From: Chthoniobacteraceae bacterium
Lineage (GTDB): Bacteria; Verrucomicrobiota; Verrucomicrobiia; Chthoniobacterales; Chthoniobacteraceae
Direction of reading: 5' to 3'
Assembly (NCBI GenBank): GCA_947471505.1
Contig: CANIWM010000065.1
Span: 1-35,842, forward strand
Length of the DNA stretch: 35,842 nt
Below the pieces are notes generated by a model that saw nothing but the letters and a program-made list of their open reading frames with translations, made no database searches and was not told the DNA's origin. The translations under genes were made by a program, and so were the position numbers. Below are positions 1 to 35,842 of this stretch, piece after piece; within the stretch, counting starts at the first letter, position 1; each line of letters begins with the position of its first letter.

Positions 1-149
1 ATCCTAAAAACGGCAGTTGAACGGATTTTCAGAGAAAAATGAGCCTTGGACGGGTGAGTGATTTTCAACTGCTCCGCAGTTGGCAATTTCCAGAGTAAAA
101 TACCCTATTTTTCGGCCTCAAAAACGGGGTCAACTGCCGTTTTTAGGAT
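1..149. mobile_element. 149-bp element with perfect 20-bp terminal inverted repeats (MITE/REP-like)
   Basis: The sequence ATCCTAAAAACGGCAGTTGA at 1-20 recurs as its exact reverse complement at 130-149. The interior holds a smaller palindrome (CAACTGC at 66-72, GCAGTTG at 76-82) that repeats the core of the terminal sequence. There is no reading frame of note inside. The right edge lies next to in-frame cytochrome b codons that begin at 150. A direct copy of the same 20-mer lies at 35696-35715. The pattern fits a short non-autonomous element or a dispersed palindromic repeat. The left flank lies outside the window, so a target duplication cannot be tested. Confidence 0.6.
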
Positions 150-161
150 TATATTAATGAG

Positions 162-1751
162 GTGATGCCGGGCGGCTGGCTGCTGCGCGGCATCCATCAC
201 TACATGGCGCAGCTCATGGTGCCGCTGCTCGTGCTGCACTTCATGCAGGTGCTCATTGATGGGGCGTATAAAGCGCCGCGTGAGTTTAACTATTGGTTTG
301 GCCTCGGGCTGCTCGGGCTGACGCTCGGTATCTCGCTCACGGGGTATCTGCTGCCGTGGGACCAGCGCGGATATTGGTCCACAAAAGTCGTTACGAATCT
401 CGCGGGGAATGTGCCCGTCATCGGTGATAGTTTGCAGCGCGTGGTGGTGGGCGATGCGAACTACGGGCACCACACACTGACGCGCTTTTTCGCGCCGCAC
501 GCGGGCGTTTTACCTGCGCTGCTCGTGGGGCTCATCGTGCTGCACATCGCGCTGTTTCGCAAACACGGGCTCACGCCTGCGCGGCCCAAAAAGCAGCCGC
601 AGCGGGATGCGATGTTTTACCCAGACCAAGTGCTGAAGGATTCCGTCGCGTGCTTCATCGTTATGCTCGCAGTGCTGGCGCTCGTGTGGGCGCTGAAGGG
701 CGCACCGCTCGGCGCTCCGGCGAACCCGGCGGAGCAGTTCAGCGCGGCGCGGCCCGACTGGTATTTCATGTTCCTCTACCAGTTTCTGAAGCTGAAGCCG
801 TTCGCGCCGGATGGGCCGTTTGGGCGCTATGGGCTGACGGTGGCGTCGCTGATTATTCCAGGGATCGTCTTCGGGTTGCTCGCGCTGATGCCGCTGCTCG
901 GGCGGTGGAGATTGGGGCATCGCTTTAACCTGTTCGTTCTGTTTGCCGGGCTTGCGGGGTTTGGGGTGCTGACGGTGATCGCGTTCACGCACGATGCGCA
1001 AGACCCGCATTTTCATGCTGCCGTGGTGCAGGCGCAGAAGGATGCGGCCCGCGCGGTGGATTTGGCGAAGCAACGCGACGGCATCCCCACGGAGGGCGCA
1101 CTGGCTTTGCTGCGCGATGATCCATTTACGCAAGGCCCACGGCTTTTCGCGTCGCAATGCGCGACGTGTCACAGCTACGCGGGCCACGACGGACTGCTCC
1201 AGCCGCTCAAGGACCGCGCCAGCGCGCCGGACCTAGCCGGGTTTGGCTCGCGCGAATGGCTCCGCGCTTTCCTTGACCCAAAGCAGATCGAGACGGACAA
1301 GTTCTTCGGCAACACGCATTTTGTGAAGCCCAAGGACGGCGGGAAAAAGAGCAAGATGGTCCGCATCATTACTGGAGATATCGCTGGCTACGGCGCAGAC
1401 GAGAAGGCGCAGCTCGAAAAGATGGTGATCGCCATCAGCGCCGAGGCGAAACTCCCCGTCCAACGCGACGCCGATGCAAAGGACGCCGCGCTCATCGAAG
1501 AAGGTCGCAAGCTCCTCACGGATATCACGCTCGACTGCACGGATTGCCACGCATGGCGCGAAATCAAGGGCGGGACCGGCCCGACATTCGAGGGCTACGG
1601 GAGCGCAGAGTGGCTCCGCGAATTTCTCAAAAATCCGGGGCATGACAATTTCTACGGCAAGCGCAACGACCGGATGCCCGCCTTTGGCGAAAGCAGCCGC
1701 CTCACCGCCCGCGAGCTGGACATGCTGATTCGCTGGATGCGCGGGGGGTGA
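162..1751 (+). CDS. Cytochrome b / dihaem cytochrome c fusion of a bc-type quinol oxidoreductase, 5'-truncated
   Basis: This is a membrane quinol oxidase subunit in which a cytochrome b core continues into a C-terminal domain with two c-type haem sites. Residues are numbered from the GTG at 162. Helix B keeps the haem ligands H12 and H26, the quinol-site motif PDWY lies at 198-201, and CxxCH motifs occur at 333-337 and 459-463. In helix D, 14 residues separate the paired histidines, the b6-like spacing rather than the 13 of bc1. Cytochrome-b-like codons (YINEV) run upstream of 162 to position 150, where they meet an in-frame stop (144-146) inside the terminal-repeat element. Helix A, about 80-90 residues, is therefore missing. 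GTG162/ATG165 is only the first available start. The gene is either genuinely interrupted or is an artefact of assembly through a repeat. The family call is secure; whether it is intact is not. Confidence 0.85.
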   Translation: MMPGGWLLRGIHHYMAQLMVPLLVLHFMQVLIDGAYKAPREFNYWFGLGLLGLTLGISLTGYLLPWDQRGYWSTKVVTNLAGNVPVIGDSLQRVVVGDANYGHHTLTRFFAPHAGVLPALLVGLIVLHIALFRKHGLTPARPKKQPQRDAMFYPDQVLKDSVACFIVMLAVLALVWALKGAPLGAPANPAEQFSAARPDWYFMFLYQFLKLKPFAPDGPFGRYGLTVASLIIPGIVFGLLALMPLLGRWRLGHRFNLFVLFAGLAGFGVLTVIAFTHDAQDPHFHAAVVQAQKDAARAVDLAKQRDGIPTEGALALLRDDPFTQGPRLFASQCATCHSYAGHDGLLQPLKDRASAPDLAGFGSREWLRAFLDPKQIETDKFFGNTHFVKPKDGGKKSKMVRIITGDIAGYGADEKAQLEKMVIAISAEAKLPVQRDADAKDAALIEEGRKLLTDITLDCTDCHAWREIKGGTGPTFEGYGSAEWLREFLKNPGHDNFYGKRNDRMPAFGESSRLTARELDMLIRWMRGG

Positions 1752-1799
1752 GCGGGATCGCGCTTGCCTCACACACCGGGAACCCGTCTTCATGCGGGG

Positions 1800-2687
1800 A
1801 TGAATCTCATTGATGGAAAAGCAATCGCCCAACGGATTAACGAAGAAACGCGCGCAGCCATTGCGGAGCTGAAATCGCGAGGCATCACGCCCGGCCTCGC
1901 TGTCGTGGTGGTGGGCGATGACCCGGCTTCGCACGCTTACGTGAAGAGCAAAGAAAAGACTTCGCTGGACCTCGGGATGCACTCGGTGAAGCGCGACATG
2001 CCCGCGACGACTACGCAGGAGGAACTTCTCGCCGTTGTTCGCGCGCTGAATGCCGACCCCGCCGTTCACGGCATCCTCGTCCAATCGCCGCCGCCGAAGC
2101 ACATCGATGAGCGCGCCGTGGTGGATGCGATCGACCCACGCAAGGACGTGGACGGCTTTCACCCGATCAACGTCGCCAAAGTCGCGATGGGCGACGCCAG
2201 CGCGTTTGTCCCCTGCACCCCGCTGGGCTGCCAGCGGTTGCTTATTGAGAGCGGGATCGAGACGAGTGGCGCAAACGTCGTCGTCCTCGGACGCTCGATG
2301 ATCGTCGGCAAGCCGATGGCGTTTCTTTTGATGAATAAAGGCCGTGGCGGCGATGCGACCGTGACTGTCGCACATTCGCGGACGCGCAATCTCGCGGAGG
2401 TCTGTCGAGGCGCAGACATCCTCATCGCGGCCATTGGGCAGCCGGAGTTTGTGAAGGCGGACATGGTGAAAGAGGGCGCGGTGGTGATTGATGTGGGCAT
2501 CAACCGCGTGGCCGACCCGACCTCCGCAAAAGGCTCGAAGCTCGTGGGGGATGTCGCCTTTGCCGAAGTCGCGCCGAAGTGCCGCGCCATCACGCCCGTC
2601 CCCGGCGGCGTCGGACCGATGACTATTGCGATGCTGATGCACAACACAGTGCTCGCCGCGCGGCGAATTGGCATTTCTCCAAAGTAA
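1800..2687 (+). CDS. folD: Bifunctional methylenetetrahydrofolate dehydrogenase / methenyltetrahydrofolate cyclohydrolase
   Basis: This cytosolic one-carbon enzyme interconverts 5,10-methylene-, 5,10-methenyl- and 10-formyl-tetrahydrofolate using NADP. The 295-residue product has normal FolD length. The catalytic Tyr47...Lys51 pair sits in a YVKSK motif, followed by a substrate-loop motif at 93-99 (LVQSPPP, where LVQLPLP is common), KDVDGFHP at 115-122 and the nucleotide-binding GRSMIVGKP at 164-172. PGGVGPMT near the C terminus is the other family signature. I chose ATG1800 because the protein then starts with the usual FolD N terminus; a TTG at 1764 would add 12 unrelated residues. It lies 48 nt after the cytochrome gene on the same strand, so the two may be co-transcribed. 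Confidence 0.95.
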
Positions 2688-2985
2688 GAAGACTCCGATT
2701 GAGTCTTTCATGCGAACCTCACTCTCCCAACCTCGCGCGCTGCGGGAGGCTGGGGAGCCGAACCAGTTGTTCCCCCCAGAATCCGGCCCAGACATCCCCA
2801 GCCTGCCGCAGCGCGTAGGGATCGAATACCGAGTTGCCGTGGGGCTGTCTAGTGGAAATTTAAGAAATTTTCGCCCCTCGAATCGCATCGAATGAGGACT
2901 GCCGTCGTATTGCCCTATCAAGCCGATAATTGGGAAGCGCTGTCCCCAGAACGGGAGACGCCCCCAGCCGTAGCGCGTTGTCCGG
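2688..2985. repeat. Convergent intergenic region with an imperfect 21-bp inverted repeat
   Basis: No gene is visible between the convergent ends of folD and the phosphofructokinase gene. Arms at 2736-2756 and 2795-2815 (starting CGCGCTGCGG) pair at 20 of 21 positions around a 38-nt loop. There is no U-run, so this need not be an intrinsic terminator, although a bidirectional terminator role is possible. It may be a dispersed repeat, like the other large hairpins in this window. Confidence 0.55.
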
Positions 2986-4086
2986 CTACGTATCGCCGAA
3001 GGAGATGCCGATGGCGCGGCAGGTTTCGACCATTTGGTTGTCGAGGGTGACGACCTTGAGTTTGCGGACGGCGGTGGCGATGGGCACGTCGAGGACGGAG
3101 TAGTTTTGGTAGCTGACCATGTAGCCGAATTTGCCTTCGGCGATGAGGTCCACGGCTTTGACTCCGAAGCGGGTGCCGAGGATGCGGTCGAGGGTGGTGG
3201 GGTCGCCGCCGCGCTGGAGGTGGCCGAGGACGCAGGTGCGGATTTCTTTGACGAGGGATTCGGCGTTGATGCGTTTGTCGAGTTCGCGGGCGACGGTGTC
3301 GCCGATGCCGCCGAGGCGGTATTCGCCGCCGGGGCCGGGCCGGTATTGTTCGCGGCGACCGATGGGGGTGGCTCCTTCGGCGACGATGATGATGCTGCTG
3401 GGATGGCCGTCTTCCCCGCGTTTGCGAATGAAGTCGGCGAGGCGGTCCATGGAGAAGGGAATCTCGGGGATGAGGATGGCGTCGGCTCCTCCGGCGAGGC
3501 CACCGTAGAGGGCGATCCAGCCTGCGTGGCGCCCCATGACTTCGATGATCATGATGCGTTTGTGGGCGCGGGCGGTGGTGTGCAGGCGGTCGAGAGCATC
3601 GGTGACGCAGGCGACGGCGCTGTCGAAGCCGAAGGTCATTGCGGTGGCTTCGAGGTCGTTGTCGATGGTCTTCGGGACGCCGATGCAGGGGATGCCTTTT
3701 TCAAAGAGTTGCTGGGAGGTGGAGAGGGAGCCGTCGCCGCCGATGGTGATGAGGGCGTCTATGTTGAGGCGGGCGAGTAGGGCCTTGGTCTTGGCGATGA
3801 CTTCGTCGGAGATGCGGCTTTTGTTGCCGCCGCCTGTTTTGCTGACGAAGTGGCCACGGTTGGTGGTGCCGAGGATGGTGCCGCCGTAGGCCATGATGCC
3901 TTCGGTGTTTTCGAGGGTGAGCTCCATGAACATGTCGTCGCCGAGGAGGCCTTCGTAGCCGTCTTTGAAGCCGATGACGTTCCAATCCCGCTCAGGATGT
4001 TTTGCTGCGCAGACGACGCCCCGAAGGACGGCGTTGAGTCCGGGGCAGTCGCCCCCGCTTGTGAGCACGCCGATAGTTTTTCTCAT
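2986..4086 (-). CDS. pfkA: 6-phosphofructokinase, group with Gly104/Lys124-type active site
   Basis: This glycolytic kinase phosphorylates fructose 6-phosphate in the cytosol. The 366-residue protein begins with the family N terminus (TSGGDCPGLN at 9-18). GGDGS at 116-120 places Gly at the E. coli 104 position, and PKTIDND at 138-144 places Lys at the 124 position with the catalytic Asp at 142. Gly104 is known to favour ATP, whereas Asp104 marks pyrophosphate-dependent enzymes. Lys124 is typical of the PPi-type and long-chain group, so this is a mixed signature that probably means ATP use. MGRHAGW and PEIPF complete the sugar-phosphate site. ATG4086 overlaps the TGA of the upstream carboxypeptidase gene as ATGA, which fixes the start and suggests translational coupling. 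An in-frame ATG at 4101 is less likely. Confidence 0.93.
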   Translation of the reverse strand: MRKTIGVLTSGGDCPGLNAVLRGVVCAAKHPERDWNVIGFKDGYEGLLGDDMFMELTLENTEGIMAYGGTILGTTNRGHFVSKTGGGNKSRISDEVIAKTKALLARLNIDALITIGGDGSLSTSQQLFEKGIPCIGVPKTIDNDLEATAMTFGFDSAVACVTDALDRLHTTARAHKRIMIIEVMGRHAGWIALYGGLAGGADAILIPEIPFSMDRLADFIRKRGEDGHPSSIIIVAEGATPIGRREQYRPGPGGEYRLGGIGDTVARELDKRINAESLVKEIRTCVLGHLQRGGDPTTLDRILGTRFGVKAVDLIAEGKFGYMVSYQNYSVLDVPIATAVRKLKVVTLDNQMVETCRAIGISFGDT

Positions 4087-5069
4087 TGTCTTGAATCCCA
4101 TCCTTTCATCGGACGGCCCGCAGCCGCCCATCTGTCCAGGAGGTTCCAACCGTGTTCGAGAAGGGTGCGCGCGGTGTCGAAGCGTGTGGGGGAGTCGAGG
4201 ACGACGACGGTGAGGCGGCGAGGGGTGATGATTTGTTGTTCGCCGACTTGGCGGTTTTCGGGGCGCTTGGCTGCGGTAACGACGACGCAGGGGCCGGCTT
4301 TGCGGGTGGTGCCGGTTTTCATGCCGTCGATGATGCCGCCGAGGAGTTCGTTGGTGTTTTTGAGTTGGGCGCCGCTGATTTCGCCGGTGGATGTGGACCA
4401 AGAAATTTTGCGGTCTTTTTGGGAGGTGTAAAATGAGAAGCCGCTGTGGCCGACGGCGTAGTTGGCGAGGAGGGCGACGTCGCCTGCGGTGGAGTATGGG
4501 GCTTTGCTTTCGAGGTCGTCGAGGCCGTGGGCGTTCAGGAAGCGGGTGTTGCGCATCCCGAGTTTGCGGGCGAGGGCGTTCATTTGGGAGACGAAGAAGT
4601 CTGCGGCTGCACGTTCGTCGTCGCCGCCGCCGAGTTGTTTGCCGACGTGGACGGCGATGGTTTCTGCAGCTTGGTTGTCGCTTTGCATGAGGGCGGCGTA
4701 GAGGGCTTCGCGGAGGGAAATGCGGTCGCCGAGCTGGAGGCCGATGCTGTTGGGGCTTTGGAGGAGCGAGGTGGTGGCGGGGACGGTGGCGAGTTGCCCG
4801 AGGTCTTCGCCTTTGGAGGAGGCCCAATCGAGGAGGACCATCGCGGTGGCGATTTTGGTGATGCTGCCGACTTGGAGTTTGCGGGTGGCGTTCGATGAAT
4901 CGAGGACGAAGCCGGTGGCGGCATCGGAGACGACCCACGCGGAGGCGTCATAGGCCGAAGAGCGGCGATTGCTGCCACCGAAGATCTGAGCTTCGGCGGA
5001 TGTGGGTGTGAAAAGGCCGGTGAAAATTCCGAGAACGGCAGCGGCGAAAAGGCGACGAGTGAAGTGCAT
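4083..5069 (-). CDS. Serine-type D-Ala-D-Ala carboxypeptidase (peptidase S11, PBP5/6-like)
   Basis: This periplasmic penicillin-binding protein trims the terminal D-alanine from peptidoglycan pentapeptides. The 328-residue product has an N-terminal signal peptide (basic MHFTRR, hydrophobic core, cleavage plausible after AEAQ). The three S11 active-site motifs are SITK at 69-72 (nucleophile Ser and Lys), SDN at 130-132 and KTG at 251-253. It ends about 75 residues after KTG, so the long C-terminal beta domain and amphipathic anchor of E. coli PBP5 appear to be absent or shortened. I start at ATG5069; the TTG just before it is a poorer choice. The gene overlaps pfkA by ATGA, an unusual pairing of cell-wall and glycolytic genes in one transcript. 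Confidence 0.92.
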   Translation of the reverse strand: MHFTRRLFAAAVLGIFTGLFTPTSAEAQIFGGSNRRSSAYDASAWVVSDAATGFVLDSSNATRKLQVGSITKIATAMVLLDWASSKGEDLGQLATVPATTSLLQSPNSIGLQLGDRISLREALYAALMQSDNQAAETIAVHVGKQLGGGDDERAAADFFVSQMNALARKLGMRNTRFLNAHGLDDLESKAPYSTAGDVALLANYAVGHSGFSFYTSQKDRKISWSTSTGEISGAQLKNTNELLGGIIDGMKTGTTRKAGPCVVVTAAKRPENRQVGEQQIITPRRLTVVVLDSPTRFDTARTLLEHGWNLLDRWAAAGRPMKGWDSRQ

Positions 5070-5090
5070 CAAGTGACAGAAAACGGGCGC

Positions 5091-5118
5091 ACTCTAGCGG
5101 GGCGTTTTCGGCACGCAA
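5091..5118 (-). promoter_or_regulatory. Possible sigma70-type promoter for the carboxypeptidase-pfkA pair
   Basis: Read on the minus strand, TTGCGT (5118-5113) and TAGAGT (5096-5091) are separated by 16 nt, about 20 nt upstream of ATG5069. This is a loose match to the -35/-10 consensus in a divergent intergenic region and is weak evidence only. Confidence 0.22.
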
Positions 5119-5178
5119 GATTTCCATAAAAAAACGCTGCTGGGTAAATGGGAGGGAGTGTGCGACAACGCGCGTTCT

Positions 5179-5394
5179 ATGCTCCACCGCTACTTTATTC
5201 GCCTTGCCGTTTGTCTCGTATTTCTGCCGTTCGCCGGGTGTGTCACGAAGCCCACGGCGTCCAGCGACATTACGCTTGAGACGGATGAGGAGCGTGCTTC
5301 GCGGAAGGTATTTAAGAACGACTGGTTGCGGCCCTCCATTTCGCAAGAGGACTACGATTTCTTTTACAAGGGGTTATTTGGGAGCGGGCGGTAG
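5179..5394 (+). CDS. Small lipoprotein of unknown function
   Basis: This 71-residue protein has an N-terminal basic stretch (MLHRYFIR), a hydrophobic run and the lipobox FAGC. It is expected to be cleaved and lipidated at Cys20 or so and held in the inner or outer membrane. The mature ~50 residues are charged and aromatic (NDWLRP, EDYDFFYKG) with no domain I recognise. A purine-rich GGGAGGGA lies about 20 nt before ATG5179 and directly adjoins an in-frame GTG at 5158, so the true start is uncertain; ATG5179 gives the cleaner signal peptide. It is divergent from the carboxypeptidase gene and faces the palindromic repeat array. Confidence 0.65.
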   Translation: MLHRYFIRLAVCLVFLPFAGCVTKPTASSDITLETDEERASRKVFKNDWLRPSISQEDYDFFYKGLFGSGR

Positions 5395-5429
5395 GTCGTG
5401 GTATCCCCGGTTTATTGACTGCGAGGCCG

Positions 5430-5701
5430 AGTCGAGGGAGTTTTGTCCGCTCCAGAGGCAACTCTCTCCGGTGCGGACAATACTCTGTCCGTCACGGAAA
5501 AGGTTATTTCGTGTCGGACAATACTCTCTCCGCGACGGACAGAGTATTGTCCGGCTTTGAGAGAGTTGCCCCTGGAGCGGAGAGAGTTTACTCTGTTGCG
5601 GACAGAGTCCCCTCTGAGGCGGAGAGGGTTTACTCTGTCGCGGACAAAGCTCCCTCTGAGGCGGAGAGAGTTCCATCCGGAGCGGACAAAAGTCATTCCG
5701 C
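5430..5701. repeat. Tandem array of about 13 degenerate 20-21-bp palindromic units
   Basis: Units share a core like GCGGACAGAGT or its partner GGAGAGAGTTTACTCTGT and tile in 21-nt steps, for example 5576-5596, 5597-5617, 5618-5638, 5639-5659, 5660-5680 and 5681-5701. Upstream units step by 20-21 nt (5451, 5471, 5491, 5511). GGAGAG and GGACAG types alternate, giving a 42-bp higher-order unit; 5576-5617 and 5618-5659 agree at about 36 of 42 positions. Because the cores are self-complementary, several long hairpins can form. The array fills the 404-nt gap between a plus-strand and a minus-strand gene that converge. Frames stay open on both strands only because of the 21-nt period. Confidence 0.8.
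5515..5553. terminator. Near-perfect 18-bp hairpin within the repeat array; possible bidirectional terminator
   Basis: The left arm 5515-5532 (CGGACAATACTCTCTCCG) and right arm 5536-5553 (CGGACAGAGTATTGTCCG) pair at 17 of 18 positions around the 3-nt loop CGA. It lies between convergent genes, where a terminator would serve both. No U-run follows on either strand, so the role is a guess. Confidence 0.4.
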
Positions 5702-5798
5702 AGGGGAAATAGGGGCTTTTACAGAGAAGACGACCGTTTTCGCGCGCTAAACCGGTTTGTGAACAACAGGGACACATAGGAGTCTTGGCCTGTCGAGT

Positions 5799-7748
5799 TC
5801 AGCGCTGCTGGGGTTTCACAGAGAAGCGCCGTTCGTTGTAAAGCTCGGCGGCGGTTTGGAAGAGGGCGGTGGTGTCGGCGGCAGCTTCGGGGGTGGTGGC
5901 GTCGCTGGGTTCGCGGGTGACGGTATTGCGGTCGGTGCGGATGTAGCGTTCGATGACTTTGCCGAGGCTGAGGGCGATCATTTCTTTGCCCCGGAAGAGG
6001 GCGATGCTGCGGTTGTGGTTCATCAGCGCGAAGCGTTCGGCGGCGGGGGCGAGGAGGTCGCGCCCGTAGAAAACGGTGTCGTAGGGGCGACCGATGAGGC
6101 CAAGTAAAGTGGGGGCGGCGTCGAGCTGGCAGCCGAGTGTGTCGATGCGGGCGGGGGCGTTCACGGCGGCAGGGCCGAGGATGAGCATGGGGATTTCGTA
6201 GGAGAGCATGGGGACGGTCTGGCTGCCGTACACGCGGGCTCCGTGGTCGGCGACGACGACGAAGATGGTGTCTTTCCAAAAGGGCTCGGTGCGGGCTTTT
6301 TCGAAGAATTTGCCGATGGCGTAATCGGAGTATCGCGCGCCGGCTTTGTGGCCGCGTAGTTTCTCGGGGACGGTGCCTGCGGGGAAGGTGAAGGGCTGGT
6401 GGTTAGAGACGCTCATGGTGGAGATGAGGAAGGGCTGGCCGGTGGCGTGAGCGGTGCGGGCTTCGGTGAGGACGCGGGCGTAGAGGTCTTCGTCGCAGTG
6501 GCCCCAAACGGTGGAGAATGTGGGGTTTTCAAAGTCACTGCCTTGGATGAATCGCTGGAAGCCTGCGCCCGTGAAGAAGGGCTTCATGTTATCGAAGATT
6601 CCGCGTCCAGCATACATGAAGGTCGTCGAGTATCCGTCGCGGGCGAGGACGCTGGCGAGGGTCTCGCAGCCTTCGCTTTTATTGCGGGCGAGGATGGCGT
6701 CGCCGGGGAGCGGCGGGATGGAGGAGAAGATGGCTTCGAGGCCGCGCACGGTGCGATTTCCGTCGGCGAAGAGATTGGTAAAGAGCATCCCTTCTTTCGC
6801 CGCGAGGGCGTCGAGTGCGGGGGTGAGGCTGCCTTTGCGCGGTTGGCCGTCTTGGAGATTGAGGCAGCCCCAGAACTCGGAGCCGAAACTTTCTTGGACG
6901 AGGACGACGAGATTCAGCCGTGGTTTTTCCGCAGAGCCGGGGATGCGCCGTTGGATGGAGAGCGGGTCGCTAGTCCATTCTGCGCCGGGTGAGTCGAGGA
7001 GCTTGCGGACGCGCCCGAAGGCTTCTTCACGCGGGAGCGTGGGGTAGAAATGGGCGTAGTCGAGGTCGCTCGTCCAGAGGGCGATGGCACCGCCGGTGAA
7101 GCCGTTGGAGCTGAGTTCGTTCATCACGCGCTCGCTGTTGGTTTGAAACTCAATGCGCCACGCGCCGCCGAGCAGGAGTGCGGTCGCGCCGAGCCATGCG
7201 AGTAGCCCTTTGAGCCTGCGGGCGAGCGGGACTTCCGCTGCGGGCCGCACATTTGCCCAGAGGAACCAGACGATGGATGCCGCGCCGCCGAGGCTCAAAG
7301 TGACGACGGTTTTCCACGGATACATCTCTTTGATGTTGCCGCTGACTTCCGTCCAATAGTGGAGGTATTGGATGGCGACGATGTTGTAGCGCGAGGCGTA
7401 TTCGGCGAAGAAGAAGAACTCGCCTTGGAAAAGGAAGATCGCCGTCAGCCAGAAGAGCGCTGTGGCGGTGAGGAGGAGGTTGCGCTGCCAGCGGCCTTGC
7501 ACTTTGCGGCAGAGCGTCAGCCACAGGGCGGCGGGGATGAGGAGGATGAAGGCGACGGTAGTATCCAGGAGGAGGCCGACGCCAAAGACGCGCAGCCAGC
7601 TCGCGGCATCGGTGGCGGCGCTGTTTTCGATGGGGCGGAATTTCCACGCGAGCACCAGCCGCAGGAGAAATGATAGAGCGACGAAAACCCCCGCCTGTGT
7701 GAGGAGGAACGGAAGGCGCGAGGCGCGTGAATTTGAGTCGGTAGCCAT
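5799..7748 (-). CDS. LtaS-like phosphoglycerol transferase / sulfatase-family membrane enzyme
   Basis: This 649-residue protein has about five N-terminal transmembrane helices (within residues 10-200) and an extracytoplasmic alkaline-phosphatase-fold domain from about 275. Family landmarks are VLVQES at 282-287 with metal ligand Glu286, the nucleophile Thr333 in GNRTVRGLEA, and the metal-binding DHG at 501-503. In LtaS, OpgB and related enzymes this Thr carries the phosphoglycerol intermediate. Here the acceptor could be a periplasmic glycan, lipid A or a polysaccharide, and the sequence does not say which. Thr in place of Cys/Ser argues against a true sulfatase. The start lies 6 nt after the histidine kinase stop, so a two-component system and its probable envelope-modifying target form one operon. 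Confidence 0.85.
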   Translation of the reverse strand: MATDSNSRASRLPFLLTQAGVFVALSFLLRLVLAWKFRPIENSAATDAASWLRVFGVGLLLDTTVAFILLIPAALWLTLCRKVQGRWQRNLLLTATALFWLTAIFLFQGEFFFFAEYASRYNIVAIQYLHYWTEVSGNIKEMYPWKTVVTLSLGGAASIVWFLWANVRPAAEVPLARRLKGLLAWLGATALLLGGAWRIEFQTNSERVMNELSSNGFTGGAIALWTSDLDYAHFYPTLPREEAFGRVRKLLDSPGAEWTSDPLSIQRRIPGSAEKPRLNLVVLVQESFGSEFWGCLNLQDGQPRKGSLTPALDALAAKEGMLFTNLFADGNRTVRGLEAIFSSIPPLPGDAILARNKSEGCETLASVLARDGYSTTFMYAGRGIFDNMKPFFTGAGFQRFIQGSDFENPTFSTVWGHCDEDLYARVLTEARTAHATGQPFLISTMSVSNHQPFTFPAGTVPEKLRGHKAGARYSDYAIGKFFEKARTEPFWKDTIFVVVADHGARVYGSQTVPMLSYEIPMLILGPAAVNAPARIDTLGCQLDAAPTLLGLIGRPYDTVFYGRDLLAPAAERFALMNHNRSIALFRGKEMIALSLGKVIERYIRTDRNTVTREPSDATTPEAAADTTALFQTAAELYNERRFSVKPQQR

Positions 7749-7754
7749 TATTTT

Positions 7755-9110
7755 TTATCCCACGATCTTCGGCAGGCGAAGGACGAATTCATTCCATCCG
7801 CCCTCGCTGCGCGCAAGCACTACGTCGCCGCCATGAGCGCGAGCCAGCTCGCGGGAGAGGCTGAGGCCGAGGCCTTGCCCGCTTTCTTCGTTCGAATGTT
7901 CAGCACGGAAGAACCGCTCGAACAAACGTGGTCGCATCTCGGGCGGGATTTCCGGGCCGGTGTTCGCAACGGAGAGGTGCCACATCGCGCCATCTTCGGT
8001 GAGCGCTATTTGGATTTCGCCGTCGGTGCGGTTGTATTTCACTGCGTTATCTAAGAGGTTGCTCGTGATCTGGGAAAAGCGCACTGGATCTAAGTGCGCG
8101 GTCGCACTCGGCGGGAGCGTGGATTTAACGTGGATTCCGCGTTCCTCGGCAATGATGCGCGTGTCCTCCACGCAACCGCCGACGAGCGCAGCAATGTCGT
8201 GGTTTTGTAAATCAAGCCGGAGCCGCCCGGCATCTGCGCGCGCCAGTAAGAGTAGGCTGGAGATGATGCTCGAAAGGCGCCGCGTCTGCTCTAGGAGTCC
8301 GCTGACGGCGATGCGCTCGTGCTCGTCGAGCGCGGGTGAATGGAGCATCGCCTCGATACTTGCCCGCATGACAGTGAGCGGGGATTTTAGCTCATGCGAG
8401 GCGTCTGCGCTGAAACGGAGCGCCTGCTGGTAGCTGCGTTCCAGACGGTCGAACGTCAGGTTTAATACAATGGCGTGGCGCTGCACCTCGTCTTGCACCT
8501 TCGGCACCGGGAGTCGCTGGTCGATGTGTTCTGCTGTGATGCGCTCGGCGGCATCCGTCATTTCTTCCAGCGGTTTTACGGCTGCTTGTGCAAGCCGCCG
8601 CCCGCCGAACCACGCGAACGCAAGCGCCACCGGCAGCCCGGCGAGCAAGGCACAGCCGAGAGCGACGAGGAGCGAACGCTCCGCGCCGAGGTCTGCCCCG
8701 ATGGTGAACGTCACGCCCTGTTCCTCGCCGATGAGCATCCGCAAATCCCCTCCATCATGGGGGAACGTCGAGAGACTCGCTAACGTCAACGGGAATCCCG
8801 ACGCTGGATAATTCGCCGAGCGCCAGCGGACTTCACCGCCCGTACGTATCTCCATGTAACGCGGCGGATTCGTCTGCGGCAGCCATTCCTGGATTTCCTC
8901 ATCGATTCGCTTCCAGTCGAATTTCACTCCTCCGTGATGGTGCATTTCCGAGAAAAAATGTGCGCTCTCCAAGCGCAGGCTTTCATCCAGTAAAGCGAGC
9001 TCTCGCCGATGCACGACAAACGCCGTAATCGCTCCACTCACGACAAGTGCCACCGCAGCGACGAGCGTGGACCAGACCGTGAGCCGCCGACGAAAAGGGA
9101 GGCGCTTCAT
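7755..9110 (-). CDS. Membrane sensor histidine kinase (CusS/heavy-metal-sensor-like architecture)
   Basis: The 451-residue kinase has a transmembrane helix at about 12-33, a periplasmic sensor of about 110 residues, a second helix at about 147-167, a HAMP linker and a kinase core. The H-box FSADASHELKSPLT places the phosphorylated His at 239. The N-box has Asn351/Asn355 (NLLDNAVKYN) and the G-box is GQGLGLS at 411-417. The sensor contains a His cluster (HHH at 57-59) that could bind metal, but it lacks a motif I can assign. ATG9110 overlaps the TGA of the response regulator as ATGA, which fixes the start and implies coupled synthesis with its partner. Confidence 0.93.
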   Translation of the reverse strand: MKRLPFRRRLTVWSTLVAAVALVVSGAITAFVVHRRELALLDESLRLESAHFFSEMHHHGGVKFDWKRIDEEIQEWLPQTNPPRYMEIRTGGEVRWRSANYPASGFPLTLASLSTFPHDGGDLRMLIGEEQGVTFTIGADLGAERSLLVALGCALLAGLPVALAFAWFGGRRLAQAAVKPLEEMTDAAERITAEHIDQRLPVPKVQDEVQRHAIVLNLTFDRLERSYQQALRFSADASHELKSPLTVMRASIEAMLHSPALDEHERIAVSGLLEQTRRLSSIISSLLLLARADAGRLRLDLQNHDIAALVGGCVEDTRIIAEERGIHVKSTLPPSATAHLDPVRFSQITSNLLDNAVKYNRTDGEIQIALTEDGAMWHLSVANTGPEIPPEMRPRLFERFFRAEHSNEESGQGLGLSLSRELARAHGGDVVLARSEGGWNEFVLRLPKIVG

Positions 9111-9781
9111 GCCTCGGGTTTCATCACGTAGCCGACTCCCCTCACCGTATGGATGAGCTTCACCGCGTGTGGCTCGTCCACTTTCTTCCGTAGCCGTTGG
9201 ATATACACTTCCACCACATTCGTCCCCGTGTCGAAGTGCCACTGCCAGACATTTTCGATGAGCTGAGTTCGTGAGAGCACGCGACCTGGCGACCGCATGA
9301 GAAACTCCAGCAGCGCAAACTCCCTCATTGGCAGCTCAATCTTTTCACCAGCCCGCGTGACCTCGCGGGTGATCAGATTCATCGTCAAATCCTCCATCTT
9401 GAGCAAAGTCATCCCCTGAGTATTCGCCCGCCGGGCCAGCGCCACCACGCGGGCGACCAGCTCTGTCATCGCAAAAGGCTTCGCCAAATAGTCGTCTGCC
9501 CCGAGCATCAGCCCCTCGACACGCTCAGAGACTTCTCCGCGAGCTGTCACCAACAGCACGGGAGCCGCCACCCGTTTCTCCCGGAGCACTCGCAAAACAC
9601 TCAGGCCATCGCGCCCTGGCATCATCACATCCAGGACGATTGCGTCGTAAGATGTCGCCACGGCAGCATCCAGCGCTTCATCTCCACGATGGAACATGTC
9701 CACCGTGAATCCCTGTTCACGCAAAGCAGCCCGGATATGCTGGGCGACCTTCTTATCGTCTTCTGCAAGCAACACACGCAT
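9107..9781 (-). CDS. OmpR/PhoB-family response regulator
   Basis: This 224-residue cytosolic transcription factor has a receiver domain (acidic pair in AEDD near residues 7-9, phospho-acceptor Asp51 in VLDVMMPG, conserved Lys in LAKPF near 101) and a C-terminal winged-helix DNA-binding domain that ends in RGVGYVMK. It is the cognate partner of the kinase encoded immediately downstream with an ATGA overlap. It heads the operon that ends with the LtaS-like enzyme and probably controls it. ATG9781 gives the standard receiver N terminus (MRVLLAEDD); a start at 9832 would add 17 residues with no counterpart in the family. Confidence 0.95.
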   Translation of the reverse strand: MRVLLAEDDKKVAQHIRAALREQGFTVDMFHRGDEALDAAVATSYDAIVLDVMMPGRDGLSVLRVLREKRVAAPVLLVTARGEVSERVEGLMLGADDYLAKPFAMTELVARVVALARRANTQGMTLLKMEDLTMNLITREVTRAGEKIELPMREFALLEFLMRSPGRVLSRTQLIENVWQWHFDTGTNVVEVYIQRLRKKVDEPHAVKLIHTVRGVGYVMKPEA

Positions 9782-9930
9782 CTTCGCATCCACTAAACTA
9801 ACGGCGGTAGTAATCACACTGAAAATATGCACGCATCCGCTAACGGCATTCCCGGCGACATCCTGACTGAGGAGTTATCTCAACACTAGGATTGCCTCGC
9901 GCGAAGGTTTCTGACAGGGTCGGCCCGCTT

Positions 9931-10425
9931 ATGACTCACACTGAGCCTCTTTCGTCCACGATTCTAGCTGCCATTTCGCTCGGTGCGGAGGCGGCGCTGG
10001 ATGCTGCGATGGGGCTCTTTGGGTGCCAAGTGGGGACCGTTCATTGGCTCGGCGCGGATGGGCTTCTCACCCTCGCTGCACAGAGAAATCTGCCGCCGCC
10101 CATCGTCAGCATCGTGCAGACGGTGCCCATAGGGAAGGGGATCGCCGGGCTGGCCGCCGAGAGGCGCGAGCCGGTCTCACTGTGTAATCTGCAAACGGAC
10201 ACCTCCGGCCAAGCGCGTCCGGCAGCGAAAACTACGGGTATGGAAGGCTCCATCGCGGTGCCGATGCTCGTGAATGGCGAACTTCGAGGCGTGCTCGGAA
10301 TCGCAAAAATCGAGGCCCATGATTGGAATGATGCAGAAAAGGCATCACTCCTGCGTATCGCTGCACTCCTTGGTGAGCAGCGCCCGTTGCTTTCAGCCCG
10401 TGAAAAAAAGCCAACAAAACCATAA
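9931..10425 (+). CDS. GAF-domain protein
   Basis: The 164-residue protein is a single GAF domain. A short N-terminal helix is followed by the pattern VGTVHWL, IGKGIAGLAAERREPV and SIAVPMLVNGELRGVLGI. GAF domains bind small ligands such as cyclic nucleotides, haem or tetrapyrroles, or act in signalling. No output domain is attached, so this may be a stand-alone sensor or regulator. ATG9931 is preferred over the TTG at 9892. It is divergent from the two-component operon across a ~150-nt region and sits 49 nt upstream of the first polysaccharide gene on the same strand, so it may be the first gene of that transcript. Confidence 0.75.
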   Translation: MTHTEPLSSTILAAISLGAEAALDAAMGLFGCQVGTVHWLGADGLLTLAAQRNLPPPIVSIVQTVPIGKGIAGLAAERREPVSLCNLQTDTSGQARPAAKTTGMEGSIAVPMLVNGELRGVLGIAKIEAHDWNDAEKASLLRIAALLGEQRPLLSAREKKPTKP

Positions 10426-10474
10426 TTGCCATATTGACGTCCTTCGCCCGACTCTGCACGCTGCGCAGCCTCGC

Positions 10475-12082
10475 ATGGTGAACACATCCGCACATCGTAG
10501 CCCACTCTCCGGGCCGATTCAGCCAGCTTCCCGACTGGGGCTGCTGTTGCTTCCTGCGCTCTTGCTCGGTTCATTTTGCGGAGTCGAGGATACTGGCGTG
10601 AAGTTTCGCGGCGCTGTACCGCTGGCTCCGGCAGTGGCGCCTGCGAGCTCGACGGCGCCGGCGATCGTGGAACTTCCAGACCCTCAGCCCGTCTTGCCCG
10701 GCTCGAAAATCATCGACCCGAAAATGCCTGCCGTCCCGGCCCCGAATCGGGCAGCCGACGGTAAATCTGTGGACACTGTTCCACAGCTCCCCGACCCCGC
10801 GCCGGTGGATAAGACCGGCATCCCGCAATCGAACCCCGCCGACGTGCAAGTATTGCCCGACCCGAGCACGATCCGGCCGCAGATGCCAGCAGTGGATGTC
10901 CCTCAACTCGATAACGTGAACCTTTTCCCCACCCCGCAGCAGCAATTGGAGAACGCGGCGGATGAATCGCGCCGGGGATGGCAACTCGTCACTCACGGTG
11001 GACTGAGAGCAACTTGGGACAGCAATATCTTCATCCAGAGCAAAAATGAACAGTCGGATTTCATCATCTCATTTTCACCCGGCGCGGCTGTGGGTATCGG
11101 TGAATTCCGGCAAGAGCTGGCGACCGCTGGCACGTTCCGGGATCGCTTCGACCGGACGGATGCCGAGCTTGGCCGCCGTTACTTCTTTCTCGATTACAAT
11201 CCGAGCTACCACCTTTACACCTCCAACGGCGATGAGAGCAGCTTCGAGCAAGATATTCGAGTGGAAGCGCGCTACACTTTCACCAAGTTGACGCTGGGTG
11301 CCACCGCGCGCTATGAGACACTGAATATCGCCGACGCAGACCTCGGCGAAAAGGTGGGCATGAGGCGCTTCCAGGGCCGTATCAATGCCGACTACGCGCT
11401 CACCGGCAAGACGACGCTGGAAGTCCAGCTCGACCACAGCATCCGCAACTACGAAGGCAACCGGAACGACATCACCGAATACCGCGCGACAGGCTGGGTG
11501 GACTACCAAGTTTTACCCAAAACGAACCTCGCCCTCGGCTACACCCACGGCTGGGTGGATGTGACGAATAGCAGCAACCAGAGCTTCGACCAAGTCCAGC
11601 TCCGTGCTGTTTGGAAAACCTCGGAGAAGCTCGCAGTAAAGGCCAGCGGGGGTATCGAGTTTCGCGGCATTGATAATCGCGATGACGTGACTAATGCCAC
11701 GTTTGCCGTTGGCGTAATCTACAACCCATTCGACGCCACTAGCATCTTCCTCAACGGCTTCCGCAAGACCACGACTTCAGCGAGCGGGTTTAACGAAACC
11801 TTCCTCACCACCGGTTTCGACTTCCGCGTCAACCAACGCTTCTCGCAGAAATACTTCCTCACCGCTGCGGGCGGACTCCAATCCGCAGATTATCAAGAAA
11901 ACCTTATCACTGGCATAACTCGTGCAGATGATTATGCGTGGGGACGGCTCAGCCTCGGCTGGGACGTGAACAAGTGGCTCACCGCACTTGTCGCCTACGA
12001 ATACCGTCAGAACGACTCGAACCAAGACAAGCGTTCGTTTGAGGACCACCTCTTTTACATACAATTTAACTTCTTATTTTAG
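10475..12082 (+). CDS. Outer-membrane beta-barrel protein of the exopolysaccharide locus (EpsL-like)
   Basis: The 535-residue protein starts with a signal-type segment (hydrophobic LGLLLLPALLLGS), followed by a Pro/Ala-rich linker of about 100 residues in which PDP/LPD-type motifs recur. From about residue 165 it consists of amphipathic beta strands (GGLRATWDSNIF, FSPGAAVGIG, LEVQLDHSIRNYEG) and ends in Phe (FYIQFNFLF), the outer-membrane barrel insertion signal. Similar barrels accompany polysaccharide export operons and probably form or assist the outer-membrane exit or a biofilm anchor. ATG10475 is chosen because upstream in-frame residues lack a signal and overlap the GAF gene. The Wza-like gene starts 2 nt after its stop. 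Confidence 0.8.
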   Translation: MVNTSAHRSPLSGPIQPASRLGLLLLPALLLGSFCGVEDTGVKFRGAVPLAPAVAPASSTAPAIVELPDPQPVLPGSKIIDPKMPAVPAPNRAADGKSVDTVPQLPDPAPVDKTGIPQSNPADVQVLPDPSTIRPQMPAVDVPQLDNVNLFPTPQQQLENAADESRRGWQLVTHGGLRATWDSNIFIQSKNEQSDFIISFSPGAAVGIGEFRQELATAGTFRDRFDRTDAELGRRYFFLDYNPSYHLYTSNGDESSFEQDIRVEARYTFTKLTLGATARYETLNIADADLGEKVGMRRFQGRINADYALTGKTTLEVQLDHSIRNYEGNRNDITEYRATGWVDYQVLPKTNLALGYTHGWVDVTNSSNQSFDQVQLRAVWKTSEKLAVKASGGIEFRGIDNRDDVTNATFAVGVIYNPFDATSIFLNGFRKTTTSASGFNETFLTTGFDFRVNQRFSQKYFLTAAGGLQSADYQENLITGITRADDYAWGRLSLGWDVNKWLTALVAYEYRQNDSNQDKRSFEDHLFYIQFNFLF

Positions 12083-12084
12083 CC

Positions 12085-12625
12085 ATGCGCATACTCGCCG
12101 CCCTTATCTTCACAGCATTCACTTCGTTCACCATCGCGCAGGACAGCGCGGTCATCAAAAAGAACGACAAACTCGAAATCAAAGTCTCGGGTGAAGAAGG
12201 ATATGACGGGAGCGCTCACAGTCGGCTCGGATGGCTTTGTAAGTGTCAACTACATCGGGCGCATCAAGGTAAGCGACCTGAATGTGGACGATGCCGCCAC
12301 GAGGATTCGCGCTGAACTCATCAAGAAACGCTACTTCGTGGACCCTCAAGTGAGCCTAAACATCACCTCCGCTGCGAAGCTCTTCTTCACCGTCATCGGG
12401 CAAGTCAATAAGGGCGATACCTTCGAGTTCCCCGCTGACGGTAAGATGGACCTCATGGCGGCGATCGGGCGCGCACAGGGCTTTAACAAAATCGCCAACC
12501 CCAGCAAAGTGACCATCAAACGCGCAAAAGGCGGTGCTAAAGAAACTTACGACACCAAAAAACTCGCCGACCCAGTCCCCATCTTTCCAGGCGATGTCGT
12601 CGAAGTCGCAGAAAGCAGATTCTAA
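12085..12625 (+). CDS. Wza-like polysaccharide export protein, broken by a +1 frameshift
   Basis: The first frame (from ATG12085) encodes a signal peptide ending near TIAQ and the start of a polysaccharide-export domain (KKNDKLEIKVSGEE). The second frame (from about 12191) continues it without a gap (DMTGALTVGSDGFVSV, then an SLBB-like part with FTVIGQVNKGDTFEF, to VEVAESRF at 12625). Removing one G of the GG at 12199-12200 restores a single 179-residue reading frame of the expected order. As written, the signal peptide is cut off from the body. The cause is either a sequence error or a real mutation. A GTG at 12191 could start an exported-domain fragment without a signal. It lies between the barrel and the BY-kinase genes, the usual place for this outer-membrane exporter. 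Confidence 0.8.
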
Positions 12626-12634
12626 TTTAACTAT

Positions 12635-14806
12635 ATGGCCGTCTCATACCGCTCCAAATCGCGTCCCGCTTCCCCTGAAGAACCTCGCCGCCGCAAAAGC
12701 GGCAATCGGAAAGATTCCGGTGCGCCTGCCATCGACTTGCGCTCGTGGATTTTTCTCATCCGCGAACGCATCATCCTCATCTTAGCATGCTTGGGCCTCG
12801 CCGTTGGAGGTGCACTCTTTTACCTTTCAAAAGCGCCACCGGTTTACACCGCAATCGGGGCCATTGAAGTCATGACCGAGGCGCAAAGAGTCCTCGGCGG
12901 CGACGTGAAGGGATATAACCCGGAAGGCTCCAGCAGCATCGAAGCAGTGAAAACCGTGGAAAATGCCCTTTTAAGTGAGTCGCTCCTCGTGCGAGTCGCC
13001 AAAAAGAACGAACTGCAACTCACGCATCCGCGCTTCATGGCCGACCCGAAAACCGGCAACCCGCTCTCCGAAGGTGAAATCGCCAAGGGAATGGCGGCAA
13101 AGGTGGACGCCAAACAAAAGCGCGGCTCCCGGACGATTGAGGTTTCGGTGGACGACACCGACCCAGTAATGGCGGCCAAACTCACAAAGTCCCTCATGGA
13201 AGAATACGTCACTTCTCGCGATGAACTGCAGGTTGGCACACAAGGCGTAGCCATCAAAGACCTCATCAAAAACCGCGACGAACTCGACAAACAAATGCGC
13301 GAAGACGAGTTGGAGCTCCAAAAGTTCCGCGAGAAGAACAAGACGACCGACCTTGATAAAAACGAGACACAAATCAAGACCCGTATCGAAGACCTCAGCA
13401 AGCAGTACACCACAGCAAAAGCGCGCCGCCTTACGCTGGAAAGCGACCTGCCAATCCTGAATCATCGTTCGGAGCTTACCGCCGAACAACTCCTCGCCCT
13501 CTCCACCATTGCCTCGCAAGTCGATGTGCAAGAATCGCAGAAGAAAATCATCTCCGCAGAGGCAGAGTTCGCATCCGCAAAGCGCGTCTATTTAGAAAAT
13601 CACCCCAAATACAAACGGGCAGGCAGCATGGTGAGCGACTTGAAGGTGTCCCTCGAAAAAGCCGTCCGCCAAGCCGCCTCCATGGTCGCCAACAACTACG
13701 ACACCGCCAAGGACGCCGAAGAGAAGCTCCAAAAGGAAATGGCCGAGCTTGAAAAATCCTACATCGAACTCAAAGGCATCTCCCTCCCTTACCGGATGCT
13801 CGCCGACAAAGTGGAAGGCACACAAAAGATGCGCGCCATCGCCAATGAACGGCTCGATGCCCTCAAGCTCACCACCGGCGTCGCCGCTCGCAACGTTGTC
13901 ATCAGCACGCTCCCTATCGTCCCCGACGAGCCCAGCAAGCCCAGCAAGATCAAGGTTCTCGCGCTGGCCATCGCAGCAGGCATCGGCCTCGCCGCCACGA
14001 TGATCGTTCTCTTAAAAGCGTTCGACAACACCATCCTCTCGATCGATCAAGCTGAGACGGACCTTGGCCTCCCTGTCCTCGCTGCCGTCCCGCAGGCGAA
14101 GGGAAAAGCGACCAAGACCCAGCTCGTCATCTCCGACTTTCCCGCTTCGCGTGAAGCAGAGGCGTTCCGCTGTCTGCGCACCGCCGTCTCGCTGGCCAAT
14201 AGCGACGGCACGCAGAAAGTCATCCTTTTCACTAGTGCCGTGCCCGCCGAGGGCAAGAGCTACTGCTCCTCAAACTACGCCGCAGCGCTCGCCCAGCAAG
14301 GGCTGCGCACGCTGCTGATTGACTGCGACCTTCGCCGCCCCGCGCTTGGCCGCGTCTTCCCGACGAAGAAAGACGCCAACGGCATCACCGACTTCCTCAC
14401 CGGCAAGTGCAAGTTCGACGAATGCTGGCACGTCACCGAGGTGAGCAAACTCTACTTCATGCCCGCTGGCACCAAGAACGCGAACCCCGCCGAGCTACTC
14501 TCCGGCGAAGTCGTCGCGAAAATCCTTAAGGAAGCTGCACGCAAGTTCGACCGCGTCATCATTGACTCCGCGCCCGTCAACGCCGTCAGCGACACCCTGC
14601 TCCTCGCCGAGCATGTGGACGCCGTCGTCTTCGTCGTCCGTGCTCGTAGCACGCCCGTCCGCGCCACCGCCCGCGCGCTCCAGCAGCTCCAACAGGCCAA
14701 CGGCACACCTTACGGCATCGTGCTAAATCGTCTGCCGACCCGTGGGGCAAACTATTACTACTACGACGAAGGATCGTACCACTCCAAGGGCGTGTACGGT
14801 GCCTGA
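12635..14806 (+). CDS. Polysaccharide co-polymerase with bacterial tyrosine kinase domain (Wzc-like)
   Basis: This 723-residue inner-membrane protein controls chain length and export of the polysaccharide. A basic N-terminal tail precedes helix 1 (about 47-66), a Wzz-type periplasmic region with long coiled coil, and helix 2 (about 438-460). The cytosolic kinase domain has Walker A AVPAEGKS at 535-542, Walker A' LLIDCD with Asp563/Asp565 and Walker B VIID ending at Asp644. The C terminus carries a tyrosine cluster (Tyr707-710, 715, 721), the usual autophosphorylation tail of BY-kinases. The gene starts 9 nt after the Wza-like gene and overlaps the flippase gene by 8 nt. Confidence 0.93.
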   Translation: MAVSYRSKSRPASPEEPRRRKSGNRKDSGAPAIDLRSWIFLIRERIILILACLGLAVGGALFYLSKAPPVYTAIGAIEVMTEAQRVLGGDVKGYNPEGSSSIEAVKTVENALLSESLLVRVAKKNELQLTHPRFMADPKTGNPLSEGEIAKGMAAKVDAKQKRGSRTIEVSVDDTDPVMAAKLTKSLMEEYVTSRDELQVGTQGVAIKDLIKNRDELDKQMREDELELQKFREKNKTTDLDKNETQIKTRIEDLSKQYTTAKARRLTLESDLPILNHRSELTAEQLLALSTIASQVDVQESQKKIISAEAEFASAKRVYLENHPKYKRAGSMVSDLKVSLEKAVRQAASMVANNYDTAKDAEEKLQKEMAELEKSYIELKGISLPYRMLADKVEGTQKMRAIANERLDALKLTTGVAARNVVISTLPIVPDEPSKPSKIKVLALAIAAGIGLAATMIVLLKAFDNTILSIDQAETDLGLPVLAAVPQAKGKATKTQLVISDFPASREAEAFRCLRTAVSLANSDGTQKVILFTSAVPAEGKSYCSSNYAAALAQQGLRTLLIDCDLRRPALGRVFPTKKDANGITDFLTGKCKFDECWHVTEVSKLYFMPAGTKNANPAELLSGEVVAKILKEAARKFDRVIIDSAPVNAVSDTLLLAEHVDAVVFVVRARSTPVRATARALQQLQQANGTPYGIVLNRLPTRGANYYYYDEGSYHSKGVYGA

Positions 14807-16316
14807 GGATGAAGTGCCAGCAGAGCCGACGCTCCGCGCAAAAGCCAAGCGTGGCCTGATTTGGGGAGGGGTCGAAGCGGGTAGCCGCGCCATCCTGCAA
14901 GTCGTCGTAATGGCCGTTCTTGCCCGCCTACTCAAGCCGGGCGAACGTGGACAAGCCGACGCGGCGCTTGCCGTCGTGGGCATCTCTGCCGTCTTTAGCC
15001 AACTCGGCGTCGGCCCTGCGCTCGTCCAGCGCCGCGATGAACTACGGCCCGAGCATCTCACGAGTGCGTTCACATTCTCCATTCTTTTTGGCATTTTCAC
15101 CTCTGCGCTCTTATGGTTTCTCGCGCCCATGATTGGTGCATGCTTCAAGAACCCGATCCCACCGGAAGTGCTCCGCTCGCTGTCCGTGGTATTCCCAATC
15201 TCGGCGCTCGCCGTCGTCAGCGAATCGCTCATCCAGCGCAGCCTGCGCTTCGACCTCATCGCGCGCGCGGAAATCTTCTCTTACCTCGCCGGCTACGGTG
15301 CCCTCGCTACGATGCTGGCCGCGTTTGACTTCGGAGTATGGGCTCTCGTGTGGGCGCATGTTTTACAGATTTTCCTCAAAGCGCTCATGTTCGTTTTCTA
15401 TGCTCGCTGGTTCCCACGCTTTGGCTGGGACAGTGCGGCGGCGAAGGAGCTCATGGGATTTTCCGGCGGCATCACCGTCGCCAGACTGGCCAATTACCTC
15501 GCCACAAATGGAGACAATCTCGTCGTCGGTGCCCGCCTCGGGGAAGTAGCGCTCGGCTTCTACGGACGCGCCTACCAGATCATTGTGATGCCTGCGAATC
15601 TGCTCGGCCAAGTGCTCGAAAAAGTGCTCTTCCCCGTCATGTCCAAAGTGCAGGAGCACAACGCGCCGCTCGCCCGCGTTTATCGGCAAGGCATCCGCCT
15701 CCTCGCACTCGCCATGCTGCCCGCCAGCGCCGCTATTTTCCTCCTCGCGCCGGAGCTTGTGGAAGTCCTTCTCGGCAAACAATGGGAGCCAGTGGGCGGC
15801 GCGCTGCAAATCCTCTCCGCCGGGCTCCTCTTCCGTACCAGCATGAAGATGAGCAACTCGCTCATTCGTGCGAAAGGCGCTGTGACGCAGATGGCCACCT
15901 GCCAGATTCTCTACATGGCCTCCGTGCTCGCCGCCGCCGCCGTTGGCTGTCGCTGGGGGATCAACGGCGTGAGCTGGGGCGTGCTTTGCGCGATATTCAT
16001 CTGCTTCATCCACGCCGCCGCCATCTGCCACAGACTCGTCGGCATCAAATGGAGCGAATTTATCGCCGATCACGTGCCCGGTCTATTACTCGCCGCCATC
16101 GTCCTCGCCGCCGGATGGCCCGCGCATGCTGCGCTGAAATCTGCGAACGTAGAACACTTCATCGTCCTCCTCGGCACCGGCTTCATCATCGCGATGGCGA
16201 CGCTCATCCCCGCGCTCTTCCTCCCCAGCAAAATGCTCGGCCCTGACGGTGCGAAACTGCGCGACCGGGCGAAGAAACTGATGGGCAAAGTCACGGGGGG
16301 CGACAGTGAGCAGTAA
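14799..16316 (+). CDS. Wzx/WzxC-like polysaccharide flippase
   Basis: The 505-residue polytopic membrane protein of the MATE/PST superfamily moves lipid-linked repeat units across the inner membrane. The N-terminal RGLIWGGVEAGSRAILQ, the VLARLLKPGERGQADAALAV segment and repeated hydrophobic helices (about 12-14) are typical of the WzxC group. GTG14799 is chosen because AAGGG lies about 9 nt upstream and it gives a short 8-nt overlap with the BY-kinase gene; a GTG at 14742 would overlap by 65 nt. The stop overlaps the next gene by 11 nt, supporting a tightly packed operon. Confidence 0.9.
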   Translation: MPEDEVPAEPTLRAKAKRGLIWGGVEAGSRAILQVVVMAVLARLLKPGERGQADAALAVVGISAVFSQLGVGPALVQRRDELRPEHLTSAFTFSILFGIFTSALLWFLAPMIGACFKNPIPPEVLRSLSVVFPISALAVVSESLIQRSLRFDLIARAEIFSYLAGYGALATMLAAFDFGVWALVWAHVLQIFLKALMFVFYARWFPRFGWDSAAAKELMGFSGGITVARLANYLATNGDNLVVGARLGEVALGFYGRAYQIIVMPANLLGQVLEKVLFPVMSKVQEHNAPLARVYRQGIRLLALAMLPASAAIFLLAPELVEVLLGKQWEPVGGALQILSAGLLFRTSMKMSNSLIRAKGAVTQMATCQILYMASVLAAAAVGCRWGINGVSWGVLCAIFICFIHAAAICHRLVGIKWSEFIADHVPGLLLAAIVLAAGWPAHAALKSANVEHFIVLLGTGFIIAMATLIPALFLPSKMLGPDGAKLRDRAKKLMGKVTGGDSEQ

Positions 16317-17322
16317 ACCAGAACGCATCTCAGAACTCGACGTTCTCCGCGGCGTCGCAGCCGTGTGGGTCGTGCTCTTTCACTACACCGTCCGCTACTA
16401 CGAGCAGCCCGGCCCCTCCGTCAGCAAGATCGGCGAATACGCCGTGCATCTCTTCTTCATCATCAGCGGCTTCGTCATTTTCATGACGCTCCGCAACACC
16501 CGCACCGGCGCAGATTTCCTCGTCTCCGGAGCCTCGCGACTTTACCCCGCATACTGGGCGGCAGTGCTGCTCACCGGGGCCGTCATGGTCGTCGCGCCGC
16601 CGTTTGCCAAAGCCGCCGTCACCCTCCCGCAAGTCGCGGTAAATCTCACCATGCTCCAGCAATGGCTGCGCGTCCGCGAAGTGGATGGTGTCTATTGGAC
16701 GCTGGCCATCGAGCTGGCGTTCTACGGCTGGATGTTCCTCATTTTCAAACTACGCGCGCTCAACCGAATCGAGCTGATCGGTGCAGCGTGGATCGCCGTG
16801 GAAATCATCTCCCGCCGCTGGGAGCGAATGCAAAATCCCATCCTCGATCCCGGCATCATCCCCTCCATCATCTCCCGCACCTTCATCCTCGAACACGCGC
16901 ACCTTTTCGTCGCGGGAATGGTCTTCTACCGCATCCGCACGGAAGGCTCCACGCTTGGACGGTCGGCGCTGCTCGGCGGTTGTTTGTTCACGCACCTTTT
17001 TGTCCACGGCCCTTACGCCACGCCGTTTCTCGCCATCTTCTTCGGCGTCTTCCTCCTCATCGCGCGCCGCAAGCTCGGGTGGCTCGCCGTGCGCCCGCTC
17101 GTCTGGCTCGGCAGCATCTCGTATCCGCTCTATCTCGTGCATCAAAATATCGGCTACACCGTCATGCGGCAGCTCGCAGCGCAGCGCACGGAAGTGCAAG
17201 TCGCCGCAGCCTTCTCCGTCGCCATTTTACTCGCCACAATTCTCCACTACATCGTCGAGAAACCGGCACTTCGTTTGCTTCGCAATTGGTATGCTTCTCG
17301 CCGAACATTCGGAAATACTTAA
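16306..17322 (+). CDS. Acyltransferase 3 family membrane O-acyltransferase
   Basis: The 338-residue multi-pass membrane protein resembles OafA/NodX-type enzymes that transfer acetyl or other short acyl groups to sugars. The N-terminal signature ELDVLRGVAAVWVVLFHY contains the conserved family His. It is followed by HLFFIISGFVIF and, near the middle, VYWTLAIELAFYGW, another family landmark. About ten hydrophobic helices are visible. It starts with GTG16306 inside the end of the flippase gene. Its likely substrate is the polysaccharide repeat unit made by this locus. With the MBOAT gene further on, the locus has two separate acylation routes. Confidence 0.9.
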   Translation: MSSKPERISELDVLRGVAAVWVVLFHYTVRYYEQPGPSVSKIGEYAVHLFFIISGFVIFMTLRNTRTGADFLVSGASRLYPAYWAAVLLTGAVMVVAPPFAKAAVTLPQVAVNLTMLQQWLRVREVDGVYWTLAIELAFYGWMFLIFKLRALNRIELIGAAWIAVEIISRRWERMQNPILDPGIIPSIISRTFILEHAHLFVAGMVFYRIRTEGSTLGRSALLGGCLFTHLFVHGPYATPFLAIFFGVFLLIARRKLGWLAVRPLVWLGSISYPLYLVHQNIGYTVMRQLAAQRTEVQVAAAFSVAILLATILHYIVEKPALRLLRNWYASRRTFGNT

Positions 17323-17379
17323 CGCCTTGCCAACGATGCACTCACCAACAACGATCCGAATGAAAACTGGGGGAAAGGA

Positions 17380-18303
17380 ATGATCGAAAAAGCCGTATTT
17401 ATAGGGGGATGCGCTCGTGCAGGCACCACACTGCTGGGCGCGATGCTTGGTGCTCACAGCACCGCCGTCTGCGTGCCGGAGTCGCAGTTCAAGATTGGAC
17501 TCCTCCGCGATAAACAACTCACCGACCGTGAAAGCGCCGTCCGTTTTCTCAAAAGCCACTGGCGCTTTCGCCTCTGGAATATGCCCATCGAAGCCAGCGA
17601 CCTCCCCGGCAACGGCGAGTTGGAGCGCACCAACATCATCCGTCGTCTTTGCAGGATGTACGGAGCTCGCAACGACCGCGCAGGCCGCGCCATCTGGGTG
17701 GACCACACGCCGCACAACATCCGCCACTGCAAGCTGCTGAACGACCGGTTCCCCGACTCCAAGTTCATCCACATCATCCGCGATGGACGCGCCGTCGCGG
17801 CAAGCGTCATGCCCCTCGACTGGGGGCCGAACAACATCATCGAAGCCGCGCACTTTTGGATCGAGCAAACCGCCTACGGCCTCGCCGCAGAGTGCAGCTT
17901 CGGCCCGGAGCGCATCCACCGCGTCCACTACGAACAGCTCGTCACCGAGCCCGAGCGCGTGATGCGCGAAGTGAGCAAGTTCATCGGCTGGGAATACGAG
18001 CCCGCGATGCTCGAAGGCAACGGCTTCACCCCGCCCGGCTACACCGCCCACCAGCACCAGCTCGTCGGCAAACGCCCCGACCCCTCCCGCATCCATGCGT
18101 GGAAAAAGAAATTCTCCAAACGTGACCACGAAATCTTCGAGAGCCTCACCGAAGACTTCCTCGATTACCTCGGCTACGAGCGCATGTTTGAGTTCCCCGC
18201 GCGCACCGCATCCACTTGGGAAAAACTCTGCATCCACGGCGCAGGCGCATTCCGCAAGCAATTCACCAACCGCCTCCGAAGCTGGGTGCGGCGGCATAGA
18301 TAG
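17380..18303 (+). CDS. PAPS-dependent sulfotransferase family protein
   Basis: The 307-residue cytosolic protein has the 5'-phosphosulfate-binding loop RAGTTLL at 13-19 near the N terminus and the 3'-phosphate-binding motif RDGRAVAAS at 134-142. Both are diagnostic of the sulfotransferase superfamily, which moves sulfate from PAPS to a sugar or other hydroxyl. A strong purine-rich stretch (GGGGGAAAGGA) precedes ATG17380. Its position between an acyltransferase and a glycosyltransferase suggests that it sulfates the exopolysaccharide repeat unit. The exact acceptor cannot be read from sequence. A 57-nt gap separates it from the acyltransferase gene; the next gene follows after 2 nt. Confidence 0.88.
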   Translation: MIEKAVFIGGCARAGTTLLGAMLGAHSTAVCVPESQFKIGLLRDKQLTDRESAVRFLKSHWRFRLWNMPIEASDLPGNGELERTNIIRRLCRMYGARNDRAGRAIWVDHTPHNIRHCKLLNDRFPDSKFIHIIRDGRAVAASVMPLDWGPNNIIEAAHFWIEQTAYGLAAECSFGPERIHRVHYEQLVTEPERVMREVSKFIGWEYEPAMLEGNGFTPPGYTAHQHQLVGKRPDPSRIHAWKKKFSKRDHEIFESLTEDFLDYLGYERMFEFPARTASTWEKLCIHGAGAFRKQFTNRLRSWVRRHR

Positions 18304-18305
18304 AC

Positions 18306-19556
18306 ATGCCGTTGCGCATCCTCCTCATCACCAACAAATGCCCCCCCGACTTTGACGGCGGCTACGAACTCCGAGCCTTCCAGATCGCTGGTGCGCTCCG
18401 GGCACGCGGGCACGACGTGGACATCGTCACCGCCAAATACCGCGACACTTTCGCTGGGAAACAGGAAGACCCGCCGTGGGTCCACCGCATCTTCCGCTAC
18501 GTCGGCGTGAGCAAAGCCAAGGGCATCCGCCGTCACATAGACCGCATCCACAAGCACCTCGAAAGCACCATCGTCGCCGCCGAGAACGAGCCCGCGATGG
18601 AGCGCTTCCTCGCGCAGCACCACGACTCGCAGCCCTACGACATCGTCTATGCGTTCGGCATGTTGCGCATCAGCTTTGCCGTCCTCCGGCCCGTAACCCA
18701 GCGCGGCATCCCCGTCCTTCACCACGCGGGCGGCACCTGCATCGCCGACCACTTTCATTACTGGCCGAAAAAATACCCCGGCTACGCTGCGGCCATGCGG
18801 CTCTTCACTCGCGGCTGGTATGAGCGCGAGCATGAAATTGACCGCCGCCATGTCGCCTACGTCTCCACATTTCTCCGCGACCGCGAAGCCGAGCGCGGCC
18901 ACACCGCGCCGCACCGCTACGTCATCTCGCGGGGCATCGACTTCCCCCTCGCCACCGACGTGGACCGCGAGCGCACCCAGCCGCCCACCTTCCTCACCGC
19001 CGCGCGCATTGATCCGCAAAAAGGCATCCACCACGTCCTCGCCGCCGCCGCGCTCTTGCGCAAAGACCTCCCGTGGCAGCTCCACCTCGCGGGCGAATCC
19101 CTCAACCCGCCCTACCGCGAAGAGTGCGAGCAACAGATCGCCCGCGACGGCATCGGCGACCGCGTGAAATTCCTCGGCAAGCTCAACCGCGCCGACCTCC
19201 TCGCCGCCATGCGCAACGCCACCGCATTCATCTTTAGCAGCATCTACGGCGAGCCATTTTCCAGCACCATCATCGAGAGCATGGCCTGCGGAACCCCGCT
19301 CATCGGCGCGCGCGACGGCAGCATCCTCGAAGTCGCCACGCCCGGCACCGACGCGCTTGTGTATGAAAAAAACACCCCCGCCGAACTCGCCGCGCACATG
19401 GAGACACTGCTCACCGATCCCGCCCGCGCCCGCACGCTCGCCCTCGCCGGGCTCGCCACCGTCGAGACCCGCTACACCCTCGACCGCATCCTCGACCTCA
19501 CCGAGAAAGTTCTCGCCGGAGTCATCGCAGAAACAAAAACTGCCCGCCACGCATAG
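18306..19556 (+). CDS. GT4-family glycosyltransferase
   Basis: The 416-residue protein has the GT-B two-domain layout. The N-terminal acceptor domain starts with LRILLITNKCPPDFDGGYE, including the Gly-rich loop of GT4 enzymes. The C-terminal domain has LTAARIDPQKGIHHVL, LAGES and the donor-binding EPFSSTIIESMACGTPLIG with the two Glu of the EX7E motif. It should transfer a sugar from a nucleotide donor to the lipid-linked glycan on the cytosolic face. Donor and linkage are not predictable from sequence. It begins 2 nt after the sulfotransferase stop. Confidence 0.92.
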   Translation: MPLRILLITNKCPPDFDGGYELRAFQIAGALRARGHDVDIVTAKYRDTFAGKQEDPPWVHRIFRYVGVSKAKGIRRHIDRIHKHLESTIVAAENEPAMERFLAQHHDSQPYDIVYAFGMLRISFAVLRPVTQRGIPVLHHAGGTCIADHFHYWPKKYPGYAAAMRLFTRGWYEREHEIDRRHVAYVSTFLRDREAERGHTAPHRYVISRGIDFPLATDVDRERTQPPTFLTAARIDPQKGIHHVLAAAALLRKDLPWQLHLAGESLNPPYREECEQQIARDGIGDRVKFLGKLNRADLLAAMRNATAFIFSSIYGEPFSSTIIESMACGTPLIGARDGSILEVATPGTDALVYEKNTPAELAAHMETLLTDPARARTLALAGLATVETRYTLDRILDLTEKVLAGVIAETKTARHA

Positions 19557-19598
19557 AACTCGCTAAACGAGTCTAGCTCAATCATTCAGCCCAAACTC

Positions 19599-20414
19599 AT
19601 GTCGCTCACTACCACACTCAAATCGCTCCTTCCCGAACGACTTCACGGCCCGCTTAAAGAGGCCGCCTACCGCGCCACCAGCTTCCTCTACTCTGGGGAT
19701 CGCTACGAATGCGTCTTCTGCGGAGGGCGCTTCAAGAAGCTCCTCCCGCGCGGACTCAGCTACGGCGTCCTCGTCGATCAACACGTCGTCGTCGGCGGCA
19801 TCCGCGATAACGCATTTTGCCCACGCTGCCTAAGTTACGACAGAGAGCGCCTCGTCTATCTCTACCTCAAAAACGAAACCGACCTCCTCCGCCGCCCAGC
19901 CAAGGTTCTCCACGTCGCGCCCGAGCGCCAGCTCCTCAAAGTCCTTCGCCGCCACCCCGACTTCCAAGTCACCACCGGCGACCTCTTCTGCAAAACCGTG
20001 GACGTAAAACTCGACGTCACCGCCATCCAGTTTGCCGACCACACCTTCGACCTCGTCCTCTGCAACCACGTCATGGAGCACGTCCCCGAAGACCGCAAAG
20101 CCATGCGGGAAATCCTCCGCGTCCTCAAGCCCGGCGGCATCGCCATGCTCCAAACGCCCATCTCCCTCAAAATGGCCGCCACCGACGAAGACCTCGGCGA
20201 CATCCCCGAGAGCGAGCGCATCCGCCGCTTCGGCCAAAAAGACCACTGCCGCATCTACGCCCAAGCCGACTACCCGCAGCGCCTCCGCGAATGCGGCTAC
20301 GAAGTGGAACTCTTCCGCTGGTGGGAAACCCCCGAGCACTACGGAGGCAAAGACAACCGCTCCGCGCTCAATGCGGAGGAAGTGGTATTCGTGTGCCGGA
20401 AGCCGGTGGCATGA
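19599..20414 (+). CDS. Class I SAM-dependent methyltransferase with N-terminal zinc-ribbon-like segment
   Basis: The 271-residue protein has two CxxC pairs (Cys38/41 and Cys74/77) that probably bind zinc, then a Rossmann methyltransferase core. SAM motif I is VLHVAPE at 103-109, the acidic loop is TGDLF at 126-130, the post-I motif is FDLVLCNHVMEHV ending at 162, and LRVLKPGG ends at 180. Family members act on small molecules and sugars, so methylation of a glycan residue is the contextual guess. The start at ATG19599 follows a 42-nt gap. Its stop overlaps the next small gene as ATGA. Confidence 0.88.
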   Translation: MSLTTTLKSLLPERLHGPLKEAAYRATSFLYSGDRYECVFCGGRFKKLLPRGLSYGVLVDQHVVVGGIRDNAFCPRCLSYDRERLVYLYLKNETDLLRRPAKVLHVAPERQLLKVLRRHPDFQVTTGDLFCKTVDVKLDVTAIQFADHTFDLVLCNHVMEHVPEDRKAMREILRVLKPGGIAMLQTPISLKMAATDEDLGDIPESERIRRFGQKDHCRIYAQADYPQRLRECGYEVELFRWWETPEHYGGKDNRSALNAEEVVFVCRKPVA

Positions 20415-20710
20415 AAGTAAGTTGGCTTTCAGCCTGTGAATGGATCGCTTTTTGGGGAGGAATGCTCCTACTGCTTTTCGGAATGCGCGAGCTTCTAGTA
20501 GTATCTCCAGAGTTCATTTCAGAGGTGATGAGGCGGCTACCTGATGGGAAAGAGATGTTCACGAAAACGGAAGTCATGGATGCAGCCTTCAAAGCGTGCC
20601 GAACCCACTTGGTAGCGATGAATCCATTGGTAGCGTCATTTTTTCTCCTGTTCACATCCCGATGTCTTTGCAGTGCAAAACGGATTCGCAAAAACCATTC
20701 CGTTGAATGA
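20411..20710 (+). CDS. Small two-helix membrane protein of unknown function
   Basis: The 99-residue product has two hydrophobic segments (IAFWGGMLLLLFGMREL near the N terminus, LVAMNPLVASFFLLFTSRCL near the C terminus) separated by about 45 polar residues. No family is recognised. The ATG overlaps the methyltransferase stop as ATGA, good evidence for translation. It could assist a neighbouring membrane enzyme. The coding region ends just before the first large hairpin element. Confidence 0.5.
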   Translation: MKVSWLSACEWIAFWGGMLLLLFGMRELLVVSPEFISEVMRRLPDGKEMFTKTEVMDAAFKACRTHLVAMNPLVASFFLLFTSRCLCSAKRIRKNHSVE

Positions 20711-20741
20711 ATCTGCCAAACCCAAAGAGATTCAGAGAGCG

Positions 20742-20904
20742 GAGGCGAAGCCCAAGGAGCGGCGACATTCCTGTCGCTGTCCTAAAAGCGCGAAGCGCCC
20801 AATTTCGAGCACCGTGCAGTTTCCGAGAGCCTCACGAAACTGATTGGGCGCTTCGCGCTATGGATACAGCGACAGGAATGTCGCCGCTCCTTGGGCTTCG
20901 CCTC
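20742..20904. repeat. Large inverted repeat, 62-nt arms (39 + 17 perfect)
   Basis: The left arm 20742-20803 and right arm 20843-20904 are reverse complements over the outer 39 nt (starting GAGGCGAAGCCCAAGG) and inner 17 nt (AGCGCGAAGCGCCCAAT), with a 6-nt mismatched bulge. The 39-nt loop can form a further 7-bp stem (CAGTTTC/GAAACTG). The outer arm contains its own palindrome GCGACA-TTCC-TGTCGC. No gene is encoded. It resembles a dispersed hairpin element rather than a terminator. Confidence 0.8.
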
Positions 20905-20965
20905 TTTTCATTACCATCTCCGTATTTCAAGAAGATAATCTCACTCACCGTTGCATCATCGAACA

Positions 20966-21143
20966 TGCCGCGAGGCTTTGGAGTGCGGGGGCTTGACCCC
21001 GCTTTCACTTTCGGCGGAACGAACGCTGTGAGTAGGACAAAGGTGAAGCGCACAACGGCCTCTCACATTTCTCCAAAGCTCCACGCGCAATCCCGTGAAA
21101 GGAAAAGCGGGGTCAAGCCCCCGCACTCCAAAGCCTCGCGGCA
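20966..21143. repeat. Large inverted repeat with perfect 40-nt arms
   Basis: The left arm 20966-21005 and right arm 21104-21143 are perfect reverse complements (arms start TGCCGCGAGGCTTTGG and contain GGGGGCTTGACCCC). The 98-nt loop has no clear gene. It lies 61 nt after another, unrelated hairpin element and ends 24 nt before the MBOAT gene, so its right arm is part of that gene's upstream region. Confidence 0.82.
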
Positions 21144-21167
21144 CTCACACGCTGCTTTTGTAATCTG

Positions 21168-22751
21168 ATGCTCTTCAACAGCTACGAGTTCATCTTAGTC
21201 TTCCTCCCCATCTGCCTGCTCGGCTTTTTCCTGCTCGGCAATCGCGGGAAGATCGCGGCGGCGAGTTGGTGGCTTACGGGGACTTCGCTCGGCTTTTATG
21301 CGTGGTGGAATCCTGGGGCCGCCGAAGGGAAGCCGTGGTCGCCGTTTTACCTCGCGCTCATCATCACGAGCATCGTCTTTAACTACTGGCTCGGCGTCGG
21401 CATTGCCCGGGAAAAAGAAGCGCGGCCACGGCGGGCGAAGGGCTTTCTCACGCTCGGTGTGACCGTCAATATGGTCGCGCTGGCGTGGTTCAAATATGCG
21501 GACTTCGGCGTGGCGCTTGCGAACTCTGCATTTGGCACGCTCTTCCCCGCGCCGCATGTGTTGCTGCCGCTGGCCATCTCGTTTTTCACCTTCACGCAGA
21601 TCGCCTACCTCGTGGATGCGTGGCATGGCGTGACGAAGGAATACAACTTCCGCTGGTATGCGCTGTTTGTGAGTTTTTTTCCCCATCTCATCGCCGGCCC
21701 TATCGTGCTCTACCGCTCGCTCATGCCGCAGTTTGCGAAGCGCGAAACGTGGCGCTTCAATGCGGATAATTTTGCCGCTGGCTTCACCTTGTTTGCATTC
21801 GGCCTGTTCAAAAAAGCGGTGATCGCCGACGCCCTCAGCCCCACAGCCAACGCTGTCTTTCTCGGCGTCGCAGGGGGCGGCGAGCCGAGCCTCATCGTCG
21901 CGTGGGTCGGCGCGCTGGCGTACACGTTTCAGCTCTACTTCGACTTCAGCGGATACAGCGACATGGCTGTCGGCATAGGGATGATGTTCAACGTCCGCTT
22001 CCCGCTCAATTTCGACTCGCCGTATAAAGCGCGCGACATCGTGGACTTCTGGCGGCGGTGGCACATCTCGCTCAGCCAATTCCTCCGCGACCATCTCTAC
22101 ATACCGCTCGGCGGCTCGCGGTGTAGCCCCGTGCGGCGCTACGTGAATTTGTTTTTGACGATGCTGCTCGGCGGGCTCTGGCACGGTGCGGGATGGGCGT
22201 TCATCATCTGGGGCGCGCTGCACGGCGCGTATCTCTGCGTGAACCACGCATGGACGGCGCTCGCAAAAAACCGCGCCGTTTTGCAAAGCAAGCCCGCCGT
22301 GTTTGGCGGATGGTTCGTCACGTTTCTCGCCGTCGTCGTCGGCTGGGTTTTCTTCAAATCGGGCGACCACGGCCTGTATCGCGCCGGAGCCACGCGCGGA
22401 GAATTTGCCGTCGCCCGCGAGATGCTGGAAGGCATGTGCGGCAGCAACGGGGTGTCGCTCCCGCTGCAAATCAAAGCCGCGCTCGGCGGGCTCGCCGGGA
22501 AGCTGCACGTAGGGTTCGCCGCCGCGCCGTTCAAAGTGCAAGAGCTGCCGTGGATATTCGGGGCCGCGCTCATCGCCTTCTTCGCGCCGAATACGCAGCA
22601 GCTCTTCCGCATCGCGCTGACCGCCCGCGAGACGAGCGAGCCGCCGATTTGGAAAACAGATGGGCGCTGGGTGGTGCTCACGGCGGTCGTGTTCGTGGTC
22701 GCCTTTTTCCGGCTCACGGGTGTCACTGAGTTCCTTTACTTTCAGTTCTGA
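21168..22751 (+). CDS. MBOAT-family O-acyltransferase (AlgI/DltB/PatA-like)
   Basis: The 527-residue polytopic membrane protein carries acyl groups across the inner membrane for attachment to polysaccharide. The N terminus MLFNSYEFILVFLP is characteristic of the AlgI group. SFFTFTQIAYLVDAW, HLIAGPI and FDFSGYSDMAVGIG are conserved segments. The family histidines appear to be His339 (LWHGAGW) and His352 (ALHGAY). It overlaps the next gene, an SGNH-like protein, by one base (TGATG). This pairing matches the AlgI-AlgJ and DltB-DltD arrangements. Confidence 0.92.
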   Translation: MLFNSYEFILVFLPICLLGFFLLGNRGKIAAASWWLTGTSLGFYAWWNPGAAEGKPWSPFYLALIITSIVFNYWLGVGIAREKEARPRRAKGFLTLGVTVNMVALAWFKYADFGVALANSAFGTLFPAPHVLLPLAISFFTFTQIAYLVDAWHGVTKEYNFRWYALFVSFFPHLIAGPIVLYRSLMPQFAKRETWRFNADNFAAGFTLFAFGLFKKAVIADALSPTANAVFLGVAGGGEPSLIVAWVGALAYTFQLYFDFSGYSDMAVGIGMMFNVRFPLNFDSPYKARDIVDFWRRWHISLSQFLRDHLYIPLGGSRCSPVRRYVNLFLTMLLGGLWHGAGWAFIIWGALHGAYLCVNHAWTALAKNRAVLQSKPAVFGGWFVTFLAVVVGWVFFKSGDHGLYRAGATRGEFAVAREMLEGMCGSNGVSLPLQIKAALGGLAGKLHVGFAAAPFKVQELPWIFGAALIAFFAPNTQQLFRIALTARETSEPPIWKTDGRWVVLTAVVFVVAFFRLTGVTEFLYFQF

Positions 22752-23830
22752 TGAACGCCGCCTGCTATCTCCGCCGCCTTTTTCTCGTCGCACTGCTCAT
22801 CACAGTCGCGATGGCTGCGCTCAATTACTACGCCGACCCGTACGGCGTCTGGCGCTACGGTTTGCCCAGCGACCCCATCCGTTCCCGCCCCGCCATCCGC
22901 AACCAAGAGCGGATGCACAAAGCGCACGCCGTCCGCTTTGCCGATGCCGATTGTCTCATCCTCGGCAGCAGCCGCGTCATCGTCGGTATAGACCCGAATC
23001 ACCCCGCGCTGCCCGAAAAAACCTACAACCTCGGGCTCAGCGCCGCGAACGTTTACGAGTGCTGGCGCTACCTCCAACACGCCGCCTCTTTCCAAAAGCC
23101 AAAGCTCGTCCTGCTCGCCATAGACAAAGGAATGTTCGACGCGGACTCGCGCCCCGAAGTGGACTTCGACGAACAGCGGCTCGCCGTCGCCGCCGATGGC
23201 ACGCCCAACCCGAACTGGGGCCGCGCCGACATCCCGGAGACGCTCCTCAGCCTCGATGCCTTCGTGGACAGCCTCAAAACACTCCGCAACAAAACGGGCG
23301 TCGCCTACAAAGACGGGATGCGCGACGAAGTGCTGCTCAAGCCCTACATGCAGGCCGCGAAAGTCCTCTCGGAAAACGTGCGTTGGAAAGACATGAGCCG
23401 GAAGTTTGCGTGGAACAATGCGCGTGGACAAAACGCGCAGCGCGACGCCTTCGTGCAGCTCCTCAGTTTCTGCAAAAAGAACAAGATCGAGCTTCGCATT
23501 TTCACCAACCCACTCCACGCCGAGATGCTCGACATCGAGTACGGCGACGGCGTCGCGTTCGAGCAATGGGGCCGCTGGCTGAACGAAGTCCTCGCCAATT
23601 TCCAAATGAGCTTCTGCAACTTCTACCACTTCCTCCCTGAGAACTCCGAGCCCTTCCCCAAGCCGGGGGAAAAGGTCAGCGCGATGAAGTCGTATTGGGA
23701 AATCTCGCACTACAAAAAAGCCGTCGGCGACCGCGTCCTCAGCGAAGTGATGAGAAACGACCGCCCGGCGGAAGGGGACTGGCTCACAACGCTCCGCAGC
23801 GAGCGCGCGGCATGGAAGGCGGGCAGATGA
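22751..23830 (+). CDS. AlgJ/DltD-like SGNH-fold protein, O-acylation partner of the MBOAT
   Basis: The 359-residue protein has one N-terminal membrane anchor (LFLVALLITVAMAAL) and an extracytoplasmic domain. LGSSR at 71-75 carries the presumed nucleophile Ser, and a C-terminal WEISHYKKAVGDRVL holds the His of the catalytic set. Where relatives usually have Asp before that His (D-x-x-H), Glu stands here (E-x-x-H as EISH), which may be a conservative change or a different geometry. It probably completes acyl transfer to the exopolysaccharide in the periplasm. It is coupled to both neighbours by short overlaps (TGATG upstream, ATGA downstream). Confidence 0.78.
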   Translation: MNAACYLRRLFLVALLITVAMAALNYYADPYGVWRYGLPSDPIRSRPAIRNQERMHKAHAVRFADADCLILGSSRVIVGIDPNHPALPEKTYNLGLSAANVYECWRYLQHAASFQKPKLVLLAIDKGMFDADSRPEVDFDEQRLAVAADGTPNPNWGRADIPETLLSLDAFVDSLKTLRNKTGVAYKDGMRDEVLLKPYMQAAKVLSENVRWKDMSRKFAWNNARGQNAQRDAFVQLLSFCKKNKIELRIFTNPLHAEMLDIEYGDGVAFEQWGRWLNEVLANFQMSFCNFYHFLPENSEPFPKPGEKVSAMKSYWEISHYKKAVGDRVLSEVMRNDRPAEGDWLTTLRSERAAWKAGR

Positions 23831-24918
23831 TCTACATCCTCTCCAACATGCGCGAATATGGCGGAGCCGAGAAGAGCATCGCCACGCTGCTCCCGCACAT
23901 CGCGGCGAAAATGCCCACGCGCATCTTCGTTGAGAACGATAAGCACGCCGCAGATTGCGAAGCTGTCCCCGGCCTAAAAGTCACCGCCACCGCGAAGGGC
24001 AACGGCCCGCTCGCGATGCTGAAAACCTTCCTGATGCTCCGCGCTGCCTTCGCAAAAGAGCGCCCCACTTTACTGCTAGCGAACGGACACAAAGGCGCGC
24101 TCTTCCTCGCGCTGCTCCGCACGCTTTCCCCCGCCGCACGCAAAGCGCGATACGCCATCTACGTCCGCGATTTCGACTACTACTGGCTCGGAAAAATCCT
24201 GCCGCGCTTGCCCGGCTGCATCCTGCTCGCGCCCTCGCAGGCTGTCTTTGACAACGAACGCTACCTCGCTTGGGGCATCGAGAAACACCCGAGCTACGTC
24301 ATCGAAAACGCCGCCGACATCTCCACCTCCGAGCCCACAGCGGACGAGGGCTGGGTCGGATTGCTCGCCCGGCTCGTCCCTTGGAAGGGCGTCGAATACG
24401 CCATCCGAGCCATGCGCTTCGTCGCCGACAAACTTCCCGCCGCGAAGCTCCGCATCTACGGCGAAGCGATTGATCCCGCCTACGTCGCCAGCCTCCGAGC
24501 CCTCGTCGCCGAGCTGAAACTGGACGCCAATATCGAGTTCCACGAGCACACTCGGGATACGGCCAGCGTCTATCGTGCAGGCGCACTTTTCCTCGTCACC
24601 TCGCTGAACCAAGTGCCCGGCCCTGAGTCGTTCGGGCGCGTCGTCATCGAGGCGTGGAGCCATCGCCGCCCGGTAATTGCGTTCGATTGTGGAGGGCCGC
24701 GCCATTTGATCGAAGACGGCACGGACGGCTATCTCGTCCACGAAAAAGACATCGCTGTTTTGGCCGAAGACATCATCGAGTTGCTGGAGAATCCCGACCA
24801 GCGCCGCGCCTTCGGGGAAGCCGGATACGCCAAAGTGCGCGAGCGATTTAACCCTGCCACGCTCGCAGGTCGCTTGCTCCAAACGCTCTTCCCCGCCAAC
24901 GTCCCGACCACCAAATGA
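23827..24918 (+). CDS. GT4-family glycosyltransferase
   Basis: The 363-residue GT-B enzyme has an N-terminal YILSNMREYGGAEKSIATLL (GGAE loop of GT4) and a C-terminal domain with VGLLARLVPWKGVEYAI and PESFGRVVIEAWSHRRPVIA, the EX7E donor site. ATG23827 overlaps the preceding stop as ATGA and has GGAAGG about 10 nt upstream, so an in-frame ATG at 23812 is less likely. It is the second of three glycosyltransferases in the locus; the sugar is unknown. The stop overlaps the next gene as ATGA. Confidence 0.92.
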   Translation: MIYILSNMREYGGAEKSIATLLPHIAAKMPTRIFVENDKHAADCEAVPGLKVTATAKGNGPLAMLKTFLMLRAAFAKERPTLLLANGHKGALFLALLRTLSPAARKARYAIYVRDFDYYWLGKILPRLPGCILLAPSQAVFDNERYLAWGIEKHPSYVIENAADISTSEPTADEGWVGLLARLVPWKGVEYAIRAMRFVADKLPAAKLRIYGEAIDPAYVASLRALVAELKLDANIEFHEHTRDTASVYRAGALFLVTSLNQVPGPESFGRVVIEAWSHRRPVIAFDCGGPRHLIEDGTDGYLVHEKDIAVLAEDIIELLENPDQRRAFGEAGYAKVRERFNPATLAGRLLQTLFPANVPTTK

Positions 24919-26321
24919 AAAGCTCCTACAACGAAGACGACTACGATGATGAGGATGAGGACGACGACACGCCCGTGCGCGGTGCGATGTATCGGCTGAT
25001 CTGGCTCGCCATGTTTGCCGTCGGCTTCTTCTCGTGGATGTTCAAAGGAAGGCGCGGAGGCTCCACGGAGGGCAACGAGTTGCTGCCTTTTAGCCCGCTG
25101 CAAATCCTCATCCCGCTGCTCGGTATCTTCGCGCTCGCCGTCTTCATCATGGGGACGCGCGGGCACTTCCCGAAGGTCTTCGAGTCCACCGTAGCGTCGT
25201 GGCTTTTCAGCCTCGGCATCCTCATCATCTGCGTCGGTGCGATTGTCCACATCGGCAACGGAACTTACCGCAAAGAAGCCATCATGTACATCGTGCGATG
25301 GATGATGCCGTTTGCATTTCTCCTCTTCCTCACGCTGGCGCAGAAATACGAAGTCGGCTGGCGACCTCTTGCTTACGGCCTCGCCGTAGGTGTCTTTATG
25401 AGCATCGTCGTCGTCGAAGCCTACCGCGCCGGTATGACGTGGCTGCCCGTGGATCGGAAGACGGAAGGACGGTTCGGCGGGCTGTTCTCTCACCCCAATC
25501 AATACGGCATCGCCTTCGCCACGACTGCGTGTGTGCCCGTCTGCTTGTGGATGTCCCGCGTCGCGAAGCTCCGACTCCTCGCCGTGGTGATGCTGCCGCT
25601 CTACCTCGTCACGATTTTCCAGCACATGTCGAAGACGAACATCATCCTCTTCGGTGTCTGCATCTTCGCGTGCTTCGTCGTCCTGTCGCTCCACAGCACT
25701 GCGAAGACCGTGGCCACGCTTGGCACCTCCATAGCCGCCGCCGCCATCGCAGCCATCCTTGGATATTTCGCGCTGGAGCTCATGTTTCAGTTTGCGCCGA
25801 AAGACGCGCAGGTCATCAGCAACGCCGTTTTTAATCCCGGTGAAGTGCGCTCGATGGACGTGCGCGAAGATGTGTGGGACGAGGCGTGGCGCTACGTGCA
25901 GAGCAATCCCTACATGGGCTACGGCCCCGGCTGGGCTAGTGAAAACCTCATGCGCAACCACGCGCACAACCTCTTCCTCCAAATGGAGATTGATACCGGC
26001 ATCGTCGGCACCGTGGGCATGGCGCTGCTCGTTCTCGGCTGCCTCTGGCGCTTTTGCGAACTCGTCGGTCAGGCATTCCGTGCGCCCTCGCGGATGAGCG
26101 AATCCTTCCTCATGCGACTGTGCAGCGGAGTCGCCGTGATCATTTACATCGCGGGGAATGCGCTCAGCGATTCCTTCGGCACCGCCACCATTCCGTTGTT
26201 CTGCGTTTTTGCCAGCTACGCATTTATCAACAGCGAGTGGCAGCCCGAACCCGATGGTGAGGAAGAAGAATACGACGACGATGATTTCGGAGAAGAATAC
26301 GATGACGCAGACGCCGCCTAA
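24915..26321 (+). CDS. O-antigen ligase / Wzy-type polymerase with acidic N- and C-terminal tails
   Basis: The 468-residue inner-membrane protein has about ten hydrophobic helices and the Wzy_C-type periplasmic loop containing YMGYGPGWASENLMRNHAHN, where the NHAHN motif is characteristic of ligases and polymerases. GLFSHPNQYGIAFA is another family segment. It should join or polymerise lipid-linked repeat units. Unusually, both cytosolic ends are highly acidic: residues about 5-18 are almost all Asp/Glu/Tyr, and the last ~20 residues contain runs such as [17 protein letters not shown] know of no such tails as a family feature. It is linked by ATGA to the preceding gene, and its last 20 bases overlap the following glycosyltransferase gene. 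Confidence 0.85.
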   Translation: MKSSYNEDDYDDEDEDDDTPVRGAMYRLIWLAMFAVGFFSWMFKGRRGGSTEGNELLPFSPLQILIPLLGIFALAVFIMGTRGHFPKVFESTVASWLFSLGILIICVGAIVHIGNGTYRKEAIMYIVRWMMPFAFLLFLTLAQKYEVGWRPLAYGLAVGVFMSIVVVEAYRAGMTWLPVDRKTEGRFGGLFSHPNQYGIAFATTACVPVCLWMSRVAKLRLLAVVMLPLYLVTIFQHMSKTNIILFGVCIFACFVVLSLHSTAKTVATLGTSIAAAAIAAILGYFALELMFQFAPKDAQVISNAVFNPGEVRSMDVREDVWDEAWRYVQSNPYMGYGPGWASENLMRNHAHNLFLQMEIDTGIVGTVGMALLVLGCLWRFCELVGQAFRAPSRMSESFLMRLCSGVAVIIYIAGNALSDSFGTATIPLFCVFASYAFINSEWQPEPDGEEEEYDDDDFGEEYDDADAA

Positions 26322-27420
26322 AATCATCCTCGGCCACGACTACCTGATCCAAATGGGCGGCGCCGAAAAAGTCGTCGCCTCACTCCACCGCGCTTGGCCC
26401 AAGGCGCCCATCTACGTCAGCGCTACGGACTACGAAAAGCTCCTGCCAGATTTCCGTGACGCCGAGATTCACAACACATGGATGCAGCACATTCCCCGCA
26501 TCAACTCGCAGTTTAAGAAGCTCTTCCCCGTCTATCCTTTTGCCTTCAAATCACTCGGCACGCTCGACGCAGACGCCGCCGTAGTCAGCAGCAGCGGCTT
26601 TGCGAAATGGATGCGCTTCACCCCCCGCACGCAGCTCTTCTGCTACTGCCACACGCCGCCGCGTTTCTTTTGGCAGACCGAGCATTACCTCAAAGACGAA
26701 ATCTCCAGCGGCCTCGTGAAAGCGATGGCGAAAGTCTTCATCCCGCCCCTCCGCCGCAGCGACTACCGCGCCGCGCAAAAGGTCACGCACTTCATCGCCA
26801 ACTCCGAGTGCGTGCAGGCGCGCATTAAACAATTCTACGGGCGCGAGTCCGTCGTCATCTACCCCGCAGTCGAAGTGCATCGCTTCGACGTGCAGACGAG
26901 CGACGACGGCTTTTACCTGATTCTCTCACGGCTCGTTTCCTACAAGGGCATTGACCGCGCCGTCGCCGCATTCGCGAAAAGCGGCAAGCGCCTCGTCATC
27001 GCCGGCAGCGGTCCTGACCGGGCGCGACTGGAAAAGCTCGCCGCTGGCGCGGGCAACATTGAATTCAAAGGGCGCGTCAGCGATGCCGAGTTAAAGCACC
27101 TCATCGAGCGATGTTACGCCTTCGTTTTTCCGGGGCTGGAAGATTTCGGCATCACCCCCGTCGAGGCGCAAGCCGCTGGAAAACCCGTTCTGGCATACGG
27201 CGACGGTGGCGCGCTGGAGACCGTTGTCCCCGGCGAAACCGGCCTGTTTTTCAAAGACCCTGCGCCCGACGCCATCAACGCCGTCGTCGAGCAATTCGAG
27301 CGTATTCAATGGAATCCCGCTCGAATCCGGGCCAACGCCGAACGCTTTTCCGAAGACAAGTTCATCTGTGCGATGAAAACACTCGTGGCCTCGAAACTCA
27401 ACGGCAGCAGGGCGGACTAG
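26302..27420 (+). CDS. GT4-family glycosyltransferase
   Basis: The 372-residue protein begins with [18 protein letters not shown], carrying the GGAE loop. It has [31 protein letters not shown] and the donor-site [20 protein letters not shown] typical of WbaZ/RfaB-like GT4 mannosyl- or related transferases. ATG26302 is chosen because GGAGAAG lies 7 nt upstream; an in-frame ATG at 26281 is possible. It overlaps the ligase gene by 20 nt and ends the exopolysaccharide operon. No terminator hairpin is apparent in the 50 nt before sdhA. Confidence 0.92.
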
Positions 27421-27470
27421 TTTCGATTCTCGACACGTCTGCGCCGTCCTGTTTGAAAAAGCGGCATTCT

Positions 27471-29474
27471 ATGATTGGCTCTCTTTCTTCAAACATACCG
27501 TCCGGCCCGCTCGACCAGAAATGGGAGAAGCACAAATTTGAGTCACGCATCATCAACCCGTCGAACAAGCGGAAATACTCCGTGATCGTTGTGGGCTCGG
27601 GGCTGGCCGGGGCGAGCGCGGCGGCGACGCTCGGTGATCTCGGGTATGCGGTGAAGTGCTTTTGCTACCAAGACTCGCCGCGCCGGGCGCACAGCATCGC
27701 GGCGCAAGGTGGCATCAATGCGGCGAAGAACTACCAGGGCGACGGGGACTCGGTGCATCGGCTGTTTTACGACACGGTGAAGGGCGGCGATTTCCGCGCT
27801 CGCGAGGCGAATGTGCATCGGTTGGCGGAGGTGTCGGTGAACATCATTGATCAATGCGTGGCGCTGGGTGTGCCGTTCGCTCGGGAGTATGGCGGGCTGT
27901 TGGCGAATCGCTCGTTTGGTGGCTCGCAGGTGTCGCGGACTTTTTATGCACGAGGGCAGACGGGGCAGCAACTTTTGCTCGGCGCGTACTCGACGCTGAA
28001 TCGCACGATTGCGCAGGGCACGGTGCAGATGTTTCCGCGCACGGAGATGCTGGAGCTGGTGATCGTGGACGGGCACGCGAAGGGAATCGTGGTGCGCGAT
28101 ATGGTGACGGGCGCGGTGACTTCGCACTCGGCGGATGCGGTGATTCTGGCGACGGGCGGCTACGGGAATGTGTATTACCTTTCCACGAATGCGAAGGGCT
28201 GCAACGTCACGGCGACATGGCGGGCGCACAAAAAGGGCGCGCTGTTTGCAAATCCGTGCTTCTCACAAATCCACCCGACGTGCATCCCGGTGGCGGGATC
28301 GTTTCAGTCGAAACTCACGCTCATGTCGGAATCGTTGCGCAACGACGGGCGCTGCTGGGTGCCGGTTAAAAAAGGCGACACGCGCCCGGCTCACGAGATT
28401 CCTGAGAGCGAGCGCGATTACTATTTGGAGCGCATGTATCCAGCGTTCGGCAACCTCGCGCCCCGCGACATCGCCTCGCGTGCGGCGAAGGCGCAGTGCG
28501 ACGAAGGGCGCGGCGTGGGCCCCGGCGGGCTGGGCATTTATCTGGATTTTGGCGCGGCCATTTTGCGCTACGGAAAAGGCGCGGCGGGCGAGAAAGAGGA
28601 AGATGTGCGGGCTCGCGGACGCGCTATCGTGGAGGAGAAATACGGGAACCTTTTCGAGATGTATGAGCAGATCACCAGCGAGGACGCTTACCACGTCCCG
28701 ATGCGCGTGTATCCCGCCGTCCACTACACGATGGGCGGGTTGTGGGTGGACTATAATTTGATGTCGAACGTGCCGGGTTTGTTCGTGCTCGGCGAAGCGA
28801 ACTTCAGCGACCACGGCGCAAACCGTCTCGGCGCATCGGCGCTCATGCAGGGCTTGGCGGACGGGTATTTTGTCATCCCCTCGACCATCGGGAACTACTT
28901 GGCCACCGTCGCCCCGGACAAGCGCCCGAAGCCGACCGACGGCGCATTTCGCGAAGCGGAAGAAGCTGCAAACGCCCGCACGTCGAAGCTGCTGGGAATT
29001 AAAGGCAAGAAGACGGTGGACGAGTTCCACCGCGAACTCGGCCTGCTCATGTGGGACCTCTGCGGCATGGCTCGCACGGAGAAATCGCTGAACCGCGCCC
29101 TTGCCCGCATCCCCACGCTGCGAGCGGAGTTTTGGGAAAATGTGAACGTCCCCGGCAGCGGCGAATCGCTGAACGTGTCGCTGGAAAAAGCAGGCCGCGT
29201 CGCCGACTTCCTGGAGTTTGGCGAGCTGACCTGCCGCGACGCCCTAGAGCGCCGCGAGAGCTGCGGCGGCCACTTCCGCGAGGAGTTTCAATACACGGAA
29301 AAGGACGAAGAAGTGAAGAGCGGCAAAGTCTGCGCCGGCGACGTAAAGCGCGACGACGAGAACTTCCTGCATGTGGCCGCATGGGAAGCCGGTGAAGACC
29401 CGAGCAAGTCCATTCGCCACGCCGAGCCGCTCATCTACGACGTAGCGCATCCGTCGGTGCGGAGTTATCGGTAA
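27471..29474 (+). CDS. sdhA: Succinate dehydrogenase / fumarate reductase flavoprotein subunit
   Basis: The 667-residue catalytic subunit oxidises succinate or reduces fumarate at covalently bound FAD. The dinucleotide fold GSGLAGASA lies at 42-50 and the flavin-linking His is His74 in [10 protein letters not shown]. Substrate-site segments include [20 protein letters not shown] and [15 protein letters not shown]. Length and sequence resemble the Bacteroidetes/Verrucomicrobia type, usually encoded as sdhC-sdhA-sdhB. Neither the iron-sulfur subunit nor the membrane anchor is present in this window: upstream is a glycosyltransferase and downstream a convergent gene. The start ATG27471 lies 50 nt after the polysaccharide operon. 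Confidence 0.95.
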
Positions 29475-29502
29475 GGTAGGGCGCAGTCGGGCGCGCCTTA
29501 CC
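29470..29502. terminator. Hairpin joining two convergent stop codons; candidate bidirectional terminator
   Basis: GGTAAGG (29470-29476) pairs with CCTTACC (29496-29502), and GCGC pairs can form inside. The stem contains the TAA of sdhA (29472-29474) and, on the other strand, the TAA of the ferritin-like gene (29500-29498). No U-run follows. Confidence 0.4.
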
Positions 29503-30076
29503 TCCGCCGCTTCTGGGGCTTGCAGTATTGATCAGAGTCCCCCAGCGGCGACTTGCTTTCCAAATCTACGTCGTTCGCACTCCGTCCGCGGCCCCATGCA
29601 AACATCCGCTCGAACAACGGAAGCAGGCGGCTGGTCTTAATCTGCTCCAGAAAATACACCTCGTGCTCCTTCTCCTTCATCCCCATCGCATAGAGCATCG
29701 CATCGTGCTCGCGGATGCCCAGTGCGTGAAAGAACTGCATCATCCGGAAATACTCGCACACATTGCCGCTCTCCAATTTCCCCGCGAAAAAAAACGGCAT
29801 GAAACGCCCGATGACGTGGCAGCTCGCCGAGATGAGTTTGCCGATCAGGAAAAAGCGGCGCTCGTAGCTCCGCGAGATCGGAATGCCGTAGAGCTTCATC
29901 AAGCGCAGCACATTTTCGCGATGCTCCCACTCGTCGTCCTCGATGCGCTTCACCGCCGCCTTCGCCCCGGCGCACTTCAGCGAGCCCGCGTGTCCGATGT
30001 AGGCAAAAGCCGCCGCGCGTTCCGCAGAATAGGCTCTCTGTAAAAGTTCGATGAGTTCGGGATGTTCCAGCTTCAC
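29498..30076 (-). CDS. Ferritin-like diiron-fold protein (COQ7/demethoxyubiquinone hydroxylase-like fold)
   Basis: This protein of about 192 residues has a four-helix pattern with two ExxH carboxylate/His motifs. Glu19 (SAERAAAF), Glu49/His52 (DEWEHRE), a Glu near 102-108 (LESGNVCEYF) and Glu135/His138 (KEKEHEVYF) give the spacing of a dinuclear iron or manganese site. A hydrophobic stretch at about 76-98 could contact membrane, as in COQ7. It may be an oxygen-activating hydroxylase or an iron or oxidant handling protein; substrate unknown. GTG30076 is tentative, since a purine-rich GGGAGGAAGG sits about 20 nt upstream and longer in-frame starts exist up to 30172. It converges on sdhA with stop codons in one hairpin. 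Confidence 0.65.
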   Translation of the reverse strand: MKLEHPELIELLQRAYSAERAAAFAYIGHAGSLKCAGAKAAVKRIEDDEWEHRENVLRLMKLYGIPISRSYERRFFLIGKLISASCHVIGRFMPFFFAGKLESGNVCEYFRMMQFFHALGIREHDAMLYAMGMKEKEHEVYFLEQIKTSRLLPLFERMFAWGRGRSANDVDLESKSPLGDSDQYCKPQKRRR

Positions 30077-30264
30077 GGTTAATGCACGGTAATAAAACGC
30101 CTTCCTCCCATTGGCGAAGCAATATCGCGGGCGCGACGCAGGGCCGTGCGCCGGGGCGAAAAGGATCGCCAAACTCCGGGGCGGGCGGTAGAGGGACAGA
30201 GGTGGCTTTTCCGCCGCGGCAGGACGAGTGTCGTGCGGCGCGCCGCGAGGGCCGCCGGATTTTC

Positions 30265-30960
30265 ATGTGCCGTATTTTTCTCGCTCTCGCCGTTTCCGTG
30301 TCCGCTTTGGCCCAAGACGCCAAGCCGCTCGCCGCGCTCCGACTCCCGCTCACCATCGCCGACGTCAAGACGCCGGAGGTGAAGCTGGATTTTGAAGGCG
30401 ACGTCTCGCCCGAGACAAAGGCCTGGGCGGAGGAGGCTGCGGTGCAGGTCCGTGAGTGGTGGCCGCAGGTGGTCAGGATGCTCTCCACGAAGGACTTCAA
30501 ATCCCCAGATCAGTTCGTTCTTCATTTTAAAAAGGAGTTGAAAGTGCCCGCGTATCGCACGCCGGAGGGACTCTTCATCAGCATCGCGTGGATTACAAAA
30601 CGGCAGGACGACTTCGGCATGGTCATCCACGAAATGACCCACGCCATCCAGGACTACCGCCGCACGCCGCGCGATGCGGGCTGGCTCGTCGAGGGCATTG
30701 CCGACTACATCCGCTACTACCACTATGAGCCCGAGTCCCCGCGCCCGCGCTTCGACGTGGCGAAGGCCAGCTACCGGGACGCGTATGGGACGACTGCTGC
30801 TTTCCTCGCTTGGACGATGCACAAGTACGATCGCCGCTTGGTGCGGGAGCTGGATGCTGCGCTGCGACGCGCCGATTACACCGACGCGCTCTTTGAGAAG
30901 ATTACGGGTAAGACAGTGGACGTTCTTTGGGCGGAGTTTATCGGGTCGGTGAAACGCTAA
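30265..30960 (+). CDS. Secreted zinc metallopeptidase of the basic secretory protein (BSP) family
   Basis: The 231-residue protein has a clear signal peptide (MCRIFLALAVSVSALAQ, cleavage near residue 17) and the zinc motif HEMTH at 122-126. GWLVEGIADYIRYYHYEP follows, the downstream family signature found in plant and bacterial BSP proteins (PF04450-type). The C-terminal half ends with repeated helix-like segments (AFLAWTMHKYD, LFEKITGKTVDVLWAEF). It probably acts in the periplasm or outside the cell; substrate unknown. In-frame sequence upstream to 30082 lacks a signal, so ATG30265 is the start. It is divergent from the ferritin-like gene. Confidence 0.82.
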   Translation: MCRIFLALAVSVSALAQDAKPLAALRLPLTIADVKTPEVKLDFEGDVSPETKAWAEEAAVQVREWWPQVVRMLSTKDFKSPDQFVLHFKKELKVPAYRTPEGLFISIAWITKRQDDFGMVIHEMTHAIQDYRRTPRDAGWLVEGIADYIRYYHYEPESPRPRFDVAKASYRDAYGTTAAFLAWTMHKYDRRLVRELDAALRRADYTDALFEKITGKTVDVLWAEFIGSVKR

Positions 30961-31112
30961 CGCGGGCGGTGGAGCTCGTATCGAATCGTCGCAAGCCCAT
31001 TGATCTGGGGCAGGCTGGATAGGGTTTCCCGTATTCCCGGAATTGCAGGCCAACGCGGCCTCGATCACTTTTAAGCCGCCATCGACAACGCTACCGAGTG
31101 AGTGTGCCTGAT

Positions 31113-32351
31113 TCAGTCGTACCTCAGCGACTCGATGGGATCGAGGTTCGCAGCTTTATATGCCGGGTAGCTTCCGAAGATGACGCCGACGACCGAGCAG
31201 ATGGCGACGCCGAAAATTGCCCAGTCGGCGGGGAATGCGGGCGGGACTTTGAGTAGATAGACGGCGACGGCGTTGGCTCCGGCGAAACCGAGAATCACGC
31301 CGGCCAGTCCGCCGATCTCGCAGAGCACGACGGCCTCGATGATGAACTGCGACATGATGCTGCGCTTCTTCGCTCCGATGGCGCGGCGGACGCCGATTTC
31401 ACGGGTGCGCTCCGTGACGGAGACGAGCATGATATTCATGATTCCGACGCCCGCTGCGAGCAGCGAGATGGAGCTGACTACGGCGAGGCCGATGCGCACG
31501 GCGAAAGTGACGTCGTTGAACTGCTTGATCAGCGAATCGCTTGTGAGCATCTCGAAATCATCTGGCTCGCCGGGTGCGACTTTGCGGATGGTGCGGAGGA
31601 CGCCGCGTGCTTGCTCCATCGTGTCGCCGAGCGTCGCGACATCCGCTGCTTGCACGAGGATCCCGATGTCGCGGCGGCGGCCAAATCGGTTGAGGCCAGT
31701 CGTGATGGGGATGACGGCGAGTGCTTTTGCCTCACTGGAGCCGACGCGCTCCAGCACGCCGGTGATGGTGTAGTTGATGGCCTCGATTTTCACCCGCTGG
31801 CCGACCGGCGAGCCGAGTGGAAACAACGTCTTTGCGAGTTCAATGCTGATGACGCACACGTCGCGCGCAGACTCTACATCGGCTGTGAGAAGCGGGCGGC
31901 CTTCGACCATCGTCCAGTTGTTCGTCTGAAAAACACCGGGCGTCGCACCTTCGACAGGGACGTTTGGCGGAGTCTCCGCAAAGCGCGAACTAACGGTGAA
32001 ACTACCGAACGGCGAGTGCAGTCCGACCACCGGCGCGAAGTCGGCGATTTTCTGAAACTGCTGCCCTTGCTGAATATTGAGTTCCTTCCGCCGGTAGTAA
32101 CGCATGGAGCCGTGCGGCCCTTCGAAATTCACAACGGGAAATCGCGTGACCGCAAACGTCCGGCTGCCGAGGGCGCCCATTTCCCGCTCGATGTTGTTCT
32201 TCATCGCCCGCACGGCGGTCATGACGAGGATGATGGAAAATACGCCGACCATCACGCCCAGCAGCGTGAGCGCGGAGCGAAGTTTGTTCGCCGCGAGTGC
32301 GCTCAGCGCCATGCGGATGTTTTCGCGGAGTTCGGCGAGAAGGCGTTTCAT
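31113..32351 (-). CDS. MacB-type ABC transporter permease (second of two)
   Basis: The 412-residue inner-membrane protein has one N-terminal helix (LRSALTLLGVMVGVFSIILVM), a periplasmic MacB-type core domain of about 200 residues, and a C-terminal FtsX domain with three helices and the signature NIMLVSVTERTREIGVRRAIGA. It should form the permease dimer with the ATPase encoded upstream and connect to the MacA-like adaptor for export of a substrate that the sequence does not reveal. It starts one base after the stop of its paralogue, so the operon encodes two non-identical permeases that could form a heterodimer. It is the last gene of the operon. Confidence 0.92.
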   Translation of the reverse strand: MKRLLAELRENIRMALSALAANKLRSALTLLGVMVGVFSIILVMTAVRAMKNNIEREMGALGSRTFAVTRFPVVNFEGPHGSMRYYRRKELNIQQGQQFQKIADFAPVVGLHSPFGSFTVSSRFAETPPNVPVEGATPGVFQTNNWTMVEGRPLLTADVESARDVCVISIELAKTLFPLGSPVGQRVKIEAINYTITGVLERVGSSEAKALAVIPITTGLNRFGRRRDIGILVQAADVATLGDTMEQARGVLRTIRKVAPGEPDDFEMLTSDSLIKQFNDVTFAVRIGLAVVSSISLLAAGVGIMNIMLVSVTERTREIGVRRAIGAKKRSIMSQFIIEAVVLCEIGGLAGVILGFAGANAVAVYLLKVPPAFPADWAIFGVAICSVVGVIFGSYPAYKAANLDPIESLRYD

Positions 32352-33587
32352 TTAGTCCTTCCGCAGCGCATCGACCGGCCGCATCCGCGCGGCCCGCCAG
32401 GCGGGTAAAAAGCCCGAGATGAGTCCAGTGCCGACGGCGACCGTGAGCGCGAGCACGACGACGCTCCACGACATAGCGACCTTCGGCAGATAGACGCGCG
32501 CGACTTCGACGAGGCCGCGCGTAATGCCGATGGCGATGATTCCACCGAGCAGGCAAATCGCGGCGGCTTCGATGAGAAATTGCAGCAGCACAGTTCGGTT
32601 CCGCGCGCCGATGGCTTTCCGGACTCCAATCTCCTGCGTGCGCTCCGCGACGGAGACAAACATGATGTTCATGATCCCGATGCCGCCGACAAAAAGCGAA
32701 AGACCGGTGATGAAGAATCCCGCCGCGGCGATGATGGCGGACACTTTTCCAAATTGCGAAACGAGCGCTTCGGATTGATTGATCGCGAAGTCGTCCTCGC
32801 GCCCCGGCGGCAGGCGGCGAATCTTTCGCATGAGCCCGCGGAGTTCATCGCGCACTGCCGGGATGCGCGCAGTGTCGCCGACTTTGATCTGAATGACGCA
32901 GCTTGGATCCCACTTAAAACCGCGATTCATCTTTTGAATCGGGATGACGATCTGATTGTCGAGACTCATGCCTCCGAGGACGCTGCCGCGCTTTTCAAAA
33001 ATGCCGATCACTTCCAGTCGCTGGTCGGCAACCGTGATGCGTTTGCCGAGCGGCTCTTCTTTTTCAAAGAGCTTGTCCGCGATGTCCGCGCCGATAATGC
33101 ACAGGTCGCGATTCGCGGCGGCTTCGGCCTTGGTCATGAAGCGTCCCGACGCCAGCGACGCGCCGCCTGTGATGATGAATTGCTCGTTCGTGCCAATCAT
33201 CAAAACGCCGCCCGTGCTGCGGTCGCCGTAGCGGAGTCCCTCCACGCCTTGCATGACCGACGGCGCAACACCACTCACGCCGCTCAGCCCTTCCTCTACC
33301 GCACGGACCTGCGCCATCGTGATTTTCTCCCGCCGCTGCATGCGGTCGAATTTGTTGTTGTTGTCGATGAACCACTCGTTGCGGTCCACGTAGAGGACGT
33401 CGGTGCCGAGGAACGAAATCGCGTCGCGAAAAGCGGTGTTCAAATACTCCAACGCCGTCGCCATGAGTGTGACCGTAACAATCCCGATGACGATCCCGAC
33501 GGTCGTCAGCACCGAGCGCATAAGGTTCCCGCGAAGCGCCTCCCACGAGATGCGCAGGCCTTCGGAAATTTCGGACCCGATGTTCAT
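32352..33587 (-). CDS. MacB-type ABC transporter permease (first of two)
   Basis: The 411-residue protein has the same layout as its downstream paralogue: N-terminal helix ([20 protein letters not shown]), periplasmic core, and C-terminal FtsX domain with [22 protein letters not shown]. The cores differ clearly, so these are old paralogues. ATG33587 overlaps the TGA of the ATPase gene as ATGA, so ATPase and permease are translationally coupled. Function is export coupled to ATP hydrolysis, or mechanotransmission as described for MacB. The substrate is unknown. Confidence 0.92.
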
Positions 33588-34267
33588 GTTACCACTTCGT
33601 CGCTCGCCACGAGCCCGTCGCGAATTCGGATGATCCGCCGCGCGTGGCGCGCGACTTCTTCCTCATGGGTGACGACGATGAGCGTGTTCCCTTTTGCGTG
33701 AAGGGCTTTGAAAAGCGCGAGGATCTCTTCGCCGGTTTTACTGTCGAGATTTCCCGTGGGTTCGTCGGCGAGGAGGAGCGACGGCTTGTTCACGAGCGCC
33801 CTAGCGACGGCGACGCGCTGGCGCTGCCCGCCGGACATTTCGTTGGGCCGATGCTCCACGCGGTCGGCGAGGCCAACGTCAGCGAGCGCGGCGAGGGCGA
33901 TCTCGCGGCGCTCGTCGATGTCCACGCCGGCGTAGATGAGCGGGAGCTCCACGTTGCGTAGTGCAGTCGAGCGGGAGAGCAGATTGAACGTCTGAAAGAC
34001 AAAGCCGATCTCGCGATTGCGAATGTCGGCGAGGTCATTGTCGTCCATGTCGGCGACGGTGTTGCCGTTGAGTTCGTAGCTGCCGGAGCTGGGCGTATCG
34101 AGGCAGCCAATGATGTTCATGAGCGTGCTCTTTCCCGAGCCCGATGGACCCATGATGGCGACGTATTCACCGCGCTCGATGGAGATGGATACGCCGCGGA
34201 GAGCATGGACGGTTTCCCCACCCATCTCGTAGCGTCGGCAGATCGAATCGAGTCGGATGAGGCTCAT
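33584..34267 (-). CDS. MacB/LolD-type ABC transporter ATPase
   Basis: The 227-residue stand-alone nucleotide-binding subunit has Walker [10 protein letters not shown] at 40-48, the Q-loop Gln92, signature MSGGQRQRV from 144, Walker B LLLADEP around 164-170 and the switch His in VVTHEEE. It powers the two FtsX-type permeases encoded immediately downstream. In E. coli MacB the ATPase is fused to the permease; here it is separate, as in many other phyla. The start ATG34267 abuts a repeat element that separates it from the MacA-like gene. Confidence 0.95.
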
Positions 34268-34415
34268 AAGTGTCGCACCGAGCAGAAAAGTAGCCCGCGA
34301 GTCCCTTCGCGGTTTTTCACCACTCGCGAAGCGACACTTACTATTCGTGCGGCTTCGCCGGTCGTTTTTCGCCGCGAAGGGACTCGCGGGCTACTTTGCG
34401 CTTCGCTTCCAGTTT
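34268..34415. repeat. Inverted repeat element inside the efflux operon (perfect 26-nt arms)
   Basis: Arms at 34287-34312 and 34372-34397 are perfect reverse complements (first arm starts AAAGTAGCCCGCGAGTCC). A second pair, AAGTGTCGC at 34268-34276 and GCGACACTT at 34331-34339, is interleaved with the first, so both stems cannot be nested. The element fills the whole gap between the MacA-like gene stop and the ATPase start. Confidence 0.78.
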
Positions 34416-35684
34416 TCACTTTGGCCCCACCTTCACTTTTTTCCCATCTTCGAGGTCTTTGCTGATCGCCTTGTATCCACCGGAGACGACTTCCTGGCCC
34501 TCGGTGAGGCCGGATAGAATTTCGTAGTGATCGCTGTCGCTGATTCCCGTTTTCACCGGGACCGACTTCACTTTGTCACCATCGAGAATGAACACGACTT
34601 CCTGCGGCTTCACAGGCTCGGCGGGCTTTCCTTTCCGCGGCTCGCCCTCAGGCTTTGGCGGCGCGGGCGCGAGTCGGGTGGTGACGCTTTGAATTGGAAC
34701 GCTGAGTACGTCTTTCCGTGCACGGGTTTCGATTTCAGCGGTGACGGACATGCCGGGCCGGAAGCTTTCCTTATCCTCAATGCGAATCTTCACCTCGAAC
34801 TTCGGCGCGTCCTGCGACGATGAACTGCCGCCGCTGCTGTTGCCGAACGATGAAGAACTTCCTTTCGTAGCGTTTGCGATAGCGGTCACCGAGCCGGTGA
34901 ATTTCTTGTCTTTGAACGCATCGACTTCGAGCCGCACGTGCTGGCCGATTTGCACGAGCACGATGTCGATCTCGCCGATGTCCACGCGGGCTTCCATCTG
35001 GTCGAGCTGTGCGACCGTCATCATCTCTGTGCCCATGTTGAATGATGTGCCGAGCACGCGCTCGCCGAGTTGCGACTTGAGCTTCGTGATCGTGCCGTCG
35101 ATTGGCGTTTTGATCGTCGTCTTCGCGAGATCGTCTTTCGCACGGTCGAGGGCAAATCGCGCCTGCTCGGACTGATGCACCGCGTTCTCTGCACGGAGCC
35201 GCGCTACATCGCGCACCGTCTTTGCGTCTTGATGCACGTTTGCCGCCACGAGCCTGTTTTTGAACAACTCGTCATTGCGGGTAAAGTCCGCCTCTGCTTT
35301 GAGGAGCTCCACTTCCACCTGTGCACGCGAGCCTAATGCCGCTTTGAAGCTCGCATCTGCGGAATTCTTTGCCGCCACATAATTGTCCGGTTTGATTCCC
35401 ACGAGCAGGTCGCCCTTCTTCACAAATTGTCCCTCCTTCACGGGCAACTCGATGATTTCCCCCGCTACCTCGGGACTAATGATCACTTGCGTGATGGGCT
35501 GGATACGCCCGCTCGCCACAACGGTTTCCGTGATGTCGCGCTTTGCCGCCTTTTCCACTTGCACGAAGATTGTTTCGTCCGGCTTGCGGGTGGCCTTCCA
35601 AGCTGACCACCCACCCGCCACGAGTACAATCAGGATTACCGATATCCACTTCTTCTTTCTCCGACTTCGATGTTTCGGTGTCAT
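34416..35684 (-). CDS. MacA-like periplasmic adaptor (HlyD/RND membrane-fusion family)
   Basis: The 422-residue protein has a basic N terminus, one membrane helix (about 13-30), a lipoyl half-motif region (SGRIQPITQVIISPEVAGEI), a long helical hairpin with many Lys/Glu/Ala (about 100-190), the second lipoyl part (TTIKTPIDGTITKL) and a beta-barrel domain. A Ser/Gly-rich loop (TKGSSSSFGNSSGGSSSS) interrupts the barrel region and a Pro/Lys-rich stretch follows later; both look like flexible insertions. It should bridge the ABC transporter to an outer-membrane TolC-type channel, which is not encoded in this window. It is the first gene of the operon. Confidence 0.92.
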   Translation of the reverse strand: MTPKHRSRRKKKWISVILIVLVAGGWSAWKATRKPDETIFVQVEKAAKRDITETVVASGRIQPITQVIISPEVAGEIIELPVKEGQFVKKGDLLVGIKPDNYVAAKNSADASFKAALGSRAQVEVELLKAEADFTRNDELFKNRLVAANVHQDAKTVRDVARLRAENAVHQSEQARFALDRAKDDLAKTTIKTPIDGTITKLKSQLGERVLGTSFNMGTEMMTVAQLDQMEARVDIGEIDIVLVQIGQHVRLEVDAFKDKKFTGSVTAIANATKGSSSSFGNSSGGSSSSQDAPKFEVKIRIEDKESFRPGMSVTAEIETRARKDVLSVPIQSVTTRLAPAPPKPEGEPRKGKPAEPVKPQEVVFILDGDKVKSVPVKTGISDSDHYEILSGLTEGQEVVSGGYKAISKDLEDGKKVKVGPK

Positions 35685-35695
35685 GTGTCGCTTTA

Positions 35696-35715
35696 ATCCT
35701 AAAAACGGCAGTTGA
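35696..35715. repeat. Direct copy of the 20-bp terminal repeat seen at 1-20
   Basis: ATCCTAAAAACGGCAGTTGA recurs here exactly, 12 bases upstream of the MacA-like start on the opposite strand. The following sequence differs from the interior of the element at 1-149, and no inverted partner is seen before the window ends. The rest, 35716-35842, is GC-rich and holds no gene I can support. Confidence 0.7.
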
Positions 35716-35842
35716 GGGTTGAGGGCGAGGGGGAGCGGCGCGGGTTGGATTTCACGGTGGCGGCAGGTCGATGATGCTGCGCGCGGTGGTTGCGCGGTCG
35801 CTGTTTTAGAAAATCAGCGCGTTTTGTTTGGGTGGGGAGGGG

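Follow-up and report, generated by a model that had tools for sequence, protein, structure and literature searches.

A candidate palindromic minisatellite with a two-helical-turn step in a Chthoniobacteraceae genome

A tandem array of near-palindromic 21-bp units lies between genes of a Chthoniobacteraceae bacterium, and the question raised by this locus is what such an array is and why its step is 21 bp. A preliminary description, made from the sequence alone, offered four readings, namely a protein-binding array, a structured RNA, a recombination or attachment zone and an expanding satellite. We analyzed the array within its window, which is the entire contig C65 (35,842 nucleotides) of a genome of 6.07 Mb in 153 contigs, and compared it with other arrays in the same genome and in its relatives. 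Throughout, C denotes contigs, G genomes (G000 being the genome under study), L stretches of DNA and g genera of the family.

Structure of the array and its surroundings

The array, its internal subdivisions and its neighbors are located in the window as follows.

4083–5072, minus strand: D-alanyl-D-alanine carboxypeptidase (Peptidase_S11), left neighbor (Pfam PF00768, E = 3.2e-40)
5180–5395, plus strand: small ORF of 71 aa with a lipoprotein-like start (LPFAGC), left neighbor if real (from sequence)
5432–5703, no strand assigned: tandem array of 13 degenerate near-palindromic 21-bp units, core GGA-N10-TCC (TRF, register fit, autocorrelation)
5446–5498, plus strand: left arm of a 53-bp inverted duplication inside the array (87% complementary to 5529–5581; pairs in the folds)
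5529–5581, minus strand: right arm of the 53-bp inverted duplication (complementarity to 5446–5498)
5578–5703, plus strand: strict GGAGA/GGACA alternation with a 42-bp higher-order period (TRF 42-bp rows, unit list)
5707–5751, plus strand: conserved, hairpin-capable end module ("cap"), core CTTTTACAGAGAAGACGACC at 5716–5735 (pattern search, alignment, consensus fold)
5799–7748, minus strand: sulfatase-family protein of 649 aa, right neighbor (Pfam PF00884, E = 2.1e-38)

TRF detected arrays of 21 bp and 42 bp from 5461 to 5690, and a register fit resolved 13 units over 5432–5703 in which all steps are 21 bp except for a single 20-bp step between the units starting at 5495 and 5515. Autocorrelation, alignment to a periodic consensus and unit composition were all computed on 5431–5703. 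Self-identity of the array reaches 0.58 at offset 21 and 0.56 at offset 42; across 5000 first-order simulations, the mean identity at offset 21 was 0.255 and the maximum at any offset from 10 to 63 was no higher than 0.39. The unit itself is an 18-bp imperfect dyad within 21 bp, a size within the range of about 20–40 bp for a REP/BIME palindromic unit. Units are contiguous, with 3 bp between the 18-bp cores, unlike a CRISPR array, in which repeats alternate with unrelated spacers of about 25–40 bp.

Folding of 5425–5745 yields predicted energies of -176 and -169 kcal/mol on the two strands, which correspond to z-scores of -11.7 and -12.9 against 100 dinucleotide shuffles each. When columns were permuted within the unit such that periodicity was kept, 0 of 60 permutations folded as well, versus 11 of 60 shuffles of unit order, so the fold stems from the units themselves, with little contributed by the order in which they stand. 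Unit order did matter for the fold in two related arrays of another genome, G009-C41 (0 of 60) and G009-C70 (1 of 60). The dyad-symmetry count of the window array was matched by 1 of 200 column shuffles. Taken together, these results establish both the array of about 13 palindromic units that the preliminary description had reported, with bounds of 5432–5703, and the self-complementarity of its units.

The left half of the array forms the inverted duplication with the middle, with a 30-base spacer between the arms and the left-half units in opposite orientation. The alternation of GGAGAG and GGACAG units with a 42-bp period had been ascribed to the array as a whole; clean two-type alternation is confined to units 8–13 in the right half and breaks down among the inverted units of the left half. 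Frames are indeed open on both strands, but this follows from a unit that contains no stop codon and is divisible by three in length.

The gap had likewise been described as convergent, which holds only if the ORF at 5180–5395 is real; otherwise the array lies between two minus-strand genes. This ORF has no Pfam match and was not called by the hexamer coding model. Of the nine other genomes in the genus, two hold a relative of the sulfatase, with 69% identity in G009 and 50% in G007, and the fetched 1.5-kb flanks of both are free of any tandem array. Elsewhere in the window, positions 4–147 hold a dispersed repeat that matches the end of C59 and the start of C5 with 100% identity. It takes up the first 147 bases of the contig, which seems to be broken within a repeat. 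Dispersed, partly self-complementary, REP-dimer-like repeats of about 50–120 bp also occupy 20752–20894 and 34284–34402 and recur in other parts of the genome.

Related arrays and the conserved end module

Searching with the array sequence returned matches in 4 of 57 genomes, namely the genome itself, G006, G009 and G030, where the G030 match comprises 28 bases (L013, L032) with no tandem array in the fetched DNA. Within its own genome the window array belongs to a family of four strongly diverged arrays (C65, C50, C59 and C2), and relatives are found in G006 and G009, two of the nine other genomes of the genus. The array is thus not unique to its contig, as the search of related genomes proposed in the preliminary description makes clear by locating relatives at three other sites in the genome and in two congeners.

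The unit number was also compared. The C50-type array adjoins an aminopeptidase gene (97–99% identical) and is orthologous in all three genomes that have the gene, out of ten searched. The C50 array comprises 10 units and its orthologs in the two congeners 9 and 13, with array lengths differing by 21 bp and 41 bp; this change in copy number is that of the aminopeptidase-side relative, the window copy being without a comparable ortholog. Differences between the orthologous arrays are distributed over the codon phases as 4/3/2, 6/5/8 and 5/7/9, and those in the neighboring aminopeptidase gene as 1/2/37, 7/5/51 and 6/5/51. That is to say, differences in the C50-type array are without codon phase, which argues that it is not evolving as a protein. 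The orthologous arrays diverge by 4.5% and 8.6%, compared with 37 and 51 of 393 third positions of the gene (9.4% and 13%), and this lower divergence hints at some possible constraint. The 67 bp between gene and cap diverge by 7.5% and 4.5%, a range similar to that of the array.

A set of 58 units was compiled from the window (13), C50 (10), G009-C41 (13), G006-C100 (9) and G009-C70 (13). Positions 1–3 are G, G and A in 55, 57 and 55 units and positions 14–15 are T and C in 56 and 56, with a variable interior, where the units are non-independent through the inclusion of orthologs and the typed consensus used to fit their register itself includes the GGA/TC arms. Of the 53 steps in these five related arrays, 49 measure exactly 21 bp, and both unit orientations can be seen by eye inside one array.

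Immediate flanks of the arrays are homologous in pairs, over 46 bp for C65/C50, 60 and 170 bp for C59/C2, 80–90 bp for L090/L121 and about 310 bp for L092/L169, as if cap and array had been copied jointly. The L092/L169 match spans similar ORFs too and may represent a larger duplication. The cap is better kept than the units. Its pattern CYTYTACAGAGRARACGRNC occurs exactly at four genome sites, all of them related arrays (C65, C50, C59 and C2); when one mismatch is allowed, 4 of the 40 family genomes searched contain it, G006 and G009 among them. The window cap and the end of the C50 array share 87% identity, and a cap helix is predicted at columns 316–360 of the consensus fold. The ACAGAGA core falls within 300 bp of an array five times against 0.32 expected, where two of the five are in the window and one belongs to the repeat of contig ends. 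A similar core lies at or near the edge of congener arrays of other sequence (TCTACAGAGAA in L133 and CCAACAGAGA in L141).

The end motif was also encountered in DNA where no array was seen. G026 (L077) holds a one-mismatch copy, with no tandem array in the fetched DNA. In the GTDB collection the motif occurs in four stretches, three of them probably from the congeners G006/G009 and one in a Clostridia-named record (L081), whose fetched DNA likewise holds no tandem array. A repeat carrying GTTTTACAGAGAAAAAGCGC, present at eight places by pattern, lies near five examined contig ends (L056, L062, L068, L069 and L073), and its core resembles the array cap over a few bases.

A genome-wide class with a 21/42-bp step

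To place the window array among others in its genome, the window and 60 stretches of 20 kb (1.236 Mb, roughly one fifth of the genome; the stretches come from twelve contigs, chiefly the largest ones, and include parts of C2 and C25) were scanned by autocorrelation for periods of 10–129, with genes called by our own hexamer model and not taken from annotation. The scan returned 27 arrays, of which 17 lie outside called genes and 9 inside; the remaining array (L176, 42 bp) overlaps an ORF of low score and was assigned to neither group. Every intergenic array has a period of 21 or 42 bp (L102 fits best at 63, then at 42), and the nine arrays inside genes have periods of 42, 63, 120, 45, 69, 84, 30, 15 and 69. 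Multiples of 21 therefore describe 17 of 17 intergenic versus 3 of 9 coding arrays (P = 0.0004). Three of the 17 (window, L096 and L124) were known beforehand, because C2 and C25 were already known to hold arrays, and two homologous pairs are included (L090/L121 and L092/L169); P is 0.0008 for the 14 that remain without the foreknown arrays and 0.0015 when one member of each homologous pair is also dropped. Ten shuffled stretches contained no array at periods of 10–74. Scaling to the whole genome would give about 80 arrays.

Most unit sequences look unrelated between arrays, with some arrays paired through homologous flanks. Nor is 42 always a diverged pair of 21s, since the halves are dissimilar in several 42-bp arrays (offset-21 identity of 0.10 in L087, 0.26 in L092, 0.17 in L119 and 0.20 in L123 at 19676). 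Motif matches led to two further arrays in other periods: a GC-rich 44-bp array at L067:884–1180 (G000 C39), with no spanning frame above 130 aa, and a 15-bp array at L076.

Sampling of other genomes gave a mixed picture. Four congeners (324 kb) yielded six arrays, with periods of 21 (L128), 21 (L133), 63/42 (L141), 15 (L131), 60 (L138) and 11 bp (L140), the last being a repeat of GTTGGAAGGAG with a step of about one helical turn (L140:7604–7702, G001; spanning frames of at most 118 aa). Genus g8 (14 kb) yielded two arrays, of 21/42 (L198) and 63 bp (L199). Genus g3 (171 kb) held a single 18/36/54-bp array in a long frame, genus g5 (200 kb) a 48-bp array with frames up to 177 aa and a 12-bp array in a long frame, and two other families (100 kb) 30- and 24-bp arrays in long frames. 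Scans of g7 (48 kb) and g2 (40 kb) gave no arrays, and G024, represented by 7.4 kb with long runs of N, was not counted. On these small samples, the class is seen in g1 and g8 only.

Alignment of 21 arrays to their own periodic consensus gave 840 substitutions and 11 indel events, several of the latter at edges, versus 104 substitutions and 7 indel events in adjacent unique DNA (Fisher P = 0.002). Removal of one poorly aligned flank reduces the unique-DNA counts to 68 and 4 (P = 0.024). Spacing is accordingly better kept than sequence in the arrays, a comparison that is indicative and not exact because repeats copy their history, and whose unique-DNA count derives from one locus in two comparisons with one flank aligning poorly.

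Palindromy is a tendency of the class and not a rule. Of 30 arrays put through the column-permutation control (a set that includes homologs), 19 were equaled in folding by no more than 3 of 60 permutations. The other 11 exceeded that number, among them L118 (58 of 60), L133 (47), L124 (35), L178 (31), L102 (29) and L099 (19). The observed dyad count was reached by at most 10 of 200 shuffles in only 6 of 18 arrays, namely the window, L009 and L010, which form one family, along with L092, L119 and L123 at 19676.

Arrays of this kind also occur inside genes. The alaS gene of this genome (L087:14549–18196, G000 C1; 1216 aa) carries a 42-bp array in frame and, at a second place further along, a Y1_Tnp (RAYT-like) transposase domain that is likewise in frame; the Pfam score of this domain was just under the cut-off in one search and just over it in another. 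Among nine congeneric alaS genes compared, that of G000 carries the 42-bp array and that of G003 an unlike 21-bp array in the corresponding position, with both missing from the remaining seven, which suggests that arrays come and go at a tolerant site. The G006 gene has a few 8-bp repeats at that spot, and the Y1 domain is also present in alaS of G004 and G008. The arrays of G000 and G003 are self-complementary by eye (CCGACAGTCCTGTCGG; TCCAGTCCGACCGGA), and 2 of 60 column permutations of the former fold as well.

Nine Y1_Tnp matches were found in the genome, none of them on the contig of the window. At two of eight fetched loci (L203 and L207), a Y1-transposase gene has a strong 21/42-bp array no more than about 1.5 kb away, and there is a weak array at L205.

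L203/L099:16597–18580 and L207:1023–1740: arrays near Y1 genes (about 0.4 expected from array density, by our own estimate)

Other genes recur beside arrays as well. Related proteins with 53% identity start beside two of them (L116:6674–7657 and L207:1894–2754), and arrays L099 and L124 lie closely upstream of uncharacterized Ser-rich proteins, which have no detectable similarity to the L116 protein. L119 and L167 share another adjacent gene family (35%). A shared gene family beside arrays was rejected as a general rule, the genes at L099 and L124 being unlike that at L116.

Weighing of the readings and comparison with known systems

Among the four readings offered at the outset, the expanding satellite fits best, in that a related array changes in length and related arrays occupy four sites in the genome. 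We interpret the window array as a dispersed, hairpin-forming palindromic minisatellite held in a two-helical-turn register, for which no benefit to the cell need be assumed, and regard this interpretation as having about an even chance of being right. Single strands would fold back as hairpins during replication or repair, and slippage, template switching and unequal exchange would then duplicate, delete or locally invert units. Cap and array may occasionally be copied jointly to a new place, after which the units would drift and be homogenized within the array. DNA turns once every 10.5 bp, such that a step held at 21 or 42 bp, or two or four turns, would leave the dyads in register. This register might be kept because exchange removes units that fall out of it, or because the phase is needed by a bound protein or a supercoiled structure. 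It is no absolute register, given the 11-bp array of L140 and the 44-bp array of L067, and a shared step would also result if all arrays descended from a single 21-bp ancestor and their sequences turned over rapidly. The GGA/TC arms are near-invariant across the 58 non-independent units, a constancy that a neutral satellite would not require.

The main rival is a helically phased protein-binding array, in which a dimeric DNA-binding or nucleoid protein would occupy each GGA-N10-TCC dyad along one face of the helix; judged from the sequence, this is possible and somewhat on the unlikely side. Such a protein would account for arms far better kept than the unit interior, for the exact 21-bp steps of the five related arrays and for the TTCC-type array of similar layout by eye in another genus of the family (L198). 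Pairs within the unit show no covariation, as expected of conserved half-sites and not of pairing. However, a hairpin stem in the unit would give conserved arms too, orthologs are among the 58 units, no array lies in the fetched flanks of the sulfatase relatives in two congeners, and the differing unit sequences of other 21/42-bp arrays in the genome are such that one protein could hardly read them all. A structured RNA, with array and cap transcribed as a long hairpin RNA or terminator-like element, is weaker and appears distinctly improbable. The folds are very stable on both strands, and the consensus fold of the five related arrays contains 11 pairs changed on both sides versus 7.1 after shuffling (17 of 500 shuffles), with a covariation score of 0.141 versus 0.111 (0 of 500). 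Yet the consensus draws on only five sequences, of which three are orthologous, the alignment scored for covariation also served to derive the structure, and exchange of repeats within an array can mimic covariation. The modest signal comes from pairing between units and not from the hairpin within each, and the two strands fold about equally well. A search against Rfam gave no match at gathering thresholds. As a terminator the array is disfavored, since such arrays are not concentrated at gene ends: the gaps of the 17 intergenic arrays are divergent in 7 cases, co-directional in 4 and convergent in 3 (the window among them with its small ORF), with 3 at stretch ends.

The two remaining readings fare worse still. 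A protein-coding heptad repeat, with seven codons per 21-bp unit and ending in a GAxTEKTTVF-like peptide, would draw on the several open frames that span the array, on a frame of the form A-(D/E)-(R/K)-V-x-S-x that ends in a similar peptide in several arrays, and on other arrays within open frames of 300–427 aa (L051, L010, L118 and L123). It is nonetheless very improbable and largely refuted: ortholog differences of the C50-type array lack codon-phase bias, a 20-bp step throws the heptad frame out of phase in three arrays (window, G009-C41 and G009-C70), stop codons interrupt it in C2, and no open frame whatever exists in L096 or L167. Clear protein evidence, which the preliminary description had named as grounds against its account, is accordingly not what the codon phases of the C50 orthologs show, and the four window frames searched gave no Pfam match. 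A recombination or attachment site, or the end of an insertion sequence, is as poorly placed. The resemblance of the cap core to part of the GTTTTACAGAGAAAAAGCGC repeat, with its places near contig ends, would speak for it, but amounts to few bases. The window holds no tRNA, the array has no match in phage or plasmid records and the cap pattern none in viral contigs, which argues against an attachment zone and leaves a phage, plasmid or viral origin without a sequence match.

A bolder proposal extends beyond the window. The genus may have a dedicated system that makes or keeps palindromic arrays in exact 21/42-bp register whatever their sequence, such that roughly 80 arrays per genome would act as phased structural DNA, for example as organizers of supercoils or the nucleoid or as products of hairpin-cutting Y1/HUH enzymes; we consider this unlikely. 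Bacterial minisatellites are usually treated as locus-specific accidents of any unit length. With intergenic arrays of mostly unrelated sequence nearly all at two or four turns, and with spacing better kept than sequence, the idea that helical phase and not sequence can be the maintained feature of bacterial repeats would become testable, and the findings point to a shared DNA-level rule behind the 21/42-bp step.

Judged mainly by titles and abstracts, the open-licence literature yielded no description of such arrays in Verrucomicrobia. Bacterial minisatellite or VNTR loci consist of tandem units of tens of bases whose copy number differs between relatives. The window array resembles them in its head-to-tail units, within the range of about 10–100 bp, and through the varying copy number of the aminopeptidase-side relative; it differs in that the period is shared across unrelated arrays, the units are self-complementary and an end module is shared. 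Rickettsia palindromic elements, as their name says, are palindromes, and they can be inserted into genes without breaking the frame, which is reminiscent of the in-frame arrays in alaS and unlike the intergenic window copy; to our knowledge they are not known as tandem 21-bp arrays.

PARCEL repeats (PMC2996958) share tandem repetition, dyad symmetry and open frames with the window array, but are 75-nt units encoding a defined 25-residue motif, in contrast to a 21-bp unit with no coding signal. REP/BIME elements with RAYT transposases fall into GTAG- and CGTC-tagged families and are abundant in the verrucomicrobium Opitutus terrae, where they are also inserted in genes, according to PMC3733652, which mentions the Rickettsia elements as well. 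The likeness lies in short dispersed palindromic units, in a genome that itself holds the nine Y1-transposase matches, and the difference in a head-to-tail tandem arrangement at a fixed 21 bp with a unit sequence that varies between arrays. Within 5431–5703, GTAG/CTAC is absent and CGTC and GACG each occur once, so the palindromes do not each carry a REP foot, and in place of the many near-identical dispersed copies typical of REP there are four related, strongly diverged arrays in the genome. Finally, the tandem repeats of Borgs (PMC9879509) likewise form many arrays across one genome, in and between genes; their units are described as perfect, and only 14–38% of intergenic unit lengths as divisible by three, in contrast to the units described here, which are degenerate and mostly of 21 or 42 bp.
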